From a virus: a stretch of DNA of 64,000 bases. The notes beneath the pieces were generated by a model. The model was not told where the DNA came from. It ran no database searches and worked only from the letters and a program-made list of their open reading frames with translations. This document shows positions 1-64,000 of this stretch, one piece after another (within the stretch, counting starts at the first letter, position 1; each line of letters opens with the position of its first letter). Both the position numbers and the translations under genes were made by a program. The stretch is taken from the IMG/VR virus record IMGVR_UViG_3300024520_004699, positions 1 through 64,000 of that record. One strand, given 5' to 3'.

Positions 1-2
1 GC

Positions 3-1094
3 TGGAGTAAAAAGCTGGAGAGCGAAGATGGTCAGCCCAAGTTCGAGGTCTTCCGACGAAACGAACAGCTGATCCTGTCGGCTGAAAAAATTGTGGCTGT
101 GGTCGATGATGATGAGACCGGCCACAATCTCCTCCGCTCCATCTCAAACTTCTTTGATCAGGGCAACGTCTGGTATGTAATTTACCCGGAGGGATGCAAG
201 GACGCGAACGATGTCATCCATAAGCACGGTCCTGATGAGCTGGTGAAGATGATCAATCGGGCGAAGTGCGTGGACCCACCGGGCGGGGTTATCACCGGCT
301 TCAGCGATATGCCTCCAACCCCTCCCCGCACTATCTGGCGGACGGGGTGTGACTTCCTTGAAACATTAGTAGCATTCCGGAGCCGGGATGTTTCTGCCCT
401 AACCGGGCTGCCGGGGGCGGGCAAAACGACGTTTGTCACATGGGTGATGCACCGAATGGTGAAAAACCACGACATCAGATGTGGGGCCGCGTTGTTTGAG
501 ACCGATGGCGACGAGACCCTTGCTCACCTGATCAAACTCAATGGCGGGGGAGATGTGTCTCACCTTGGGCCTGAAGAGATCGAGGAGTGGAAGATCAAGC
601 TCGACAGAAATTACCGGCTGGTCCATCGCGTGGACGATGCTGAGAATGTTCATGGTGTTATCTGGATGACGAAGATGATCCACAAGCTGGCGGCCCGTGA
701 TGGGTGCAAGATCATCGTCATCGATCCATGGAACGAGCTGGAGCACCTGCCGGAGAAGGGCGAGAGCCTGACCCAGTACACAAACTGGGCGCTGACGAAG
801 TTGAGACAGTTGGCGGAGAAATATGATGTTCACATCTGCGTGCTCGCTCATCCGAAGAAGATGCCCCGCGAGAGATCTCGACCGGGTGGATATGATATTT
901 CTGACAGTGCCGCGTGGTTCAACAAGCCGGGTCTTGGCCTAACCATTCACTGTGAGGTATCGGAGGTGATGGGAGACCATGTTAGCCTGACCAGCTGGAA
1001 GGTGAGATCCCGACAGCAGACGGGCTGCAGGCCGGGCAAGGTCAGGCTCGAATATGATGAGGCTTCGATGGTGTATAGGAGATTGAAAAGATGA
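3..1094 (+). CDS. Primase-helicase, C-terminal part (cut by window edge)
   Basis: The reading frame is open to the left edge, so the 5' end lies outside the window. The visible protein starts in the end of a TOPRIM domain (acidic motif VVDDDETG near base 100). A linker follows, then a RecA/DnaB-like helicase domain with Walker A GLPGAGKTT at about base 405 and Walker B-like IIVIDPWNE at about base 713. This order matches T7 gp4-type and Twinkle-type replicative primase-helicases, which unwind DNA at the phage fork. The stop overlaps the start of the exonuclease gene (ATGA), so the two are translationally coupled. The family call is secure; whether a zinc-binding primase domain lies upstream cannot be seen. 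Confidence 0.92.
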   Translation, partial: WSKKLESEDGQPKFEVFRRNEQLILSAEKIVAVVDDDETGHNLLRSISNFFDQGNVWYVIYPEGCKDANDVIHKHGPDELVKMINRAKCVDPPGGVITGFSDMPPTPPRTIWRTGCDFLETLVAFRSRDVSALTGLPGAGKTTFVTWVMHRMVKNHDIRCGAALFETDGDETLAHLIKLNGGGDVSHLGPEEIEEWKIKLDRNYRLVHRVDDAENVHGVIWMTKMIHKLAARDGCKIIVIDPWNELEHLPEKGESLTQYTNWALTKLRQLAEKYDVHICVLAHPKKMPRERSRPGGYDISDSAAWFNKPGLGLTIHCEVSEVMGDHVSLTSWKVRSRQQTGCRPGKVRLEYDEASMVYRRLKR

Positions 1095-2011
1095 CACAGA
1101 GCTTCGGTAAGGGCGATCACGTTTGCCTGATTGACGGGTCGTGGTACATCTACCGCGCCTATTATGCGTTGCCTCCCCTGACACGCGCCTCGGATGGGCT
1201 GCCTGTCGGTGCGGTACACGGCTTTTGCCAGATGCTGTGGAAGCTGCTGAAGGACACAACCGACGAATATGAGCCGACACATCTGGCGGTCATCTTCGAC
1301 TACCCGGGGGGGTCTTTCCGCAACGACATCTATCCCAACTACAAGGCGAACCGTTCTTCCGCGCCGGAGGATCTGGTTTCCCAATTCCCCATCATCCGCG
1401 ATGCCACGCGCGCCTTCAACGTCGCCTGCATCGAGCAGGAGGGCTATGAGGCCGACGACCTGATCGCCACCTATGCTCGGCAAGCGCGGGAGGCGGGAGG
1501 CTACGTCACCATCGTTTCGTCCTACAAGGATTTGATGCAGCTTGTGCGCCCCGGCGTCGTCATGATCGACACCATGAAGAACAAGCGCATCGGCGTGGAC
1601 CAAGTCGCCGAGCGCTTCGGGCTAGGCCCCGACAAGGTGGTGGAGATACAGGCGCTCGCTGGCGACCCGACCGACAATGTGCCGGGTGTCCCCGGCATCG
1701 GCGTCAAGACGGCGGCGCAACTGATCGGGGAATATGGCGATGTCGAAACGCTGCTGGCGCACGCGGACGAGATCAAGCAGCCCAAGCGGCGTGAGGCCCT
1801 GATCAAGTTTGCGGATCAGGCTCGTATTTCAAAGCAACTGGTGACACTGAAGCAAGACGTGCCTGTTGACGTGTCGCTGGGGGAGACGGGGATATGCGAA
1901 TCCGGCACGCCTGATCTCCTCGGCTTTCTGACCAAAATGGAATTTGTCACGCTCACCCAGCGTGTGGAGGAGGCAATCGAAGCTGAACCTTCGTGGTGTA
2001 CAGAAGGCTGA
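1091..2011 (+). CDS. 5'-3' exonuclease (Pol I N-domain/FEN family)
   Basis: A 306-residue protein with the FEN-fold signature: DGSWYIYRAYYA near the start, the acidic cluster around EGYEADDLIATYA, and the helix-hairpin-helix region GDPTDNVPGVPGIGVKTA. These match the N-terminal nuclease of DNA polymerase I and T5/T7-type 5' nucleases. The expected role is removal of RNA primers or flaps and degradation of DNA. The ATG overlaps the helicase stop by four bases, and both belong to the rightward replication operon. Length is normal for a stand-alone phage enzyme. Confidence 0.93.
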   Translation: MTQSFGKGDHVCLIDGSWYIYRAYYALPPLTRASDGLPVGAVHGFCQMLWKLLKDTTDEYEPTHLAVIFDYPGGSFRNDIYPNYKANRSSAPEDLVSQFPIIRDATRAFNVACIEQEGYEADDLIATYARQAREAGGYVTIVSSYKDLMQLVRPGVVMIDTMKNKRIGVDQVAERFGLGPDKVVEIQALAGDPTDNVPGVPGIGVKTAAQLIGEYGDVETLLAHADEIKQPKRREALIKFADQARISKQLVTLKQDVPVDVSLGETGICESGTPDLLGFLTKMEFVTLTQRVEEAIEAEPSWCTEG

Positions 2012-2015
2012 AAAG

Positions 2016-2852
2016 ATGACCGTGCCAAAATCAATAAGTGCTCCAGTCGAGGGGGCCAAGCTTAGGGTTTTGAGTCTTGGAGCTGGGGTTCAGTCGAGCA
2101 CAATGGCATTGATGGCGGCGCACGGCGAAATTGGCCCCATGCCAGATTGTGCTATATTTGCAGACACCGGAGCAGAGCCAGCGGGGGTATATGACCATCT
2201 TCAATTTTTGATGTCAGGTAATGTTCTACCTTTCCCAATCCATGTGGTTAACAATGGGAATCTTTATGAAGATCTCATGAAGGGCATGAACTCCACCGAA
2301 AATAGATTTGCTTCAATTCCATTCTTCACCGTCCACAAGGGGAAGAACGGCATGGCCAGAAGGCAATGCACATCAGAATACAAAATCACCCCCATCAACA
2401 GAATGGTGTCCAAATTATTGGACGGTAAAAAAAAGAAGGGGTCTGTCGAAATGTGGATTGGCATAAGCCAAGATGAGGTTCTCAGAATAAGGCCCAGCAG
2501 AGTTCAATATATTGTGAATAGGTTCCCGTTGATTGAGGTTGGCATAAACAGATCTGGCTGTTTGGAGTGGTTGAAAAAGCACGGGTATCCAGACCCACCA
2601 AAATCAGCTTGCACGTTTTGTCCATACAGATCGGATGCCAGTTGGAGAAAGATGAAGGGTGATGATGTCGACGCTTGGAATCAGGCTCTTGAGGTAGACG
2701 CAGCTTTGCGCTTACATTCTAGCAGGCTGGATGCAAAGTTATTTTTACACAGCCTGAGAAAGCCTCTGTCGGAAGTGGATCTGTCCACCGCCGAGGAAAA
2801 GGGCCAACCGGATTTGTTCAACAATGAATGCGAAGGGATGTGCGGTGTCTAA
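2016..2852 (+). CDS. PAPS reductase-like (N-type ATP pyrophosphatase) protein
   Basis: A 278-residue protein with the PP-loop SLGAGVQSSTMAL near its start, followed by a DTGAEPAGVYDHL segment typical of phosphoadenosine-phosphosulfate reductase and DndC-like folds. Cysteines in RRQCTSEYK and in ACTFCPYRSD could bind an Fe-S cluster. The ATG at 2016 lies five bases after the exonuclease stop; upstream in-frame codons overlap the exonuclease gene and are less likely. Substrate is unknown. Phage members of this family are not thought to work in sulfate assimilation and may modify nucleic acid. The gene is more A/T-rich than its neighbours, which hints at separate acquisition. Confidence 0.82.
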   Translation: MTVPKSISAPVEGAKLRVLSLGAGVQSSTMALMAAHGEIGPMPDCAIFADTGAEPAGVYDHLQFLMSGNVLPFPIHVVNNGNLYEDLMKGMNSTENRFASIPFFTVHKGKNGMARRQCTSEYKITPINRMVSKLLDGKKKKGSVEMWIGISQDEVLRIRPSRVQYIVNRFPLIEVGINRSGCLEWLKKHGYPDPPKSACTFCPYRSDASWRKMKGDDVDAWNQALEVDAALRLHSSRLDAKLFLHSLRKPLSEVDLSTAEEKGQPDLFNNECEGMCGV

Positions 2853-3150
2853 CAAAGAACAGATCAGCATTAAGATGGAACCTGAGCTGCGCCATGTGCT
2901 GGCTCATATGTCCTACGCCATAGAAGCCCTTGCCAAAGGCAACCTTGGCGAGGCACAATACGAAATTGAAAGCATTAAGGGTCTGGTCTTTTGGGATAAC
3001 GATGAGGCCATGGCCGCTGATGCAGAAGCACTCTTTGGTGGAGGTGAGGAAGATGGCGGGACGAACAAAGAATTGCAAGGGGAAGAATTGCAAAAAGAAG
3101 GGCAAGGGGGGACGAAAAAAAGGCTCCCGCAAGTGCAGCGGCAAACGTAA
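2845..3150 (+). CDS. Small hypothetical protein
   Basis: I chose a GTG start because AAGGGA lies six bases upstream; an in-frame ATG at 2824 is the alternative. Either start overlaps the end of the PAPS-reductase-like gene. The first 70 residues look like a helical protein (MEPELRHVLAHMSYAIEAL), while the last 30 are low-complexity and rich in Gln, Lys and Gly. That tail coincides with another small ORF in the next frame. No family recognised. Confidence 0.6.
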   Translation: MSNKEQISIKMEPELRHVLAHMSYAIEALAKGNLGEAQYEIESIKGLVFWDNDEAMAADAEALFGGGEEDGGTNKELQGEELQKEGQGGTKKRLPQVQRQT

Positions 3151-3154
3151 ATAG
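3053..3154 (+). CDS. Tiny Lys/Cys/Gly-rich basic protein, overlapping frame
   Basis: A 33-residue ORF, MAGRTKNCKGKNCKKKGK and onward, with four cysteines and almost only Lys, Arg and Gly besides. A strong GAGGTGAGG site lies just upstream of the ATG. It sits in another frame inside the low-complexity tail of the preceding gene, so one of the two may be a shadow. If made, it would probably bind nucleic acid. No family recognised. Confidence 0.45.
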   Translation: MAGRTKNCKGKNCKKKGKGGRKKGSRKCSGKRK

Positions 3155-3164
3155 TTGATCAATT

Positions 3165-3240
3165 GCCTCTATAGCTCAATGGCAGAGCAGCGTCCTTGTA
3201 AGGCGCAGGTTGTCGGTTCGATTCCGTACTAGGGGCTCCA
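3165..3240 (+). tRNA. tRNA-Thr (anticodon TGT), CCA encoded
   Basis: Folds as a cloverleaf. The acceptor GCCTCTA (3165-3171) pairs with TAGGGGC (3230-3236), the D stem is GCTC/GAGC, and the anticodon stem GCGTC/GGCGC holds loop CTTGTAA (anticodon TGT at 3197-3199). The T loop is TTCGATT and the 3' end TCCA. It would read ACA threonine codons. The T stem is irregular: only three C/G pairs form next to the loop, and two outer pairs need a one-base bulge on the 3' strand. It may be functional with reduced stability, or degenerating. Confidence 0.85.
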
Positions 3241-3435
3241 AGTTCTGGCAGCGGCGTGGAAAGCAGACACGCGACATGCGTTTACATAATGAAGGCAATG
3301 TGGGCATGCAACCTTCACGTAAAGGGTCTCTGGTGGCTCCATGTTCCTCACCAGAAGCCGGAGTAGCGCCCGGCCTGCCTAGTTCATCGAGGGGGGAAAG
3401 CAGACACGCGGGTAATTCCAATTTGGAGGGATAAA
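3241..3435 (+). other. Intergenic segment with 16-bp direct repeat and hairpins
   Basis: No credible ORF. GGAAAGCAGACACGCG occurs at 3258-3273 and again at 3395-3410. Between them are two short hairpins: TCTGGTG pairing with CACCAGA, and GCCGG pairing with CCGGC. The segment directly follows the tRNA, so it could be part of a longer structured transcript or a recombination footprint. No second tRNA could be folded here. Confidence 0.5.
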
Positions 3436-3600
3436 ATGGAGGGCAATATAATTGTTCTCGACGAGCACAGACCAGAGGCAAGCAAAGCCTTCAAGGATGC
3501 ATGGCTGAAGGAAACATTGGAGCTTTTGGAAGCCGAATGCCTTGAGGACGAAGAGAGCGAACGTAAGGCAAAGATGAGAGCGAAAACCTTACCATCCTGA
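3436..3600 (+). CDS. Small acidic hypothetical protein (54 aa)
   Basis: The ATG lies five bases after GGAGGG, a strong ribosome binding site. The product begins MEGNIIVLDEHRPEASKAF and continues with Glu-rich helical sequence. Its TGA overlaps the ATG of the next small gene (TGATG), supporting real coupled translation. No family recognised. Confidence 0.65.
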   Translation: MEGNIIVLDEHRPEASKAFKDAWLKETLELLEAECLEDEESERKAKMRAKTLPS

Positions 3601-3776
3601 TGGCCAAGAAAAACAGGAAAGCCCGCATACAGACAATGATCCGGCGAGACAGATCAGCCCGGAATGATAAATATGGGATCGGCGGGGCGCTTAAAGAGAG
3701 GCACAAGCCGGTGCCGGTCACTCTCGCCAAGCTGAAATTCATGGAAGATGAACCAAAAGATTCAGGGTCTACCTAA
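3600..3776 (+). CDS. Small basic hypothetical protein (58 aa)
   Basis: Starts on the TGATG overlap with the upstream acidic gene. Begins MAKKNRKARIQTMIRRDR, is strongly basic at the N terminus, and has a neutral Pro/Val middle. The acidic-then-basic pair may act together, but that is only inferred from order. It ends five bases before the convergent leftward TSCPD gene. Confidence 0.62.
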   Translation: MAKKNRKARIQTMIRRDRSARNDKYGIGGALKERHKPVPVTLAKLKFMEDEPKDSGST

Positions 3777-3780
3777 ATAT

Positions 3781-4083
3781 CTACAACTGACCAAGCTCAT
3801 CGAGAGCCGCGCCGAGTGGTCCGTCCGGAGATCCATCAGGGGCCCGGGTCAAGGCCTTCATCAAAACATTCAGCGGACATCCGTATTGAAGGGCGAGGCT
3901 CGCGGCGATGGAGGCATCCCGCGATGCGGTGTTGACGTGGGTGCCCGGCTTCCCGGCCACCAGAAAGATCTCACCCGGCTCACCATTCTCAAAGTAAGAG
4001 ACCGTGGCCTCGTAGTTCATTCCGTCGAGCCGAAAGCTGTAGGCGTTGCCGTGGCGTCTGTTGGGCAGGGCGCGTCGTATCAT
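3781..4083 (-). CDS. TSCPD-domain protein (ribonucleotide-reductase-tail-like)
   Basis: A 100-residue protein with LPNRRHGNAYSF, GEIFLVAGKPG, and NTASRDASIAASLALQYGCP near the C terminus. This pattern is known from small TSCPD proteins of alphaproteobacteria and their phages, related to the C-terminal domain of B12-dependent ribonucleotide reductase. ATG at 4083 has GGAGG five bases upstream; longer in-frame versions run into the preceding gene and have no such site. Catalytic function is unknown. It follows the DUF932 gene, about 77 bases downstream in the same leftward operon. Confidence 0.78.
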   Translation of the reverse strand: MIRRALPNRRHGNAYSFRLDGMNYEATVSYFENGEPGEIFLVAGKPGTHVNTASRDASIAASLALQYGCPLNVLMKALTRAPDGSPDGPLGAALDELGQL

Positions 4084-4160
4084 TTGATCCTCCAAAAAAA
4101 TCCCGGCCCACCCATAACGAAGAAGAGTGGACCGGGCTCCTGTTGCTGCAGTTGGTGAGC

Positions 4161-5246
4161 TTAGGCTGCTACAGCCAACTCCTGCCACTGGTTGCGAGGC
4201 AGCTCGATGATCTTGGCTCCAACCCGCTCCAGCTCGGAGGCACGGTCGTAGCAAGAGGCATCTTCAGCCGCTCGCGTGATGGCGTTGGACAGGCCATAAG
4301 CAGACCCCTCGACCAGATGGTCAAGAACGGATTTGCCCTCGTCGTCGGTCAGGGCAAATTTCTCCTGAACAATCTCGATGATCTCCGACTTGGGGCGCTC
4401 GATGATCAGGCCGCGAGAGGCTCTTATCTGCTCGACAATTCTGTCAAACAGCTCGCCGCTCAGAGAGGCGCGAACAACATCGCCCAGCTGTGCAAACAGA
4501 GCACGGTCGGAAAGTTTTTTGGTCTCGTCCGAAAAAATCTCCGAGATATTTGAGTCCGCGCTGTCGACGTGGGCCTTGCCAAGATGTGTCCTGCGGATTT
4601 GACCCTCAGACCACACAGCGAGATTTGAACAGTGGACCGTGTGGGAAAGAGGGACGGCGGCCAAGGCACCAAACCCAGTCTCAGAATTGGTGACGCTGAC
4701 TCCCGGCTGCAGAACATCAATCTGCGTGTGACCTTCACCCCAAACAAAATTCTCTTTACCGGCAGGCGGAATTTCAACCTTGATGTCAGGGATGATTGCC
4801 TTCAGGTAAAACTTCCGCTCCGTGACATCGCACGACACGATCTCTGCCTTGGATTCCTGAATGACAGGAAGAATGGCATTGGCTAGATCGAAGTTGTCGA
4901 GACAGCGATAGCGGTCTGACAAGAACGCACGCGCTTTGCCGTCGAGGGTTCTGACGAGGCGCTTGGCAGGGTTGGCCTTGAACCAATGGTTCACGTTCTC
5001 GGCGAGGAGATCGGGGGCTTCGTTGCGGAGCCTGTCATAATACTTTGCGGGGATACCGACGTGAGTGCCAATTTGGCGATGGCAGTTGTCGGTGGCTTCG
5101 AGTTCCTGATCGCCGATGCGAAGCTTGGTGCATCCTTCGTCAGGGGAAATGCTGAGCACATCCGTGTCAGCGATGTAGTCGTGTTTTGCGTCCTGTTGGC
5201 GGGTTAACTCCGCCGCGAGTTCGGTTAAGGTTTTTCCTGTCTTCAC
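4161..5246 (-). CDS. DUF932 protein
   Basis: About 361 residues. The middle part, with FLSDRYRCLDNFDLANAILP and later VTNSETGFGALAAVPLS, matches the DUF932 family found in many phages and plasmids, sometimes annotated as plasmid- or YfjQ/YfjK-associated proteins of unknown function. I chose GTG at 5246 because AGAAGGAG precedes it; ATG at 5264 in the same frame is possible but places the start inside that site. It is the first gene of a leftward operon driven by an operator-covered promoter at 5296-5324. Confidence 0.8.
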   Translation of the reverse strand: MKTGKTLTELAAELTRQQDAKHDYIADTDVLSISPDEGCTKLRIGDQELEATDNCHRQIGTHVGIPAKYYDRLRNEAPDLLAENVNHWFKANPAKRLVRTLDGKARAFLSDRYRCLDNFDLANAILPVIQESKAEIVSCDVTERKFYLKAIIPDIKVEIPPAGKENFVWGEGHTQIDVLQPGVSVTNSETGFGALAAVPLSHTVHCSNLAVWSEGQIRRTHLGKAHVDSADSNISEIFSDETKKLSDRALFAQLGDVVRASLSGELFDRIVEQIRASRGLIIERPKSEIIEIVQEKFALTDDEGKSVLDHLVEGSAYGLSNAITRAAEDASCYDRASELERVGAKIIELPRNQWQELAVAA

Positions 5247-5295
5247 TTCACTTCTCCTTCTCAATTGGTGCAGGTCAGGCTGACCAGCTGACTTA

Positions 5296-5324
5296 TTTGT
5301 AACGAACGGTTACATCTCCGTCAA
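5296..5324 (-). promoter_or_regulatory. Leftward promoter of DUF932-TSCPD operon
   Basis: On the minus strand TTGACG (5324-5319) and TACAAA (5301-5296) are separated by 17 bases. Operator site 1 fills the spacer and touches the -10, so bound repressor would block RNA polymerase. The distance to the DUF932 start is about 50 bases. Confidence 0.6.
5298..5314. promoter_or_regulatory. Repressor operator, site 1 (TGTAAC-N5-GTTACA)
   Basis: Perfect dyad TGTAAC-GAACG-GTTACA. It sits between the -35 and -10 boxes of the leftward DUF932 promoter. The same dyad (at least GTAAC-N5-GTTAC) occurs at three other promoter regions in the window and nowhere else that I found. It is probably bound by the XRE-family protein encoded at 61156. 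Confidence 0.75.
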
Positions 5325-5481
5325 CACCTGTTTGTATCTTGAGACACATACACACAGGGTCAACGAATCACCCCCAAGCAAAGCATAAAGAAGTAAATGC
5401 AGTAACGATAAGCTATTGCTGTTCTCTGTTCTACAGTATTCAAGCAAACAAGATAATTTACCTAAATAAATTTAGATGTGC

Positions 5482-5487
5482 TATAAT
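5482..5487 (+). promoter_or_regulatory. Possible -10 box for small-gene cluster
   Basis: A perfect TATAAT lies 57 bases before the ATG at 5544, in an A/T-rich stretch. A convincing -35 is not visible (nearest TTTACC or TTACCT), so this may be an extended or activator-dependent promoter. The rest of 5325-5481 holds no ORF or repeat that I can support. Confidence 0.45.
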
Positions 5488-5543
5488 AGTGTATGGCCAA
5501 AACTTGGTCATTGCTCTTTGACAATCAAAGAAGGAGACCAGCG

Positions 5544-5729
5544 ATGGAGGACACCTACATCGTTCATCTCAACGACGAGGCTCCCCGCATTGGTAGTGGG
5601 GTGCGCCTGATCAGAGTGCTGTCTCTCGGGTGGAAGTGGGTGAAGATCGAGAACCCATGCACCGGGCGTCAGAAGAAACTGAGCAGGTCAGTCTGGGATG
5701 AACTCAATGCCACCCGGCATCGCGGGTGA
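5544..5729 (+). CDS. Small hypothetical protein (61 aa)
   Basis: ATG preceded by GAAGGAG. The product begins MEDTYIVHLNDEAPRIGSG and carries WKWVKIENPCTGRQKKLSRS, a short beta-rich fold with a basic end. An upstream in-frame ATG at 5493 is rejected because it lacks a ribosome site. First gene of a rightward cluster of tiny early genes. No family recognised. Confidence 0.68.
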   Translation: MEDTYIVHLNDEAPRIGSGVRLIRVLSLGWKWVKIENPCTGRQKKLSRSVWDELNATRHRG

Positions 5730-5734
5730 CCAAC

Positions 5735-5758
5735 GGGCCCCGGCTTCGGCTGGGGCCC
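5735..5758 (+). other. Strong UUCG-capped hairpin between genes
   Basis: GGGCCCCGGC and GCTGGGGCCC form a 10-bp stem (one G-U) capped by TTCG. No U-run follows; the next gene's AAGGAG begins a few bases later. This suggests an RNA stability or processing element rather than a terminator. Confidence 0.6.
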
Positions 5759-5776
5759 ACCAACAAGGAGAGAGAG

Positions 5777-6022
5777 ATGAAGAACAAACCCAACAGAGTT
5801 TGGATCGAGCTAGAGCAGCCAAGCTCGGACGAAGAAGGAGAGCGCCGGGCGAAGCAGGCGAGCCGCATGCTGAAACGTCTAGGCGTTCCCTATTGTCAAG
5901 CAGTGTGGTGGTGGCCAAAGCATAAGGCATATTGCTTCACCATCTCCACGGCGGGCTGCTTTGTCGAGGCCACGGATAATGGACACTGGTACAACCTAGA
6001 CTATCTGGCATCACCTCACTGA
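5777..6022 (+). CDS. Small hypothetical protein (81 aa)
   Basis: ATG seven bases after AAGGAG. Begins MKNKPNRVWIELEQPSSDEE and contains PYCQAVWWWPKHKAYCFTI, rich in aromatic residues and cysteine. The stop codon lies inside the first of three dyad repeats. No family recognised. Confidence 0.68.
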   Translation: MKNKPNRVWIELEQPSSDEEGERRAKQASRMLKRLGVPYCQAVWWWPKHKAYCFTISTAGCFVEATDNGHWYNLDYLASPH

Positions 6023-6101
6023 GGTCGTGCCATGGGTGGGGGCGTCACCTCACCGAGGTCACGCCTTTTTGGTAGTGGCACCACTTCACTGAAGTCACGC
6101 C
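6007..6101 (+). repeat. Three tandem 25-bp dyad elements
   Basis: Elements at 6007-6031, 6041-6065 and 6077-6101 share the plan GGCRY-C-ACYTC-AYY-GARGT-C-RYGCC. Each can fold as a hairpin with inner stem ACCTC/GAGGT or ACTTC/GAAGT and a 3-base loop. The third copy changes both arms of the inner stem together (ACTTC with GAAGT), which preserves pairing. Copy 2 is followed by five Ts and could terminate transcription. Outer GGTGGGGGCG and CGCCCCCACC can also pair across copies 2-3. Confidence 0.7.
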
Positions 6102-6174
6102 CCCACCTGTCAAGCCCCAGTTACGAAGAAAACCCGGCGCAACTGGGAGGGTAGTAATGATTGCAATTATGCGC

Positions 6175-6203
6175 TTGTAACTGCTGGTTACACACTCTAT
6201 ATA
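6175..6203 (+). promoter_or_regulatory. Rightward promoter overlapped by operator
   Basis: TTGTAA (6175-6180), a 17-base spacer and TATATA (6198-6203) make a sigma70-type promoter. Operator site 2 overlaps the -35 and the upstream half of the spacer. It would drive the small genes from 6472 onward after a leader of about 260 bases. Confidence 0.65.
6176..6192. promoter_or_regulatory. Repressor operator, site 2 (TGTAAC-N5-GTTACA)
   Basis: Perfect dyad TGTAAC-TGCTG-GTTACA, the same 17-bp form as site 1. It lies across the -35 region of the rightward promoter, a placement typical of repression by occlusion. Confidence 0.75.
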
Positions 6204-6209
6204 TAGGGG

Positions 6210-6471
6210 ACGCCGGAGCCTGAACCGGAATCGACCCAAAATAGTGCGGGGAAAAATACAGGCAGCGCCAGCAGGGCCGTGAGACGTAACAGCCACGGTA
6301 GGACCAAGTCGCTCCCAAACCACTGGAAAGACCGCACGGCAGACCAGCCCCATCATAGGTAAGGAGCCCGACAGGAAATTTCTGCGAGTGCATTCCGATG
6401 GGCGGCTAATCGAGGCCATCCTTCAGAGTGTGTCAGCGCGCACTCTTAAATGAGAGAGAAGGAGAGAGACG
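6210..6471 (+). other. Untranslated leader, no supported gene
   Basis: The stretch between the 6175 promoter and the ATG at 6472 has two short open frames, but neither has an ATG or ribosome site. GAGAGAAGGAGAG just before 6472 is the first good translation signal. The length suggests a long 5' leader. Confidence 0.4.
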
Positions 6472-6669
6472 ATGACCCTGATTACATTTACACCGGCTTG
6501 CCGGGACAGCGCAGCGAAGATCATTGAGTGTCGCTGCGAGAATGGTGTTGCTGCATATCTGGTGAATGAAGTTGAGCTGCATCGGATTTACACCACCGAT
6601 GAGAAGCGGATCAAGGCGCACTGGAACGGCTTCGTTGGATATCATCGCCAGCCATCACCCAAGCGATAG
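6472..6669 (+). CDS. Small hypothetical protein (65 aa)
   Basis: ATG after GAAGGAGAG. Begins MTLITFTPACRDSAAKIIEC and includes VAAYLVNEVELHRIYTTDEK, a likely alpha/beta mini-fold. First gene after the operator-controlled promoter. No family recognised. Confidence 0.68.
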   Translation: MTLITFTPACRDSAAKIIECRCENGVAAYLVNEVELHRIYTTDEKRIKAHWNGFVGYHRQPSPKR

Positions 6670-6680
6670 ACGCTACTGTT

Positions 6681-6702
6681 CCGGTCCCGCCGCTCGCGGG
6701 GT
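6681..6702 (+). other. Intergenic hairpin
   Basis: GGTCCCGC pairs with GCGGGGTC (eight pairs, two G-U) around loop CGCTC. Like the hairpins near 5735 and 7287, it lies between two small genes and is not followed by a U-run. Confidence 0.5.
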
Positions 6703-6748
6703 CGGCGCAGTGTCGCCATGCGGCATGCAAAGAGAGACGGAGGACGAG

Positions 6749-6928
6749 ATGAACATCAAGAAATTTGAGAGCCTCATAAAAGAGCGAGGTCGCCCGAGCG
6801 TCTTCATCGACGTTCAGAGCTTTACGGCAATTGTCCGGTGGCCATCTGTCATCGAGGCTGAGGAAATTCGGCTGGACAAAGGCAGAAACCCCAAGGCCCA
6901 TGCTTTGGCATGCCGGATTGCCAGCTAA
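6749..6928 (+). CDS. Small hypothetical protein (59 aa)
   Basis: ATG after GGAGGACGAG. Begins MNIKKFESLIKERGRPSVF and contains FTAIVRWPSVIEAEEIRLDK, a short alpha/beta protein. Fits the rightward cluster of tiny genes, each with its own ribosome site. No family recognised. Confidence 0.65.
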   Translation: MNIKKFESLIKERGRPSVFIDVQSFTAIVRWPSVIEAEEIRLDKGRNPKAHALACRIAS

Positions 6929-7024
6929 TTAAGGAGAAGGAGGCTGAACCGTTGGAGGCTGGGTCCATTGATCCAGCTTCTCGCCGTGCAGCAACCGTTG
7001 TACGAATGGGAGAAGGAGAGATCA

Positions 7025-7270
7025 ATGGCTACCACGATCTGGAAAGACAAACCCGCCTCCATTCTCACTTGGAGCGACACTGAAATAGTAGGTGGATGTG
7101 TGTGGAATTATCTTGAGTACAAAAATGAGCGAGGGGTGATAAAAAGATTTCGCAGTTATGCCAAATATCCTAATGGCTGGTTTCGTCTAGCAAAGAAGGT
7201 TTGGCATCCCTGCACCTATTTTGAAAACCTCAAGCTTTCAAGAATCCATTTAAGGGTAACAGTTGGGTAG
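7025..7270 (+). CDS. Small hypothetical protein (81 aa)
   Basis: ATG after AAGGAGAGATC. Begins MATTIWKDKPASILTWSDTE; many Trp, Tyr and basic residues follow (NGWFRLAKKVWHPCTYFEN). The upstream in-frame ATG at 6968 has no ribosome site. No family recognised. Confidence 0.65.
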   Translation: MATTIWKDKPASILTWSDTEIVGGCVWNYLEYKNERGVIKRFRSYAKYPNGWFRLAKKVWHPCTYFENLKLSRIHLRVTVG

Positions 7271-7287
7271 ATGCCTGACGCAACGGA

Positions 7288-7310
7288 GTGGGGCCACCAG
7301 CGGCCCCACC
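7288..7310 (+). other. Intergenic hairpin
   Basis: GTGGGGCC and GGCCCCAC form an eight-pair stem around a short loop (ACCAGC). It lies between two small genes without a following T-run, the third such element in this cluster. Confidence 0.5.
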
Positions 7311-7352
7311 TAGATGCGCCAGCAGGAGCATCAAAGGAAAAGGAGGAATGCC

Positions 7353-7655
7353 ATGACAAAATTTCGTACCAGAAAGTCCATTCCCAACCTGAATGGCACC
7401 AGCTTGGATGAGCTGAAGGAGCAGCAGCGCAAGGTTCACGAGGAGTGTGCCTCTTTGGCGCAAGCACTGCGGGCGGCTTATCCCCATGGGCGTGACTATC
7501 AGCTCAACGAGGGTGGCAGCCCAGCAAATCCCGGCTACGACTACAAGGGTGACTGTGAGCTGAGCGAAGTCATGCTCGAAGCAGTTGAAGCTATCAGGAC
7601 CGCGTCTCACAATGAGTGGGTCCGTCTCGATGGCTTCACAAGGAGGAAGTCATGA
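7353..7655 (+). CDS. Hypothetical coiled protein (100 aa)
   Basis: ATG after AAAAGGAGGAATGCC. Begins MTKFRTRKSIPNLNGTSLDE; the stretch ELKEQQRKVHEECASLAQAL is a probable coiled coil. The next gene's ATG overlaps its stop (ATGA). No family recognised. Confidence 0.66.
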   Translation: MTKFRTRKSIPNLNGTSLDELKEQQRKVHEECASLAQALRAAYPHGRDYQLNEGGSPANPGYDYKGDCELSEVMLEAVEAIRTASHNEWVRLDGFTRRKS

Positions 7656-7819
7656 GCCAGAAACAATTAGGAGCTGTGCTTGTATTCAAGCCCGGCACGA
7701 CAATCGAGAAAGCCAAGAAGGCTCTCTTGAAACTGGACGATGCAGACTTGCTTGAAAGTCTGCCTAACATCGAGACGTTTGACCCCCGATATGGAGGTCC
7801 AGTTTTCTACGTCCCTTAG
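7652..7819 (+). CDS. Small hypothetical protein (55 aa)
   Basis: Starts on an ATGA overlap with AAGGAGGAAG upstream. Begins MSQKQLGAVLVFKPGTTIEK and has KAKKALLKLDDADLLES, which resembles a ferredoxin-like beta-alpha unit. No family recognised. Confidence 0.63.
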   Translation: MSQKQLGAVLVFKPGTTIEKAKKALLKLDDADLLESLPNIETFDPRYGGPVFYVP

Positions 7820-7840
7820 ACGCCACCGACCCGGCCCACC

Positions 7841-7886
7841 ACGAGAGCCATAGAAGCCGAGGGTGCCATTCCCTGCGAGCGATCTT
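7841..7886 (+). repeat. Mini-array: one A/B repeat unit
   Basis: In the gap before the TOPRIM gene. A partial B repeat ends in GAGCCA (7845-7850). It is followed by 8 bases, A repeat GAGGGTGCCA (7859-7868), 8 more bases, and the 5' part of B, GAGCGA (7877-7882). Span from GAGCCA to GAGCGA is 38 bp, i.e. one 36-bp unit plus 2, the same rule as the two large arrays at 10040 and 11310. The A variant is identical to one copy in array 1. Confidence 0.75.
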
Positions 7887-7937
7887 GGTGAGCCGGTGCA
7901 GTGCCGCCAAGGCACAAAACGAGAGAAGGAGGAATGC

Positions 7938-8813
7938 ATGTCAAAAATTGCTTACATCGACAAAAACTTCAGAGATGAAAGTCTGGGATTGATAGGCCAC
8001 GCCAACACAATCATTGACGAGTATCAGGCTCAGGGTTTCGATCTGACATTGCGTCAGCTGTACTATCAGTTTGTTGCCCGGGATCTGATCCCGAACACTC
8101 AGCGGTCTTACAAGCGCCTCGGCGGCATCATCAACGATGCCCGTCTCGCCGGTCACATCGACTGGGAGGCCATCGTGGACCGCACGCGCAACCGGCACAC
8201 CCATGCGACATGGGATGACCCCGCTCAGATTATCCGGGCGGCGGCCAGCAGCTATAAGGTCGATCTCTGGGAGACCCAGATATATCGGCCTGAAGTCTGG
8301 ATCGAAAAAGAAGCGTTAATCGGCGTGATCGAGGGTGTGTGCAAAGAGTTTCAGGTTCCATATTATGCATGCCGTGGCTACAACTCACAGTCGCAGCAGT
8401 GGCGAGCCGCAGTCAGGGCCGAGGCTCACGAAAAAAACGACCAGCAGCCAATCATCTTTTATTTTGGCGACCATGACCCCAGCGGCATGGATATGCCTCG
8501 CGATCTGCGGGACAGGTTCAAGCTGTTCATAGGCGGCCATGAGCTGGAGAGGATTGCCCTCAACAAGGATCAGGTGGATGAGTATTCTCCTCCGCCAAAT
8601 CCAACCAAGTTGACGGACAGTCGCTCGACTGACTACATCCAAGAACACGGTGACAGTTCATGGGAGCTGGACGCTCTCGATCCTCCGGTCATCGCCGGGC
8701 TGATCCGCAAATGTCTTGAGGGCATAACGGATCCGGGATCTTGGGATGAATCGCTCAAGCGACAGGCGGAGGGGTGTGAGCTTCTCGACTCTATCGCCAA
8801 TGAGTATGGATAA
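7938..8813 (+). CDS. TOPRIM-domain protein (Topo VI-A/Spo11-type fold)
   Basis: A 291-residue protein. The N-terminal part (DLTLRQLYYQFVARD) resembles a winged-helix DNA-binding region. The core has the TOPRIM acidic residues: Glu in PEVWIEKEALIGV and the DxD of YFGDHDPSGMDM. This layout matches TOPRIM proteins related to topoisomerase VI subunit A seen in phages and plasmids. It should bind Mg2+ and act on DNA, but the reaction is unknown. ATG has GAAGGAGG upstream. It is the last gene before a strong terminator and follows the mini-array. Confidence 0.75.
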   Translation: MSKIAYIDKNFRDESLGLIGHANTIIDEYQAQGFDLTLRQLYYQFVARDLIPNTQRSYKRLGGIINDARLAGHIDWEAIVDRTRNRHTHATWDDPAQIIRAAASSYKVDLWETQIYRPEVWIEKEALIGVIEGVCKEFQVPYYACRGYNSQSQQWRAAVRAEAHEKNDQQPIIFYFGDHDPSGMDMPRDLRDRFKLFIGGHELERIALNKDQVDEYSPPPNPTKLTDSRSTDYIQEHGDSSWELDALDPPVIAGLIRKCLEGITDPGSWDESLKRQAEGCELLDSIANEYG

Positions 8814-8859
8814 GACGTTACTGTTCTGGCCCACCACCAACCATTGAGTTTCCTCCCAT

Positions 8860-8892
8860 GGTCGGGGCCCTTCGGGGTCTCGGCCTTTTTTT
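8860..8892 (+). terminator. Rho-independent terminator
   Basis: An 11-pair stem (8860-8870 with 8875-8885, three G-U) capped by TTCG and followed directly by seven Ts. It ends the small-gene/TOPRIM operon just before the next promoter. Confidence 0.9.
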
Positions 8893-8920
8893 GTTGCGTA
8901 ACTCGTCGTTACAATATAGT
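8891..8920 (+). promoter_or_regulatory. Rightward promoter of the IS110-like/array operon
   Basis: TTGTTG (8891-8896), an 18-base spacer and TATAGT (8915-8920) directly after the terminator. Operator site 3 fills the spacer. Transcription would enter the structured leader and the IS110-like gene, then run through the arrays. Confidence 0.6.
8898..8912. promoter_or_regulatory. Repressor operator, site 3 (GTAAC-N5-GTTAC)
   Basis: GTAAC-TCGTC-GTTAC, the 15-bp core shared by all four sites. It lies between the -35 and -10 of the promoter for the IS110-like gene, so that operon is probably under the same phage repressor as the early genes. Confidence 0.72.
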
Positions 8921-8953
8921 CTTTGAACTGTGTCGCCTATCCGGTTGGATCTC

Positions 8954-9099
8954 CTGCCGGGTGGCAGCGCCAGAGAGGCCCGGTTCCCAGCCCCCCAGCA
9001 CCCGGGCCTCTCCCCGGTGTCACTCCAGTTGGTGCACCACGGGGCCAGAGCGAGCCGTATCTCGCGTCGCTGTCTTCGCCGATGCGAGGCTCTGGCCCC
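8954..9099 (+). ncRNA. Structured leader RNA upstream of the IS110-like gene (candidate)
   Basis: No ORF with a start signal. Hairpins: CTGCC-GGGT-GGCAG (8954-8967); a perfect 11-bp stem GAGAGGCCCGG/CCGGGCCTCTC (8973-8983 with 9002-9012, 18-base loop); palindrome TGGTGCACCA (9030-9039); and a long hairpin with outer stem GGGGCCAGAGC/GCTCTGGCCCC (9041-9051 with 9089-9099), a 9-base one-sided bulge, and inner stem 9061-9069 with 9080-9088. The bulge region carries GAGCGAGCCG (9048-9057), 9/10 identical to array repeat B, exactly 8 bases after an A-like GCACCA end. IS110 bridge RNAs also lie beside their recombinase gene and have guide-bearing internal loops; function here is inferred. Confidence 0.6.
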
Positions 9100-9135
9100 A
9101 CTCATAATGATGAACAAATAACAAGGATTGAGCCC

Positions 9136-10041
9136 ATGTATGAAAAATTGAAACTAACCGAGGATCTGAAAAAAGCCTCACTCGGCCTGAGCCGTGAAGA
9201 GGCGAGATTTCTCGTCGACGCCTACTACCAGCTGCAGGATGCAAGGATTCGGGCGGCTGGACAAATCCGAGCAGTTCTAGACGAAACTCCCGGCATCCTT
9301 AGCTGGGTGCAACTTTATGTCGAGAACATCGAAGACGAAATCAAGAAGGCCCTCACAATGTATGCCTCCGGACACCCTGTCTGTGAGTGGGCCCAGACAG
9401 TGAAGGGCATTGGCCCAGTTTTGAGCGCGGGCTTGGTCGCCCACATCGATATCACCAAGTGTCCAACTGTCGGCCACATCTGGTCCTTCGCTGGGGTTAA
9501 CCCCGAACAGGAATGGGGCAAGGGACAGAAGCGCCCCTACAACGCTGACCTCAAAGTGCTGCAATGGAAGATCGGCGAGAGCTTCGTCCGGTCGGGCGGC
9601 GGCGGGATTTACAACGACGTTTATAAAACGCGCAAAGAGCAGGAGATCGCACGCAATCTGAATGGAGATTTTGCCGATCAGGCGAAGGCCAAGTTGAAGA
9701 AGTTCAACATCGGCAAGAACACAGATGCGTATAAATGGTATGCAGGTCGGATCACCCGCAAAGAGGCGGAGCGCGTTCTCAAGCTGGCGGCTGCCGACAA
9801 GGTGGTGAAGCCCAAGCTGGTGAAGGAAGGGAAGGGCCAGCCCATGCTGCCCCCGGCCCATATCCATTCCCGGGCCAAGCGTTATGCCGTCAAGCTGTTT
9901 ATGAGCCACTGGCATTTCGTAGCGTATTTTAACCACTACGGAAAGCGTCCGCCGAAGCCATACATCCTCGAACATGGCCATGGTCACGTTCATGAAATAT
10001 TGCCTCCGAACTTCGATGTGAAAAGCAAGAAGGCAGCATAG
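9136..10041 (+). CDS. IS110-like (Transposase_20-domain) protein
   Basis: 301 residues. Residues 91-123 carry GIGPVLSAGLVAHIDI followed by WSFAGVNP, the helix-hairpin-helix and 'AG..P' pattern of the C-terminal domain of IS110/IS116/IS902 transposases. KRPYNADLKVLQWKIGESF (132-150) and the C-terminal helix near 245-270 fit the rest of that domain. Ser153 in VRSGGGG is a possible nucleophile, unproven. The N-terminal DEDD RuvC-like domain of true IS110 enzymes is missing; a 90-residue helical region takes its place. No insertion-sequence ends are visible, so it is probably a resident phage protein. ATG at 9136 has AAGGATTGAG upstream. The stop codon is overlapped by the first repeat of array 1. 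Confidence 0.72.
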   Translation: MYEKLKLTEDLKKASLGLSREEARFLVDAYYQLQDARIRAAGQIRAVLDETPGILSWVQLYVENIEDEIKKALTMYASGHPVCEWAQTVKGIGPVLSAGLVAHIDITKCPTVGHIWSFAGVNPEQEWGKGQKRPYNADLKVLQWKIGESFVRSGGGGIYNDVYKTRKEQEIARNLNGDFADQAKAKLKKFNIGKNTDAYKWYAGRITRKEAERVLKLAAADKVVKPKLVKEGKGQPMLPPAHIHSRAKRYAVKLFMSHWHFVAYFNHYGKRPPKPYILEHGHGHVHEILPPNFDVKSKKAA

Positions 10042-10985
10042 TCGAGCCAATTTGAAAGAGAGCACCAACGGACGCGAGCGAGCCACACCTACCGAGAGCA
10101 CCAGAACCCGCGAGCGAGCCATTACTTGTGAGAGCACCACAAACCCGGAGCGAGCCATCCAATGCGAGAGTACCAGACGAACCGAGCGAGCCACGGCCTT
10201 TGAGGGTGCCACATTATTGGAGCGAGCCACACCACTTGAGAGCACCATGTCCTGAGAGCGAGCCATCACGTCGGAGAGCACCATTTGGGGTGAGCGAGCC
10301 AACTCCTCGGAGAGCGCCAGAGAATTTGAGCGAGCCATTGAAGCCGAAAGCACCATGCAGATAGAGCGAGTCAAGAACCGAGAAAGCGCCATTCCATGTG
10401 AGCGAGCCAAGCTTTTCGAGAGCACCAACAGTCGGGAGCGAGTCAAGTCGAACGAGAGTGCCACGCCTATTGAGCGAGCCAACACATAAGAGAGCACCAT
10501 CCATTGTGAGCGAGCCACCAGTTCGGAGAGTACCAGAAAATGAGAGCGAGCCACCCGAGACGAGAGCACCACAACCCCCGAGCGAGCCACGCGAGTCGAG
10601 AGCACCAATATCTAGGAGCGAGCCATGGCCCTTGAGAGCACCATAACAGAAGAGCGAGCCATACGATGAGAGAGTGCCAAAGCTCATGAGCAAGCCATCC
10701 AGTTGGAGAGCACCAACGTAGCTGAGCGAGCCATCGCATCAGAGAGTACCAAAAAGTGTGAGCGAGCCATCAACTATGAGAGTACCAATTTCAGGGAGCG
10801 AGCCACACATGATGAGAGCGCCACAATGGAGGAGCGAGCCATTTGTTCTGAGAGTACCATCAAAGGTGAGCGAGCCAGACTGCCGGAGAGCACCATTCGG
10901 GACGAGCGAGCCACCAGACCAGAGAGTGCCATTCATGAGGAGCGAGCCAACATCACGGAGAGTACCAAACAATGAGAGCGAATAA
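10040..10985 (+). repeat. Array 1: alternating A/B repeats with 8-bp spacers, 26 units
   Basis: From 10058 to 10967 there are 26 A repeats (GAGAGYRCCA) and 25 complete B repeats (GAGCGAGCCA) in strict alternation. Each is followed by exactly 8 variable bases; the 18-bp step holds for 900 bp with no indel. All 51 spacers between 10068 and 10975 are different. The array opens with a partial B (CGAGCCA) overlapping the stop codon of the IS110-like gene and closes with GAGCGA. No frame on either strand is open across the whole array, so it is not a coding repeat. It is not a CRISPR: repeats and spacers are far too short and two repeats alternate. Repeats are direct, not palindromic. Confidence 0.97.
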
Positions 10986-11499
10986 AAAAAACGAGAATGC
11001 CGGGCTTGTGCGCAGCTATGTTTATGGGCGGGCTGTAGTGATTGGGATGAAGAAAGAGGACGGCATTATAAGGCAGGAGGGTCCGTGGAGATACGAGGAT
11101 ACTGGAGAGGAGCGCAGCTCCAAGAAGGTAGATTGGCCCTGCCCGAAGTGCGGCCTCCTGCCCACAGTGGATGGGGAGGATCCATGCATAGCAAAACTCC
11201 CGGGAGTGACGGCTGCATGCTGTGGACACGGCGTCATGAAGGGATACGTAGCGTTTGATAGTGGGATAGTTATTCGCGGTGAATTTGATCATATAAAAGA
11301 GGAAACGGGGGGAGAGCCAGCCCGACGGAGAGTACCAAACAATGAGAGCGAGCCAAAGCGACGAAGAGCACCAGATCAGATGAGCGAGCCAGCGCACAAG
11401 AGAGTACCAAAGCCCATGAGCGAGCCAGAGGATGAGAGGGTACCAAACAAGAAGAGCGAGCCACCAACTACGAGAGCACCAAACAATGAGAGCGGCTGA
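10972..11499 (+). CDS. Cys-rich phage protein with array-encoded C-terminal tail
   Basis: 175 residues. ATG lies in the last spacer of array 1; GGAGAG of the last A repeat (nine bases upstream) serves as ribosome site. The body has PCPKCGLLPTVDGEDPCIAK and ACCGHGVMKGYV, a probable zinc-binding fold known in hypothetical phage proteins. From about 11310 the frame runs into array 2, giving 12-residue repeats of the form (V/A)P-xxx-SEP-xxx. The natural protein probably once ended near 11310, so the tail looks acquired. Function unknown. Confidence 0.65.
   Translation: MRANKKNENAGLVRSYVYGRAVVIGMKKEDGIIRQEGPWRYEDTGEERSSKKVDWPCPKCGLLPTVDGEDPCIAKLPGVTAACCGHGVMKGYVAFDSGIVIRGEFDHIKEETGGEPARRRVPNNESEPKRRRAPDQMSEPAHKRVPKPMSEPEDERVPNKKSEPPTTRAPNNESG
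11310..11499 (+). repeat. Array 2: A/B repeats with 8-bp spacers, 5 units
   Basis: A repeats at 11328, 11364, 11400, 11436 and 11472; complete B repeats at 11346, 11382, 11418 and 11454; all 18 bp apart. It opens with partial B GGGAGAGCCA and closes with GAGCGG at 11490, a span of 182 bp from GAGCCA (5 x 36 + 2). First and last spacers after A are both AACAATGA, identical to the last spacer of array 1. It overlaps the 3' end of the Cys-rich gene and supplies the start codon of the next gene. Confidence 0.95.
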
Positions 11500-11698
11500 A
11501 GCAAAGACTGTTAATCTGAAGACCAATACGGCCACGCTGGTTGACGGCAAGCAGGTCAGGATTGAGAGGATGTGGGATAAGAGTGGAAAGCCAGCTCAGG
11601 ATCCTCGCATGGCCGAGTCGGTGATGGTTACCGGGCGCGAACGCGGCGACTGGGCGATCATCAATCTTGAAACATTCAAGGGAGAGGTAGTGCGATGA
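11486..11698 (+). CDS. Small hypothetical protein (70 aa)
   Basis: The ATG lies in the last spacer of array 2 and the first codons (ATGAGAGCG) come from the closing B repeat, exactly as for the gene at 10972. GAGAG of the last A repeat is nine bases upstream. The product contains TATLVDGKQVRIERMWDKSG and GDWAIINLETFKGEV, a likely small beta barrel. No family recognised. Confidence 0.68.
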   Translation: MRAAEAKTVNLKTNTATLVDGKQVRIERMWDKSGKPAQDPRMAESVMVTGRERGDWAIINLETFKGEVVR

Positions 11699-11856
11699 AC
11701 ATGGGGCAAATGTTGTCCAAGCTCAAGCGGGACAAAGAGATGTCGGATCTCAGGAAGATCATTGCTGAGTGCAATGAGCAGCAGGCGCGGATAGACGAGT
11801 TACGGAAGCGCCTTAAGGTGAAGCGTGGAGAAAGTTTAATGGAGGCCGTGAGATGA
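11695..11856 (+). CDS. Small coiled-coil protein (53 aa)
   Basis: Starts on an ATGA overlap. Begins MNMGQMLSKLKRDKEMSDLR and continues as one charged helix (CNEQQARIDELRKRLKVKR), a probable coiled coil. The stop overlaps the next gene's start. No family recognised. Confidence 0.62.
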   Translation: MNMGQMLSKLKRDKEMSDLRKIIAECNEQQARIDELRKRLKVKRGESLMEAVR

Positions 11857-12062
11857 AGGTTGGACGCATGAAGATCACCTACGAAAAAATAGGCCAAGCT
11901 CTAGGTTTGCCAGAAGGCAATGAGGTAGTCGGGGTGGATGCTCAATCTTTTGAGGGCACAGTAGAGGAGACGATTAGCATTCTGGTTTGCGGCAGAGACA
12001 TGCCTGAGCACCGCGAGGGAGAGGCCATTCAGACTGTTAAGGTGAAAAGGATTGTGGAATGA
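11853..12062 (+). CDS. Small hypothetical protein (69 aa)
   Basis: ATGA overlap with the upstream coiled-coil gene; GGAGGCC lies upstream. Begins MKVGRMKITYEKIGQALGLP and has ETISILVCGRDMPEHREGEA, a probable alpha/beta fold. No family recognised. Confidence 0.65.
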   Translation: MKVGRMKITYEKIGQALGLPEGNEVVGVDAQSFEGTVEETISILVCGRDMPEHREGEAIQTVKVKRIVE

Positions 12063-12211
12063 CAGATACAAAGATGGTTGTGCGCCATCCACGACTGACT
12101 GCCCTGCTCGCTGCCAACAAGGCTCGCTTGCGCGTCATTGCGAAGAGAGGGGCCCGACGCATCCTGCTGGAGCACGGGATAGATCCCAGCATACTTGAGA
12201 GAGGAGAATGA
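12059..12211 (+). CDS. Small basic hypothetical protein (50 aa)
   Basis: Starts on ATGA overlapping the previous stop. Begins MTDTKMVVRHPRLTALLAAN and carries KARLRVIAKRGARRILLEHG, a basic amphipathic helix that could bind nucleic acid. Stop overlaps the next ATG. Confidence 0.6.
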   Translation: MTDTKMVVRHPRLTALLAANKARLRVIAKRGARRILLEHGIDPSILERGE

Positions 12212-12441
12212 AGGTGGGCGAGGCAATCCATATGAGGCACGCATATGTCATCCTAAATGAGTGGGGCAGTGTGTGGACTCATGAATCTTTTGACACCGTC
12301 CAAGCTGCTTGGAGCAAGCTCGAAGAGTTCTTCGGCAAGAGGCTGGATAGAGATAGGTTCAGCGTGAAGAGGGGCGAAATAGGGGTCACGATTGAAGAGG
12401 TCTGTGAGACCTGCGGCCAGCCACTTGGAGAGGACAAATGA
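12208..12441 (+). CDS. Small protein with C-terminal Cys pair (77 aa)
   Basis: ATG after GAGAGGAGA. Begins MKVGEAIHMRHAYVILNEWG and ends with EEVCETCGQPLGEDK, a CxxC half zinc-knuckle. Overlaps both neighbours by four bases, as is common in this operon. No family recognised. Confidence 0.65.
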   Translation: MKVGEAIHMRHAYVILNEWGSVWTHESFDTVQAAWSKLEEFFGKRLDRDRFSVKRGEIGVTIEEVCETCGQPLGEDK

Positions 12442-12689
12442 AAGGAACAGCCATAACTGCAGCAGAGCTTCAGAAAATGACATTCAAGAAGAACCCGTGG
12501 GGTAAGGATCATGAGGCCCTAGCCAAAACTGTCAGGGCAAATTTTGGCAACGTCCACAATGACTACATACGAGCTGTAGTCTGGCGCTATATCGATCAGA
12601 GCAAGGTGTCGCTCAAGGAGGCCCGGCGCTGTGTTCGCCAAGGGTATTCCTCACCAGCTGCAGCAAGGCATGACGGTGTCTTGACGTAA
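12438..12689 (+). CDS. Small hypothetical protein (83 aa)
   Basis: ATGA overlap; GGAGAGG upstream. Begins MKGTAITAAELQKMTFKKNP, with VHNDYIRAVVWRYIDQSKVS and the helical end EARRCVRQGYSSPAAARHDG. Helical and basic, possibly nucleic-acid-binding. It precedes the terminase genes. Confidence 0.65.
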   Translation: MKGTAITAAELQKMTFKKNPWGKDHEALAKTVRANFGNVHNDYIRAVVWRYIDQSKVSLKEARRCVRQGYSSPAAARHDGVLT

Positions 12690-12715
12690 TGACCTGAAGT
12701 CTCCATTCTTGAGCG

Positions 12716-13225
12716 ATGAAAAATCGAACCAATCGAACGCAAAAGCCTAAGACAATTAGCCGAAGAATGAAATCTGCTGTTGTCGAGAGACGGGCCAAGA
12801 AGCGCAAGTTCCTAGCCCTACTGGAAGACGGCAGCTCAGTCAGGGATGCACGTAAGGAAATCAAGGTCGCAGTCTCTACGGTTTATGCGTGGTACAAGAA
12901 CGATCCTGAGTTCGCTGAGATGTGGGACCAGTACATGGTCCTTGGCGATATGAACAATCAGGTGGCTGCCAATCGTCGCGGTGCCAAACAATCCGACAAA
13001 CTCCTCATTTTCATGCTGAAGAAGCGCATGCCTGACCAGTATGGAGACAAGGAAGATCGCGGCGGCGACACTACGCTATTCAATATGCAGCAGATCAACA
13101 TTGCGAGCCTATCTGATGTCCAGCTTACCGAGCTTATCTCCAGACTCGACGACCGAATGGCTCAAGAACAAAGCCATATCCGAACAATCGACGCGACACC
13201 GTCAGATAACCAAGAAGTTCGGTAG
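12716..13225 (+). CDS. Terminase small subunit (probable)
   Basis: 169 residues with a basic N terminus, then the helix-turn-helix ALLEDGSSVRDARKEIKVAV followed by STVYAWYKNDPEFAEMWDQY, the usual DNA-recognition fold of small terminases. Its place directly before the large terminase supports this. It would bind the packaging site and load the large subunit. A long C-terminal helical region ends in SHIRTIDATPSD. Start ATG lies in a weak context, 27 bases after the preceding stop. Confidence 0.75.
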   Translation: MKNRTNRTQKPKTISRRMKSAVVERRAKKRKFLALLEDGSSVRDARKEIKVAVSTVYAWYKNDPEFAEMWDQYMVLGDMNNQVAANRRGAKQSDKLLIFMLKKRMPDQYGDKEDRGGDTTLFNMQQINIASLSDVQLTELISRLDDRMAQEQSHIRTIDATPSDNQEVR

Positions 13226-15161
13226 ATGGGATGGAGATCCTGCCGGGTTCATTGAGCAGGAGCTTCTCGGTTTCATCTGGTCGAAGCAGAGAGAGATCTG
13301 CCAGAGCGTCGTCGACCACCGCTTCACATCAGTGAAGTCCTGCCACTCGGTTGGCAAGACAGCTATCGCGGCGAGACTGGGGGCATGGTGGTTATCGGTT
13401 CATCGACCCGGAGACGCCTTCCTCGTGACGTCAGCTCCGACTGGCTATCAGGTCAAGGCTCTGCTCTGGCGAGAGATCAACAACATTCACAAGCTGGGCG
13501 GTTTGCCCGGCAGGACCAACACGACAGAGTGGCTGTTCGGAAATGAGCTGGTGGGCTTTGGCCGGTCAGTGCGAGACGCGGATCCGACAGCATTCCAAGG
13601 CATCCATGCACCGTTCGTGCTTGTCATCCTCGACGAGGCTTGTGGCATCACGTCAGCCATCTGGACAGCAGCCGAGACGCTGGTGGCCAACGACGACAGC
13701 CGCTTCCTCGCCATCGGCAACCCGGACGATCCGGCGACAGAGTTCGGCAACTCGTGCAGGCCGGGCACCGGGTACAACGTCATTCAAATTAGCGCCTATG
13801 AATCTCCCAACTTCACCGACGAAGAGTGCCCCGACTGGCTGAAGCAGCAGCTGGTGGGCGAGCAGTGGGTGGAGGAGCGGGCGAAAAGATGGGGTGAGGA
13901 ATCACCACGGTATCTCTCTAAGGTCATGGGAGACTTCCCAGAACAATCTACAGACGGCTTGATCCCCATCACGGCAGTCAGGGAAGCTGTGGCCCGTGAG
14001 CTGGAGGCAGTGGGCCCTGTCGAGCTGGGCGTGGACGTGGCTCGCTTTGGTCTGGACAAGACCGTCATCTACAAGAGGCAGGGGCCGGTGGCGAGAATAT
14101 ACAAGAGAATGACCAAGCGCGACACCATGTGGGTGACGGGTGAGGTGGTCAAGGCCATCAAAGATACCGATGCCACGCTGGTCAAGATTGATGACATCGG
14201 TCTTGGCGGCGGAGTAGTTGATAGGCTTAGGGAGCTGCGTTTCGAGGGCGAGTTTGACGCAGAGATTGCTGCCATCAATGTTGGCGAGCAACCTATCACG
14301 AGCGCAGCCGATGAGGTTTTTTACAATAAGCGAATAGAGCTGAACTGGATGATGCGGGACAGGTTTGTCGAAGGGGATATAGACATCGAGGATGACGATG
14401 ATCTGCAGGTCCAGATCGTCAACATGAAATACAAGCACACCAGCCGGGGCAAGCTGATCCTTCAGAGCAAGGCCGACATGAAGAAGGACACCAAGCTGCC
14501 CAGTCCTGATGAGTGGGATGCCCTCGTATTAGCTTTCACACCGAGGGAATATGGTGTAGATATGGCCTTCATGGAGCAGGCTGAAACATTCACGTATGAC
14601 CCATTCTCCATCCCAGAGTTCTGGCCCCGGGTTTATGCCATCGACATCAACGGCAACGAGATGTCAGTCGTGTGGGGGTCATGGGACACAGAGAGCGAGA
14701 CCGTCTATCTGTACGACGAGTTCATATCCACTCGCCCGGACATTTCAATCAATGCATCATCGATCCGCAAGCGGAAGGCGTGGGTGCCCGGCCTGTTTTA
14801 CATGCGCGACCATGGCCGGTCGGAAGAGCAGGGGCAGGGCATGATCAATGCGTTGCTCGACGAGGGTCTCGATATCTTTGAGAAGGAAGAGGACATGGAG
14901 ATCGCCGTCAACGAGATGGTGGCGAGGCTGACAAACCAGACGCTCAAGGTGTCGAAGAGAATGGAGCGCTGGATGGACCAGTACCATAAATACAAGCGCG
15001 ACAAGAAGGGTGAGCTGGTCCAAGAGAGGGATGGCCTGCTCAGGGCATCGGGGCTGATAGTGCAAGGAGGTCAGTTCGTAGCCACTACGGCTGATATACT
15101 AAACGCGAAACCAGACGAGGTAGCCAGTGACGACACAAAAAACCCATCGACCGGATATTGA
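13116..15161 (+). CDS. Terminase large subunit with two nuclease-like domains
   Basis: About 681 residues. ATPase: Walker A SCHSVGKTAIAA (Lys near residue 81) and Walker B VLVILDEA (near 173). First RNase H-like nuclease: ELGVDVARFGLDKTVI (near 305) and the closing DEWDALVLAF (near 468). A further 200 residues then show the same plan again: YAIDINGNEMSVVWGSWD (near 508), MRDHGRSEEQGQG, GLDIFEKEEDMEIAV, and KVSKRMERWMDQYHKYKRD, which resemble the C-terminal nuclease of other terminases. It cuts and pumps DNA into the prohead. The start is uncertain (ATG 13041 is also in frame); both overlap the small subunit gene. Confidence 0.88.
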   Translation: MSSLPSLSPDSTTEWLKNKAISEQSTRHRQITKKFGRWDGDPAGFIEQELLGFIWSKQREICQSVVDHRFTSVKSCHSVGKTAIAARLGAWWLSVHRPGDAFLVTSAPTGYQVKALLWREINNIHKLGGLPGRTNTTEWLFGNELVGFGRSVRDADPTAFQGIHAPFVLVILDEACGITSAIWTAAETLVANDDSRFLAIGNPDDPATEFGNSCRPGTGYNVIQISAYESPNFTDEECPDWLKQQLVGEQWVEERAKRWGEESPRYLSKVMGDFPEQSTDGLIPITAVREAVARELEAVGPVELGVDVARFGLDKTVIYKRQGPVARIYKRMTKRDTMWVTGEVVKAIKDTDATLVKIDDIGLGGGVVDRLRELRFEGEFDAEIAAINVGEQPITSAADEVFYNKRIELNWMMRDRFVEGDIDIEDDDDLQVQIVNMKYKHTSRGKLILQSKADMKKDTKLPSPDEWDALVLAFTPREYGVDMAFMEQAETFTYDPFSIPEFWPRVYAIDINGNEMSVVWGSWDTESETVYLYDEFISTRPDISINASSIRKRKAWVPGLFYMRDHGRSEEQGQGMINALLDEGLDIFEKEEDMEIAVNEMVARLTNQTLKVSKRMERWMDQYHKYKRDKKGELVQERDGLLRASGLIVQGGQFVATTADILNAKPDEVASDDTKNPSTGY

Positions 15162-15432
15162 TCCGGTCATCTACAGACGGATACATCGCGGGCCATCCAT
15201 GGAGCAGATCGTTGATCGCATTTGCTGCAAGCATGACGTAACGAAGTTGGCGCTGTTGTCCTCAGACTTCAAATACCGCCGAGCAGTGACCGCCAGATAC
15301 GATGTGATCAGGTCTCTTCACCGCGTCTTTCCATTCCACTCCCCTCACTCTCTGGCCTCTTATCTGGGGCTCAGCCACACGACCGTGTACCGGGCGCTGG
15401 GCAGGGTGAAGGGCAACCCGTCGACGATATGA
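15127..15432 (+). CDS. DnaA domain IV-like DNA-binding protein
   Basis: 101 residues, GTG start with GAGG six bases upstream, overlapping the terminase end. The C-terminal half reads YRRAVTARYDVIRSLHRVF, then SLASYLGLSHTTVYRALGRV, which resembles the DnaA-box-binding helix-turn-helix of replication initiator DnaA (signature HTTV). No ATPase domain is present. It may bind DnaA boxes in host or phage DNA, or be a generic regulator. Confidence 0.62.
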   Translation: MTTQKTHRPDIDPVIYRRIHRGPSMEQIVDRICCKHDVTKLALLSSDFKYRRAVTARYDVIRSLHRVFPFHSPHSLASYLGLSHTTVYRALGRVKGNPSTI

Positions 15433-15444
15433 AGGGAGCGCCAA

Positions 15445-15678
15445 ATGAAGTGGGCCAAGGAACCAAACCGAGGCGCATCGTGGGGAATGGAATATCCATT
15501 CTTATTCGGCCAACTGGTTTCTGGCCAGTGGGCTGTGTGGGAGAGGGTCACTGGTTTCGTCGTGGCGGAGTTCGGTGAAGACATTTATTCAGAGGCAAAT
15601 GCATCGGCGCACAGCCGCCGCATAAACCGAATTGAAGATGACCCAACCATGCCAGCACAGCTTGACATGGTGCCGTAG
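15445..15678 (+). CDS. Small hypothetical protein (77 aa)
   Basis: ATG after AAGGGAGCGCCAA. Begins MKWAKEPNRGASWGMEYPFL and has GQWAVWERVTGFVVAEFGED. Looks like a small beta-rich protein. No family recognised. Confidence 0.62.
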   Translation: MKWAKEPNRGASWGMEYPFLFGQLVSGQWAVWERVTGFVVAEFGEDIYSEANASAHSRRINRIEDDPTMPAQLDMVP

Positions 15679-15690
15679 AGGATTGAACCA

Positions 15691-15966
15691 ATGAACGAAG
15701 TGATCGAACACGTAGCAACGACTGAAGACCTCACCAAGCTCACGCTTGAGGATTTGTTCAACAAGGCCGCAACGTATGGGCGCATCAACGTCTTCGCCAC
15801 CGACAATATGGAGCATCCCAAGAGATACCAAGTGGATATCCATTTCGAGAGTGTACCCGGGACATCAGTAGAAGCCAGCAGTGAGTTTGATATGGAGATC
15901 AACGAAGCCTTCATACAGGCAATCACCCGGGCCCAGAAGATTGTTGAGTCCTATGGGAAGGCCTAG
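15691..15966 (+). CDS. Small acidic hypothetical protein (91 aa)
   Basis: ATG after GAGGATTGAACC. Begins MNEVIEHVATTEDLTKLTLE; contains PKRYQVDIHFESVPGTSVEA and a C-terminal helix. Its end overlaps the start of the next gene. No family recognised. Confidence 0.63.
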   Translation: MNEVIEHVATTEDLTKLTLEDLFNKAATYGRINVFATDNMEHPKRYQVDIHFESVPGTSVEASSEFDMEINEAFIQAITRAQKIVESYGKA

Positions 15967-16219
15967 AAAAGGGCACGAGATAAGCCCTCAGCTTATTCTG
16001 GAAACCTACCAGAAGGTGGGCAGCGCCAGAAAGACCGCAGCAATCCTGTGCATCTCAGCAAGTTCCGTCGCCTATCACTTGAAGCGCATGGGAGTGTGGA
16101 ATCCCATGAAAAAAGACAAAAGATCAAAGAAAGAGGAAGAGGCGGAGGTCGTAGACCCTCTCCTCACGGCCCTGAAAAAAGAGCATCCAGAAAGGTGGGC
16201 GGCCATTGAAAGAAAGTAA
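15953..16219 (+). CDS. Small helix-turn-helix protein (88 aa)
   Basis: ATG at 15953 (MGRPRKGHEISPQLILETYQ) inside the end of the preceding gene. A resolvase/Fis-type helix-turn-helix follows (KVGSARKTAAILCISASSVA, then YHLKRMG), then a Lys/Glu-rich tail. Probable DNA-binding regulator. The longer frame starting at 15881 lies fully inside the upstream gene and is rejected. Confidence 0.65.
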   Translation: MGRPRKGHEISPQLILETYQKVGSARKTAAILCISASSVAYHLKRMGVWNPMKKDKRSKKEEEAEVVDPLLTALKKEHPERWAAIERK

Positions 16220-16766
16220 TTTTAATGTCCGTGGCTTTCTCAAGTGGGTAGAGATGGTGGGCGGGCAGCCTCAACAGCCACACACAGAATGGGAAGCCGC
16301 ACGCTACATACTGGGCGGGATCATACACGTCATCCATCGCGATAAGAGGGGCAACGTGAAGATGACGCGGGGATCGTTTGAGCACTATCGCATGTACGGC
16401 GCTGGCACTGTGATGAGAGTGGTGAGGCGCGTCACACAGAAGAAGCGAACAGCCCTTGTCAATTCTCTCTTGATCCGTGATGGGGATCTGTGCTCTGTTT
16501 GCCTCCTCCCCCTACATGAGGACATTTCCATTGAGCATTGGCTCAGTGTGGAGGCTGGGGGGAACAATGGCGAAGCGAACGTGAGTTTGACGCATGCTGT
16601 ATGCAACCAGATACTCGGCGACCGGCCAGTTGGTCACAAGGTCAGCATCTGCTCGATCATTCGCGAGGTCTGTCCTGACGAGCCTCCCGACAGGCATCAC
16701 CATGTCTGGTATGACATCAGGCAACAATTCCCACTGAAAAATGGCAATGGAGGAGAGGTGACATGA
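16206..16766 (+). CDS. HNH-type endonuclease-like protein
   Basis: 186 residues from a TTG start overlapping the previous gene (ATG 16254 is an alternative). The core has LCSVCLLPL (first Cys pair), SIEHWLSVEAGGNNG and SLTHAVCNQILG, matching an HNH fold with EH in place of the usual DH. Proteins like this near terminase genes often help DNA packaging. Catalytic activity is likely but not proven. Confidence 0.7.
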   Translation: MKESNFNVRGFLKWVEMVGGQPQQPHTEWEAARYILGGIIHVIHRDKRGNVKMTRGSFEHYRMYGAGTVMRVVRRVTQKKRTALVNSLLIRDGDLCSVCLLPLHEDISIEHWLSVEAGGNNGEANVSLTHAVCNQILGDRPVGHKVSICSIIREVCPDEPPDRHHHVWYDIRQQFPLKNGNGGEVT

Positions 16767-16981
16767 ACCTTCTCATTATTTGCTCGATGGCATTTGGGTC
16801 AGCAATCTATGCTGCCGCAATGTCGAACCATTTGCATGGCTATGTAGTGGCCGTGTCATTCGTGTGTGGAGCGTTGACAGGAACCGTGCTACTCATGACA
16901 ATAGTCATGTTGGCACATTGGATTGATGGAAGGATTGATGACGATGGGACAGAAGATTCCACAGATACTATTGCCGCCTAA
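16763..16981 (+). CDS. Small membrane protein, two TM segments
   Basis: 72 residues, ATGA overlap. Two hydrophobic helices (LLIICSMAFGSAIYAAAMS and VVAVSFVCGALTGTVLLMTI) and an acidic C terminus (DGRIDDDGTEDS). Inner-membrane protein of unknown role. The next gene starts inside its end. Confidence 0.65.
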   Translation: MNLLIICSMAFGSAIYAAAMSNHLHGYVVAVSFVCGALTGTVLLMTIVMLAHWIDGRIDDDGTEDSTDTIAA

Positions 16982-17198
16982 GCCGAAGGTGATCCGTAAA
17001 AACAGGTGCCAAAACTGCGGTTACTCCCAGCTTATGAGGGGGGCTGACTACGAGTGTCATCGCGGACCTCCCGCCGCGCAGGCCTTTCCCGTGCAAAGCC
17101 AGCAGGCAGGCCAGCCAAACTTCATGATCCACACCTGTCATCCCATCGTCAAAGACATCGACTGGTGTGGTGAGTGGAAGGCCAAGCTGGATTCATAG
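16938..17198 (+). CDS. Small Cys-rich protein
   Basis: Starts at ATG 16938 (MTMGQKIPQILLPPKPKVIR) inside the end of the membrane-protein gene; ATG 16944 and 16923 are alternatives. CQNCGYSQLMRG, YECHRGPPAAQA and HTCHPIVKDIDWCGEW give six Cys, a likely metal-binding or Fe-S-like arrangement seen in small phage proteins. Function unknown. Confidence 0.62.
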   Translation: MTMGQKIPQILLPPKPKVIRKNRCQNCGYSQLMRGADYECHRGPPAAQAFPVQSQQAGQPNFMIHTCHPIVKDIDWCGEWKAKLDS

Positions 17199-17209
17199 GA
17201 GTGATTTTA

Positions 17210-17383
17210 ATGGGCGAGAAAGAGACATCACAGAGAATTTCCACGATTGCCACAAGGGGCCTATGCAACCCCCTGAGTCTGACCGCAAGGGAGATAGAGC
17301 AGGTGTGTGCTGCAGCTCTCACGCAGGGCAAAACGTCGTGTGGCATCATCGGCAAGATCAAGAAAGCGCTCGGTGTGGGATGA
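17210..17383 (+). CDS. Small hypothetical protein (57 aa)
   Basis: ATG after TAGGAGTG. Begins MGEKETSQRISTIATRGLCN, with LTAREIEQVCAAALTQGKTS. Helical. The stop overlaps the ATG of the next gene. No family recognised. Confidence 0.6.
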   Translation: MGEKETSQRISTIATRGLCNPLSLTAREIEQVCAAALTQGKTSCGIIGKIKKALGVG

Positions 17384-17565
17384 GCAAAAAGAGAACTCCC
17401 ACTCTGGCATGGACCAATCCTGAGGTCAGGTGGCTGGGTAAGGCCTCCTTGAGGTTGTTCAGGATCAACAAGCTGAACACATTACAGATTGCCAAGCGAT
17501 TTAAGGTCCGCGAGCAAACCGTCTACAATGCAATGTACAAGGAGAGGATGCGTGAGACAGCGTAG
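17380..17565 (+). CDS. Small helix-turn-helix protein (61 aa)
   Basis: ATGA overlap. Begins MSKKRTPTLAWTNPEVRWLG; KLNTLQIAKRFKVREQTVYN is a clear helix-turn-helix. Probable small DNA-binding protein in the late leftover of the tiny-gene operon. Confidence 0.63.
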   Translation: MSKKRTPTLAWTNPEVRWLGKASLRLFRINKLNTLQIAKRFKVREQTVYNAMYKERMRETA

Positions 17566-17779
17566 CATGGGCGGCGGCCCTCGCGTTCACGGGCTGGAGG
17601 TCCGCTACGTCGACGGCCCTAAGGTCTTGCACAAGGTTGGGCGCAAGCACGAGAGGATGGTGATTACCAAGCGCGTTGTCTTCCTCGATCATTCGAGATA
17701 CACGGGATCGAGGCTGCGCGAGATACGAGCCGAGCATGGGGTTGGGCGGCCATGGAGAGCGCATGAAAAAAGAGATTGA
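17552..17779 (+). CDS. Small basic hypothetical protein (75 aa)
   Basis: GTG start with AGGAGAGG upstream. Begins with RQRSMGGGPRVHGLEVRYVD and has RKHERMVITKRVVFLDHSRY. Basic beta-rich protein, possibly nucleic-acid-binding. The end overlaps the Tat-signal gene. No family recognised. Confidence 0.58.
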   Translation: MRQRSMGGGPRVHGLEVRYVDGPKVLHKVGRKHERMVITKRVVFLDHSRYTGSRLREIRAEHGVGRPWRAHEKRD

Positions 17780-18167
17780 TAGAAGGGGATTCCTTGGCGT
17801 TGCCGTTGCAGCGCCTGTCGCAGCCAGCCAAGCTTTCCGTACTGCAGCTGGATATGAAGCGCTGGAAGGGCACGGCGTGCCCGACTGCCCAACAGATTAT
17901 GTGTCGACTGATCGGATAAATCCTTGGGACGTTTATAAAAAGCTTGGTCTCCCTGACTGGAAGAAGGCAGAGCTGGCAGAGGAGGCCAAGGTGTCTCTCA
18001 TCATTGATCCCGGCATCGATTGTTTGAGATCGTGCTCGTGGGGCGCTAAGGTAAGGATGCAGGCCAAGGTCAACTATGGCAGAGCTATCCGCAAGAGCCA
18101 TCACTCAAGAGAGGTTGATGGAGTTCGTCGGGCATTCAGTAAAAAATATAAGCTGGAGTGGATATAG
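17763..18167 (+). CDS. Tat-signal protein (134 aa)
   Basis: ATG at 17763. The N terminus MKKEIDRRGFLGVAVAAPVA has the twin-arginine motif RRGFLG, a hydrophobic stretch and a likely cut near AAS-QA. So the folded product is probably exported by the host Tat pathway. The mature part (CPTDYVSTDRINPWDVYKKL) matches no family I know. Ten bases separate it from a second Tat gene. Confidence 0.65.
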   Translation: MKKEIDRRGFLGVAVAAPVAASQAFRTAAGYEALEGHGVPDCPTDYVSTDRINPWDVYKKLGLPDWKKAELAEEAKVSLIIDPGIDCLRSCSWGAKVRMQAKVNYGRAIRKSHHSREVDGVRRAFSKKYKLEWI

Positions 18168-18176
18168 GAGGATGAC

Positions 18177-18410
18177 ATGAAACGTCGAAGTTTTTTGAAA
18201 GCGATGGTCGCGGTTCCCGTCGTGGGGGTCTTGGCCACCTGCAAGCGAGACTACTTCCCGTTTGGCAGAAGCTCTGAGCCGGAGACAAAAAATTCAGCGA
18301 GCCTGTCGGGAGACTTTGGTCTGGCTCCTGTTAAACGCGAAGGCGGTACAATTATACATAAGGACGTCCCTGTAGAGCTGTGGGAATCGACCCCGAAGTG
18401 GTTCGCCTAG
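18177..18410 (+). CDS. Tat-signal lipoprotein (77 aa)
   Basis: ATG after GGAGGATGAC. MKRRSFLKAMVAVPVVGVLA contains the strong Tat motif RRSFLK. It is followed by ATCK, where Cys after a small residue is a probable lipobox. The short mature region (SASLSGDFGLAPVKREGG) is unknown. Probably an outer- or inner-membrane lipoprotein, perhaps working with the Tat protein encoded just upstream. Confidence 0.65.
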   Translation: MKRRSFLKAMVAVPVVGVLATCKRDYFPFGRSSEPETKNSASLSGDFGLAPVKREGGTIIHKDVPVELWESTPKWFA

Positions 18411-18465
18411 CATGGCCGAGATCCGTGCCTGCGCCCGGTTCAGTGTGAAGAAGTGAGGAGTCGTT

Positions 18466-18594
18466 ATGCGACGAAGGTTTTGGAGATTTCTTGAGCGTGC
18501 ATTTCTCGTTATGGCCGACAGGTGCCACGACGCCTCTATTGAGTGCTGGAAGCGTGGGTGGCTAAACCCTGTAATGAATGTAGCCAGAAAATAG
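18466..18594 (+). CDS. Tiny basic protein (42 aa)
   Basis: ATG after GTGAGGAGTC. MRRRFWRFLERAFLVMADRC continues to a basic C terminus. Amphipathic, aromatic-rich helix that could lie on a membrane. Supported by a good ribosome site and placement in a tight operon only. Confidence 0.5.
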   Translation: MRRRFWRFLERAFLVMADRCHDASIECWKRGWLNPVMNVARK

Positions 18595-18603
18595 GGAGCC
18601 TTT

Positions 18604-18801
18604 GTGAAGTACGGATGGCCGGGAAAGAAGCGCACTTATCACACAGGCCGCAAGCGGTGCCGGTATCTGAAGGACATGCGCGCGGAGTTCTCGACGTACA
18701 ATGAGGTGACTGAAGTTGAGCCAAGGAAGATGGGCAAGCCGAAGCGTAAACGTAATCCGAGAGGCTATCGAGATCACAGAGGAAGGCTGATCCATGTATG
18801 A
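18604..18801 (+). CDS. Small highly basic protein (65 aa)
   Basis: GTG start with GGGAG upstream. Begins MKYGWPGKKRTYHTGRKRCR and ends KPKRKRNPRGYRDHRGRLIH. Very basic, likely nucleic-acid-binding. Overlaps the next gene by eight bases. Confidence 0.6.
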   Translation: MKYGWPGKKRTYHTGRKRCRYLKDMRAEFSTYNEVTEVEPRKMGKPKRKRNPRGYRDHRGRLIHV

Positions 18802-19372
18802 CTGGGAGCGCAAGTTCAATCACGAAAACGAAGAGAGGGAGCGTCTCTATCTCATCAAAGAGACGAGCCGTGGTTACTATGTAAAAAAGTATGATCACCC
18901 GAATGAGAGGCTTACTTATCTGAGTAAGAAAGAGGCTTTCAAAGAATGGGGTTCATCTTCCCGCTCAGATAAGAACTATCACGAGTTTTGGGTGAAGCGC
19001 GATGTTGTGAAAACCAAGATTGATAGCATCATGCATCCTGATTATAGTGATGGCGGTCGAACATTGATAGGTTTGTTCGGGGCACTAAGAAAAAAGGCAG
19101 AGTGTAAGCGACGAAAATGCCGGTGGCATCAATATGGTCGAGAGTCCTATTGCGGTTTTGGAGAGGATGCGAATTGGGGCTGCGAAACGTGTAACAAGGA
19201 CTTCGTTGTCTGTATGGATTACTACAGTCCTGCTTACGACAATTCTGGCAAGGTTGTTAGCGATGTCCGGTGGGGCAAAATCGCAACGCTCAAGGCATAT
19301 CGTGACAAGCACCGCCAGTACCGATCTGGCCTTGGAGGCTGTACCGACACGCCCCTGAGTGTGGGGCGATAA
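18794..19372 (+). CDS. Hypothetical Cys-rich protein (192 aa)
   Basis: Begins MYDWERKFNHENEERERLYL; the centre has LRKKAECKRRKCRWHQYGRE, YCGFGEDANWGCETCNKDF and VCMDYYSP, so at least seven Cys that may bind zinc. A/T-richer than its neighbours. I do not recognise the family. Confidence 0.66.
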   Translation: MYDWERKFNHENEERERLYLIKETSRGYYVKKYDHPNERLTYLSKKEAFKEWGSSSRSDKNYHEFWVKRDVVKTKIDSIMHPDYSDGGRTLIGLFGALRKKAECKRRKCRWHQYGRESYCGFGEDANWGCETCNKDFVVCMDYYSPAYDNSGKVVSDVRWGKIATLKAYRDKHRQYRSGLGGCTDTPLSVGR

Positions 19373-19389
19373 AAAAAGGAGACGTTTTG

Positions 19390-19578
19390 ATGACTGGACG
19401 TTTAACGATAGTGAAAATTGCGGACGAGCATTATGGTTGGGAATTTACAACCGACAAGGGAGAAGTGCTGGTCAATGTTGACGGCTATGCTGATGTGGAC
19501 ACGCTCAAGAAAGACCTGAAGCGTGTGCAAAAACATCTGCCCAACGCCGAAATACCGGAGTTGGTTGTGCCATCATAA
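19390..19578 (+). CDS. DUF1508/YegP-like small protein (62 aa)
   Basis: ATG at 19390 after AGGAGACG. YGWEFTTDKGEVLVNVDGYA followed by DTLKKDLKRVQKHLPNAEI resembles the YegP/DUF1508 half-domain (strand pair, glycine turn, helix ending KKNAPDA in relatives). The match is by eye only. Function unknown. Confidence 0.5.
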   Translation: MTGRLTIVKIADEHYGWEFTTDKGEVLVNVDGYADVDTLKKDLKRVQKHLPNAEIPELVVPS

Positions 19579-19591
19579 AGGGTAAGAAGAA

Positions 19592-20317
19592 ATGACAGCA
19601 TTGCTCAGAGAGCGCGTCGAATTTACACGCGATGAGGTGCGCTTCATGGAGAAGTCATACCTAACCGAGCCTTGGTCGAAGATCTTGGACAGGCTCTCGG
19701 GCCATACTGTCAATTCGATACGGGGCAAAGCGAGCGCACTCAACCTGCGTCGGAGGAAGACTGACAAAAAATCCCAGCACACCATCGTCGAAGAGTTGAG
19801 GATAGAGCGCGAGAGATCCTGCTATAGTCGCCGGGCGCTCGCTGAGAAAATGGGATACAGCGAGACCTCATTATTTCGCTGGGAGACCGGGCGTCGTTCC
19901 CCTACAATGCAGCAGATCAAAGACTGGTGTGATTCCCTAAGTGTCACACTCACATTCACGCACAGGGAAAATGCAATGACCGACAGACGGATAGTGACAG
20001 CCGTTGAGCTGGCCACGAAAAAGATCAAGGTGCTCGACGAAAAAGCGGAAGGCGAGCCTGAGGTCTCCAACGTAAATGCAGGAGGAATAGATGGGAGATG
20101 GCAATCGGAAGCTCTGTATTTGAATGAAGATCAGGCCATCCTTGCGTATGAAAACACTCTCAGGGACTTCCTAAAGCACAAAAAAGCATCTACCATTCGC
20201 TTTACCAAGGGGCCAGTGATTGACCGCTGGCACATTACAGTCGCCGACTCGGCAATGACACATCGGGCCGCCGAACAAAGATTCACCGTCACCTCCACCA
20301 TTGAGATTTACGACTGA
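19592..20317 (+). CDS. Two-domain DNA-binding regulator
   Basis: 241 residues. Residues 10-55 resemble a Myb/GcrA-type helix-turn-helix (EVRFMEKSYLTEPWSKILDR, then NSIRGKASALNLRRRK). Residues 65-120 are an XRE-type helix-turn-helix (CYSRRALAEKMGYSETSLFR, then WETGRRSPTMQQIKDW). The remaining 120 residues are of unknown fold. It lies just before the virion operon, so it may control late genes. Ribosome site is AAGAAG before ATG. Confidence 0.68.
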   Translation: MTALLRERVEFTRDEVRFMEKSYLTEPWSKILDRLSGHTVNSIRGKASALNLRRRKTDKKSQHTIVEELRIERERSCYSRRALAEKMGYSETSLFRWETGRRSPTMQQIKDWCDSLSVTLTFTHRENAMTDRRIVTAVELATKKIKVLDEKAEGEPEVSNVNAGGIDGRWQSEALYLNEDQAILAYENTLRDFLKHKKASTIRFTKGPVIDRWHITVADSAMTHRAAEQRFTVTSTIEIYD

Positions 20318-20377
20318 GCTTCCGGATTGCTTGTTGTGTTGTGCCATAGGTTTTAATCCTCATGGGAGGATGCTGTC

Positions 20378-22570
20378 ATGGCATTGGACGACGCACGGTC
20401 TGGTTATCTTGTAGAGGGTGAGGAGACGCCTCCGCTCATCAACGGGCCCATCGAGGGCAATGAGTATGAGGAAGAAGGCGAGGGCGAGGAAGATCTCCAT
20501 CAGAAGCTGATCAGGTGGATCAGCACTCCCAACATTGCCGAAGAGATAGACGACGACACCATCAACCAGATTGGTGCTCGCGTCATCGAAGAGCTTACAC
20601 TCGACAAAGTCAGCCGACAGGACTGGTTGGAGAAATCCGAGAAGGCGATGCTTCTCGCCACTCAGGTTGCCATGTCCAAAACCTACCCATGGCCTGACGC
20701 TTCCAATGTAATTTATCCCCTCATGACTGTGGCGGCTGTTCAATTCTCAGCCCGGGCATATCCCTCCATCATTTCTGGTCGGCAGGTCGTCAAGGGCGTG
20801 GTCCATGGCAAGGACAACGGAGAACCCCTGATTGGTGAGGATGGATCTCCCATCATGCAGATGACGCCGGAGGGTCAGCCTCTCCCAGTCTGGAAAGTGC
20901 AGCCGGGCGAAAAAAGAGCACAAGCCGACAAGATCGGCGACCACATGAGCTATCAGCTTCTCGAAGAGCAGGAGACTTGGGAGGAGCAGGTCGACAAGAT
21001 GCTCATCATTCTCCCAATCGTCGGGAGCTGCTTCAAGAAGTCGTACTTCGACACGACCGAGGGATACAACTGCTCGGATCTGGTCTTGGCCGAGAACCTC
21101 GTGATCAACTACGACGCTCCGTCAATGGAGCGGGCACCGAGGCTCAGCGAACTGATCAAACTCTATCCCAGCGAGATCCTAGAGATGGAAGCGGCTGGTC
21201 TGTTCCTTGAAAAAGAGAACGGATATGGAGTGCCGTCTGACGGGAAGGGCGACAAGGATGCTCCTCATGTATTTGTAGAGCAGCACAGGCGCTGGGATCT
21301 GGATGGAGACGGATACCCTGAGCCGATCATCGTCACCGTGCACGAGGAGAGCCGGAAGGTCGTTCGCATCGTCGCACGCTATGATGGGGATGGCGTCAAG
21401 ATTAACAAAGAGACCGGAGAGATCTCCAAGATCATTCCTGTCCACTATTACACCAAGTTTGAGTTCATGCCTTCGCCGGATGGCGGGATCTACGGCATGG
21501 GCTTCGGCCAGCTGCTGAGCCCGATCAACAACGCAATCAACACCGCTCTCAACATGATGATCGATGCCGGTCATCTGAAAAATTCGAGCACCGGCTTCAT
21601 CGGTCGAGGTCTGTCTCTGAGATCTGGATCCATCAGGTTCAAGCCGTTCGAGTATCAGGTGGTGAACACTCCCGGCAGGGCCTTGAAGGATGCCATCGTT
21701 CCATTGCCATTCAGTGGGCCGGATCCAATCCTATTCGAGCTGCTGGGTCTCCTCATTCAGTCCGGCGAGAAGGTTGCATCGATCTCGGACGTGATGACGG
21801 GCGAGGCGGCCAATCTTGCCAACATGGCACCGACAACGCTGATGGCTCTCATCGATCAGGGGCTGAAGGTGTTCACGGGCATCTACAAGCGCGTCCATCG
21901 CTCGCTCAAGTGCGAGTACGACAAGCTCTACCGTCTCAATTACCTCTACATGGAGGAGACATCTACCTATCGCCACGGCGAAGAGTGGAAAGAAATAACA
22001 CGAGAAGACTACCGCAAGGGGGCAGGAATTGCCCCTGTGTCGGATCCGTCAATGGTCTCCAGCATGCAGAAGCTGGCCAAGGCCCAGTTCATGCTCAGCT
22101 TCAAGGATGATCCATACATGAACCCGATTGAGATCCGTCGTCGGGCATTCCAGTCGACCGAGATCGAGGATCTGGATCAGCTGATACTTGATAAGCCTCC
22201 GCCCAATCCACAGGCTCAGAAGCTGGCGTCAGATGCCGAGATGGAAGCAGTCGAGATGCAGATCAAGGCCGAGGATTCCCGCATCGGGCGCATCAAGGAC
22301 ATCAGCACGGCAGTGCTCAATCTGGCCAAGGCCGACAAGGAGAATGGTTCAGCTGAGCTGGACTGGACAATCGGCCAGCTGGATCTGCTCAAAAGGCGCA
22401 TGGAGACAGAGAACGGCCAGCCGTCAGAGCAGGCCCAGCAGCAGGGTATCGAGCAGCGCGGTCGAGCTGGTGGTGGTGAGCCTCCAATCGAGGGGGCCCG
22501 GCAGGCTGAGGACGGCAACTGGTACATCGATGACCCGAACCGTCAGGGCAAATACTTGATGGTGGCATGA
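20378..22570 (+). CDS. Portal protein (P22 gp1-like)
   Basis: 730 residues, close to P22 portal length (725). Contains MSKTYPWPDASNVIYPLMTV near the N terminus, a core with GFGQLLSPINNAINTALNMM, and an acidic/Gln-rich C terminus. It forms the 12-fold ring at the unique capsid vertex through which DNA enters and leaves. ATG has GGGAGG upstream and it follows the terminase region, the usual order. Family call from motif style, length and order. Confidence 0.85.
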   Translation: MALDDARSGYLVEGEETPPLINGPIEGNEYEEEGEGEEDLHQKLIRWISTPNIAEEIDDDTINQIGARVIEELTLDKVSRQDWLEKSEKAMLLATQVAMSKTYPWPDASNVIYPLMTVAAVQFSARAYPSIISGRQVVKGVVHGKDNGEPLIGEDGSPIMQMTPEGQPLPVWKVQPGEKRAQADKIGDHMSYQLLEEQETWEEQVDKMLIILPIVGSCFKKSYFDTTEGYNCSDLVLAENLVINYDAPSMERAPRLSELIKLYPSEILEMEAAGLFLEKENGYGVPSDGKGDKDAPHVFVEQHRRWDLDGDGYPEPIIVTVHEESRKVVRIVARYDGDGVKINKETGEISKIIPVHYYTKFEFMPSPDGGIYGMGFGQLLSPINNAINTALNMMIDAGHLKNSSTGFIGRGLSLRSGSIRFKPFEYQVVNTPGRALKDAIVPLPFSGPDPILFELLGLLIQSGEKVASISDVMTGEAANLANMAPTTLMALIDQGLKVFTGIYKRVHRSLKCEYDKLYRLNYLYMEETSTYRHGEEWKEITREDYRKGAGIAPVSDPSMVSSMQKLAKAQFMLSFKDDPYMNPIEIRRRAFQSTEIEDLDQLILDKPPPNPQAQKLASDAEMEAVEMQIKAEDSRIGRIKDISTAVLNLAKADKENGSAELDWTIGQLDLLKRRMETENGQPSEQAQQQGIEQRGRAGGGEPPIEGARQAEDGNWYIDDPNRQGKYLMVA

Positions 22571-22571
22571 C

Positions 22572-25500
22572 ATGGCTGGTCCAAGTATATTTGACAGCCC
22601 TCTCGGTCAGTCTTTCACCAAGGTCACGGATTTTTTCAGCGGCAAGGAGAAGAAGCCTGCCGACGTCTCCTATATTCCGACAGATCGCACCCCTAAATTT
22701 GCTGAGGAAGAGCAACTCACTCACACGATAGATGACCTCGACCGGCATTGGGTTGGGGAGAACGGACCATTCCCCAACAGAGAAGCTGCAGCCGCTTGGG
22801 ATCAGGAGAGGCGAGAAGCAGCCCGCGCTCACATGCCTTCTCCGGCAGCGACAACTGAAGAGCAGGCGGAGCGTGACAAGTGGTCAACATATGATACTGG
22901 AACGCCCCACGCCGAGCCTCCCAACGTCATAGGCAGAACGTCTTATGGCAGGGCCATAGTCAAAAACGAAGATGGGTCTCTCTCCACCAAGAGAACGAGC
23001 ACATTCCAGTTTCCAGATGGCAAATGGTACAACGCGCCGACCATGGACGAAGGAGGCAACCCGCTGACCGATGAGCAGGCCTACCACAGCGTCACGTCCT
23101 ACCGTGAAGAAGAGGGATCTGGAAGCGTCGAGATATTCGGGAGCGATCTGTACCGTGATCCGGTTACCGATCAGACGCTAAGTGGTTATGGCACGCGAGA
23201 AGAGGCAGAAGCTGCCGCTCAAGAGGAGAGCGACAGGGCAATGGAGAATGTTCCATATCACCTCCGGCCTCCCCAGTTGGTGGAAGTGGAGCATGACCCA
23301 TTCAGTGCTGAGAATGATCCGCTGGGAGAGAGGGCCGAAGCCGAGGCCGAGCCTCTGGGCCGAAACAATATCCGCGTGACTCCGGGCAAGGCCCTGCGCC
23401 GCATCAACCAGCATCTCATGGATATGATGGAGAGAGGGGTGACGGCACCGGGAGAGGCATACAGCGGTGAGCTTCAGGTTATTGGTCCGGACGGTCATGT
23501 GACCGATGAAGCCATTGCCCGCTCTATAGAGATGACCCTCGCATCCATAGGCGGCGGCGCAGCTGCAAACGCAATCATAAAAGCAGCTGGTCGAGACATC
23601 GCCAGAGGAAGACTGTCCTTCGCCGGTCGGGGAATTAGAGACCAGATCAAAGTCAAAAGGAGAATGCGTCAACATGAGGGTCTGCTGGCGGCAGACGAAC
23701 CTAGCGCTGGCAGGGCTTTAATACCGCTTGCGGAGCAGGCCGGAGAGCGTATAGTCCAGCCTCGGACGGGAGCCATAGGAGGCGTTGATGAAGGTACTCA
23801 AGTTCTCGGACTTCAAGAATCGGAGGGAGTGGCTGGAGGCAGTGGGGGAACTGGGCTTCAGCGACCGGCAGGGTATGGAAGAGAGCATCCGGCAGGCAGT
23901 CTCGAACAAGGAGATACAGGAGCCGCTGTACGCCCACCTGCCGAAGTGGGCGCTCGCAGCCCTGACCTAGAGCCGACAGCAGCGCAGAAGGCCTACGACG
24001 ACAGCGCTGGCTTCTTCTCCGGCATCACCACAGGCGAACTCCAGTCCCAGATCCCACAGATCTCAGGCTATGAGCCCGTGATCCCCCTGCGACCGCAGGA
24101 GAAAGCGTTCGAGGGTGCGCGCGGTGAGTTCAAGCATTACTTCGAGGATCACATCGCGGCGTCCATTCCCGGCCATCCTGAAGTGCAGGCTTCGGTTGGC
24201 TCCGCCATCGTCAGGGCATATGGGAAGACTGGTGCTGATGTGCTCGACATTGGGGCGAGCGAGGGGGCACTCAACAAGGCAATCACCAAAGCCAGCGGCG
24301 GCAAGATCCGCACGGTCGCGCTGGATCCAAATCTTGACTTTAAAGTCACGTTTGAGAGCAAGCCGCAGGCCGAAGGAGCCACGTTCGTCGCCGAAGCCTT
24401 TGGCACGCCAGAGCAGGCAGGAAAGTTTGCCTTCAATCACGAAACGACGCCGATCAACTACTTCGACCCGAAGGGCCAGAAGTTCGACGTTGTCCACGAG
24501 TCGATGACCTTCCAGTTCATAGACGCTGAACGCCTCAGCAAGTTCGAGGCCGCCAAGGATCTGCTGAAGGATGATGGCGTCGCCCTGTTCGAGCAGAAGG
24601 TCAAGGCCGATGGCACTGACGCATGGGCCACGAATGAAGAGGCCAAGAACCAGTTCAAGCGTCGACTGTTCACCGAGCAGCAGCTTTCAGACAAGCAGGA
24701 GATAGCTCTCGTCGGCATGAACGAGAAGATGGTGCCGAAGCTGGAGCTGGAGCAGGCGCTGAAGGACACGTTCAAGCACGTCCGTCAATACTGGGATAGC
24801 GGCAACTTCAAGGGCTACATCGCTTCTGAATCCGAGGCGGCCATCAAGAATTTCCTGAACGGAATGCAGGACACGTCATCGAGCTTCTCGAATGTCGGCT
24901 ATGGCTTCAAGCTGTCAGCCAATCCGAAGGAGGCCGCGCCTCTTCTTGCTGCCCTGACGCGAGACGTTGATGCAATGGGCTTTGTGTCCCCCACTCTGGA
25001 GGCGGCGAAGAGGCTTCCGGCGAAGGGCACAGCCCAGCAGATGCTGAAGCAGCTGGAGAACAAGCTGGGCGGCAAGCCGAAGGAGATCGAGGCGACCGGG
25101 CTGCCAATATGGATTGAGAGACGCTCAAGGGGGCTGTTGAGAAAAAGTGACTACGATCAAAGGTATAAGCTGAATGTATCAGAACTCATCGCCGCCACTA
25201 GGAAGCTAGACCCCGCGTCGGATCTGTTTAAGCGTGTGCTTGAGGCCAACAAAAAATATCAGGACTTCATAACTTCCAGTTTGTTGGTAGATATGGAGCA
25301 GTTGGATTCCTCGATCATTGACACGTTCGCAGATCTTCTCGGTCGAGACATCTTCCAAACTCCTCAAGTTAAGAAGGGCATGGTCACGCGAGATGAGGTT
25401 GTCCAGTATCTGAGAGACAATCGCGTCGCCGTATCCGAGGTGGCGCTTGGAAAATTCGAGGACGTAGGAGATCTTGACGAGATAATTATAGATGCTCGAT

Positions 25501-28500
25501 TCCACGCTATCCAAGAATCTGAGCAAAAATTTTTTGTTGATGAAGCGCAGGACGTAGAGGGCAATGAGACCGGAGAATGGGTTCTTTCGAGTGAGTCGTC
25601 TGGAGAAGAAATAGGTCGATATAGCAGTGAAGATGATGCCTATGCAGCCTTAACCGAAGCTGCCGAAGAACTAGCTGAGGGCTACGACCATCTTCCCGGC
25701 AAGCCAGAAACTGTGTTCTCCGGATACCAGCAACCTCACGCCGGAGGCGAGTACACCGAGCGCCTGTTCCACATGCCCGGACACCCCGGCAAGTTCGAGG
25801 GTCACCACTGGCAAGATGAGGGAGTCCCGCTGCCCATCTTCGCCCACCAGAGGGTGTCCTATTATCAGAGGCCTACGCTAGAATCCCCGGAAGCGACTGC
25901 AAGCAGGGAGGCTATGGTATCTGCTATGCAGGCAGACAGGAGAAAATTGCATGATGACATCATAAATTTTAGACAAGAAACCGTTGCTAATTCTTCCCAG
26001 AACGACCCCATAATTCAGGCAAAGCATCGCAGCATGGAAGAGGCTCACGGTCAGCTTGGCTATAAGATTAGGGACACTCAGAATGAATTTTTTGAAGACA
26101 TCTACTTCGTCGGCGAGTACCAGAGCGATCTGGCTGATGCCATTCGTGAGGGGGGAGGTCTGACCGATGCGACGGCCAGAAGGAACGCGCAGGAAGAGCT
26201 GGTGGTGTACGAAAAAGAACTCGCCGCAATGAGGGTTGAGGCAAACCAAATATTGAAGAGCGTCATTGAGAAGGGCGATATGCCCATGCCAGATGCCGCC
26301 AATGATGATCTTGGCCAATATTTTAGGGAACACGAATCAATTGCTCTCTCATCCATGGCAAATGTGGCTAACCAAGTACGCAACATACCCACCAGAGGAA
26401 GAGCGAGGGAGCTGGCTGAGAGGGACTCCCTAGTGACACTGAGGATGCAAGAAATAGAAAACAAACTCAGGAGATCAGAGAATCTCTCCCATCCCTTCGC
26501 CAACACCACGACCGACTACGTCGACTTCCTCATCAGGGCAACTCTGACTGATGCAGCGCGTCTCGGCATGGACAGGATCGTCTGGACGACGCCGGAGGAC
26601 ATCACTCTGGCCTCCCATGGTCAGCTGGAAGGCAATCGCGAGTTCTACGGCAAGATCGTTAGGAACCGCATCCAGAAACAGCTTAAGAGGCTGGGCCCGC
26701 TCGCCGTGCTGGAGAGGACAGCCGCTCCGCACGACGCGCCTGTTTTTCGCGATACTGCATACACAGAAGCGGAGGTGGATCAGGCTTATGAGGATTCCGC
26801 AAGGCTTAGAGAGCTTATCCTTCATACCGATAGAAGAATACAGACGCTTGTGAGCCGGGCACATGCAGAGGGGTATTCCCCTCCAGCTCCCGGGATAGAA
26901 AGCTATGCTTATCTGGAGATGTCCAAACGCATGGCAAAACCAGATGCGATTGGCGTTTCGGAATCACTCAAAAGCGAAATAACAAAGGAGCATGCCACGC
27001 GGGATGATTTTAATCAGGCATATATGAAAGCCCAAGAAATTCTTGATGTATCCCTTGAAGACAAGAAGGGAAAATTAGTCCGCGCTGACCCAGAAGTTGG
27101 TGAGGTGGAAGTCAAAAAAGATCCCACGGGACACGGCTTCAGGCTTCACAGCAAGAAGACAGGCAGTGTGATGCCCGGGCGCTTTGGCACATCAACTGAA
27201 GCCTTCGAGGAAGCGGATAGGATGAGTCTTCCCTTCAAGAGAAAGGATTATATGTCCATCAAGCTCTCTCCGGAGCTGCGCAAGCAGATCATGGAGAATG
27301 GCATCGACCTGTTTGCCAACAACCCGAGGGCTGCGGCGATGATCATCACCGCGCTAAGGGACGCAGAACAGGCAGCCCAGAGCGTTGGCTTCCGTCGCTC
27401 GGTTGCAGGAGGCATGCGGTCTCCCATCATCGGCACCGGCAGAAAGGGCAAGACCCTCATCAAGGACATCGCCAAACACTTTGACGCACAGCACATGGAG
27501 AAGTATGGGCGCAAGCTGGATCCTATCGGCAACCCTCAGGACATGGACACGATCATCGCCGGAGCTGCGTCGGAGATCCAGCACCAGCAGTCCCAGCCTG
27601 TGACTGGCGAGGGGTGGTATGGCGAGGATGTCGAGGAATCTTTCCGGCAGAGCACTCCGATTGTGCCGAGGCTGGCCGAGAGCGAACCGTTGCGTGTCCT
27701 GTCAACATTCATGACTGCCATCACATCAGGCATCAAAAACCCGGTGGAGAATTGGGAAGCTGGCATGGACATGCTGGAGGCCTACGAAGAGACCGGAGTG
27801 GTGCCGACGAAGAAGGCGAGCGGGAAGAACTGGGGATACAACATCGCGCCTCAGGTGAACATTCTCAATCATCTGATTGGTACGATGGGAGAGGAGGGGG
27901 CGGCCAGATGGTTGCTGTCCCTGCACCCGGTCAAGGAACTCAACGAGGTCCGAATAGCATCAGGCTATAAAAAGGGATCGAAGGTCGTTGGAAAGATGGA
28001 TGACCAACTCCTTGGAGGAGAGGCCTTCGGTGCCAAGTATGGTCCGTTTGGGCTCGGCATGAATGGGTTCGAGAATACCGTGAGCGACAGGTGGCACACG
28101 AGATCCTACAACCGTCATATTGGACGGCTTTCGGATGTTCCAAAGGGATACAAATCTCCAGCTACAGATATGCCGCGCAACTCCACCGAACGTGCCGCAA
28201 TGAAAGCTTGGAACATGGGGGCGGCTGACGAGGCGGGTATCAGCGAGCTGGATGGTCAGGCGGTCCTGTGGTACTATGAGCAACAGCTTTACACCGATGC
28301 AGGAGTTCCCAGTGAGCCACAAAAGTTCTCAGAAGGCGCAGCGAAAGCCCTCCAAAAAAGAGGGTTTGCAGCGCAACCGCGAGATGTTCGCCCGAGCGAT
28401 GAAGGTCAAGCTGGACAACAACGCCAAGGCGCTGGCAGCACGCTCTTCTCAAACCCAGACGAAGCAGCCGGTCTAGCCCTCCTCAATCAGCGAGATCCCC

Positions 28501-29942
28501 TCGGCTTCTATTCCCGGGCCTCGCGCTCTGCCGCCCAGATCAAGCAGAAGAAGGGCCCTCCCGGGGCCATGATCAACCGTCTCAAGGAAGGCGGAGTGAC
28601 CGACGAGGAGATCCGGTGGACCGGCCTCGACAAGTGGATGAAGAGCCGCAAGAGCGTCACCAAGGAAGAGGTGCAGAGCTATCTCCTCGACAACCGCATC
28701 CCCATCGAGAAACACCTGAAGGTAGGCGGGGGTGCGAAGTGGAAGGACCATTATGTCGAGGGCGGTCCCATAACCACTCCCGGTGGATCCAACTATCGAG
28801 AGATCCTGTTCTCCTACGCTCCAAAGAAGCCCGGCAAGCCGATGTTCCTCTCGTCTCACTTCCAAGAGCCAAACTTGATTGGTCACGTTCGCTTGCAGGA
28901 CTATCCGGTGACCGGGGGAAGCATAAAGCCAGTCGATGAGGCGGCCTATCTAAAGGATCTTGCGGATTGGCGCAGGCAGCACGATGCGTGGAAAGCCAAA
29001 TATGCAAAAGCGCAGATGAGCAACTTCAACTTCGATCCATCACCGGAAATGAGAGCCTTGTCGGCGCAAGAGCCTGTGAGGCCTTCTAAATCAAGGACCG
29101 CCCTGCTGTCAGAAGAAGAGCAGTCGGACTGGGCCCAGTATGGTCGCGCACACGGGTTCTCGCCCGGTGCCCGGGAGGCCAAGGAGGCTCTGAGAACTAA
29201 AGTGGATGACATCACTGCGGACATCATGAAGCTGAACATGAAGGAAGGTAATCTCAAAAGCAGGATGATGGACTTGGGATTTTCGTCAGGCGCATCCGGC
29301 ACTGTAACCAAGCTCTTTGCAACCGGCAACACCGCCACCAAAAAGCAACTGGTCGACAAGGCAAAACTCGACGAGGAGATGAAAGACACAAAAGACAGGA
29401 TGAGAGATCTGATCAAGGGCCGTTCCAATCTTCTCAGATCTCGGGTTCCAGCCGAGGAGGGCCCGTTGATCACGGAGACATCCAAGTGGACCGAGTTCCT
29501 CGCCAAGAACATCATCATGGAGGCGGTGGATGGAGGCTACAAATACATCGCTCTGAAGACCGGCGCATCTCAGGCTCGACGCTATCGCCTCGAGGAAGAT
29601 GAAGCGGCGGGAATGATCACTTACTATGATGGCATCAGAATTGATGTGTGGCGTAAGCTTCTCAAGGAAATTGACCCAGAGATCAAGATTGAAACAGCAA
29701 ATCTCCAGCAGGAGTCCAGAGACGGAAGTGAGGGGGAGGCCATCTATCTAATTCGCGTCACCGAGGCAATGGAAGATGCCGCTGGGGAAGGTTTCTCACT
29801 TATGGCGGGGGGTGTGCCCTTTACGGACGACAGAAAATCTGAATTAACGCAGGTAGAGCACGATCCATTTGCTCCTTCGGAAGGAAGCCATGGCCCAGAC
29901 GCACGACCCGCACAACGTACCGAAGCAAGAGCGGCAAGATGA
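22572..29942 (+). CDS. Giant polyvalent protein with methyltransferase and duplicated domains
   Basis: 2456 residues. Near the N terminus GSLSTKRTSTFQFPDGKWYN followed by APTMDEGGNPLTDEQAY is a motif common in phage internal proteins. Residues about 515-760 form a Rossmann methyltransferase (ADVLDIGASEGALNK, then VVHESMTFQFID). Residues about 850-1565 and 1975-2430 are two copies of one large domain set: VTRDEVVQYLRDNRV versus VTKEEVQSYLLDNRI, then a W/Y-x-E-L/F-L helix set (DFLIRATLTDAARLGMDRIV versus EFLAKNIIMEAVDGGYKYIA). Between them lies a conserved polyvalent-protein domain (HPVKELNEVRIASGYKKG). Such proteins may be injected with the DNA and modify host targets. Placed between portal and scaffold genes. 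Confidence 0.78.
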   Translation: MAGPSIFDSPLGQSFTKVTDFFSGKEKKPADVSYIPTDRTPKFAEEEQLTHTIDDLDRHWVGENGPFPNREAAAAWDQERREAARAHMPSPAATTEEQAERDKWSTYDTGTPHAEPPNVIGRTSYGRAIVKNEDGSLSTKRTSTFQFPDGKWYNAPTMDEGGNPLTDEQAYHSVTSYREEEGSGSVEIFGSDLYRDPVTDQTLSGYGTREEAEAAAQEESDRAMENVPYHLRPPQLVEVEHDPFSAENDPLGERAEAEAEPLGRNNIRVTPGKALRRINQHLMDMMERGVTAPGEAYSGELQVIGPDGHVTDEAIARSIEMTLASIGGGAAANAIIKAAGRDIARGRLSFAGRGIRDQIKVKRRMRQHEGLLAADEPSAGRALIPLAEQAGERIVQPRTGAIGGVDEGTQVLGLQESEGVAGGSGGTGLQRPAGYGREHPAGSLEQGDTGAAVRPPAEVGARSPDLEPTAAQKAYDDSAGFFSGITTGELQSQIPQISGYEPVIPLRPQEKAFEGARGEFKHYFEDHIAASIPGHPEVQASVGSAIVRAYGKTGADVLDIGASEGALNKAITKASGGKIRTVALDPNLDFKVTFESKPQAEGATFVAEAFGTPEQAGKFAFNHETTPINYFDPKGQKFDVVHESMTFQFIDAERLSKFEAAKDLLKDDGVALFEQKVKADGTDAWATNEEAKNQFKRRLFTEQQLSDKQEIALVGMNEKMVPKLELEQALKDTFKHVRQYWDSGNFKGYIASESEAAIKNFLNGMQDTSSSFSNVGYGFKLSANPKEAAPLLAALTRDVDAMGFVSPTLEAAKRLPAKGTAQQMLKQLENKLGGKPKEIEATGLPIWIERRSRGLLRKSDYDQRYKLNVSELIAATRKLDPASDLFKRVLEANKKYQDFITSSLLVDMEQLDSSIIDTFADLLGRDIFQTPQVKKGMVTRDEVVQYLRDNRVAVSEVALGKFEDVGDLDEIIIDARFHAIQESEQKFFVDEAQDVEGNETGEWVLSSESSGEEIGRYSSEDDAYAALTEAAEELAEGYDHLPGKPETVFSGYQQPHAGGEYTERLFHMPGHPGKFEGHHWQDEGVPLPIFAHQRVSYYQRPTLESPEATASREAMVSAMQADRRKLHDDIINFRQETVANSSQNDPIIQAKHRSMEEAHGQLGYKIRDTQNEFFEDIYFVGEYQSDLADAIREGGGLTDATARRNAQEELVVYEKELAAMRVEANQILKSVIEKGDMPMPDAANDDLGQYFREHESIALSSMANVANQVRNIPTRGRARELAERDSLVTLRMQEIENKLRRSENLSHPFANTTTDYVDFLIRATLTDAARLGMDRIVWTTPEDITLASHGQLEGNREFYGKIVRNRIQKQLKRLGPLAVLERTAAPHDAPVFRDTAYTEAEVDQAYEDSARLRELILHTDRRIQTLVSRAHAEGYSPPAPGIESYAYLEMSKRMAKPDAIGVSESLKSEITKEHATRDDFNQAYMKAQEILDVSLEDKKGKLVRADPEVGEVEVKKDPTGHGFRLHSKKTGSVMPGRFGTSTEAFEEADRMSLPFKRKDYMSIKLSPELRKQIMENGIDLFANNPRAAAMIITALRDAEQAAQSVGFRRSVAGGMRSPIIGTGRKGKTLIKDIAKHFDAQHMEKYGRKLDPIGNPQDMDTIIAGAASEIQHQQSQPVTGEGWYGEDVEESFRQSTPIVPRLAESEPLRVLSTFMTAITSGIKNPVENWEAGMDMLEAYEETGVVPTKKASGKNWGYNIAPQVNILNHLIGTMGEEGAARWLLSLHPVKELNEVRIASGYKKGSKVVGKMDDQLLGGEAFGAKYGPFGLGMNGFENTVSDRWHTRSYNRHIGRLSDVPKGYKSPATDMPRNSTERAAMKAWNMGAADEAGISELDGQAVLWYYEQQLYTDAGVPSEPQKFSEGAAKALQKRGFAAQPRDVRPSDEGQAGQQRQGAGSTLFSNPDEAAGLALLNQRDPLGFYSRASRSAAQIKQKKGPPGAMINRLKEGGVTDEEIRWTGLDKWMKSRKSVTKEEVQSYLLDNRIPIEKHLKVGGGAKWKDHYVEGGPITTPGGSNYREILFSYAPKKPGKPMFLSSHFQEPNLIGHVRLQDYPVTGGSIKPVDEAAYLKDLADWRRQHDAWKAKYAKAQMSNFNFDPSPEMRALSAQEPVRPSKSRTALLSEEEQSDWAQYGRAHGFSPGAREAKEALRTKVDDITADIMKLNMKEGNLKSRMMDLGFSSGASGTVTKLFATGNTATKKQLVDKAKLDEEMKDTKDRMRDLIKGRSNLLRSRVPAEEGPLITETSKWTEFLAKNIIMEAVDGGYKYIALKTGASQARRYRLEEDEAAGMITYYDGIRIDVWRKLLKEIDPEIKIETANLQQESRDGSEGEAIYLIRVTEAMEDAAGEGFSLMAGGVPFTDDRKSELTQVEHDPFAPSEGSHGPDARPAQRTEARAAR

Positions 29943-30243
29943 AGAAAAGCCGGTAACGATTTATGGAATGTCGGAGGTTGAGTTCAACCTCTGGAAGCGT
30001 CATCCAGCAACCGTGACGGTTCACAAATTCATGAAGGAATATGAGAGCACCCTGACAGAAGTACAGCAGGCCCGGATCAATGAGTCTGAGCGAAAGATCG
30101 ACCTTCACATTGAATATGAAACCAGAGGTCGAGTTGCCATGCTTCAGGAGATTGGCCCCGATCTGACTTTTGAATCACTGCTCTCATTCTATGGAAACAA
30201 AGACCCTGCCAATGAGCCAAGGCCTGAAACCGAGACTCCTTAG
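29890..30243 (+). CDS. Hypothetical protein (117 aa)
   Basis: ATG after GGAAG, inside the 3' end of the giant gene. Begins MAQTHDPHNVPKQERQDEEK; the rest is helical and charged (VHKFMKEYESTLTEVQQARI). The upstream in-frame start at 29869 lacks a ribosome site. Possibly a head-associated protein from position. No family recognised. Confidence 0.62.
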   Translation: MAQTHDPHNVPKQERQDEEKPVTIYGMSEVEFNLWKRHPATVTVHKFMKEYESTLTEVQQARINESERKIDLHIEYETRGRVAMLQEIGPDLTFESLLSFYGNKDPANEPRPETETP

Positions 30244-30667
30244 CACTGACCTCGGCCATTATGTCGAGGCAGTATGGAGCGGTAAAAACGAATCCGGATA
30301 CGAGCCTATAGGCGACCGGGTTCTTGTCTTGCCAAACGTGGCGAGCCCCCAGACCTCGGGCGACGTCTACATCCCAGACGAAGTCATCGAAAACAACACC
30401 TACTCCTCGGAGACCGGCATTCTGATTGCCGTGGGAGGAGATGCTTTCCTGTGGAACAGCGACCGATCCAGAGAGTGGCAATCGCTGAAGCCAGTGCCCG
30501 GCGACAAGATATTCTTCGAGAGATTTGCCGGAGGCATTGTGCGCGGGATAGATGGCAAGATGTACCGCATCATGGATGACAAGATGATTGCAGCGGTGAA
30601 AACAATGGATGCGGAGGAACATGGCGGAGCCGTCTCCAATCCGACCGGCAGGGGGGAGTCGGGCTAA
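30191..30667 (+). CDS. GroES-like co-chaperonin (Cpn10)
   Basis: 158 residues from ATG 30191 (30212 also possible). The core EPIGDRVLVLPNVASPQTSG, then ETGILIAVGGDAF, KPVPGDKIFFERFAGG and DGKMYRIMDDKMIAAV matches the GroES beta barrel, including the 'PxGDRVLV' start, a mobile loop and the 'GDKxxF' strand. It may help host GroEL fold the phage coat protein, as T4 gp31 does. It lies just upstream of scaffold and coat genes. N- and C-terminal extensions are unusual. Confidence 0.78.
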   Translation: METKTLPMSQGLKPRLLSTDLGHYVEAVWSGKNESGYEPIGDRVLVLPNVASPQTSGDVYIPDEVIENNTYSSETGILIAVGGDAFLWNSDRSREWQSLKPVPGDKIFFERFAGGIVRGIDGKMYRIMDDKMIAAVKTMDAEEHGGAVSNPTGRGESG

Positions 30668-30765
30668 CGCGAATCTGGAGATCTTGAGAGACGGCTAGGA
30701 TGGGCCACCGTCCACCGACATGGCACAAGACCCCAGTGACCCCCGTTATTTAAGAGGAAAAGAAA

Positions 30766-31719
30766 ATGGCAGACGATAAAGACCTTGAAAGCCCAGAAGC
30801 CATAGAGGCCAGAATGAAGAAGGAAGCCTCCGAGGAAGAAGGCGGCGGTGGCGAGGGCGAGGGCGAGGGCGAAGGCGGAGAAGACACCGAGCTTGAAACT
30901 CGCGCCCGCCGTAATGGCTGGAGGCCTCAGGATGAATATCGAGGCCCGGAAGATGATTGGCTGCCAGCCGAGGATTTCATCAAAAAGGTAGAGGAAGAGG
31001 TTCCTGTTCTGCGGGAGAGAAATCGTTTCCTCAGCGATCAGCTAGGCAAGCAGGAATCCCAGCTCAATGAGCAGGGGGTCAAGATCGACGAGATGTCATC
31101 TGTGCTCACGGAGTTCAACGAACACAACAAGCGGTCTGATGAGAGGGCATATGCTCGCGCCAAGATCGATCTGGAGGCGCAAATGGCAACCGCCGTAGAG
31201 GAAGCAGACACCGACAAATACAATAGCGCCAAAGGACAGCTTGATCAGCTCGACGAAGGCAGGCTCGGAGACAATAAAGATGCTGGCGGTGCTGGCGGTG
31301 ATGAAGGCAAAGGTCAGGCCAAGCCGCCTCCCCTCACTGCTGGCGAGCAAGCCTTCATTGATGATAACCAGCACATCTGGCGTCATCGTGGAGCAAAGAA
31401 CGAGATGATTACTCGGTACGGTGAAAACCGGAACAACGGCATGTCGGAAACCGCTGGCCTGAAAGAAGCTAAGGAATGGACCGAAGATCAATACAAGCCG
31501 GAGGCTCTCGGGATCAAAAAGCCAGAAAGCCGCAGGGGGGATCCACCGGCAGTCGGCAAGCCGAGCGGCAAATCAAGAAAAGCCGCGCCCAAGAGATCGT
31601 TCGACGATCTACCTCAAGAGGCCAAGGACATCTGCGAGAGATTTGAGCGCCTCATTCCAAATTACAAAAGAGATCAATACGTCAAGGACTACGACTGGTC
31701 GTCAGTCGAGGGAGGCTAA
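30766..31719 (+). CDS. Scaffolding protein (probable)
   Basis: 317 residues, strongly acidic with a Gly/Glu run near residue 25-42, then long coiled coil (RERNRFLSDQLGKQESQLNE and beyond) and a basic end (KSRKAAPKRSF), the usual layout of capsid scaffolds whose basic tail binds the coat. Position before decoration and coat genes fits. ATG has AAGAGGAAAAG upstream. Confidence 0.78.
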   Translation: MADDKDLESPEAIEARMKKEASEEEGGGGEGEGEGEGGEDTELETRARRNGWRPQDEYRGPEDDWLPAEDFIKKVEEEVPVLRERNRFLSDQLGKQESQLNEQGVKIDEMSSVLTEFNEHNKRSDERAYARAKIDLEAQMATAVEEADTDKYNSAKGQLDQLDEGRLGDNKDAGGAGGDEGKGQAKPPPLTAGEQAFIDDNQHIWRHRGAKNEMITRYGENRNNGMSETAGLKEAKEWTEDQYKPEALGIKKPESRRGDPPAVGKPSGKSRKAAPKRSFDDLPQEAKDICERFERLIPNYKRDQYVKDYDWSSVEGG

Positions 31720-31720
31720 C

Positions 31721-32329
31721 ATGGAAACGAATGCACCGGATCCGAAGACAGCAGCACCAGCCGCGCCAGCAGCGCCAGCAAAGCCAACGGTGGAAAAGGC
31801 TCCGCGCCGGGCAGTGAAATCCACGCCAGCGGTGGAGCCGACCAAGGAGGCTGTTCCAGTCAGCGAGGGAGTGTCTGCAGACCCGGGCCCTCATGGGCTT
31901 CCCAGCATGTCGGAGATGAAGGCCCGCAAGGGGGCGCGCAAGCCATTTGGAGCAATGGACCAGAAGCTGTACTGGCCTGCAGTGCCGGGCTGGCACCTGC
32001 ATTGGTTCAATGATGTGAGCAACAACATCATGGAGGCTGATGCCCACGGTTATGTTCACATACTTGACAAAGACGGTAAAAAAGTAAAACGTGGTGTTGG
32101 ATCTCACCCAAATCAACCGGGTGGAATGTCTGCATTTCTCATGGCCATTCCTCAAGAGTGGTACGAAGAGAGCAAACGAGCCGAGCAAGCAGAGTTGGAT
32201 AAATTTGACGCTGACTTGAGAAAAGGGGCCGTAGACGGAACTCCCGGCGAAGATGGGCGATATGTTCCTGAGGACTCGACCGGCAAATCCCGTATCAAGA
32301 TTGAAACTGAGACGGGCAAGCAGACTTAA
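31721..32329 (+). CDS. Head-region hypothetical protein
   Basis: 202 residues, start ATG two bases after the scaffold stop, GGGAGG upstream. The first 90 residues are Ala/Pro-rich linker. The conserved part reads WPAVPGWHLHWFNDVSNNIM then ADAHGYVHILDKDGKKVKRG, a motif found in head-operon proteins of other podoviruses. Probably a minor virion or assembly protein. Confidence 0.65.
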   Translation: METNAPDPKTAAPAAPAAPAKPTVEKAPRRAVKSTPAVEPTKEAVPVSEGVSADPGPHGLPSMSEMKARKGARKPFGAMDQKLYWPAVPGWHLHWFNDVSNNIMEADAHGYVHILDKDGKKVKRGVGSHPNQPGGMSAFLMAIPQEWYEESKRAEQAELDKFDADLRKGAVDGTPGEDGRYVPEDSTGKSRIKIETETGKQT

Positions 32330-32411
32330 ACTCCCTTCACTTCAGATTCACGGACATGACTTGCGTCTTCGCATGGTGCGGAGGCGTGTATCCTTTATTT
32401 GGAGAAGCATC

Positions 32412-33032
32412 ATGGCAAATGTCGATGCACCATTCGGGTTAGCGCCAACGCGCCATCTTGATGGAAGTCCATATAACGGGCAGCACAGGTATTACTACAC
32501 CCCCTCATCTCTGGCCGGAGACATCTTCATTGGTGATCCCGTCATTGCGTTGGGGGACGCCAACGACAACGAAGTGCAGGGGTATGCGGCTGCGACGATA
32601 CCCGAAGTAACCATTGCAACAGCTGGTGATGGAAATATCATTACCGGCGTCGTTGTTGGCGTGTTGCCCGTTACAAATGACTCGACGATCTATCGGGAGG
32701 CCTCGACCGAGCGCATCCTGATGGTCTGCGATGACCCTGATGTCATCTATGAGATTCAAGATGACGGAGCGGGGGCCCTTGTAGCAGACACCGTTGGACT
32801 CAACGCGGTGATGATTGCAGGGGGAGGTGGTTCCACCACTACCGGCAGGTCTAGCTGGGAGCTGGATGGCAACGCCGATCCACCGGCAGCTGATCAATCA
32901 AATCAGCTGTTCATATATGGGCTCAGCAAGAAAGAGGGTAACGAGGTCGGTGACTTCGCTATCTGGGAAGTGCTCATCAACACTCACCAATACCACGGCG
33001 GCGCTACCGGGCGCATCCTTGGTATCGCATAG
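32412..33032 (+). CDS. Capsid decoration-like protein
   Basis: 206 residues. Begins MANVDAPFGLAPTRHLDGSP, followed by beta-rich sequence (GDIFIGDPVIALGDANDNEV) and NQLFIYGLSKKEGNEVGDFA. Such 'MANVDAPFGL' proteins stand directly before the coat gene in many phages and are usually called head decoration or structural proteins. ATG with GGAGAAG upstream. Confidence 0.7.
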   Translation: MANVDAPFGLAPTRHLDGSPYNGQHRYYYTPSSLAGDIFIGDPVIALGDANDNEVQGYAAATIPEVTIATAGDGNIITGVVVGVLPVTNDSTIYREASTERILMVCDDPDVIYEIQDDGAGALVADTVGLNAVMIAGGGGSTTTGRSSWELDGNADPPAADQSNQLFIYGLSKKEGNEVGDFAIWEVLINTHQYHGGATGRILGIA

Positions 33033-33045
33033 GGAGGGCTGACCA

Positions 33046-33954
33046 ATGCCAGCAATTTCTACAGGCGCACATGCCAAAGCCCTATGGCCGGGTGTCGTTG
33101 CTTGGTGGGGCAGAGAGTACGACGAGTACGCTCCACAATGGACGGACTTGTTCAACTCGCAAAACTCCGACAAAGCATACGAGGACGTGGTCGAAGACGT
33201 CGGCTTTGGTCTTGCGGCAGTCAAGCCCCAAGGCGAAGCAATCGTCTACGATACGGACTCTCAAGGTGCCACAACTCGGTTCCAACACATTGCATATGCC
33301 CTCGGGTACATCATCACATTCGAGGAAATGCGCGATAACTTGTACGTGGAAGTTGCGAAACGGCGCACGCCGGATCTCGCTTTCTCGGCACACCAAACGA
33401 AGGAGAATGTTGGCGCGAACGTCTACAATCGTGCGTTCAACTCATCCTTTACGGGCGGTGACGGAGTTGAGCTGTGCTCACTTGTGCATCCAACGCTCGG
33501 CGGCAACCAAGCCAACGAGCCAACAGCCGGATCTGATCTGAGCGAGACAGCCATCGAAGATCTCTGCATTCAGATCCACACAGCAACCGACTCGCGGGGG
33601 CGCAAGATCAGCCTTCGCGGTATGAGCCTGCATATCCCACCGGCCTTGGAGTTCGAGGCCAACCGTATCCTCAAGTCAGTCCTCCAGAGCGACACGGCAA
33701 ACAATGCCGTCAATGCTCTGCGAGCGACCGGCAGCCTCCCTGAGGGTATCAAAGTCAACCAGTATTTCACATCAACCACACAGTGGTACATCCGTACCAA
33801 CTGCCGCACGGGCATGTTGCACTTCGGTCGTGACCCCATCGGGTTTGATGAGGACAATGACTTCGATACGAAGAACCTCAAATATTGCTTCTACGAACGC
33901 TACAGCGTTGGCTGGGGTGATTGGCGAGGCGTGTACGGCAACCCGGGACCATAG
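33046..33954 (+). CDS. Major capsid protein (probable)
   Basis: 302 residues. Has the HK97-coat-style centre QHIAYALGYIITFEEMRDNL and the C-terminal strand set GRDPIGFDEDNDFDTKNLKY with YCFYERYSVGWGDWRGVYG, as in Mu/T-like coat proteins. It follows scaffold and decoration genes, ATG after GGGAGGG, and a strong hairpin follows the stop. This is the best coat candidate in the window. Confidence 0.82.
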   Translation: MPAISTGAHAKALWPGVVAWWGREYDEYAPQWTDLFNSQNSDKAYEDVVEDVGFGLAAVKPQGEAIVYDTDSQGATTRFQHIAYALGYIITFEEMRDNLYVEVAKRRTPDLAFSAHQTKENVGANVYNRAFNSSFTGGDGVELCSLVHPTLGGNQANEPTAGSDLSETAIEDLCIQIHTATDSRGRKISLRGMSLHIPPALEFEANRILKSVLQSDTANNAVNALRATGSLPEGIKVNQYFTSTTQWYIRTNCRTGMLHFGRDPIGFDEDNDFDTKNLKYCFYERYSVGWGDWRGVYGNPGP

Positions 33955-33971
33955 GAGTTCGTACACGAATG

Positions 33972-33994
33972 GGCGGGGGGATGTTCCCCTCGCC
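33972..33994 (+). terminator. Hairpin after coat gene (possible attenuator)
   Basis: GGCGGGGGGA and TCCCCTCGCC form ten pairs around TGT. A T-run appears only about 20 bases later, so it may protect the 3' end of the abundant coat mRNA or partly stop transcription. Confidence 0.55.
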
Positions 33995-34050
33995 TCTCAC
34001 CATCGATTATCCTTTTAGCGGGCCCTGACGGGTCGATTGGGAGAAAGAAA

Positions 34051-34989
34051 ATGCCTATCAATTCCAACTATCGCGGGGGTTTCCCGGGAGGCGTGTCAAT
34101 CAAGAATATGCCTCTGTTCCCCACCTTCACCAACAATGTCTTCTGGGTCGATTCGGCTACGGGAGCAGACACCAACAGGGGTAATGAGAGACTTCCTCTA
34201 GCCACCCTTGCGAAAGCCCTTACCAAGAGTGTTGCCAACAAGGGTGACATCATCATGGTCATGCCCAATCACGCCGAGACGATCACTGGCGTGGGCGGTA
34301 TTGCTCTGGCGAAGGCTGGCGTAAGTATCATTGGGCTTGGTGTCGGAGCACAGCGTCCACGGTTCCTGATGGATGGTGCGGCTACAGTCACCGCTACAGT
34401 CACCGCTGCCGATACCTTGGTTCAAAACTGTGTCTTTGCAGCTGGTCATGCGGACGTCGTTCGTTGCTTCAACATCACAGCGGCTGGCTTCACGGCTGTC
34501 GATCTTGAATTTGTCGAGAACATAGTGGCTGAGAACTTCCTCATTCCATTCGACTTCTCGTCCACGACAGACAACAACGCAGATGGTGCATCCATCATCG
34601 GGTGTCGCTCACTTGGCCTTGATGCTTCAGCGACCGAGTTTATAGCAATGACGGCTGACTGTGATCGTCTTACCGTTGAAAACAATACGGTCATTCAGTC
34701 TGGATCCACTGACGGCGCTCTGATCAAACAGGCAACCGGCAAGGATCTGACTCTCGTTTCGGTCATGTGGAACTTTGTACAGCATGCCATGACGGCTGGT
34801 GATCTTCTGATCGACAATGATACGACAGCGAATACGGGCATCGTCGCCCACAACCGCTGCCGCCATGCCGACGTGACCACTACTCATTCGCTAGTTGATT
34901 GCGATGGTGTTGGTCTGTTCGACAATCTGTCGGTTTCTACGAATGTCCTCTCGGGCTTCGTACTTCCGGCAATCGATGTCGATGGGTAA
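34051..34989 (+). CDS. Beta-helix virion protein
   Basis: 312 residues. Begins MPINSNYRGGFPGGVSIKNM; the body shows repeating turns like a right-handed beta-helix (GVSIIGLGVGAQRPRFLMDG, LTVENNTVIQSGSTDGALIK, TGIVAHNRCRHADVTTTHSL), as in pectate-lyase-like phage proteins. Located among head genes, so perhaps a capsid decoration or fibre. ATG with GGGAG upstream. Confidence 0.65.
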   Translation: MPINSNYRGGFPGGVSIKNMPLFPTFTNNVFWVDSATGADTNRGNERLPLATLAKALTKSVANKGDIIMVMPNHAETITGVGGIALAKAGVSIIGLGVGAQRPRFLMDGAATVTATVTAADTLVQNCVFAAGHADVVRCFNITAAGFTAVDLEFVENIVAENFLIPFDFSSTTDNNADGASIIGCRSLGLDASATEFIAMTADCDRLTVENNTVIQSGSTDGALIKQATGKDLTLVSVMWNFVQHAMTAGDLLIDNDTTANTGIVAHNRCRHADVTTTHSLVDCDGVGLFDNLSVSTNVLSGFVLPAIDVDG

Positions 34990-35007
34990 TTGGGCCAGTT
35001 CTGGGTT

Positions 35008-35048
35008 GCATACACCTTCTGGAGTTCAAGGATTCCGGGGGTGTATGC
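35008..35048 (+). other. Intergenic inverted repeat
   Basis: GCATACACC (35008-35016) and GGTGTATGC (35040-35048) pair perfectly, with an inner CTGGA/TTCCG stem possible. No T-run follows. Probably an mRNA hairpin between two structural genes. Confidence 0.5.
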
Positions 35049-35080
35049 GCCGGGGACAACCAAGGTGACAGGAGAGCGCT

Positions 35081-35728
35081 ATGCGCCCAAGAGAATATGA
35101 CATAGACCCGGCCAACGCCAATCTCATCGGCTTCGCATCCAATGTGACCGGAGCCACGTTCACCCTGACGGCGAATGACTCTGGAGACAGTCTCGCTCAT
35201 CAGGTTAGCGTCAAAAATGACAGCGCCACGGATCATTCGGCCAAGACCCTTACGTTTGTTGGCACTGATCCGGATGGCTTTGCTCTGACGGAGACAATCT
35301 CTGCTCCGGGCACTTCGGCGACCGTCGAAACTGCGGGATATTACCTGACCCTGACGAGCGTAACGGTGTCCGCGACAATCGGCGCTGACACGTTTGATAT
35401 CGGGTGGGTCGATGAAGTCTCGACGAGAACCATTCAGGTTGATGACAGATCCTCTGTCCCGGTCTCGGTTGGCATTACGGTAACCGGCACCATCGACTTC
35501 ACAGTGCAAGAGACGCTGGAGGCTCTGGACTGGCACCTTGGTGCCAATGGCAAAACCTCACAAAATCTGGATTGGCACGGCATCATTACTCCCGTCGATC
35601 TGCTTGCCATAACGGCAAATGCGGTTGGCTTGGGAACTATCGGAGCTACTGCCATTCGCCTGATCATCAACAGCTACACAGACACGGCAGAACTCCAGAT
35701 GCACGTCTCTCAGCCTCACGCAGATTAG
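35081..35728 (+). CDS. Virion structural protein, beta-rich
   Basis: 215 residues of Thr/Ala/Val-rich beta sequence (TGATFTLTANDSGDSLAHQV, GYYLTLTSVTVSATIGADTF). Similar anonymous proteins are found in structural operons of podoviruses. ATG after GGAGAG. Function unknown beyond probable virion location. Confidence 0.62.
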   Translation: MRPREYDIDPANANLIGFASNVTGATFTLTANDSGDSLAHQVSVKNDSATDHSAKTLTFVGTDPDGFALTETISAPGTSATVETAGYYLTLTSVTVSATIGADTFDIGWVDEVSTRTIQVDDRSSVPVSVGITVTGTIDFTVQETLEALDWHLGANGKTSQNLDWHGIITPVDLLAITANAVGLGTIGATAIRLIINSYTDTAELQMHVSQPHAD

Positions 35729-35778
35729 GGCGTGGATCATGCCTGCTGGCGGCAAATTAGATTTGAGGACGGCTAGAC

Positions 35779-36231
35779 GTGGCAACGGCAACATTCACTC
35801 TCTTCGACGAGTTCATTCGCTATCTTGGCGATGGCACAATTGATCTGGACAGTGACACGTTCAAGTGGATCTTGACCAATACCGCTCCTGTCGCCGCAAC
35901 CGATACCCTCCTTGCCGACATCAGCCAGATCTCAGGATCAAATGGCTACACGACCGATGGCGATGCCGCTACGTCAGTGACGTGGGCAGAGACAGGCGCA
36001 GGGACAGGCATATGGCAATTCTCCACAGCTGATCAGACATGGACGGCGGTTGGCGGAGTTCTCGGAGGAGGGTCGTTTAGGTATGTCGTCCTGTATGATG
36101 CCACTCCTATAATTCCACTCGGTCCTCTCGTCGGCTATCTCGATCACGTAACATCTATCTCGCTTAACCCAGACACTTCGTTTACCGTCGATGTTGGATC
36201 AGCTGGGCTTATCCAAGTGCAGGAGGCTTAA
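35779..36231 (+). CDS. Virion structural protein (150 aa)
   Basis: GTG start. MATATFTLFDEFIRYLGDGT followed by DTFKWILTNTAPVAATDTLL and RYVVLYDATPIIPLGPLVGY is a pattern common in phage structural operons. Beta-sandwich expected. Stop is adjacent to the next GTG start. Confidence 0.66.
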   Translation: MATATFTLFDEFIRYLGDGTIDLDSDTFKWILTNTAPVAATDTLLADISQISGSNGYTTDGDAATSVTWAETGAGTGIWQFSTADQTWTAVGGVLGGGSFRYVVLYDATPIIPLGPLVGYLDHVTSISLNPDTSFTVDVGSAGLIQVQEA

Positions 36232-36444
36232 GTGAAGAGCGTAGATAAAAAAATTGCAGAGCTTAGAGATAAGCGAGAGCACCTTGGTCGCAAGGGTGAA
36301 GAAATCCGACTGCAGAGGAGGGCCCTGTCAGCTGAGATAAGAGAGCTTGAGAGCACCTCGTCTCCTGACAAAACAGACAGGCCCAGCGTTCACATGGGGG
36401 TGAAGCCAGCTGCGTTAAATTTGAAGCCCGGGAAAACAGGATAG
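36232..36444 (+). CDS. Small coiled-coil protein (70 aa)
   Basis: GTG start immediately after the upstream TAA. MKSVDKKIAELRDKREHLGR and EEIRLQRRALSAEIRELEST form an uninterrupted coiled coil; the tail is basic. Possibly a fibre-associated or assembly protein. Confidence 0.58.
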   Translation: MKSVDKKIAELRDKREHLGRKGEEIRLQRRALSAEIRELESTSSPDKTDRPSVHMGVKPAALNLKPGKTG

Positions 36445-36450
36445 ACGGCC

Positions 36451-38892
36451 ATGGCAGCCCCAGTCCTTGCAGATCGTGTTGGTGAGAAGATCACCACAAC
36501 CGGCACCGGCACTCTTGATGTTGATCAGGGCGCGGTCAGTGATCAGTTCTTCACGTTCGTAGACTCTGGCATCGCGACCGGATCTCAGGTTGGTTATCTG
36601 CTGAAGGACAATGACAGTTCCGATGTCGAGGTTGGGTACGGCACATGGACAGACGCCGCTCCGGACACCTTCAGCCGAGATACGGTCACGGCCTCCCGCA
36701 TTGCAGGTGTTGCCGGAACATCGAAAATCTCTCTCTCCGGAAATGCCGAACTCTACATTACGATTTTGGCGGTAAATGTTGTCCCATACGACGATGGAAA
36801 TATATTTCTGCAATCAGCAAAAAAGATTGATTTCAATGCTGGCGCAGCAACAATAAGCCAAGTTGGCGCGGGTCAACTCCTGTTCTCAGGGTCAGCATTT
36901 ACCCATGTCGAAGTCCACGGCAATTTACAGATGGGGGATGAAGCAACCGGGGTTTTCAAGGGAAATATTTTCTATTCTGACAGCGACCAGTTTCCTTCTT
37001 TCCTTGTGCGGGCGGGAGGAACAAACAAGGCAATTTGGCTCAGTGACGTAAACACCGGAAATATGTTCTTCGACAGCTTGGGGGACATTAAGTTCAGGGA
37101 CAATGTAGCCGGTGGCAATGAGATTTTTGTGGCCCGAAATTCGGGGGCTGTGCAGTTTCAGGATGGAGCGGAAGCAACACCGTCAATCGCGTTTCTGAAT
37201 TTTACCACTACGGGTTGGTGGGTCGAGGCAGGGCCACTCCTCCACGCCTCTATGGGCGGGACAAAGAAGTTTACGATAGATAATGTCGGCAACGTAGTTA
37301 TTGACGGCGAGTTAAATATCAACAAAGCCAGCGGCTCCACTCGCGTTGTTGTGCAGGGCGTAACCAATTCCCAATTGATTCTGCAACGCTACGCAGACAA
37401 TACCGAATCACCTTTTTTTACCGCTGAGAAATATCGCGGCACAATAGCGAGCCCCACCACAGCCGCCGTAAATGACAGATGTTTTTCGTTTTTTGCCCGC
37501 GCATATAACGGGACACAGATTGAAAATGCCGCTGCCATATTCTCACGGATAGAGGACATGGATATTGCGGGCGATGCGAGCAATCACCCGGCAGCAAATT
37601 GGGAATTTCACACACGCGACGCAGCTGACACAACGCAGTTCGACGATGGCACGCTGAGAATGACCCTCACTCAAGAGGGGGTGCTTGAGCAAGAGGTCGC
37701 AATCAAGATCAGGGAACGCGCGGCAGCAGTTGCCGATACAGCGGCTTATGGTCAATATTGGGTTTTGAACACCGCCCCCAACCTTCCGTATTTTACAGAT
37801 GACGCGGGGAATGATTTTGAGATTGCAACATGGCCCAACCTTCACAGGAAGGATCAAAACTTAATTGTCAATTCTCACTTCATGATTTCTCAAGAGAATG
37901 GGGATACGGCGGGGACAGCGACAGCTTACTATCCTGCCGATGAATGGCAATTTCAGTTCTCAAGTGTCAACTCCGCAACATTTACGGTGGGGCGTGATGC
38001 CAAGCCCTTTTCATCCAATCCCGAAATTGAATATGGGTTGAAAGTTGATTGCACCCTTGGCGCTGTGCAGAGCGCGGGAGATATTGCCCACCTTGAGGCT
38101 CGTATAGAAGGCAAAAGAGTTGCCGGTAAACTCAACTGGAACAACACCGGCACAAATTATGATCTCAATATAGGTTTTCTGGTGCGCGCCGATTATACGG
38201 GCAGCGCGGCAATCGCAATTCAGAACAGCGCCCGTAATCGGTCCTATGTTGAAGATTTCAGTTTCGTAGCCGACACCGATACATGGATCAACATAACGGT
38301 CCCGGCTGATACGCTTGGATCGTGGCTCGAGACTACAGGGGTTGGCCTCAGATTTCTCATTACATTGGGTGCCGGGAGTTCAAGCCAAGGCACAGACAAG
38401 ACCTGGGAAGCCACAAACGATAAAAATACAAGTGCAAGCAGCGATATTATGGACACCACAGGTCAGACCTTCTGGCTTGGTCCTGTGATCTTACATCCCG
38501 AGCCTATCCCTGTTCCAAAAAGTGCTGATCTGCTGCATTTGACCCGTAAATATGAATATGACGATATGTTTGAGTGCCGCCGCTACTTTCACCAGATGGA
38601 ATTGGGGAATGGTGTTTTTGCTGTTCTTATGGCAGCTCGTTCAACGGCTGTTCTCAGCGGTCAGATTATACATAGTCCACAGATGAGGGCAGCGCCCGCG
38701 TTGGCAACGTCCGGTACGGCCGGAGTGTTGGGCGTGGGCGGTGAATCTCTTAGTTCGTTCTCTTTCCAGGCAGGGCGTGAATTGAGTTCAATCACATGGA
38801 ATGATGCCGGTACTCCATTCGTCGCTCTAAGCACTTATGGCCTGACCGGCGTTGGCGCGAGTTTCTTCTTGCAAATGAGTTCGAGGCTATAG
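36451..38892 (+). CDS. Tail fibre or appendage protein (813 aa)
   Basis: N terminus (MAAPVLADRVGEKITTTGTG, then GYGTWTDAAPDTFSRDTVTA) is a fold seen at the start of phage fibre proteins. The middle has repeated 'GNV.IDGELN' type fibre turns. The C terminus carries a carbohydrate-binding-like jellyroll region (FLVRADYTGSAAIAIQNSAR, WLGPVILHPEPIPVPK) found in many tail fibres. Probably contacts the host surface. Followed by a small accessory gene. Confidence 0.75.
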   Translation: MAAPVLADRVGEKITTTGTGTLDVDQGAVSDQFFTFVDSGIATGSQVGYLLKDNDSSDVEVGYGTWTDAAPDTFSRDTVTASRIAGVAGTSKISLSGNAELYITILAVNVVPYDDGNIFLQSAKKIDFNAGAATISQVGAGQLLFSGSAFTHVEVHGNLQMGDEATGVFKGNIFYSDSDQFPSFLVRAGGTNKAIWLSDVNTGNMFFDSLGDIKFRDNVAGGNEIFVARNSGAVQFQDGAEATPSIAFLNFTTTGWWVEAGPLLHASMGGTKKFTIDNVGNVVIDGELNINKASGSTRVVVQGVTNSQLILQRYADNTESPFFTAEKYRGTIASPTTAAVNDRCFSFFARAYNGTQIENAAAIFSRIEDMDIAGDASNHPAANWEFHTRDAADTTQFDDGTLRMTLTQEGVLEQEVAIKIRERAAAVADTAAYGQYWVLNTAPNLPYFTDDAGNDFEIATWPNLHRKDQNLIVNSHFMISQENGDTAGTATAYYPADEWQFQFSSVNSATFTVGRDAKPFSSNPEIEYGLKVDCTLGAVQSAGDIAHLEARIEGKRVAGKLNWNNTGTNYDLNIGFLVRADYTGSAAIAIQNSARNRSYVEDFSFVADTDTWINITVPADTLGSWLETTGVGLRFLITLGAGSSSQGTDKTWEATNDKNTSASSDIMDTTGQTFWLGPVILHPEPIPVPKSADLLHLTRKYEYDDMFECRRYFHQMELGNGVFAVLMAARSTAVLSGQIIHSPQMRAAPALATSGTAGVLGVGGESLSSFSFQAGRELSSITWNDAGTPFVALSTYGLTGVGASFFLQMSSRL

Positions 38893-38894
38893 AG

Positions 38895-39314
38895 ATGGCT
38901 AGATGGGTTCATGTTAATGAGAGTGGGGTGGTTGATTTTCAGCCAAATAACAGTTTACCTGAAGAATGGAATGGAGAGCTATTGGCCGGACTCACGCCCG
39001 CAGAGTTAAAGTTTAGAGGATTCTTACCGGAGGCTCAGGTTGGATTTGATACTCCATACGATCCTACAACCCACCGGAAGCTAGGCCCGAAGTTCACTCC
39101 GGGCCCGGATGATGTTACTGCTACTTGGGTGGTTCGTCCGAAGACCTCGGAGGAGTTGGCGGAAGATGCAGAGCTTGAAGAATCTCATGTGGAGGGTGTT
39201 GCGAAGGGCAGACATGGAAAACTTCATTTTCGTGAAGTAAATGAGATTAGGATTCTGAAAGGTCAACCAGCCCTGACGGGGGCTCAATTCCTGAATTTTG
39301 TCAGAAATCTATAG
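38895..39314 (+). CDS. Tail-fibre-associated protein (139 aa)
   Basis: Starts three bases after the fibre stop. MARWVHVNESGVVDFQPNNS, LLAGLTPAELKFRGFLPEAQ and GPDDVTATWVVRPKTSEE resemble fibre assembly or fibre-tip accessory proteins by position and style. Family not certain. Confidence 0.55.
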   Translation: MARWVHVNESGVVDFQPNNSLPEEWNGELLAGLTPAELKFRGFLPEAQVGFDTPYDPTTHRKLGPKFTPGPDDVTATWVVRPKTSEELAEDAELEESHVEGVAKGRHGKLHFREVNEIRILKGQPALTGAQFLNFVRNL

Positions 39315-39323
39315 AGGTGAAAA

Positions 39324-39623
39324 ATGAACGAAAAAGCGAATGAAAAGCCAGACGGGGAAAATCCGGAAGCTGAACAGATACCCACGCCGGAGATCAGACA
39401 ATCTCCTATACCTAAATTTGATCCACAGCAGATTCAAGATCTCTTGGATGCTGTTACTACACAACGAGATCAGGCAATGAATGCCAATGCAACGATGCAG
39501 GTTGCCCTCACCCGCCTTGAGCGGGAAAAAAGGATTATGGAGGGAGAAATAGCGGTGCTGACTTCGTTGACTGGGAAGAATAAGAAGGCATCAAAGAAGC
39601 TGCCGGAGCCTAAGGGCAAATAG
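39324..39623 (+). CDS. Small coiled-coil protein (99 aa)
   Basis: ATG after AGAGGTG. Pro/Glu-rich N terminus, then QIQDLLDAVTTQRDQAMNAN and VALTRLEREKRIMEGEIAVL, a long coiled coil, and a Lys-rich end. Possibly a fibre chaperone; unknown. Confidence 0.58.
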   Translation: MNEKANEKPDGENPEAEQIPTPEIRQSPIPKFDPQQIQDLLDAVTTQRDQAMNANATMQVALTRLEREKRIMEGEIAVLTSLTGKNKKASKKLPEPKGK

Positions 39624-39632
39624 GAGGCTATC

Positions 39633-39845
39633 GTGCTTGGCTTTGGCGCAGTAGCTCAGTTTGCGATTGCGCAGGTCCGCGAGAACTCATTTACTCTTTC
39701 TGTGTCGCCAGCCGCCATAAACATAACAGGCTCATCTATAGAAGTTGAGCCTCTCATACCGGACGCAACACGAAAGGCATTGTTAGTCGGGAGAAGAGGC
39801 AGCCAAGGACTCAGGCCGCCACATTTTTGGAAGGGCGTCACCTAA
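39633..39845 (+). CDS. Small structural-type protein (70 aa)
   Basis: GTG start with GGAGGC upstream. MLGFGAVAQFAIAQVRENSF followed by beta-strand sequence. Stop overlaps the ATG of the next gene (TAATG). Similar small proteins occur beside P22 gp4-like genes. Function unknown. Confidence 0.56.
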   Translation: MLGFGAVAQFAIAQVRENSFTLSVSPAAINITGSSIEVEPLIPDATRKALLVGRRGSQGLRPPHFWKGVT

Positions 39846-40303
39846 TGGTTATGCGTCACAAAATTAAGCCCGGAGACTGGCTCAGCGTTTGTGATCGCTC
39901 GGGCTTCGTCAACTATGCTTCAAGGATGAGGAAGGAGTGGAACAATCTCAGAGTGCTTGATCGTTTTTGGGAGATCCGCCAGCCGCAGGATTTCGTTCGC
40001 GGCAAGCAGGATCATCAAGCGGCTCCACACACACGGCCACGAGGTGTTGATACATTCGTCGGCCCCCTTACTACTGAAATAAATGCGGAGCATGCGGCTG
40101 GCATTCAAACCATAACGCTAATTGATAGCTCGAGAATGACGGCGGGAGATTCTTTGCGCATTCACCATAATGATCTGAACATCGATTCCTACACAGTCCA
40201 GTCGGTGGACAACGCCACAGATGTAACGCTGACTGAGGTTCTGAGGGGGGCGGTATCGGTTGGTAATATAGTCGTCGACTACTCAGCGGTTTCGACTCCA
40301 TAG
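39845..40303 (+). CDS. Head-completion region protein (152 aa)
   Basis: Begins on a TAATG overlap. MVMRHKIKPGDWLSVCDRSG followed by FVNYASRMRKEWNNLRVLDR, and a C-terminal beta domain (TITLIDSSRMTAGDSLRIHH). Proteins of this type sit before the gp4-like gene in other podoviruses. Role not proven. Confidence 0.6.
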   Translation: MVMRHKIKPGDWLSVCDRSGFVNYASRMRKEWNNLRVLDRFWEIRQPQDFVRGKQDHQAAPHTRPRGVDTFVGPLTTEINAEHAAGIQTITLIDSSRMTAGDSLRIHHNDLNIDSYTVQSVDNATDVTLTEVLRGAVSVGNIVVDYSAVSTP

Positions 40304-40312
40304 GGGAAGACA

Positions 40313-41269
40313 ATGGCCACGTCAGCATCATCAGACTTCAATCTCAATCGTGATGAGATCATCGAGGGGGCCGCTCGGAAGATACAAGCGATCCGAGCCG
40401 GGGCATCAATGAGTGACAAGATGCGTGCAGACTTCGCCCAAGCCTTGAACGCGATGGTCAAGCGGTGGATGTCCTCCGGCATTCACGTCTGGAAGGTAAC
40501 CGAGGCGACCCTGTTCCCTGCAATCAACACAGCTGAGTATGCGCTCAGCAATGCGGTCACTAGCGCTCATGCAACCGAATCTTTTGTGGATACGCAGATG
40601 GCGACGGCAGCCGCAAGCGGGGCATCCACGCTAACGGTTGATGACGATGCTGGGTTTGCCAATGCAGACAATATTGGCATCACACTTGATGATGGCACGA
40701 TGCAGTGGACCACGATCAACGGGGTTCCGGCAGCAAACGTAATTACCTTGACCGACAACACCACGGACACGGTTGCGGTTGATAACAGGATCTATGGATA
40801 CACCAACAAAATCGTGCGCCCCCTTAAGATCACCGATGCACGGAGACATGACCCCGTGAACGTGATCGATACTCCTCTGACAATAATCTCTAGGTTCGAG
40901 TATCAGTGGCAGCCCGAGAAGCTGAGCACTGGTGAGATCAACCAGTTCTATTATGATCCACAGCTTGGAACCGGAAAACTTTTCCTCTGGCAGGTCATCA
41001 CTGCTGTGGGGGATCTCGTGAAATTTACGTGGCACAAGCCGATTGAAGACTTTGATTCTGCGGGCGACAATCCAGACTTGCCGCAGGAGTGGATTGACAC
41101 ATTGATATTCAATCTGGCGGTGGTCATGGCTCCAGAGTTTGAAGTGCCGAGGAATGTCATGGAGGGAGAATATGGAGTTGGGGCCCAAGCCGACAAATAT
41201 CTCGACCAGCTGACTGGATATGATCGCGAGCATGAGGGCGTCTCCTTCGGTATGGATTTTGACAGATGA
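40313..41269 (+). CDS. Head-completion/tail accessory protein (P22 gp4-like)
   Basis: 318 residues. N-terminal helical part (LNAMVKRWMSSGIHVWKVTE) and C-terminal LKITDARRHDPVNVIDTPL, GEINQFYYDPQLGTGKLFLW and LPQEWIDTLIFNLAVVMAPE match P22 gp4-type adaptor proteins, which bind under the portal. An extra beta domain lies between (residues 85-150). Directly followed by the gp10-like gene, the standard order. Confidence 0.78.
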   Translation: MATSASSDFNLNRDEIIEGAARKIQAIRAGASMSDKMRADFAQALNAMVKRWMSSGIHVWKVTEATLFPAINTAEYALSNAVTSAHATESFVDTQMATAAASGASTLTVDDDAGFANADNIGITLDDGTMQWTTINGVPAANVITLTDNTTDTVAVDNRIYGYTNKIVRPLKITDARRHDPVNVIDTPLTIISRFEYQWQPEKLSTGEINQFYYDPQLGTGKLFLWQVITAVGDLVKFTWHKPIEDFDSAGDNPDLPQEWIDTLIFNLAVVMAPEFEVPRNVMEGEYGVGAQADKYLDQLTGYDREHEGVSFGMDFDR

Positions 41270-42684
41270 CAAATATTCCCTTCGGCATCATGAGCTACAA
41301 GTCGGACAGCCTGCCTCTGTCGGCGCAGAGCTGTGTCAATATGTTTCTCGAAGCCCAGCCGAAAGGAACCAAGACGATCACACCCATCTTTGGTGTCCCG
41401 GGTATCACTGAGTTTTCAACTTTGGGAACGGGCCCGGTACGTGGTCTTCATAATATGGATGGCACGGCTTACGGAGTTGGTGGGGCAAGGCTTTACTCAA
41501 TCGATTCCGGGGGCACATCCGTAGACCTTGGTGGAAATATTTCCGGCACATCAAATGTGTACATGGCCGACAACGGCACGGAGCTGGTGATCGTCAACGG
41601 GACTTTCGGATATATATATGATGTCGCGAGTGGATTCCGAATTATCAGTGACGCGGACTTCAAGGCAGCAAATAGCGTGGGCTTCATAGATAGCTTCTTC
41701 ATTCTTGATGAAGCGGGAACCGGCAGGATTTACCGTTCCCAATCTCTGGATGGTACAGCCTACGACGCTTTGGATTTTGCAACCGCAGAGATGGAATCGG
41801 ACGACGTCGTGGCTGTTTATCCTCACAAGGATCTTCTCTATGTTTTTGGGGGCAGAACCACCGAGCTGTGGCGCAATGCCGGGGCAGCAAACTTCCCGTT
41901 CGTGAGGCTCCGTGGCTCCAGCCTCAAAAGAGGTCTGGCCAGCACCAACGCCATAACCGACGATGATGAGTCCGTGTTCTTCCTCGGCAATGACCGGATT
42001 GCATACAGGCTGCAGGGCAATCGTCTAATCAGGATTAGCACGCACGCGCTGGAGCGAGAGTGGGAGGGATACTCGTCTGTGAGTGATGTTATCTGCAACT
42101 CATACACTTTCGGCGGGCACAAATTTATCAACTACACATTCCCCACCGGGAACAAAACATTTTCATACGACGTGTCCACTAAGGTGTGGCACCAGAGGGT
42201 GTCTCATGATCGAACCGGCATCAGTCTGGGGAGATGGAGAGTTAATGCCATCGAGGAGGCTTACCAAAAAACTCTGGTGGGAGATGCCTTCAGCGGCAAA
42301 GTTGGGTTTATCGACAAAACCGTGTTTACGGAGTTTGGTGACCGCATTCTGGCAGAGGTTGTGTCTCCCTCGCTCCATGGCAACGGCCAGAGAGTATCCA
42401 TGCCATGGTTTGAGCTTGATGTTGATACCGGCGAAGGGCTCACTACCGGACAGGGCTCAGATCCTCAGGTCATGCTGTCGATCTCTGACGATGGCGGGAG
42501 GTCGTTTGACAATGCAGAAATCTGGAGGAGCGCTGGCAAGCTGGGCGAGTATGATGGCACCATCTATCAGCTCAGGTGGGACCGTCTTGGCCGTTTCCAT
42601 GAGCGTTACATCAAGATCACAATGTCGGATCCTGTCAGGCGCACAATCAAGGGGGCCCGGGCACCGGGGATCAAAGTTGCGTGA
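41266..42684 (+). CDS. Packaged-DNA stabilisation protein (P22 gp10-like)
   Basis: 472 residues. SLPLSAQSCVNMFLEAQPKG near the start, then a beta-propeller-like run (VRGLHNMDGTAYGVGGARLY, DLLYVFGGRTTELWRNAG) and the C-terminal MLSISDDGGRSFDNAEIWRS. This pattern matches P22 gp10, which plugs the tail machine after packaging. ATGA overlap with the gp4-like gene. Confidence 0.82.
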   Translation: MTNIPFGIMSYKSDSLPLSAQSCVNMFLEAQPKGTKTITPIFGVPGITEFSTLGTGPVRGLHNMDGTAYGVGGARLYSIDSGGTSVDLGGNISGTSNVYMADNGTELVIVNGTFGYIYDVASGFRIISDADFKAANSVGFIDSFFILDEAGTGRIYRSQSLDGTAYDALDFATAEMESDDVVAVYPHKDLLYVFGGRTTELWRNAGAANFPFVRLRGSSLKRGLASTNAITDDDESVFFLGNDRIAYRLQGNRLIRISTHALEREWEGYSSVSDVICNSYTFGGHKFINYTFPTGNKTFSYDVSTKVWHQRVSHDRTGISLGRWRVNAIEEAYQKTLVGDAFSGKVGFIDKTVFTEFGDRILAEVVSPSLHGNGQRVSMPWFELDVDTGEGLTTGQGSDPQVMLSISDDGGRSFDNAEIWRSAGKLGEYDGTIYQLRWDRLGRFHERYIKITMSDPVRRTIKGARAPGIKVA

Positions 42685-43127
42685 TGGCCATACCTGCAGC
42701 AAATATACCCACTCCGCTGGAGCAGCCCCACGATAGTATTCAGTTTACCGACCGGGAAGGTCGCTTGACTGACTATGCTCTCCAGCTCCTTGAATCATTC
42801 AGAGATCATGTAAACGCAGGGAACCGGGTCATCCCATGTGTCGGAGTGGCCACAGCAAATCTATATACGCTAACACCGAACGACGCCTCTCCGCTTCTGG
42901 GGGGGTACATGGATTATGAGGTTTTCATTTTTAAGGCCGACCGAACATCTGATGGAGTGGTAACGGCAACCGTGGTTCCAAAGGTCGGGGCTCTCAGCAC
43001 TTTGAAAGTGTACAAGAGCAACGGGGCGACCCAAGCGACCACAGGCGACGTAGTTATAAACAGCGTTTATATGCTGATTTTCGCTGACCATCTGGATTCA
43101 GCAGCCGGTGGATTTGTTTTGAAATAG
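42684..43127 (+). CDS. Small virion protein (147 aa)
   Basis: TGATG overlap with the gp10-like gene. Begins MAIPAANIPTPLEQPHDSIQ and includes a helical FTDREGRLTDYALQLLESFR followed by a beta domain. Comparable proteins follow gp10-like genes and may be the needle or a plug; identity uncertain. Confidence 0.58.
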   Translation: MAIPAANIPTPLEQPHDSIQFTDREGRLTDYALQLLESFRDHVNAGNRVIPCVGVATANLYTLTPNDASPLLGGYMDYEVFIFKADRTSDGVVTATVVPKVGALSTLKVYKSNGATQATTGDVVINSVYMLIFADHLDSAAGGFVLK

Positions 43128-43140
43128 GAAGGGATCGCGC

Positions 43141-43356
43141 ATGAATAATGTTGTAGACATTACAGATCCAGCGGAGCCAATTGCACTAGCGCGCGAGATG
43201 GTTGACAGAGCGATTGGATGCAAAGCAGCTGTGGCTATTCTCGTCCGAGATGATGGGACAATTTGGTACGACTGTAGTGGTCAAGAGCGGATGTCTATTG
43301 TCTGGGCACTGGAAAAAATGAAGCTGCAAATCCTAGCCGACAATCCTGAATTATAA
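43141..43356 (+). CDS. Small hypothetical protein (71 aa)
   Basis: ATG after GGAAGGGATCGCGC. MNNVVDITDPAEPIALAREM with AVAILVRDDGTIWYDCSGQE. A strand-rich mini-domain between two virion genes. No family recognised. Confidence 0.58.
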   Translation: MNNVVDITDPAEPIALAREMVDRAIGCKAAVAILVRDDGTIWYDCSGQERMSIVWALEKMKLQILADNPEL

Positions 43357-43367
43357 ATGGAGTCCCT

Positions 43368-44195
43368 ATGGCCGTTGCAATACCTAAAGACCAAGCGTCA
43401 TTCATGCTCTCGCCTGTGCACGCTATGCTTGAGCAGATCTCCACGGTGAAGGATGTCGAAAAGCTGAATGAGCATCTCAATCATCCGGACGTCATCGAGT
43501 GGGTTAGAGGGGAGGCTGTGGGGGGCCTTGATGGCTCTGATCTGCTCAAAAGTGATCGGGTGGTAATGCTCCACGGCGACCATGGCAGCATGCTTGTCGT
43601 CTGCATCATGGACGGCATGTATGACATCCACATCCAAGTTTTGCCCGAGGGACGGGGCAAGTGGTCCCAGCTGTTCTTTAGGGCATGTCTCCATCTGGTC
43701 TTTACAAACATGAATGCAGTGGAGATAATAATGAGACGCCCCCATGGCAACTTGCCTATCCTCACAATGATCCGAGCGATAGGGGGTGACTACCAATTCA
43801 CGAGCCCTCAGGGTTATGTTGTCAAACACAAGAAGATTGCCGTTGACACCTATACCCTGACGATACAGCGCTGGATTAACACAGCTCCCGGTTTGAAGGA
43901 GCGTGGCGCTTGGCTAAATTCCCGATTGACCGCGAGCGTACAGAATGAAGACGGGTCACCCTGTTTTCCAGATGACGAGCCCAACATGCGCCAAGTCGGT
44001 GCAGCCATGGAAATGTTTTTGGCGGGCAACGTGGGCAAGGGTGTCATTTTTTATAATCGCTGGGCATTTTGTAGTGACCGGCCCCCCGTCACACTTCGGT
44101 GCGCACATCCAATAACACTCGATATCGGATCAGCCATGCTGATCGTTAGAGAGAAAGATATGTGGGTTCCGACATGCCATTCGCAGCAGCCATAA
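43368..44195 (+). CDS. GNAT-like phage protein (275 aa)
   Basis: First part reads YDIHIQVLPEGRGKWSQLFF then FRACLHLVFTNMNAVEIIMR, the beta-alpha core of the N-acetyltransferase fold that P22-like phages keep beside their injection genes. Acyl transfer activity is not assured. The C-terminal 100 residues are of unknown fold. Overlaps the next gene. Confidence 0.55.
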   Translation: MAVAIPKDQASFMLSPVHAMLEQISTVKDVEKLNEHLNHPDVIEWVRGEAVGGLDGSDLLKSDRVVMLHGDHGSMLVVCIMDGMYDIHIQVLPEGRGKWSQLFFRACLHLVFTNMNAVEIIMRRPHGNLPILTMIRAIGGDYQFTSPQGYVVKHKKIAVDTYTLTIQRWINTAPGLKERGAWLNSRLTASVQNEDGSPCFPDDEPNMRQVGAAMEMFLAGNVGKGVIFYNRWAFCSDRPPVTLRCAHPITLDIGSAMLIVREKDMWVPTCHSQQP

Positions 44196-44878
44196 TAGGC
44201 AGCGTTGTTTCTGCCGGTATCGGCGCTTACGGCGCACACAAGTCGTCAAAGCAGCAGCAAAAGCGCATTAAGCAGGCCAGAAATGAGCGAAGAGAGTTCG
44301 GTGACATCGCTCTTGGCCAGTCTGCCAACGAGACGCTCGCCAAGCTGTATGGTCTAGACACCTTCGGCGAAAGAGGCGGCGGCCCGTCAGAGGCCTTCAA
44401 TCAGGAATCCCTTGATGCCTTTCGTCGTGTCCCGGGATATCAGTTCACAAGAGAAGAGAGTCTTGATGCCATCGGCAACAAGCTGTCCGCGTCTACTGGT
44501 GTTCAGTCTGGTCGCGGATTGCTGGCGCGGCAGGAGTATGCAGCAGGCCTTGCCGACAAAACTTTCATGGGCAGTTATGTGAACCCCCTCGAAAGATTTG
44601 CAGCTCGTGGACAGCGGGGTGCTACAGAAATTTCCAACCTGACCACTGGTCTCGGGCAGGCCGAGGCGGCTGGCACCATTGGTATAACCGATAGCCTCCA
44701 GCGAGGCGTACAGGGTGTCGCCGGGGCCTTCGGCAGTCAGGCGGGTCTGCAATATGGCAGCAATCAGTCTGCGTATGATGTCAGTGGCGTCGGGGCAACT
44801 GACTTGGATCCAAATCTTCCTTGGCTACAGGGAAACAACGATGCGTCTCTTCCGTGGCTACAAACAGCGTCTGCATAG
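44174..44878 (+). CDS. DNA injection protein (P22 gp7-like)
   Basis: 234 residues. MPFAAAIIGSVVSAGIGAYG is a hydrophobic, Gly-rich start as in P22 gp7. It is followed by SSKQQQKRIKQARNERREFG, FRRVPGYQFTREESLDAIGN and ASTGVQSGRGLLARQEYAAG. It would be ejected into the host to help DNA cross the envelope. First of three consecutive injection genes. ATG 44174 is preferred over 44162. Confidence 0.75.
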   Translation: MPFAAAIIGSVVSAGIGAYGAHKSSKQQQKRIKQARNERREFGDIALGQSANETLAKLYGLDTFGERGGGPSEAFNQESLDAFRRVPGYQFTREESLDAIGNKLSASTGVQSGRGLLARQEYAAGLADKTFMGSYVNPLERFAARGQRGATEISNLTTGLGQAEAAGTIGITDSLQRGVQGVAGAFGSQAGLQYGSNQSAYDVSGVGATDLDPNLPWLQGNNDASLPWLQTASA

Positions 44879-44887
44879 GAGACAGCC

Positions 44888-46210
44888 ATGCCTGTCGATT
44901 ACACAATCGCGATGAAGGGTCTCAACCCGAAGATCGATCCATACAAGAACTTCCAGCAGGGAGTTCAGACGCGGAACATGCTTGTTGATCGAAAGAATGC
45001 TCTAGCTCATGAGGGTCGAGCCGCAGCCAAGTTCCAAGACTACACCGAGGATCGCACCGCCCTTGAGGAATTTAGGGAAGACCCGACACAAAAACGCCGT
45101 CAGGGCCTTCCCTTGGGGGCGCAGGTTCAGCTCGGCGCTATAGATGCCAGCGCTCAGGCCACGAAGAAGACGAAGTATGAGTATGACCAGCTCGTCGCAC
45201 AATCTGACAGGGATACAGTCAATCGCAGGTTGTACAGTGCCGGTCGTATGGCGCTGCATCTTCTGCAAAATACCAAGCAAGGAAGCGACCCAAGAAATAA
45301 TGGATATATCAGTGGTCTTAAATCTATGTTCAGGAACGGAGAGATCAGCAAAGATGACTATGATCACTATGCCTCTAAGCCTGCCAGCAATATGGCGCTC
45401 CAGCAGATGCTCAGCAAGATTACTGATCTGAAAAAATATCAGACTTCCCTGTACCAGAAAGACACCGCAGCCAAACGTAATCTTGATACGGCGATTGATC
45501 GTGGCTACAAGCCCGGCACCCCCAACTGGAAGGCCATGACCAGTGGCGGAGGCCAGAACGTAACCGTGCAAGCTGGCGAGACAGCCGCTCAGAAGGCGTG
45601 GGGAACAGGCATTGGCGAAGAAGTCCTTGGCGTAGTGAAGGGAGCTACAGCCAGCAGAGCCACCTCTGACAAATACCGGCAAATTGTCAACGCCATGGAT
45701 GCAGCTGGTGTTTATACCGGCAAGGGAGGAGAAGCAGTCCAAGCCATCAGAAAGATCGGGACTGACATTGCTGGCATCGAGCTTGAGGGAACCTCTGCAA
45801 CTGAGCTACTGCAGTCCCTTAGCAAGAGTGCAGCTGCGGACATCAAAAAAATGTTTGATGACAGGATGATGAATAAGGGAGAGCTGGAAATGTATCTCAG
45901 CATTCCCCCAAACATCCTGATGTCCAGACAGGGGGCACATCTTCTCCTGCAGATGGCAGAGCAGAGTTCTGCATACGATCAGGAGGCATCAAGAAAGGTG
46001 CGAGACCTCACGCAAAAGCATGGGACGGATATGAACAGCATCTACTTTGATTATCAGGATTGGCGCAATGCGAATCCGCGATGGAGCAAAGAAGTTCAGA
46101 CCGGGATCATGAAGGCGGCGAAGAAATACAAGAACCGACCGCTCATAAAAAATCCTGCGTATAAAAAACTCCTGAAACGCGGTAAAAACTTGCGCGAGAG
46201 GGGCAAATAA
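44888..46210 (+). CDS. DNA injection protein (P22 gp20-like)
   Basis: 440 residues, Gln/Ala/Lys-rich and helical, beginning MPVDYTIAMKGLNPKIDPYK with GLPLGAQVQLGAIDASAQAT. Position between gp7-like and gp16-like genes and composition agree with P22 gp20. ATG after GGAGACAGCC. Stop is adjacent to the next ATG. Confidence 0.7.
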   Translation: MPVDYTIAMKGLNPKIDPYKNFQQGVQTRNMLVDRKNALAHEGRAAAKFQDYTEDRTALEEFREDPTQKRRQGLPLGAQVQLGAIDASAQATKKTKYEYDQLVAQSDRDTVNRRLYSAGRMALHLLQNTKQGSDPRNNGYISGLKSMFRNGEISKDDYDHYASKPASNMALQQMLSKITDLKKYQTSLYQKDTAAKRNLDTAIDRGYKPGTPNWKAMTSGGGQNVTVQAGETAAQKAWGTGIGEEVLGVVKGATASRATSDKYRQIVNAMDAAGVYTGKGGEAVQAIRKIGTDIAGIELEGTSATELLQSLSKSAAADIKKMFDDRMMNKGELEMYLSIPPNILMSRQGAHLLLQMAEQSSAYDQEASRKVRDLTQKHGTDMNSIYFDYQDWRNANPRWSKEVQTGIMKAAKKYKNRPLIKNPAYKKLLKRGKNLRERGK

Positions 46211-48646
46211 ATGGCACCTCTAAGCCCACAAAAAACTCCTCAATCTGAGGGCCAGTTTGGTGAAACCCCGGGCAACATTACTCAGGCTGAATACTGGAGT
46301 GGGATTGAACAGGACACGCAAGACATCATCCGAGGGGGTGGTGGTCAGGCGGAGGTCGAATCTTATCTTCGCGAGAAAGGCGTAACCGCTGAAGAGGTTC
46401 TCCAACATACGATGACCTTCATGGAGAAGGCGGCAGACATGGCGACTGGTGCTTACGAGGGCATTAAAGGCATGGTTGTTGGAGAGCAAGACCCTGAGTT
46501 TGAGGGGGTTGAAGGCTTCACTGGACAGGGCTTTAACCCAAGGACTGCCTACAACATCCGACGAGCGAAGATGGTTGGAGTTTCTGACGAGGCTTATGGC
46601 AGACTTGTCAAAGAAGCTCTTGGAGCCCGTATGATAGGGGAGCCGGAGGAGGACAAGCATGGCAACGAAATCATTACATACACCGACGACTATGGGGAAA
46701 AAAGACGCGAGTATATCAACTCTCCGGGTCTTGATGTTCGGGACGTAGACAGATTCCTCAGTCAGTCCATTCCTTATATCGTGAGCGGCACTGGGGTCGG
46801 CAAGCTGGTTAAAGGTGTTCCGATTGTGGGGCGCGGCATTGCTCAATTTTTTGGGCAGGGATTTACGAGCATGGCCCAAGATGTCGCGGCCAGTGACGAG
46901 GAGGGGCTTAGCTCTCTCGGAGATATAGACTTAACGAAGGCTGCCTACGCTGCTGGCGGAGCCCTGTTTGGCGAAGCGACGATGCCAGTATTCCGGTTTC
47001 TTAAGGAGGTGGTTAAAAAAGACCCCGGCCTGATTGATGCACAGACAGGTTCGCTTACCGCTCGTGGCGTGAAGGCCGTTGAAGATGCAGGGCTTGACCC
47101 ATCGGAAGTAACCCCCGAGATGCTTAATGAGCTGACGGCACCAGACATAGTAAAAGGGCCCGATGATCCTCAAGCAGTTATGAGGGCGCAGAGCGATCAA
47201 TTTGACACAACTTCTAGCGCAGGTCAGCGCACCAAAGACCCTGACCTGTTGCGTACCGAACACGACGCCAGATCGGGAACTATGGGCAGTGGAGCAAAGG
47301 GGGTGGCCCAAGAATTTGATGCCACTCAACGCTCACAGGTAGCTGCGGCAGTTGATACCCAGACACAACGTCTGGCTGGTGGGGCCGACGAAGCCGTTGA
47401 GGGATTTGAGGAGGCTGGCACTAATCTCCAGCAGGGTCTAAGCAGCGAAAAGGCAAGGGACGCAGCAAGAATAACCAAAGCCTATAAAGACGTTGATGTT
47501 GACGCCATTTTCCCGGGCGGGATACCGCAAAAATCATTCGATGATCTGGGTGTAAGAATCCGCGAAGGCCTCGGCACTCAGAATATTACTACCGATCTGA
47601 AGGAGACGACCAAGGCCCTTGATATGCTCGCGGACTTCATGGAAGGCAAGGTGCGTGAGCCCACATCAAAACTTCTAAAGGCTGGTGGGCCGCCCCGGAA
47701 GATGAACTTCTATGACATTCGCAAAAATATAAATGAACACGTTGGAGATGCCTTGGCCGTTAAGAGGGCGACCGGCAAAGGGGCTGACTACCGAGCTGTG
47801 GCTAAGGTCAAGACGGCCTACAATGAATGGATTCAAAGTCTTGCGGACGGTGCTTTGGAAAACGCAAACCCTGAACAATTTGCGCTGCTGCAGAAGGCCA
47901 TTGGCATTACGGCAAAGGCCAAGAAAAGGTTTGAAGTTAGCGGCAAGAATGATGCTGCAGGGAAGATGATAAAAAAGATTATGGAGGCTGCCGATTCTCC
48001 AGAGGGCGCAATTAACAAAATCTTTTCGTCTGCATTTAAAACCTCACCGAAGGACGGGGCGAGGACCGCTCTAATCCGGATGAAGGGCATTCTAGAAAAA
48101 GAACAGCCGGAAGCATGGCATGCAATGAGGCAGGCTTATTGGCTTAAGCTGGCTCGACAGAATCATATTTTCAGAAATGCCCAAAAAATCACTCGGGTTG
48201 ATATGGACACTGCTCTCGGTCAGATTTCTACCAACATCGAAAATGCTTTTAATCATCAGTCATCCATGCTGAAAATTCTCTATTCAAAGGAGGAGCTTAA
48301 TCGCATGAGATCGTTTGGCCTTATGGCGAGGCGCAATCAGTCGGTTAATCTCAACCCATCGGGCACGGCAACTGAGCTGATGATGCTGCAGAGGAGAATG
48401 CGGGATAATGTCCTCACTAATTTACTGAGGCGTCAGGCTATGAGTGCTCAGCTTGCGCGGAAATCCGTAGAAGCTGTTTGGTGGCGTGTAATGAAGAATA
48501 AAGCCGTCTCTATATTGGGTGCCCACGGGGAGGGGATCGCCGCTAGGCAAATGGGGAAGGCATTCTCAGGAAGGCTTCCAAAAAGACGTGGGCCCGGAGG
48601 CGGTGGTCTGGGTGGAGCCATTGGATCGGAGTATGGCAGTGAGTAA
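46211..48646 (+). CDS. DNA injection protein (P22 gp16-like)
   Basis: 811 residues, third of the injection set. N-terminal acidic part, hydrophobic Gly-rich segment (KGVPIVGRGIAQFFGQGFTS) and a long helical C terminus with MSAQLARKSVEAVWWRVMKN and a Gly-rich end. Fits a large ejection protein that enters the cell envelope. No catalytic motif seen. Confidence 0.72.
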   Translation: MAPLSPQKTPQSEGQFGETPGNITQAEYWSGIEQDTQDIIRGGGGQAEVESYLREKGVTAEEVLQHTMTFMEKAADMATGAYEGIKGMVVGEQDPEFEGVEGFTGQGFNPRTAYNIRRAKMVGVSDEAYGRLVKEALGARMIGEPEEDKHGNEIITYTDDYGEKRREYINSPGLDVRDVDRFLSQSIPYIVSGTGVGKLVKGVPIVGRGIAQFFGQGFTSMAQDVAASDEEGLSSLGDIDLTKAAYAAGGALFGEATMPVFRFLKEVVKKDPGLIDAQTGSLTARGVKAVEDAGLDPSEVTPEMLNELTAPDIVKGPDDPQAVMRAQSDQFDTTSSAGQRTKDPDLLRTEHDARSGTMGSGAKGVAQEFDATQRSQVAAAVDTQTQRLAGGADEAVEGFEEAGTNLQQGLSSEKARDAARITKAYKDVDVDAIFPGGIPQKSFDDLGVRIREGLGTQNITTDLKETTKALDMLADFMEGKVREPTSKLLKAGGPPRKMNFYDIRKNINEHVGDALAVKRATGKGADYRAVAKVKTAYNEWIQSLADGALENANPEQFALLQKAIGITAKAKKRFEVSGKNDAAGKMIKKIMEAADSPEGAINKIFSSAFKTSPKDGARTALIRMKGILEKEQPEAWHAMRQAYWLKLARQNHIFRNAQKITRVDMDTALGQISTNIENAFNHQSSMLKILYSKEELNRMRSFGLMARRNQSVNLNPSGTATELMMLQRRMRDNVLTNLLRRQAMSAQLARKSVEAVWWRVMKNKAVSILGAHGEGIAARQMGKAFSGRLPKRRGPGGGGLGGAIGSEYGSE

Positions 48647-48928
48647 TCAGAAAAACATAAAACCGAAGAACAGAGCGATTGCAAGCGGAGCCATGGGCTC
48701 TGCTATCTCTAAATTCATGTTCGGGCTTCCTCCGCGTTCTGCACGAAATGTCATTCTATATGCTGAGAGGCTCAAGCATGGGAGAAGAATGATTGTCAGA
48801 AGTGCCACGAACCCAGCTGCCCGGCCCCCGCTCAAGAATGCCACGATGCATATGGAAATCAGACACACGAAGTTGATGGCCACCAAGGACAGGGCCCACT
48901 GTTTTGCCAAGCTCAACGCTGGTCTCAT
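48647..48928 (-). CDS. Antisense membrane protein (possible moron)
   Basis: 93 residues on the strand opposite the late operon. Three hydrophobic segments (ALSLVAINFVCLISICIVAF, AAGFVALLTIILLPCLSLSA, PLAIALFFGFMFF). ATG at 48928 has GAGG eight bases upstream, and its stop abuts the stop of the gp16-like gene. A plus-strand ORF (GTG 48639 to 48950) covers the same DNA but its product looks random. Single reversed membrane genes in late operons are often lysogenic-conversion or superinfection-exclusion genes; that role is inferred. Confidence 0.55.
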   Translation of the reverse strand: MRPALSLAKQWALSLVAINFVCLISICIVAFLSGGRAAGFVALLTIILLPCLSLSAYRMTFRAERGGSPNMNLEIAEPMAPLAIALFFGFMFF

Positions 48929-48946
48929 GGAGGCTACCTCTAAAGG

Positions 48947-48976
48947 ATAATATCTAATGGCACAGAGATTTTACAA
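48947..48976 (-). promoter_or_regulatory. Possible promoter of antisense membrane gene
   Basis: On the minus strand TTGTAA (48976-48971), an 18-base spacer and TATTAT (48952-48947). It lies in the start of the tailspike gene. The predicted start of transcription is only about 12 bases before the ATG, so the leader would be very short. Confidence 0.4.
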
Positions 48977-50357
48977 CCCTTTGACGCAGATAGTCGACAG
49001 TGCGGGCGTTCCGTTGAGCGGTGCCCAGCTGTTCTTCTACGAAACAGGAACATCCACGAAGTTGGACACATATTCCGATGAACCCCTGTCGTCTGCAAAT
49101 GCCAACCCGGTTGTGCTGGATAGCCTCGGCAGGCTCCCGAGCGATGTCTGGCTAAAAAACCAAGACTATAAAGTGGTGCTCGCTCCGTCGACCGACACGG
49201 ATCCTCCGACGTCTGCGATCTGGACTGCGGATCCGGTGCGCAGCTCCGACTTTGACACTTTCGAGAAGATGACGGTTGGCGATGGAGACCCGAATGGCAG
49301 CGTGGCTGGCACAGCCTCGTCGGCTGGCGTCCTTCCTGATGTGTATTGGGACTTCACAAACGACATTCTCTACTACTGCACGACGACCGGCAATGCAGCT
49401 GCAGCCGTCTGGACGGCGCTCAATGCAGCCTCTGCGACTGCCGCAGTTCCTAGCCCTCAGGGCCGTCTGACTGTGACGTCAGGGGTTCCTGTCATCTCGA
49501 CAGACTCTCCGGACAAAGCTTCCGTATTTTATATGCCATACACTGGGAATCTGATCCCCATCTACAATGGTACGTCCTTCATTCCCACCACATTTGCAGA
49601 GCTGACCTTGACCCTCGTTGCCGGGCACGCCAGCGGCAACATCTATGATGTGTATGTCTGGTCAGAGTCTGGCGTTGTCACCATAGGCACATCTCCTGTG
49701 TGGTCGACCATTACTGCCGGTTCAGGAGCGAGGGGAACCGGGGCCAGCACTGCTGAGTTAGCGCGGGTCCAAGGCATGCTTGTCAACGCAAACGCAATGA
49801 CCATGACCAACTCCACCAACACATTCAGTGTTGGGGCTAATCTCGGCACGTATGTTGGAACAATACTCATGTCCGCGAACGGTCAGGTGTCCTGCGACAC
49901 GGCTTTTGGACAGTCGAAGGAATGGGGCGTTTGGAACGCCTATAATCGCAAGCCGATTGTAATATTGATAGGCGATGCCACAGCCACTTGGGCCTATGCC
50001 ACTGGAACCATCCGGCAGTCTCGTGCAACAGCTGGCAATGCCCTCATAGTTCTTACAGGCCTTGCAGAAGAGTGGGTCGACTTGGACTTCAGACAAAAAT
50101 TTGTCTCTAGCAATGCCGCAACAACTGCAGCAATAGGAATTGGGGTTAACTCGACGACGGCATTTTCTGGCCAAGCTGGTGGCGGCGGATCCACCCCCGG
50201 GGGCAGTCACGGAGTTCTCTTGTCTGCACGGCACATGCTTCCACCGGGCCTTGGTCTCAACAACATCAATGCCTGCGAAATAGGAAGTGGTGCTGGCACC
50301 AACACATTCAACGGCGGACAAGAAAACATGCAGCTCGTTGCAAAATATCTGGGCTGA
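48957..50357 (+). CDS. Tailspike-like receptor-binding protein
   Basis: 466 residues. The N terminus (MAQRFYNPLTQIVDSAGVPL, GAQLFFYETGTSTKLDTYSD, then LPSDVWLKNQDYKVVLAPST) is the particle-binding domain of P22-like tailspikes. The rest is beta-rich and Gly/Ser/Thr-rich, ending SARHMLPPGLGLNNINACEI. No depolymerase motif is visible. Last tail gene before lysis genes. Confidence 0.75.
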   Translation: MAQRFYNPLTQIVDSAGVPLSGAQLFFYETGTSTKLDTYSDEPLSSANANPVVLDSLGRLPSDVWLKNQDYKVVLAPSTDTDPPTSAIWTADPVRSSDFDTFEKMTVGDGDPNGSVAGTASSAGVLPDVYWDFTNDILYYCTTTGNAAAAVWTALNAASATAAVPSPQGRLTVTSGVPVISTDSPDKASVFYMPYTGNLIPIYNGTSFIPTTFAELTLTLVAGHASGNIYDVYVWSESGVVTIGTSPVWSTITAGSGARGTGASTAELARVQGMLVNANAMTMTNSTNTFSVGANLGTYVGTILMSANGQVSCDTAFGQSKEWGVWNAYNRKPIVILIGDATATWAYATGTIRQSRATAGNALIVLTGLAEEWVDLDFRQKFVSSNAATTAAIGIGVNSTTAFSGQAGGGGSTPGGSHGVLLSARHMLPPGLGLNNINACEIGSGAGTNTFNGGQENMQLVAKYLG

Positions 50358-50399
50358 GACCTATCAACTGAAAACACGGAATGATGAGACACACATCCA

Positions 50400-50648
50400 T
50401 TGAAGCTACTTTATGCTGCAGTCATTTGGAAATCGTTGGTCCCTTTAGGCGATGGGCAGCTGGCAGACATTCGCGGGCCATATCTGAGTATGGAAAAATG
50501 CAAGACTAGACTGCCACTATTGGTGGAAACGGTAATCGCAGTATCTGGGATGTACGTCATTATGGAGCTTGGCTGTTACCCCATGAAAGAGTGGAAAGAC
50601 AAAGGATTTGACGTCAGCGTTTGGGAGACAGAGAGAAGGGAAGTGTGA
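50400..50648 (+). CDS. Small hypothetical protein before lysis genes
   Basis: 82 residues from a TTG start; no good ribosome site, so the start is unsure. Reads LLYAAVIWKSLVPLGDGQLA, then MEKCKTRLPLLVETVIAVSG. Resembles small Cys-containing periplasmic proteins found before holins. Its stop overlaps the next ATG. Confidence 0.5.
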   Translation: MKLLYAAVIWKSLVPLGDGQLADIRGPYLSMEKCKTRLPLLVETVIAVSGMYVIMELGCYPMKEWKDKGFDVSVWETERREV

Positions 50649-50980
50649 TGTATAAGACCTTGCTAAAAGTAGGAGCCGGGGCCACCGCCTTGGCGGCTAT
50701 ATTCATCGTCTGGATAAATGTTGGCGGTCCACTGCCCGCTACAGTGCGGATGGTCGGCAACCTCGAGGTCAAGGTGGATGGCAACAAGGCTGAGGCTTTG
50801 GAAACCACGATACTCGTTCTGGAAAATGAGGTTGATAACCTGTCTCTCAGGGAGGGCAAATTCGACGGCGTGGCCAAGACCGAATCAATCGCAGTGCAGG
50901 TGCAGAGGATTGTACGTCAGAGGTTGCGCTATCAGTACAAGCTGGATGTGGCCAAAAAGAAAAGGGACAAACTCAGATGA
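50648..50980 (+). CDS. TM plus coiled-coil protein of lysis cassette
   Basis: 110 residues. N-terminal TM helix (GAGATALAAIFIVWINVGG), then periplasmic coiled coil (LETTILVLENEVDNLSLREG) and a basic end. AAGGGAAG precedes ATG. Could be a holin partner or antiholin. Stop overlaps the holin start. Confidence 0.6.
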   Translation: MYKTLLKVGAGATALAAIFIVWINVGGPLPATVRMVGNLEVKVDGNKAEALETTILVLENEVDNLSLREGKFDGVAKTESIAVQVQRIVRQRLRYQYKLDVAKKKRDKLR

Positions 50981-51189
50981 AACGCGTTAAGGAAAAGCTC
51001 CATCCTGAATGGCCGAGGCTTTTACGGCATGCGTGGAGTGTTCGCCTAATTATCCTCGCTGCGTTCCTATCGGGGATCGAGGTCGCGTTGCCCTTCATGT
51101 TTGATAGCCTGCCCGTTCCCGCTGGGGCGTTCGCTGCAATCTCAGGCGTGGTAACAGCTGCCGCGCTGGTCGCAAGGATCATGATATGA
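50977..51189 (+). CDS. Holin (DUF7940-like)
   Basis: 70 residues. MKRVKEKLHPEWPRLLRHAW, then two TM helices (SVRLIILAAFLSGIEVALPF and AGAFAAISGVVTAAALVARI). This 'HPEWPRLLRHAWSVRL' protein stands directly before the endolysin gene in many alphaproteobacterial phages and is taken to be the holin that opens the inner membrane. Confidence 0.75.
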   Translation: MKRVKEKLHPEWPRLLRHAWSVRLIILAAFLSGIEVALPFMFDSLPVPAGAFAAISGVVTAAALVARIMI

Positions 51190-51767
51190 CCAAAATGAAA
51201 AGCCGCCTGAAAAAGAGCGCGGCTGTAATGACCATTGTTGTCGGGTCCGTGTCGGCATCCGAGGGTGTCCGCCTCGTTGCCTACAAGGACACGATAGGCA
51301 CCGGCCAGCCATGGACCGTCTGCTTCGGTGAGACGCGAGGCGTCAAGGCTGGCGATGTGTATACGATGGATCAGTGCAAGACCATGCTAGGCAACGCGCT
51401 GGTGAGCTACGAGACGGGGATGAGGCGGTGCCTCAAGACACCCGACAAGGTGCCTGACGGGCCATATATCGCCTCCCTGAGCCTATCCTACAATATAGGG
51501 GTGGCCGCGTTCTGCCGCAGTTCCGTGCGAAAGAACCTTGATGCAGGCAACTGGGGAAAAGCATGTGACAGCCTTCTTTTGTGGAATCGCGCTGGAGGTC
51601 GCAGAGTGCAAGGGCTTGCCAACCGCCGCCAGCATGAGAGAAAGATCTGTCTCGATCCGAAGCTACAAACTGCGTCAGTCTCAAAAAAGATTGATGAAAT
51701 CGAGGAGGGCCCGCCTGCACAAGTGCCTTCCAAACCCAAGAAGCGTAGGTGGAGGTTCTGGCTATGA
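51186..51767 (+). CDS. Endolysin, GH24 lysozyme with N-terminal anchor
   Basis: 193 residues. A hydrophobic SAR-like segment (AAVMTIVVGSVSA) precedes the catalytic SEGVRLVAYKDTIG (Glu-8aa-Asp triad start), followed by WTVCFGETRGVKAGD, as in T4/P21-type lysozymes. It cleaves peptidoglycan. A 40-residue basic Pro/Lys tail after the domain is unusual. ATGA overlaps with holin and next gene show a tight lysis operon. Confidence 0.88.
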   Translation: MTKMKSRLKKSAAVMTIVVGSVSASEGVRLVAYKDTIGTGQPWTVCFGETRGVKAGDVYTMDQCKTMLGNALVSYETGMRRCLKTPDKVPDGPYIASLSLSYNIGVAAFCRSSVRKNLDAGNWGKACDSLLLWNRAGGRRVQGLANRRQHERKICLDPKLQTASVSKKIDEIEEGPPAQVPSKPKKRRWRFWL

Positions 51768-52096
51768 GTGCTTTTCTGGACTGGCTCCCTCTGATCTTGT
51801 CGATTGTCGGCGTTATCGGCGTTGCCGGTGTGCTCCTGCTGCTCGGCATGTGGCCTGTCGTTGCGTCCTTCCTTATCGGTACAAAGCTCGGTAGGATCAT
51901 TCTGGTCATTGGTGCCTTTCTGCTCGCTCTGTTCTGGGCATACATCTCAGGCAAGAGGACAGGTGCCAAACGTGAGATTGGCAAGCAGAAAGTCCGCAAC
52001 TTTAGAGCGGCACAAAAAAGGGTAAACAGTGATGCAAAAATTCGGACTATGCCTATGGCTAAGCGTCGGGCTGAGCTTGCTAAGTGGGTGCGCTAG
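51764..52096 (+). CDS. Inner-membrane spanin-like protein (Rz-type)
   Basis: 110 residues. Two close hydrophobic segments (PLILSIVGVIGVAGVLLLLG, GRIILVIGAFLLALFWAYIS) then a basic helical domain (GKQKVRNFRAAQKRV). Together with the embedded lipoprotein gene at 52032 this is the classic Rz/Rz1 layout, except for the second TM segment. It would fuse inner and outer membranes in the last lysis step. Confidence 0.65.
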   Translation: MSAFLDWLPLILSIVGVIGVAGVLLLLGMWPVVASFLIGTKLGRIILVIGAFLLALFWAYISGKRTGAKREIGKQKVRNFRAAQKRVNSDAKIRTMPMAKRRAELAKWVR

Positions 52097-52280
52097 TGGG
52101 CTTGTTGATGCGGGCGTAGGGTCCAAGGCCATCTACCCCACGAAGAAAGACGCGGTTGTCGTTTCTGACAGTCTGGCCACACAGCTGCTTGAGCATAATA
52201 CGTGGTGCGCGGATCAGCCGAAATGCCAGAAGCTCAATCCCAAGACAGGCAAGTGGGAGCCGGAGTTTCCAAAAAAATAA
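52032..52280 (+). CDS. Outer-membrane spanin lipoprotein (Rz1-type)
   Basis: 82 residues, ATG inside the Rz-like gene in another frame, AAGGG upstream. MQKFGLCLWLSVGLSLLSGC is a lipoprotein signal with lipobox LLSGC. The rest is short (ASGLVDAGVGSKAIYPTKKD). Overlap with the inner spanin gene is typical of spanin pairs. Confidence 0.7.
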   Translation: MQKFGLCLWLSVGLSLLSGCASGLVDAGVGSKAIYPTKKDAVVVSDSLATQLLEHNTWCADQPKCQKLNPKTGKWEPEFPKK

Positions 52281-52292
52281 AGCGGGGGCCTT

Positions 52293-52433
52293 TTATCCTG
52301 ATAGGTCTGTTTGATTTGCAATTCGTTCCAGCAGCAATTCAATCCGTCGCAACGTCGATAAGACTTTTGCCTCCAGAGCGGCTGCTTCGCGATGACGGAT
52401 TTCTTGATTAGCGTCTCTTGCCCCTTGGTTCAT
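52293..52433 (-). CDS. Tiny helical protein (46 aa), leftward operon end
   Basis: MNQGARDANQEIRHREAAAL continues as a helical, Leu/Arg-rich peptide. The start is preceded by AGGCCCGAT, the same initiation box used by the next two upstream genes. Last gene of the leftward early operon, converging on the spanin gene. Confidence 0.55.
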   Translation of the reverse strand: MNQGARDANQEIRHREAAALEAKVLSTLRRIELLLERIANQTDLSG

Positions 52434-52440
52434 ATCGGGC

Positions 52441-52590
52441 CTAATTTCCTGTCTCGGTTGGCGTGATTGTAAAACCCAGTAGCGCCAGCGCGGTTAGTAT
52501 TTGCAAGGCAGCAGTGCGCGGTCCCGGCAACCCCGGCCATACGCTGTCAAGAGCCTCTATCATCGCTCGGTGCTTTTCTTGCTGGTTCAT
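52441..52590 (-). CDS. Tiny hydrophobic protein (49 aa)
   Basis: MNQQEKHRAMIEALDSVWPG, then AALQILTALALLGFTITPTE, a likely TM helix. Starts after AGGCCCGACTG. Its stop TAG overlaps the AGGCCCGA box of the next gene. No family recognised. Confidence 0.55.
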   Translation of the reverse strand: MNQQEKHRAMIEALDSVWPGLPGPRTAALQILTALALLGFTITPTETGN

Positions 52591-52599
52591 CAGTCGGGC

Positions 52600-52782
52600 C
52601 TATTTTCCTATTTTCCTGCTTAACGCCTGCTCGGCAATTTCAACAATACGTGGATCATTGTTTTTGATGACCTCTAGTATGAACCGCAGCCGCTCTATCT
52701 CGTCTGCTAACTGCTTGACCAATGACCAGCCAACTAAGCCTTCTTTCACAAAGACACGCGCTTCATCTACTATGCTGTCCAT
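52600..52782 (-). CDS. Small helical protein (60 aa)
   Basis: ATG at 52782, preceded by AAAGGCCCGATTG. MDSIVDEARVFVKEGLVGWS and QLADEIERLRFILEVIKNND form a helical or coiled-coil protein. Third of the series sharing the AGGCCCGA box. Confidence 0.58.
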   Translation of the reverse strand: MDSIVDEARVFVKEGLVGWSLVKQLADEIERLRFILEVIKNNDPRIVEIAEQALSRKIGK

Positions 52783-52793
52783 CAATCGGGCCT

Positions 52794-52844
52794 TTATTGC
52801 ACTTCTCTGTGCCCACCATCGAGCGCCGCATAACCTAGTTCAAT
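52794..52844 (-). pseudogene. Possible decayed tiny gene with ATT in start position
   Basis: After AAAGGCCCGC there is ATTGAACTAGG where an ATG would be expected by comparison with three neighbouring genes. The frame continues 16 codons to TAA, directly before the next AAAGGCCCGA box. It may use ATT as a rare start or be dead. Confidence 0.3.
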
Positions 52845-52865
52845 GCGGGCCTTTGTTGCCGGGTA

Positions 52866-53141
52866 TCATTCAATCTCGCTGCAGCGTCTTTGGTTGCAGG
52901 CGTAAACAATGCGCCCCTCCGGCTTGATATCCCACCTGACAATGTACTCCCTGATCGCCTTATATTGTTCCGGCTTTAGGCTCTCGTATTTGCCGACCGG
53001 CACGCAGGTTTGTTTGTTGGTGTTGTGGGCTTCGGCCATGGCATCAGCTGTCACCTGACACTCTTCACAGGTGTTGCCCTCAGCAATCCCCCATGAGGAC
53101 ACCGCCGCCCAAACTACGATAGCTGCAACACAGCTTGTCAT
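52866..53141 (-). CDS. Small secreted Cys protein (91 aa)
   Basis: ATG at 53141 after GGAGAAATAAG. MTSCVAAIVVWAAVSSWGIA is a signal peptide. The mature part has TCEECQVTADAMAEAH, KQTCVPVGKYESLK and ACNQRRCSEIE, with six Cys likely in disulfides in the periplasm. Function unknown. Confidence 0.65.
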   Translation of the reverse strand: MTSCVAAIVVWAAVSSWGIAEGNTCEECQVTADAMAEAHNTNKQTCVPVGKYESLKPEQYKAIREYIVRWDIKPEGRIVYACNQRRCSEIE

Positions 53142-53142
53142 C

Positions 53143-53550
53143 TTATTTCTCCGGATTGTTGGCCTTGGACAGCTTGGCAAAAATACGCATGCAAGTGCCC
53201 TCGACAACCTCTACATCGTGCAGCTTTTTCTCGTGCATCTTGAGCCCAAGCCTGACGACATTGCAGACCACCAGACAGATAGCAGCCTTGGTCCCCTCTA
53301 GGTGAGGATCTCCAGTCGGATCTGGAGGGCCGAAGTCCTTTATAATATCCCAGTATTCTGGTGGGAGCACATCGACAAGATCTCCACGCTTGTGGTCAGT
53401 CTTGAGTTTCTGGATTGCCTCGTAGGATGGCACTGATCCAATTGCCAAGACGTTGTCGTTGCGCAGCAATTTTGGGGTCTCATCAGACTCAGCGCTGGCT
53501 ACGAGCTTCTTGACGTCGAGGTGATCCGGATCTTTCGTTTGGGTATTCAT
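53143..53550 (-). CDS. Hypothetical protein (135 aa)
   Basis: ATG 53550 (MNTQTKDPDHLDVKKLVASA), after GGAAGTGGAAGG. Contains DVLPPEYWDIIKDFGPPDPT and AAICLVVCNVVRLGLKMHEK. Mixed alpha/beta. No family recognised. Start lies inside the end of the upstream membrane gene. Confidence 0.62.
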   Translation of the reverse strand: MNTQTKDPDHLDVKKLVASAESDETPKLLRNDNVLAIGSVPSYEAIQKLKTDHKRGDLVDVLPPEYWDIIKDFGPPDPTGDPHLEGTKAAICLVVCNVVRLGLKMHEKKLHDVEVVEGTCMRIFAKLSKANNPEK

Positions 53551-54203
53551 TCCTTCCACTTCCTGTCGTTCTCCTCAAGGCGATCTGTCTCTGCGTTCCT
53601 CACCGCAGCCTGAACCAGCTCCTTGAACTCCGGGCTGTCTATATTCACCATGCGTGGAGGCAGGCCCTTTACGGGGCCATGATCTACCGGGGGGGCAGGA
53701 ATATACGGAGCATCCGCCTCAGCCTCAGGATTTTCTATCCTGTTTGCCAGCTCAGTTGCGGCTTCATCGATGGGTAATGCAGGAGGCACCGAAGAACCAA
53801 GGCCCATGTTGTCTAATCCACGCTGAAGCCCAGACACAGCGCGCGCTGGCGGCTTGCTGGGGGGTGGAGGTCTGCTGGGCGTTTGCTGCTCCCGCTGCTT
53901 CTTCAGAAACTCCTGATGTTTCTTGTGTAGATATCTCTCGCGATTTTCTAACGCGATTTTGATTTGAGGTGCGGGGAGCCTCGTTGGAATCCTGATCTGC
54001 CCAATCGACAGTGCTGAGTGGGCCACGGCCAAGACACTGATGGCGAAGAAGGCTGCAGAGCTGAGGGTGTCGATAAATCTCCAGCCTTCACCATAAAAAT
54101 GATTTACCGCCGATATCAGGGCAGTGACAAAGAAGGCCGCGCCGATCATGGCCACCGGCTTCCAGACGGGTGTTTCTTTTGTGGGGATGACAGTTAACAG
54201 CAT
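53547..54203 (-). CDS. Membrane protein with Pro-rich cytoplasmic part (218 aa)
   Basis: MLLTVIPTKETPVWKPVAMI, TM segments (GAAFFVTALISAVNHF, SSAAFFAISVLAVAHSALSI), then a charged helix (ENRERYLHKKHQEFLKKQRE) and a Pro-rich stretch. Probably an inner-membrane phage protein with an extended cytoplasmic domain. Function unknown. Confidence 0.62.
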   Translation of the reverse strand: MLLTVIPTKETPVWKPVAMIGAAFFVTALISAVNHFYGEGWRFIDTLSSAAFFAISVLAVAHSALSIGQIRIPTRLPAPQIKIALENRERYLHKKHQEFLKKQREQQTPSRPPPPSKPPARAVSGLQRGLDNMGLGSSVPPALPIDEAATELANRIENPEAEADAPYIPAPPVDHGPVKGLPPRMVNIDSPEFKELVQAAVRNAETDRLEENDRKWKE

Positions 54204-54365
54204 GGACTTCAATCCTTTTGAAGGTAGGGTCGAGGAGGAGGAGAATGACGATTAAGATCGACGGGGACTCCCCTCCTCCTCTAGGGTACAGCTTGAGTCG
54301 TAAAGTGCAGTATCCCGAGATTGCCCCCGGGTGGCTTCACACGTTATGTGTTCTCTGAACTCCAA
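54204..54365. other. Intergenic segment with G/A-rich inverted repeat
   Basis: GAGGAGGAGGAG (near 54233) and CCCTCCTCCTC (near 54272) can pair. No convincing gene on either strand. It forms most of the leader between the promoter at 54366-54395 and the membrane-protein gene. Confidence 0.4.
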
Positions 54366-54395
54366 ATTATAAGCAGATTTTTGGGGAGATTGCAA
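54366..54395 (-). promoter_or_regulatory. Internal leftward promoter
   Basis: On the minus strand TTGCAA (54395-54390), 18 bases, and a perfect TATAAT (54371-54366). It could add transcription of the membrane-protein genes below, independent of the early promoter near 61,100. Confidence 0.55.
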
Positions 54396-54402
54396 CTCAT
54401 AG

Positions 54403-55152
54403 TTACCACCGAGAATGCAGGACCATCTGCGGCAGCTCACCATTTGCCAGCCAGTAGGAATCTACAACCCACTGTTTCTTCGTTGTTTTATCAAGGATCC
54501 TCGCCCCCCAGTGCGCCAGCGGAAAACCCTTCCAGACTGGAGACATGATAGAATGGTAACGCAAAAGATTATTATCACGCATGATGCTCAGGTAGCTGAT
54601 CACGTTGGTGGTTTCGTCTACGCAGTCCAGCTGTCCGCTGACGCCAGACCACTGCCATCCGGATCCGGCCTTGTCACCGCAGGTGCCGGTGGATTTGCAG
54701 ACCTGACGTTCGGCCCATGCAATTGCACGTCGGATATTTGCTCGTTCATCTGCCGGTGTCTTTGCCACCGACATAATCCCCTGAAGGGCATGCAGATCAT
54801 TCCTGCTGAATCGGTATCTGGATGATTGCTGGCAGCCATGGGCGTGGCAGATGTAGGCGGTGTTCTTCCTTGGAGGCTTGCCGCGACCCTCGGTGATGTC
54901 CAAGTAGTAGATCTCCATCTCCCGGGTTTTCTCCGCGCCGAGCGTTTCGGAGATGGCTATGACCATGAAGGCCAGACCAAAGATGATGGCAAAAATCACA
55001 GAAATCATCGTCCATATGACCGTGCCCACGTATGCAACTTCCCCCCACCATCTGTCCTGATTTCGCGTCGCCCACTTGCCCATGTGGTCTACAATTATGA
55101 GCGGCACTACGAGAACGGTTACTCCTAAAGCAAACAACGCAAGGTTCATGAC
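54403..55152 (-). CDS. Membrane protein with Cys-rich domain (249 aa)
   Basis: ATG 55152 with GGAAG upstream, just after the HNH stop. Two TM helices (LALFALGVTVLVVPLIIVDH, VIWTMISVIFAIIFGLAFMV). Then a globular part with Cys/Trp (AYICHAHGCQQSSRYRFSRN, CKSTGTCGDKAGSGWQW, QLDCVDETTNVISY, AHWGARILDKTTKKQWVVDS) reminiscent of a transglutaminase/NlpC-like cysteine fold. The enzyme idea is weak. Confidence 0.58.
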   Translation of the reverse strand, partial: VMNLALFALGVTVLVVPLIIVDHMGKWATRNQDRWWGEVAYVGTVIWTMISVIFAIIFGLAFMVIAISETLGAEKTREMEIYYLDITEGRGKPPRKNTAYICHAHGCQQSSRYRFSRNDLHALQGIMSVAKTPADERANIRRAIAWAERQVCKSTGTCGDKAGSGWQWSGVSGQLDCVDETTNVISYLSIMRDNNLLRYHSIMSPVWKGFPLAHWGARILDKTTKKQWVVDSYWLANGELPQMVLHSRW

Positions 55153-55153
55153 A

Positions 55154-55525
55154 TCACTTCCATCTGGCCCCCGCCCCTTTTTGGAATGGCCTGCCCGGTA
55201 TCTTCTGCTTCTTCTTTTTTTTGGTTTCACCCCTCAGGCGCTTCACCTTGGCAATGGCGTGTTTGTCGGATCCGAGAGTGGTGTGCGGCTTGCCATCCGT
55301 CTTCTTCTTATGACACTTTGCATGAAGATAGCGGCAATTCTCAGGCGTGTCTGAACCGCCAATTGCGAGCGGTATGAAATGGTCTCGGTGGATGTTTCGT
55401 TTTATCCGGGCCTGTCCGATGGTGATGGGCTCACCACAGTCGTCACAACAGATCGCCGCGCCTTGGTGCAGGAGCGTCAGGATGATCTCTCGCTCACTGA
55501 AGGTTCGTCTTTTCGATTTTGGCAA
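55154..55525 (-). CDS. HNH endonuclease (123 aa)
   Basis: TTG start at 55525, chosen because GGGAGGGG lies eight bases upstream; the frame could be extended to 55579. CCDDCGEPI, HRDHFIPLAIGGSD and TPENCRYLHAKCHKKKT form a complete HNH motif with zinc-binding Cys pairs. It nicks or cuts DNA. A 40-residue basic tail follows. It lies in the early operon, not near the terminase. Confidence 0.8.
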   Translation of the reverse strand: MPKSKRRTFSEREIILTLLHQGAAICCDDCGEPITIGQARIKRNIHRDHFIPLAIGGSDTPENCRYLHAKCHKKKTDGKPHTTLGSDKHAIAKVKRLRGETKKKKKQKIPGRPFQKGAGARWK

Positions 55526-55652
55526 TCCCAAGCCCCTCCCTGATGACCTCCAGATCTTTCCTAATCTCGATAATTGCATTTTTGTTTGCCACTATCACCA
55601 CTAAGATTATGGCGAGCAATACAGTGATGAGCGCTCGGTCGAGATTATTCAT
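55494..55652 (-). CDS. Tiny membrane protein (52 aa)
   Basis: MNNLDRALITVLLAIILVVI is a TM helix, followed by a short coiled coil (IIEIRKDLEVIREGLG). Its end overlaps the HNH start. Single-TM proteins of this size are frequent in phage early operons. Function unknown. Confidence 0.58.
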   Translation of the reverse strand: MNNLDRALITVLLAIILVVIVANKNAIIEIRKDLEVIREGLGIAKIEKTNLQ

Positions 55653-55989
55653 TTATTCGCTCCGACGTCAGCGAATAAACTCGCGTCATTCGAGCGTGGC
55701 TTTTTGCATCCCGCATGTTGACAAATCTTTCCGTGGGGAAGAGGAGACCTCTTTTGATGGCGGTGCGTATTAATGCACCCCATGCATTGTGATGATGCGG
55801 CACTATTCCACTGGCTTGAAGGGAGATGCGAATATCTTCTCCGGTGGCATATTGTCGGAGCATGCCTTTAATTGCAGACAGCCCCAAATCTATAAAATCA
55901 CCAGAATTATCTGATACCTGCTCCATGCTTTCGTCTCTTCGGGCCTTGCCTTCAAGTAAATCCAATTGAAGTTCGCTCATTCGCCCCAT
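55645..55989 (-). CDS. Hypothetical phage protein, possible helix-turn-helix (114 aa)
   Basis: ATG after GGAGGAGGTGTG. MGRMSELQLDLLEGKARRDE, then TGEDIRISLQASGIVPHHHN and AWGALIRTAIKRGLLFPT. The pattern is known in many phage genomes without function and looks like a winged-helix protein. Confidence is in the gene, not the role. Confidence 0.66.
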   Translation of the reverse strand: MGRMSELQLDLLEGKARRDESMEQVSDNSGDFIDLGLSAIKGMLRQYATGEDIRISLQASGIVPHHHNAWGALIRTAIKRGLLFPTERFVNMRDAKSHARMTRVYSLTSERINE

Positions 55990-56033
55990 GTCACACCTCC
56001 TCCTTCAACTCCCAAGCCTCCTTTTTCATGCCT

Positions 56034-56369
56034 TTATTCCTGCTTTGCCATGATCGCACCAGCAAGCGGCTGTTCGTGCAAATATGGTTCCATCCGGTCG
56101 GGTTTGACCTTTGCATATTTCTCAATACTTGCGGCTTTCAGATCGCCACGCTTGACCATCATTGTAATGACCGCACTCACATCGCCAATTTCACGCTCAA
56201 GGTCTTTACGGTTTGTCGCATGAAAGTCATCCTCGGTGTAGGGATGATAATTCTCATAGCCGTGGCGCAATATCTTGCTGACGGCTTGGATGATCTCCGC
56301 ACATTCCTCAGAGAGAATAGCCAGCCTCTCAGCTTCGGCGGCGGATAGATCATTGAATGGGTCGCTCAT
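56034..56369 (-). CDS. MazG-like nucleotide pyrophosphohydrolase (probable)
   Basis: ATG 56369 with AAGGA upstream. AERLAILSEECAEIIQAVSK contains the EExxE metal-binding helix, and NRKDLEREIGDVSAVITMMV supplies the second acidic helix (ExxD). This is the MazG/all-alpha NTP pyrophosphatase pattern. It would hydrolyse (d)NTPs or alarmones. 111 residues, a normal single domain. Confidence 0.7.
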   Translation of the reverse strand: MSDPFNDLSAAEAERLAILSEECAEIIQAVSKILRHGYENYHPYTEDDFHATNRKDLEREIGDVSAVITMMVKRGDLKAASIEKYAKVKPDRMEPYLHEQPLAGAIMAKQE

Positions 56370-56604
56370 TATTTTTTCCTTCACTCTTTTTTTCTGCCCG
56401 CTTTGCATCCTCTTCCTTGGCCAGCTTCAAGCTCCGTTTATGTTCAAGCAGGGTTTTCGCCCAGCCAGTCAGCTTGTAAGGCTTAACATCTATGCCAGCG
56501 GCCATCGCCTCCAGATCGCTCCAGCGCATGGCGTTGATAACGCGAGCCACTGAATTTAGGGTTGGGGCCTCGTCTTCGTGCCCATCAACATAATAAATTC
56601 CCAT
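56350..56604 (-). CDS. Small hypothetical protein (84 aa)
   Basis: MGIYYVDGHEDEAPTLNSVA, VINAMRWSDLEAMAAGIDVK and a Lys/Glu-rich C-terminal helix. Overlaps the MazG-like start. Unknown family. Confidence 0.62.
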   Translation of the reverse strand: MGIYYVDGHEDEAPTLNSVARVINAMRWSDLEAMAAGIDVKPYKLTGWAKTLLEHKRSLKLAKEEDAKRAEKKSEGKNNERPIQ

Positions 56605-56605
56605 G

Positions 56606-57298
56606 TTACTTCTTCCACCTTTCCTTCCGGTCGATGATAGTCTGGGCTGTGAACAGGACGTTCTCGTCGAAGTCTTGAGACAGCATCCACTTCAGGTATC
56701 CGGAAGGAATGTCCTCGACCGGCTGACCCTCGTGCTTGCCAAACTGGAACTTCGACAGCAGCACCGGGTTGACGGTGATGTTGAGCATCTCCGTGATTGG
56801 GAAGTGGATGGTCAGGGCCCGGAGCAGCTCGGCACAGACATAGGCGTCAGGAAGGGCCCTGTGGGCCTCTCCGGCCTCCCGGTCCACTCCATCGATATTG
56901 GCGAAGCCGATCCAGTAGCGCAAAGCGTGCAGGGCGTGGGACGGCGCGTCAGGCCATGCTGTAAGGGCACACTTGTATGTGCAGAGCCATGGGGCCTTGA
57001 CCATGGGCAGCAGGGTTTTCTCGAAGCTTGAGTTGTGGGCAACGGCAATGTCGACATCATTTGTCAGCCCACCAGCCTCAACCACATCTGTCAGGTCGAG
57101 CGCTGAGCCCAAATCAGATTCGATGATGTGATGCACGGCAGAGGCTTGTGGGGATATTGCTATGTTGGGCTTAACGAATGACGACCACGCTGATACCTCA
57201 GTGAGATCCTCTTCGAGACCAACAACAGCAATCTCAATCACCTGATCCCTCTCCGGATCTGGGCCCGTAGTCTCAACATCTATGACGGATATTTTCAT
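56606..57298 (-). CDS. DnaQ-like 3'-5' exonuclease (ExoX type)
   Basis: 230 residues. DEDDh motifs: ISVIDVETTGPDPERDQVIE (Exo I), VDIAVAHNSSFEKTLL (Exo II) and HRALPDAYVCAELL (Exo III with catalytic His). C-terminal LSKFQFGKHEGQPVEDIPSG, followed by YLKWMLSQDF, is the small extra domain of exonuclease X-like proteins. It likely trims DNA ends for the phage annealing protein. Confidence 0.88.
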   Translation of the reverse strand: MKISVIDVETTGPDPERDQVIEIAVVGLEEDLTEVSAWSSFVKPNIAISPQASAVHHIIESDLGSALDLTDVVEAGGLTNDVDIAVAHNSSFEKTLLPMVKAPWLCTYKCALTAWPDAPSHALHALRYWIGFANIDGVDREAGEAHRALPDAYVCAELLRALTIHFPITEMLNITVNPVLLSKFQFGKHEGQPVEDIPSGYLKWMLSQDFDENVLFTAQTIIDRKERWKK

Positions 57299-57765
57299 GG
57301 CGCTTTTCCTCTTTCTTCTGCAGTCTCTTCTGGTGGTGGGAGTAAATTTATTTCACTGGCTCGCTCGTACAATGTGCGGCCATCACTGGTCAGCATGTAG
57401 GGCATGAAGACCGCGCCGAAAGAAAGCATGCCGCATTCGACTGCGGTGACCTGCCCCTTCACCCAGTCACGCAGAATGGAATTGATTGCTATCATCCCCT
57501 GCTTGAGGGCTTTGGCTTCATAGTCAGCCTTCGTAATGTGTCGCCTGTGACTCCACGGCTGGTCTTTCAGATATAGAGCGGCCCAGCCCTTGCCCGAGGC
57601 TGTCAACTGGATGGAACGCCCACGGTGCTTGAACGCCAGAATAACAGAGTGGTCTGAAAAATTGTCCATGAAGCCAACTGACTCACAGCCAAGTCGCTGG
57701 AGAATTTTTGATATCTCCTCGCGCGCATGTGCACCGCTTCTTGCGGTAGCATAAGGTGTGATCAT
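57295..57765 (-). CDS. Hypothetical protein (156 aa)
   Basis: ATGA overlaps at both ends. Reads REEISKILQRLGCESVGFMD, SIQLTASGKGWAALYLKDQP and AINSILRDWVKGQVTAVECG. This mix is common in phage early operons near recombination genes but is unnamed. Confidence 0.64.
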   Translation of the reverse strand: MITPYATARSGAHAREEISKILQRLGCESVGFMDNFSDHSVILAFKHRGRSIQLTASGKGWAALYLKDQPWSHRRHITKADYEAKALKQGMIAINSILRDWVKGQVTAVECGMLSFGAVFMPYMLTSDGRTLYERASEINLLPPPEETAEERGKAP

Positions 57766-58070
57766 GTCTCACCTCTTGCCTTGGCGAGAGCGTCTTGGGC
57801 ATCTAGCGTCCAGTGGTCGGCTGGGACGCCATAACTGCTTTCGTGGTCATCTAGTGCTTTTTCTAGCGCCTCCAGCAAATCTGGCGCAGCTGCTATCAGA
57901 TGAGCATCTGGCATTCCGCCACAGTCGCCAACCTTATCAATCCGGCTGTGGAGAGGGATTAAGTAGACAGACGCCACAGCAGTGAGGCCTCCATCTCCAT
58001 AAATAATATTTGGGTTCCACCCATTATTTTTGCCCACTCTCCATGGGCCCGGCGTAGGCTTCTTGTCCAT
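57762..58070 (-). CDS. Hypothetical protein with HLIAAAPDLLEAL motif (102 aa)
   Basis: ATG 58070 after GAGGAGCAGCG. MDKKPTPGPWRVGKNNGWNP and DAHLIAAAPDLLEALEKALD are the two conserved blocks of a very common small phage protein of unknown function. TGATG overlap with the upstream gene. Confidence 0.72.
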   Translation of the reverse strand: MDKKPTPGPWRVGKNNGWNPNIIYGDGGLTAVASVYLIPLHSRIDKVGDCGGMPDAHLIAAAPDLLEALEKALDDHESSYGVPADHWTLDAQDALAKARGET

Positions 58071-58513
58071 CACGCTGCTCCTCTTTGTCCTTCTCGCTTC
58101 AATGTGGTCACGTCCACTCCGAGCCGGTCTGACCAGAGCCACACGGCGCGGTCATAGAAATTCTCGAACGTCTTCTGGTCCATGTTTTCAACCGCGATGC
58201 TCTTGGTCTGTATCACGAGACGGCCACCCCAGTCTGTCCACGAGTCAACCATCCCGCACTTGAGCTTCGTCTGCTCAACCAAGGTTGCCGCGTCAATGAA
58301 GCCCGGGAGGTTGTCGGCAACGCGCTCGGCTATCGCCCAGAACTTCTGGAGGTGTTCCAGATTGCGTGGGTGGGTGATCTGGACAAGGACTGGCTTTTTC
58401 CTCGTGACCTTCGTCAGGCGACCCTCGGCGAGGGGGCCGTTGGGGAACAGCCCCTCCTCGTAAGAGGTCTTTGGCCGCCGCCTCTCGGACGAGAATTTTA
58501 GAAGCTCACCCAT
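58070..58513 (-). CDS. DUF1367-like protein (147 aa)
   Basis: ATG 58513 (MGELLKFSSERRRPKTSYEE); an in-frame ATG at 58525 is also possible. RNLEHLQKFWAIAERVADNL is the hallmark helix of DUF1367 phage proteins, and FENFYDRAVWLWSDRLGVDV closes the fold. Often found near recombination genes, as here. Function unknown. Confidence 0.66.
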   Translation of the reverse strand: MGELLKFSSERRRPKTSYEEGLFPNGPLAEGRLTKVTRKKPVLVQITHPRNLEHLQKFWAIAERVADNLPGFIDAATLVEQTKLKCGMVDSWTDWGGRLVIQTKSIAVENMDQKTFENFYDRAVWLWSDRLGVDVTTLKREGQRGAA

Positions 58514-58829
58514 GCACTCTTTCATCGGGAAAATCTGGATGATTGATGTTCGTGCGGTATAGTCTGGAAAAAATACTAAATCCCAACTCACTGCCATCAA
58601 GTTGTGGCAGGCAACGCCAAACCACGATGTCGTGTGCCTTTGTATATTTTTCCAACTCGTCGGCATAGGCGCGTATGGCGTCGACCGGATCATCGAAAAG
58701 TTTACGCATTGGCGCTCCCTCTTCTTTGACGCCGCTGCTTGTCAGGGTCACATATTTGTGGCGGCCTTCCTTCGCATCAGCTGCCGCCCCAAACCATGCC
58801 TTCTGCTCTCCTAAATAATGTTGGGTCAT
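58506..58829 (-). CDS. Hypothetical protein (107 aa)
   Basis: ATGA overlap with the RecT gene. MTQHYLGEQKAWFGAAADAK, RKLFDDPVDAIRAYADELEK and FSIFSRLYRTNINHPDFPDE. No family recognised. Confidence 0.62.
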   Translation of the reverse strand: MTQHYLGEQKAWFGAAADAKEGRHKYVTLTSSGVKEEGAPMRKLFDDPVDAIRAYADELEKYTKAHDIVVWRCLPQLDGSELGFSIFSRLYRTNINHPDFPDERVHG

Positions 58830-59836
58830 CCCATCTCCTCAACACGCCCTGCGTGTTTGTCAAACATGGCCTCAGCCTTCTCAATATCTGGCGGGAACAG
58901 ATTATCGATTACGCTGATGTGATAATCCCGAGCTGCTTTGAGACCCTCCAGATCTCCCACCACAATATCGTTAAGCATGCCCTCAAGGTGATTGAGATAA
59001 TTATCCGGATCGAAAAACTCGCCCTCGATTTCCTGAGGGGCATCCCCCGCCCCCTCCGGAGAGGGCGGGGTTGTTCCTTCGCTGTTGGAGTCATCGGAAA
59101 TCTCTGGTGCGGGCGGGGCTGACGGTGGAGTAATATCCTTGGGCGTTTCCATGTCATACAGCTCGTCATCCCTGTGGATGATCTCTTCAAGCCTCAGAGA
59201 GCAGGGCACACTCTTGATGCCACGACGGACCACGACCTTCTTGTATCCCTCGCCGGTAAACTTGGACCACATCAGAGAGTTGGGAGCCTTGGACTGGGCT
59301 CTGACGCGTTCGATGTCTTCCTTGTTCATGACCTCACGGTGGAGGATTGTATCGCCCTTCCTGATGATGGCGTAGGCACCGACTATATCGCCGCGCTTAT
59401 CGGTGAGATCTGCCGGGATGTGCTCGATGGCAGGAAGGTCGCCCTGACATCTCTGGAAGTGATCGGCTGCATAAACCACCTGCGCGTCGATGATGATGTC
59501 GTCCAGCTCACGCGCTCGCTTGCGCAACCCCCAAACCATCGGGTTCCAGCTGGCCTCGACACCCTTCTTGCCTTTGTACTTGGTGATGACACCTTCACGT
59601 CCATCAGGCAGCAGCCCATCCTGAGCGCTCTTGGTGATGGCGGCGAACAGAGAGCGCTGGGTGCATTCGAGCAGGTCTGGGGTTTGCTTGACGGCGGCCA
59701 GCGCGGAATTGAAAAATCTGTCCTTGTCGATGTTCTTCGGCAGTTGGGTGGCAATGCCATCAGCCCGGCTGGACAGGCCACTCTCAAACTTTTCCCAGCG
59801 GATCACTGCATTACTCTTTGTTTTTTCGGCGCACAT
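58826..59836 (-). CDS. RecT-type single-strand annealing protein
   Basis: 336 residues, ATG 59836 with GAGGAG upstream. DRFFNSALAAVKQTPDLLEC, SAQDGLLPDGREGVITKYKG, MVWGLRKRARELDDIIIDAQ and MWSKFTGEGYKKVVVRRGIK give the RecT/Redbeta-family core. C-terminal 100 residues are acidic and Pro-rich, as in other RecT proteins. Promotes strand annealing and phage recombination, probably together with the DnaQ-like exonuclease. Confidence 0.88.
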   Translation of the reverse strand: MCAEKTKSNAVIRWEKFESGLSSRADGIATQLPKNIDKDRFFNSALAAVKQTPDLLECTQRSLFAAITKSAQDGLLPDGREGVITKYKGKKGVEASWNPMVWGLRKRARELDDIIIDAQVVYAADHFQRCQGDLPAIEHIPADLTDKRGDIVGAYAIIRKGDTILHREVMNKEDIERVRAQSKAPNSLMWSKFTGEGYKKVVVRRGIKSVPCSLRLEEIIHRDDELYDMETPKDITPPSAPPAPEISDDSNSEGTTPPSPEGAGDAPQEIEGEFFDPDNYLNHLEGMLNDIVVGDLEGLKAARDYHISVIDNLFPPDIEKAEAMFDKHAGRVEEMG

Positions 59837-60143
59837 TCTCAATCTCCTCTTCTGTAAATTCTTTGATAAGCCTCAACGAATGGCAGAGAAATTTGTCACG
59901 ATTTTTATCCTCTACCAAGGCGGTAGCCATGAACATGATGATATGGGCCACGCAAGTAACTGCGGCATTCCCCGCGTGGGTTTTATCGGTGCCCCTGTCT
60001 TCTTCTCTTTGTAGATATCCAGTGATGGGCATCACTAAACATTTTCCTGCCCGGCCCATCGCGGCCACCTCGACGTCATCCTTCATCGCGAGGTGATGGT
60101 AAAATTCAGCCATCTCTAGCTCATATCTTAGAAGTGTTTTCAC
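59811..60143 (-). CDS. Hypothetical helical protein (110 aa)
   Basis: GTG start on a GTGA overlap. MKTLLRYELEMAEFYHHLAM, TCVAHIIMFMATALVEDKNR and LIKEFTEEEIENVRRKN. Mostly helical. Lies between the RecT gene and the 305-residue gene. No family recognised. Confidence 0.6.
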   Translation of the reverse strand: MKTLLRYELEMAEFYHHLAMKDDVEVAAMGRAGKCLVMPITGYLQREEDRGTDKTHAGNAAVTCVAHIIMFMATALVEDKNRDKFLCHSLRLIKEFTEEEIENVRRKNKE

Positions 60144-61057
60144 ACCGCGACCTTTTCATCCTTGACCTTCGTACCGGGCACCTTGACGCCGGTCTTGGCC
60201 ACTCTGGTGACGAGCTTCGTGACAAGGGCCACCACCTCGTGGTTCTGATCAAAGTTTTTGACTACATAGTCGAGACACTTTTTGTAGTCCACAATCTCAA
60301 CGACGGTTTCCGTGCGCAAGCTCACACGCCTGCCGTGGGCACCCCCTGCCTTGACTGATGTCAGTGGTGCCGGTGGGGCTTCGTTCTTGGCGGCGGCCTC
60401 CGAAGCTTCCTTCAATCGTGCGGCCTCCTGCACGCGCATATAAGAAGTGAGAGGCCCTCGCAAAAATTTTGCCGCAGCCTCAGCCGCGAGCTTCAGTGGG
60501 TTCCACTTGGCGTCCACTTCCTTGCTGGCGGCGAGGTGAGGAGCCTTCTCATCGGTGCGCAGCTTGTCAGCCTTCTTGGAAAGGTTCAGCAGCCGGGTGC
60601 GCAGGTTGGCAGCCTGATCATTCTGATCGTCGCTGGTGATTTCCTTGTAGTCATCGACGGCGGCAACAGCCGAATCGATCTGGTCCTGCAGCTCTGACAA
60701 ATCATCGGAGGCCGGGGGGGCATTGTGTCCTATCCCGGGGATCTCGTCGGGCCACTCCTCACCGGCCTCGATCTTGCGGAACAGATCTTCAGTGATTGGA
60801 AACTCGGCGCAACGCAGCCAGACATCATTCTTATAATTTTCCTCAACCGCCTTGCCATCTACCGTTACGTGGTAGGTCAGGTATCCGTCCTTGCTCTCGG
60901 GGGCATGAGAATCGTGCCAGATTGCGACACGCTGCCAGCCTCCCGAGGATCTCTTCTTTTTGTAGAAGCCACACTGAAGATGGTCTGCGTGGATCTCGCC
61001 GATGCGCCCCGCTAAGGCTTCGCGCCACCAGTTATATAAGTCAGGTTGATTGTTCAT
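60140..61057 (-). CDS. First gene of early leftward operon (305 aa)
   Basis: N-terminal half reads YNWWREALAGRIGEIHADHL, YLTYHVTVDGKAVEENYKND, then IPGIGHNAPPASDDL; the C-terminal half is coiled coil (AANLRTRLLNLSKKADKLRT, FLRGPLTSYMRVQEAARLKE). The GIGHNAPP box recurs in the GapR-like gene (GMGHNAPN). Proteins with this motif are common next to recT in phages of Alphaproteobacteria. Role unknown. ATG after GAAGGAGCCGAG. Confidence 0.68.
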   Translation of the reverse strand: MNNQPDLYNWWREALAGRIGEIHADHLQCGFYKKKRSSGGWQRVAIWHDSHAPESKDGYLTYHVTVDGKAVEENYKNDVWLRCAEFPITEDLFRKIEAGEEWPDEIPGIGHNAPPASDDLSELQDQIDSAVAAVDDYKEITSDDQNDQAANLRTRLLNLSKKADKLRTDEKAPHLAASKEVDAKWNPLKLAAEAAAKFLRGPLTSYMRVQEAARLKEASEAAAKNEAPPAPLTSVKAGGAHGRRVSLRTETVVEIVDYKKCLDYVVKNFDQNHEVVALVTKLVTRVAKTGVKVPGTKVKDEKVAV

Positions 61058-61084
61058 CTCGGCTCCTTCATATGCCTGAACCAG

Positions 61085-61113
61085 TCGTAACAGCTTGTTA
61101 CATTTTTTGCAAC
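61085..61113 (-). promoter_or_regulatory. Early leftward promoter
   Basis: Minus-strand TTGCAA (61113-61108), 17 bases, then a poor -10 TACGAC. Geometry is the same as at the DUF932 promoter, with the operator filling the spacer. The -10 is weak, so exact position is uncertain. Confidence 0.45.
61087..61101. promoter_or_regulatory. Repressor operator, site 4 (GTAAC-N5-GTTAC)
   Basis: GTAAC-AGCTT-GTTAC in the divergent gap between the early leftward operon and the XRE gene. Four bases separate it from a TTGCAA box on the minus strand, the same spacing as in site 1. Confidence 0.75.
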
Positions 61114-61119
61114 CACATC

Positions 61120-61148
61120 TTGACGAGCCTGCCCATCATCACCTAATG
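61120..61148 (+). promoter_or_regulatory. Promoter of XRE repressor gene, probably leaderless
   Basis: TTGACG (61120-61125), 17 bases, CTAATG (61143-61148). The -10 ends seven bases before the ATG at 61156, so the mRNA would begin at or near the start codon. No ribosome site precedes the ATG, which agrees with a leaderless message as for lambda cI. Confidence 0.5.
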
Positions 61149-61155
61149 TCGCGCC

Positions 61156-61410
61156 ATGACAAATACCGATTCTCAAAACTCTCTCACCGTAGGAGCGACA
61201 AAGCTCATACGCTGGAGAAAAGAAAAGGGGCTCAGCCGCGCACAATTCGCTGCAGCCATCAGCGAAGATCCAGACAAGCCGATGACGCAGCATGCGGTTG
61301 GCAAGTATGAACGCGGTGAGAGCAGGCCCTCCCTCCCAATAATCCAACGCATCAAGACTGCCACTGACGGTTACGTTTCAGCCGATGACTGGCTGGATGG
61401 CGAGGCTTGA
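61156..61410 (+). CDS. XRE-family phage repressor
   Basis: 84 residues. One helix-turn-helix domain: LIRWRKEKGLSRAQFAAAIS, then MTQHAVGKYERGESRPSLPI. No cleavage (LexA/S24) domain, so it is Cro-like in size. It faces the early leftward operon across operator site 4 and is the best candidate to bind the four GTAAC-N5-GTTAC sites. The stop overlaps the ATG of a membrane gene. Confidence 0.8.
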   Translation: MTNTDSQNSLTVGATKLIRWRKEKGLSRAQFAAAISEDPDKPMTQHAVGKYERGESRPSLPIIQRIKTATDGYVSADDWLDGEA

Positions 61411-61622
61411 TGCTTCCTTATATAATGTGGGGCCTTCTCGTTGTTAGTGGATTTTACTTACTGGCTTTTGGGCTATTTATGGCTGTCGTGAGCAGCATCA
61501 AAGGTGAAGAACTCCCCACCTTGTGGGCCCTGCTAATAGCCTCTCTTGGGTTTACCTGTCTGTGGTTCGCGGCCTTCGATATGTTTTCCAGCACGATGTG
61601 TGCGGAGAGGATCGTGTGGTGA
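61410..61622 (+). CDS. Small membrane protein, two TM (70 aa)
   Basis: TGATG overlap with the repressor gene. MLPYIMWGLLVVSGFYLLAF and LPTLWALLIASLGFTCLWFA are TM helices. Co-transcription with the repressor suggests a gene expressed in lysogeny or early infection. Unknown function. Confidence 0.62.
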   Translation: MLPYIMWGLLVVSGFYLLAFGLFMAVVSSIKGEELPTLWALLIASLGFTCLWFAAFDMFSSTMCAERIVW

Positions 61623-62194
61623 AGAAAAAAAACTCTCACCTGTGGGACAGACATCCTGAGGATTTCTACGTCGAGCCTCACTGGTGTAGCCGTCGCCTCT
61701 TTCAGAGCGAGACGTTTGAGGGAATGATACACGACCCAGCCTGCGGTCGCGGTCGAATTTTAGCCGAGGCCGTTAAATCTGGGTATCCAGCATATGGCTC
61801 CGATCTGGTGGCTCGCGGAGGAGCTGGGGGTGTGAGAAACTTCCTTGATAGCTCGGTGATGTATGACAACATCGTATGTAACCCCCCATTCGGACTGTGC
61901 AGTAAACATCCATATCCATTCGTTGCTCACGCCATTCTACACACTCGTAGAAAGCTGGCTCTCCTGTTGCCTCTTGTCTGGGCTGGGGGAGCCAAGCGCT
62001 CCGTGTTCCTAAGAGAAACCCCCCTCTCCAAAATTCTAGTGTTGGCTCCTCGCCCCTCCATGCCTCCGGGCCCTGTCATCGAGGCAGGCATAGCCCCGGG
62101 AGGAGGCAAGAAAGACTACGCATGGTTTATCTGGGACAAAGTTGGACTTCCTGAGAGCCCGAGGTTTGGTTGGCTGGTCAGGGACGAGAGATGA
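61619..62194 (+). CDS. DNA methyltransferase-like protein (N6-adenine type)
   Basis: 191 residues from GTG 61619, overlapping the upstream stop. HDPACGRGRILAEAVKSGYP is the SAM-binding loop and YDNIVCNPPFGL the NPPF catalytic motif of amino-methyltransferases. No target-recognition domain is apparent; the protein is short. It could methylate DNA to protect it or to alter regulation. It lies directly before a GcrA-like gene. Confidence 0.74.
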   Translation: MKKKNSHLWDRHPEDFYVEPHWCSRRLFQSETFEGMIHDPACGRGRILAEAVKSGYPAYGSDLVARGGAGGVRNFLDSSVMYDNIVCNPPFGLCSKHPYPFVAHAILHTRRKLALLLPLVWAGGAKRSVFLRETPLSKILVLAPRPSMPPGPVIEAGIAPGGGKKDYAWFIWDKVGLPESPRFGWLVRDER

Positions 62195-62358
62195 GCCGCA
62201 AGAGCCGCGCCAAGAAGCGCCGCAAGCTGAGGGCGGCTGAGTTCAAAGAGAGAGAGAGAAAGTTTTGCGATGGCAAAAGATTGGACGAACGAGGAGATCG
62301 TGCTCCTCAAAGAAATGATCAACGTGCAAAAACTGACGAGGGCTGCAGCCGCTATTAA
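62191..62358 (+). CDS. Possible small basic protein (55 aa)
   Basis: ATGA overlap with the methyltransferase. MSRKSRAKKRRKLRAAEFKE and on; very basic. It overlaps the first 89 bases of the GcrA-like gene in another frame, so only its first half may matter. Low certainty. Confidence 0.38.
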   Translation: MSRKSRAKKRRKLRAAEFKERERKFCDGKRLDERGDRAPQRNDQRAKTDEGCSRY

Positions 62359-62722
62359 ACTCGGTCGAACGCGGCTCAGTATTGTAGGGAAGTGGGATCG
62401 TATCACTGGACGAAAGACCCCGCGCAAGACTGGACGTAAGCGCCTGCGCAAGAAGAGCGGGTTTACTCCTCCGTGGTCGGCACAGAGGGGAGAATCCGTA
62501 GCCCCACTTCCCGAAAAAAAGCTCAAACACCCAAAGCCCAAGCGCGACAAGAACAAAAAACTAATCACGATTAGCTCTCTGGAGCGCAGCATGTGCAAAT
62601 TTCCGATTGGAGATCCCAGAGATGACGACTTCCACTTTTGTGCCCAGAAGATTTTTCCCCGGTCGGTCTACTGCGAGTATCACAACTCGATTGCATACCG
62701 GCCTCAACAACAAAGAGGATAG
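62270..62722 (+). CDS. GcrA-like cell-cycle regulator
   Basis: 150 residues. The N terminus MAKDWTNEEIVLLKEMINVQ with AAIKLGRTRLSIVGKWDRI is the GcrA DNA-binding helix-turn-helix. The C terminus SMCKFPIGDPRDDDFHFCAQ, followed by VYCEYHNSIAYRP, is the GcrA sigma-interacting domain. A basic linker joins them. Host GcrA works with sigma70 at GANTC-methylated promoters; a phage copy could redirect host cell-cycle transcription. ATG after GAGAGAGAAAG. Confidence 0.8.
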   Translation: MAKDWTNEEIVLLKEMINVQKLTRAAAAIKLGRTRLSIVGKWDRITGRKTPRKTGRKRLRKKSGFTPPWSAQRGESVAPLPEKKLKHPKPKRDKNKKLITISSLERSMCKFPIGDPRDDDFHFCAQKIFPRSVYCEYHNSIAYRPQQQRG

Positions 62723-62725
62723 AAC

Positions 62726-63088
62726 ATGACCAAAAAACCTGACGACAAAGTTGTGCCGATTGATGGCAAAAAAGACGAGGAGCCCGGAATGGGGCACAAT
62801 GCTCCGAACGGAAAAGAGTTGCTCGAATACATAAGTCGGATCGAGGAGCTGGAAGGCCAGAAGAAAGATCTCTCCAGCGATATCGGTGACCTCAAAAAAG
62901 AAGCGGCCCAGTCAGGCATCCAGACCAAAGTCCTGAACGAGATCCTGCGTGAGCGCAAGCGCATGGCAACCCTTGGCAAGGAAGGCTGGGAAAACTTCCA
63001 AGACGAGCTGGAAGCATCACAGGAGGCGATGGGTAAAAAATATCTCGAGCCCATCCAGATGGTGTTGACCGGGATGGAGCAAGACTGA
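62726..63088 (+). CDS. GapR-like (DUF2312) nucleoid protein
   Basis: 120 residues. GMGHNAPNGKELLEYISRIE then EELEGQKKDLSSDIGDLKKE and TKVLNEILRERKRM match GapR/DUF2312, a coiled-coil protein of Alphaproteobacteria that binds overtwisted DNA at replication forks. The 50-residue C-terminal part is extra. It may help phage DNA replication or compete with host GapR. Overlaps the RuvC-like gene. Confidence 0.76.
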   Translation: MTKKPDDKVVPIDGKKDEEPGMGHNAPNGKELLEYISRIEELEGQKKDLSSDIGDLKKEAAQSGIQTKVLNEILRERKRMATLGKEGWENFQDELEASQEAMGKKYLEPIQMVLTGMEQD

Positions 63089-63615
63089 TGTCACTTATTG
63101 TCGGCATCGACCCGGGACTGAGTGGTGCCGTCGCTGTCGTTTGGAATGACGACGGCACCCTACAGTCTGTCACCGATATTCCCACCATGGGGACACACAA
63201 AAAGAGAATGGTTGATGGGATAGCTTTGTCGATCCTTCTGGAATCGCTTGTGCTTCCGAAGGCTGCCTCCATGGCCGAGCGCATTTCCACCTCTCCATTG
63301 GGCAGCTTTATTGGTGAAGTGGTGTTGGAGCAGGCTCAGGCCATGCCCCGGCAGGGGGTCAGCAGCACGTTCCGGTTTGGTATGGCTTATGGTCAGATTA
63401 TCGGTGTACTCCACTCTCTGCGGCTTCCTGTGACCTATGTGACCTCAGCTAAGTGGAAGCGCTCGGCTGGTCTGGATGCAGACAAAGAAAACTCACGGCG
63501 CAAGGCCATTGAGACGTTTCCAGCGATGGCAGGCCACTTCTCCAGAAAGAAAGATCACAACAGGGCCGAGGCCGCGTTGCTGGCGAGGTGGCACTCCGGA
63601 GTAGACAGACGGTGA
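63088..63615 (+). CDS. RuvC-like Holliday junction resolvase
   Basis: 175 residues. IVGIDPGLSGAVAVVW (first Asp), EVVLEQAQAMPRQGVSSTF (Glu) and KKDHNRAEAALLARWHS (last acidic pair) give the RuvC/RNase H-like active site. Resolves branched phage DNA before packaging. Starts on the stop of the GapR-like gene. Confidence 0.85.
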   Translation: MSLIVGIDPGLSGAVAVVWNDDGTLQSVTDIPTMGTHKKRMVDGIALSILLESLVLPKAASMAERISTSPLGSFIGEVVLEQAQAMPRQGVSSTFRFGMAYGQIIGVLHSLRLPVTYVTSAKWKRSAGLDADKENSRRKAIETFPAMAGHFSRKKDHNRAEAALLARWHSGVDRR

Positions 63616-63791
63616 CCCAGCCTGTTACAGATGAACATCGAACTTTGTTTCGGGCTGAGCGCGTGGGTAGCTCCCACCTTGCTCTGTTTCTCCTTGTGGC
63701 TTTACCTTTCGCCATTTTTTCCACGGAGGCGCTCACTCGAACAAGTAAGGAGAGGGACATGGTATCCGGAGAAAATCAAAGAGAAAGGTAA
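63612..63791 (+). CDS. Small membrane protein (59 aa)
   Basis: GTG start on GTGA overlap with the RuvC-like stop. After a polar start, SSHLALFLLVALPFAIFSTE is a TM helix. It ends two bases before the next ATG. A competing frame (63631-63831) overlaps the next gene and is less likely. Confidence 0.52.
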   Translation: MTQPVTDEHRTLFRAERVGSSHLALFLLVALPFAIFSTEALTRTSKERDMVSGENQRER

Positions 63792-63793
63792 AT

Positions 63794-64000
63794 ATGATGA
63801 GCAAACATCCCGTCTTTCCACTTTGGGTTAGCGACTTTATAGACGGCACTTCCCACCTCAATGCCGAAGAGACCGGCGTCTACTGTTTGCTCCTCATGTC
63901 CATGTGGAGCCACGGCGGTTCGATCCCCGATGACAACCAAGACAATGCTCGAATTTGCCGCGTATCGCTACGTAAATGGATAGCAATCAAAAAGCGTCTT
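63794..64000 (+). CDS. DUF1376 replication-initiation-like protein (cut by window edge)
   Basis: Open to the right edge. MSKHPVFPLWVSDFIDGTSH, then LNAEETGVYCLLLMSMWSHG, is the DUF1376 (YdaU) domain found at the N terminus of phage replication proteins, which usually carry a helicase-loading or DNA-binding C terminus. ATG after GAAAGG; ATG 63797 is equally possible. Confidence 0.82.
   Translation, partial: MMSKHPVFPLWVSDFIDGTSHLNAEETGVYCLLLMSMWSHGGSIPDDNQDNARICRVSLRKWIAIKKRL

What the first reader, a model, noticed from the sequence alone, without database searches (positions are those of the whole stretch)
10040..10985. Undescribed dual-repeat array with 8-bp spacers beside an IS110-like gene
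Two different 10-bp repeats (A GAGAGYRCCA, B GAGCGAGCCA) alternate 26 times, each followed by exactly 8 variable bases. The 18-bp step is kept for more than 900 bp without an indel. All 51 spacers are distinct while repeats are nearly constant, the hallmark of an element whose spacers carry information. It is not a CRISPR, an iteron set, a coding repeat or a known integron. The neighbouring protein resembles RNA-guided IS110 recombinases, which use two short guide segments per RNA; a 36-bp A-8-B-8 unit also carries two 8-base segments. Guide function is inference; a multi-site protein-binding array is the main alternative.
Basis: partly seen in the sequence, partly recalled or inferred. Interest (0 to 1): 0.96.

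Follow-up and report, generated by a model that had tools for sequence, protein, structure and literature searches.

The report
Phage TIGR-TasA RNA-guide array
A virus of bacteria carries 32 tiny two-part guide RNA units next to a guide-binding protein; this is a member of the TIGR-Tas systems described in 2025, and comparing about 1,500 such units suggests that each pair of guide pieces copies one contiguous 16-base stretch of somebody's protein-coding DNA.

Summary
The array is real. Array 1 is 26 uninterrupted 36-bp units (10045-10980): AGCCA-N8-GAGAGYRCCA-N8-GAGCG. Its 52 spacers are all distinct.

It is not undescribed. It is a TIGR array (Tandem Interspaced Guide RNA; Faure et al. 2025) beside a solo Nop-domain TasA (9136-10041). 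TasA matches solved TasR (E 3e-18) and TasH by sequence and fold, and it lacks a nuclease or recombinase domain.

Comparative tests in related phages support RNA guides over a protein-binding array:
- Array ends stop exactly at the middle of the edge repeat.
- Bases pair between consecutive edge repeats (p = 5e-32) far more strongly than within one copy.
- Where homologous array ends diverge, flanks are 78-81% identical, repeats 91-97%, and spacers 27-39% (chance 25%).

One result goes beyond the paper. Among 1,048 spacer pairs, spacer A followed by the reverse complement of spacer B reads like contiguous, in-frame natural coding DNA (z about 4-5). Three other arrangements and pairs taken across the edge repeat do not. 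The effect repeats, more weakly, in 479 new units (z 2.4). Targets remain unidentified: none in this genome or, above chance, in array-bearing relatives.

The parts
9136..10041 (+). tasA: solo Nop-domain TIGR-associated protein, 301 aa, with an insertion of about 30 aa near residues 205-236 relative to most relatives
   Evidence: PHROG 4285 3.6e-43; Pfam Transposase_20 4.3e-5; PDB 9mty TasR 2.9e-18 and 21kl TasH 8.8e-9; model pLDDT 87, VIA Z 17-18 to TasH/TasR; insertion from pairwise alignments
10045..10980 (+). TIGR array 1: 26 tigRNA units of 36 bp, AGCCA-N8-GAGAGYRCCA-N8-GAGCG; edge repeat GAGCGAGCCA, loop repeat GAGAGYRCCA
11315..11494 (+). TIGR array 2: 5 units with the same repeats, lying in the 3' end of ORF 10972-11499; first and last units repeat spacer AACAATGA of array 1's last unit
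7846..7881 (+). solo tigRNA-like unit (AGCCA tagaagcc GAGGGTGCCA ttccctgc GAGCG) in the gap before the topoisomerase-like gene
   Evidence: in the 64 non-duplicate contigs scanned, 34 hits with up to 3 mismatches lie outside called arrays of 3 or more repeats (some are short runs or sit by masked arrays) against 0 in the reversed-sequence control
10042..10049 (+). 5' half edge (TC GAGCCA) directly after the tasA stop codon (TAG, 10039-10041)
   Evidence: the first partial edges of 70 arrays keep only AGCCA
10976..10980 (+). 3' half edge GAGCG that ends array 1
   Evidence: the last partial edges of 66 arrays keep only GAGCG
10972..11499 (+). ORF between and through the arrays; its ATG lies in the last spacer of array 1, with the loop repeat's GAGAG 9 nt upstream as a possible ribosome site; its last ~60 codons are array 2 read in frame
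   Evidence: ribosome-site role inferred
8915..9135 (+). strongly structured leader upstream of tasA (z -5.3), after a terminator at 8860-8885

Best explanation
This is a TIGR-TasA system of a tailed phage. The arrays would be transcribed with the neighbouring genes and cut in the middle of each edge repeat (GAGCG^AGCCA) into 36-nt tigRNAs. A TasA dimer would hold one tigRNA: the half edges pair with each other at positions 3-8 and 4-7, and the loop repeat holds the other end. Spacer A would pair with one DNA strand and spacer B with the other, over one contiguous 16-bp target of the form A + reverse complement of B. TasA has no nuclease, so the expected outcome is RNA-guided binding and bending that blocks transcription or replication of the target, most likely genes of a competing mobile element or of the host. 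Shown here: anatomy, protein family and fold, unit boundaries, pairing, spacer turnover, and the A.rcB coding-DNA imprint. Inferred from the published TasA/TasR/TasH work: transcription, processing, DNA binding. Inferred with less support: the silencing role and the identity of targets.
For: Published family features match. TasA hits TasR 2.9e-18 and TasH 8.8e-9; with a 48-member profile TasR 2.5e-24, TasH 1.9e-14, IS621 only 1e-4. Fold: Z 17.1-18.2 to TasH and TasR, 12.4-12.8 to IS110 recombinases; the TasR alignment begins at its residue 111, so the RuvC domain is absent here. 65 of 76 phage records with these repeats encode a TasA relative; of 80 loci fetched by protein alone, generic 36-bp arrays were called in 58, with several other repeat pairs. 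Half edges at array ends fix the boundary at GAGCG|AGCCA. Edge position 7 of one repeat covaries with position 4 of the next (TA 21, TG 16, CA 3, CG 1141; p = 5e-32), far more than within a copy (p 0.04) or the reverse control (p 3e-4); clade-wide, edge pair 3x8 is G-C 223, A-T 107, T-A 99 of 479. Homologous array ends: flank 0.78-0.81, half edge 0.96-0.97, loop 0.91-0.92, spacers 0.27-0.39. Junction and codon-phase tests select only A.rcB: Markov z 3.7-4.2, coding mixture z 4.5-5.0, phase alone z 3.8-4.5. Replicated in 479 new units, z 2.4, p <= 0.01.
Against: No expression data. No target was found: self matches (0 exact, 0 with one mismatch, 9 with two, at gap 0) do not exceed chance, and matches in 2.7 Mb held (relatives plus loci fetched with three of the spacer pairs) are near chance apart from loci fetched by design. 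The coding imprint is about 38% of what random phage coding 16-mers give, so part of the spacers may be decayed, non-coding or from genomes with other codon usage. One control set (cross-edge pairs, gap 1) gave z 3.4 among some 32 tests with few shuffles, unexplained. TasA biochemistry beyond RNA binding is not published in the paper read here.
Confidence: 0.93

Rival explanations
1. A multi-site DNA-protein binding array (centromere-, iteron- or packaging-like): a protein binds the two repeats and the spacers are neutral filler.
For: Exact 18-bp spacing and constant repeats suit such an array; published TasA loci are occasionally linked to ParB-like genes.
Against: Compensatory changes link half repeats of neighbouring edge copies, which makes sense in RNA, not in one DNA site. 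Array ends are cut at mid-edge. Spacers turn over faster than flanking genes and carry a natural-DNA imprint across A and rc(B). No ParB domain was found in this genome, and in only 5 of 42 records searched.
Confidence: 0.03
2. An IS110-like mobile element with a bridge RNA; the array is a series of bridge-like guides for recombination.
For: Pfam Transposase_20 and fold similarity to IS621 (Z 12.7).
Against: No DEDD domain; TasR and TasH are much closer by sequence and fold. IS110 bridge RNAs are single two-loop units, not arrays (PMC12045711).
Confidence: 0.02
3. A TIGR-TasA system whose spacers regulate the phage's own genes rather than foreign DNA.
For: Arrays sit among phage genes, often directly after a stop codon (41 of 70 first half edges hold one); nuclease-free TasA would be safe on its own genome.
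Against: Own-genome matches of A.rc(B) do not exceed chance: 0 exact, 0 with one mismatch, 9 with two against 13.0 in shuffles at gap 0. Spacers are not conserved between related phages.
Confidence: 0.06
4. The A8-B8 covariation reflects a structural constraint inside the RNP at the middle of the target, not natural target sequence.
For: A8 and B8 are the spacer positions closest to each other across the target junction.
Against: The codon-phase signal remains when the junction is removed by a 3-nt gap (z 3.8-4.5) and involves whole spacers; single spacers already carry the dinucleotide signature of genomes (r 0.86).
Confidence: 0.1

Closest known systems
TIGR-TasA, dual-repeat type (Faure et al. 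2025, PMC12045711)
   Same: Two alternating short repeats, short spacers, 36-bp unit, half edge repeats at both ends, solo Nop-domain protein next to the array, phage genome.
   Different: 26 units in one run (5-15 is usual in the paper) plus a second array and a solo unit; spacers of 8 rather than 9 nt; edge and loop box pairs often differ from each other in this clade, whereas the paper says they almost always covary; no ParB partner found.
TIGR-TasH of Salicola phage CGphi29 (SpTIGR)
   Same: 8+8-nt spacers (paper); solved TasH chains align with Z about 18 over 218-222 residues, 21% identity.
   Different: TasH carries an HNH nuclease; none here.
TIGR-TasR (TaTasR, PDB 9mty)
   Same: Closest solved sequence; CCA box C at repeat ends; A/B tandem targeting rule agrees with the spacer imprint here.
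   Different: RuvC nuclease domain absent here; box D is GAG-type instead of UG.
IS110/IS621 bridge-RNA recombinases
   Same: Shared RNA-binding fold (Z 12.4-12.8).
   Different: No DEDD domain, no single bridge RNA; arrays instead.

Membership tests
TIGR-Tas (dual repeat) | Array of two alternating 8-12-nt repeats with short (8-12 nt) variable spacers | tested here: met
   10-nt repeats, 8-nt spacers, 26+5+1 units
TIGR-Tas (dual repeat) | Adjacent Nop-domain Tas protein homologous to known Tas proteins | tested here: met
   PDB 9mty 2.9e-18, 21kl 8.8e-9; fold Z 17-18
TIGR-Tas (dual repeat) | Array begins and ends with truncated edge repeats | tested here: met
   AGCCA / GAGCG halves in 70 starts and 66 ends
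TIGR-Tas (dual repeat) | Edge-repeat base pairs supported by covariation | tested here: met
TIGR-Tas (dual repeat) | Box motifs covary between edge and loop repeats | tested here: inconclusive
   Same here (GAG/CCA in both) but often different elsewhere in the clade, e.g. edge GATCGAGACA with loop GAGAGAACCA
TIGR-Tas (dual repeat) | Predicted rho-independent terminator after the array | tested here: inconclusive
   None called right after array 1 or 2; a gene starts in the last spacer instead
TIGR-Tas (dual repeat) | Processing to 36-nt tigRNA bound by Tas | not testable with these tools
   Needs RNA; unit length of exactly 36 and end anatomy agree
TasA subtype | No HNH or RuvC nuclease domain | tested here: met
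   Only Transposase_20 found in this protein; TasR alignment starts at its residue 111
IS110 transposons | DEDD catalytic domain plus single bridge RNA | tested here: not met
   Alignment to 8wt6 starts at its residue 125; no DEDD Pfam hit
CRISPR-Cas | 25-36-nt single repeat and cas genes | tested here: not met
   Repeats are 10 nt and of two kinds

The most novel reading that the evidence does not exclude
TIGR-TasA arrays of environmental phages store pairs of 8-mers taken from, or selected to match, contiguous 16-bp sites in protein-coding DNA of other genomes. Spacers are replaced with little left in common between related phages, so the array is a dynamic, nuclease-free RNA-guided silencing weapon with a spacer-renewal process not yet known.
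Probability: 0.55. Interest if true: 0.88.

Novelty: new member of a known kind. Interest (0 to 1): 0.6.

Why it matters
The 2025 paper leaves open what natural TIGR spacers match, how arrays change and what nuclease-free TasA does. This phage clade supplies more than 1,500 dual-spacer units in alignable relatives. In them the spacers turn over almost completely while repeats and flanks stay, and the spacer pairs bear the imprint of contiguous in-frame coding DNA in exactly the A.rc(B) geometry measured for TasR. That makes the target question directly testable: look for 16-mers, gap 0, in coding DNA of co-occurring hosts and phages.

Tried and rejected
Coding repeat: rejected; stops at shuffled frequency in the repeat frame. 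Structured RNA array: array 1 is less structured than shuffles (z +2.4), and Rfam finds only a tRNA. Targets: searched A.rc(B), rc(B).A, A.B and B.A with gaps 0-3 in 2.5 Mb of array-bearing phages, gap 0 in 2.7 Mb, and three recurrent spacer pairs in IMG/VR. Hits scatter as chance would; one group lies in terminase-like genes on a conserved PQGLWMPG motif and is probably coincidence (gene name by eye). Host: the exact repeat pattern occurs in only two bacterial MAGs, probably as phage contigs, so the host is unknown. ParB partner: none found here. Isolated phages: only one distant TasA relative, in Microcystis phage Mvi-JY20.

Full report
What is there. The window is 64,000 bases of a 65,274-base virus record with phage terminase and portal genes. 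Between 10045 and 10980 lie 26 unbroken 36-bp units, AGCCA-N8-GAGAGYRCCA-N8-GAGCG; all 52 spacers differ. A second array of 5 units lies at 11315-11494 and a solo unit at 7846-7881. Spacer AACAATGA ends array 1, occurs in the first unit of array 2 and ends it again; the ATG of the gene after each array lies inside it. This suggests that a duplication or insertion split one array around the gene at 10972-11499 (inference).

The protein. ORF 9136-10041 encodes 301 aa. It matches phrog_4285 (3.6e-43) and, weakly, Pfam Transposase_20. Against the PDB the best matches are TasR 9mty (2.9e-18) and TasH 21kl (8.8e-9); a profile of 48 relatives gives 2.5e-24 and 1.9e-14, while IS621 follows at 1e-4. 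The AlphaFold2 model (mean pLDDT 87) aligns to TasH and TasR with Z 17.1-18.2 and to IS110 recombinases with Z 12.4-12.8; the aligned part of TasR starts at residue 111, so the nuclease domain is missing. This is a solo Nop-domain Tas protein, TasA.

Literature. TIGR-Tas was described in 2025 (PMC12045711). Its arrays have alternating 8-12-nt repeats with about 9-nt spacers (16 nt in total in one case), truncated edge repeats at both ends, 36-nt tigRNAs, and pairing of spacer A with one strand and spacer B with the other. The paper states that natural targets, spacer origin and TasA function are unknown.

Co-occurrence. The exact repeat pattern was found in 96 stretches of IMG/VR. Of the 76 records they come from, 65 encode a TasA relative; most of the rest are short fragments. 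In the other direction, a search by protein alone gave 80 loci (525 relatives or more exist); most show a 36-bp repeat period and generic arrays were called in 58, with several other repeat pairs such as GATCGAGACA/GAGAGAACCA and GAACGAGTCA/GAGAGAACCA.

Unit boundaries and pairing. In 70 array starts only the 3' half of the edge repeat (AGCCA) is conserved, in 66 array ends only the 5' half (GAGCG). Solo units outside called arrays have the same limits. In 1,183 unique units, edge position 7 covaries with position 4 of the next edge (p = 5e-32), against p = 0.04 within one copy and 3e-4 in the reverse pairing. In 479 units from other loci the edge pair 3x8 is G-C 223, A-T 107 or T-A 99, and edges with 4x7 C-G, T-A and A-T occur (these units were selected for a Watson-Crick 4x7 pair). 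This matches a tigRNA whose two half edges pair with each other, and not a DNA binding site. Unlike the published statement for TIGR arrays in general, edge and loop often differ at position 3 in this clade.

Spacer evolution. Two phages that are 95% identical over 5.8 kb share 5 of 13 and 16 units exactly, in the same order, with changed units in the middle rather than at one end. Across diverged pairs with homologous array ends, flanks are 0.78-0.81 identical, half edges 0.96-0.97, loops 0.91-0.92 and spacers 0.27-0.39 (chance 0.25); the pairs are not all independent of each other. A solo unit in two related phages keeps flanks and loop but not spacers. Near-identical phages share nearly all units, so turnover is not visible at that scale.

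What the spacers are. Single spacers carry the dinucleotide signature of the phage genomes (r 0.86-0.87; TA 0.76), though they are less G+C-rich (0.49 against 0.58). The last base of A and the complement of the last base of B behave as neighbours in natural DNA (r 0.80, chi-square 30 with 9 df; the top cell of the 8x8 table); the other three arrangements do not. With shuffles of B within each contig, the Markov score of A.rc(B) has z 3.7-4.2, the other arrangements below 1. A six-frame codon model gives z 4.5-5.0 at gap 0 and z 3.8-4.5 with the junction removed, while gaps 1 and 2 give none; both halves of the contigs show it (z 2.7, 3.3), and pairs taken across the edge repeat do not. In 479 new units z is 2.4, p <= 0.01. 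Random phage coding 16-mers give about 2.6 times the signal, so the effect is partial. One cross-edge control in the new set (gap 1, z 3.4) is unexplained. I read this as: many spacer pairs correspond to one contiguous 16-bp site in coding DNA, in the geometry measured for TasR. Whether by capture or by selection is unknown.

Targets. Own-genome matches do not exceed chance (0 exact or one-mismatch at gap 0; 9 with two mismatches, 13.0 expected), and matches in relatives are near chance. Scans of IMG/VR for three recurrent pairs were uninformative. The host is unknown.

Mechanism. Co-transcription with flanking genes is suggested: 79 of 111 upstream and 75 of 113 downstream neighbours are on the array's strand by a crude gene call, and 41 of 70 first half edges hold a stop codon. 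I expect processing to 36-nt guides, TasA-bound, that bind 16-bp coding sites and block the target, as the paper proposes for TasA. Steps after the array anatomy are inferred.

Verdict. A new, large member of a known kind; the added value is the evidence on spacer turnover and on the coding-DNA imprint, which makes the open target question testable.

Noticed in passing
window 8915-9135: Leader upstream of tasA folds far better than shuffles (-105 kcal/mol, z -5.3), with two long G+C-rich hairpins, one containing a GAGCGAGCCG edge-like word; possible regulatory RNA.
   Followed up: partly
window 10972-11499: The ORF between the arrays reads through array 2, adding about 60 residues of RVPNNESEP-like repeats; probably chance absence of stops.
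   Followed up: partly
related loci, e.g. G007, G002, G010, G074: Solo or very short tigRNA units lie outside called arrays; they may be missed by array finders.
   Followed up: partly
L081 (G069) and L060 (G052): Upstream arrays are open in frame into tasA, giving apparent N-terminal extensions made of EST/ERA repeats.
   Followed up: no
alignment A1: Two TasA relatives have a weak HNH_3 match, and several carry insertions (one with a Cys-rich stretch) in the Nop domain.
   Followed up: no
1,048 unique spacer pairs of the related phage contigs: Spacer A reads as the non-coding strand slightly more often (weight 0.39 for sense, 2dlogL 7.2).
   Followed up: no
cross-edge pairs of L278-L357: Gap-1 codon-phase signal z 3.4 in a control set of 257, unexplained, perhaps chance among about 32 tests.
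   Followed up: no
window 3165-3240: tRNA-Thr (TGT) gene in the phage.
   Followed up: no
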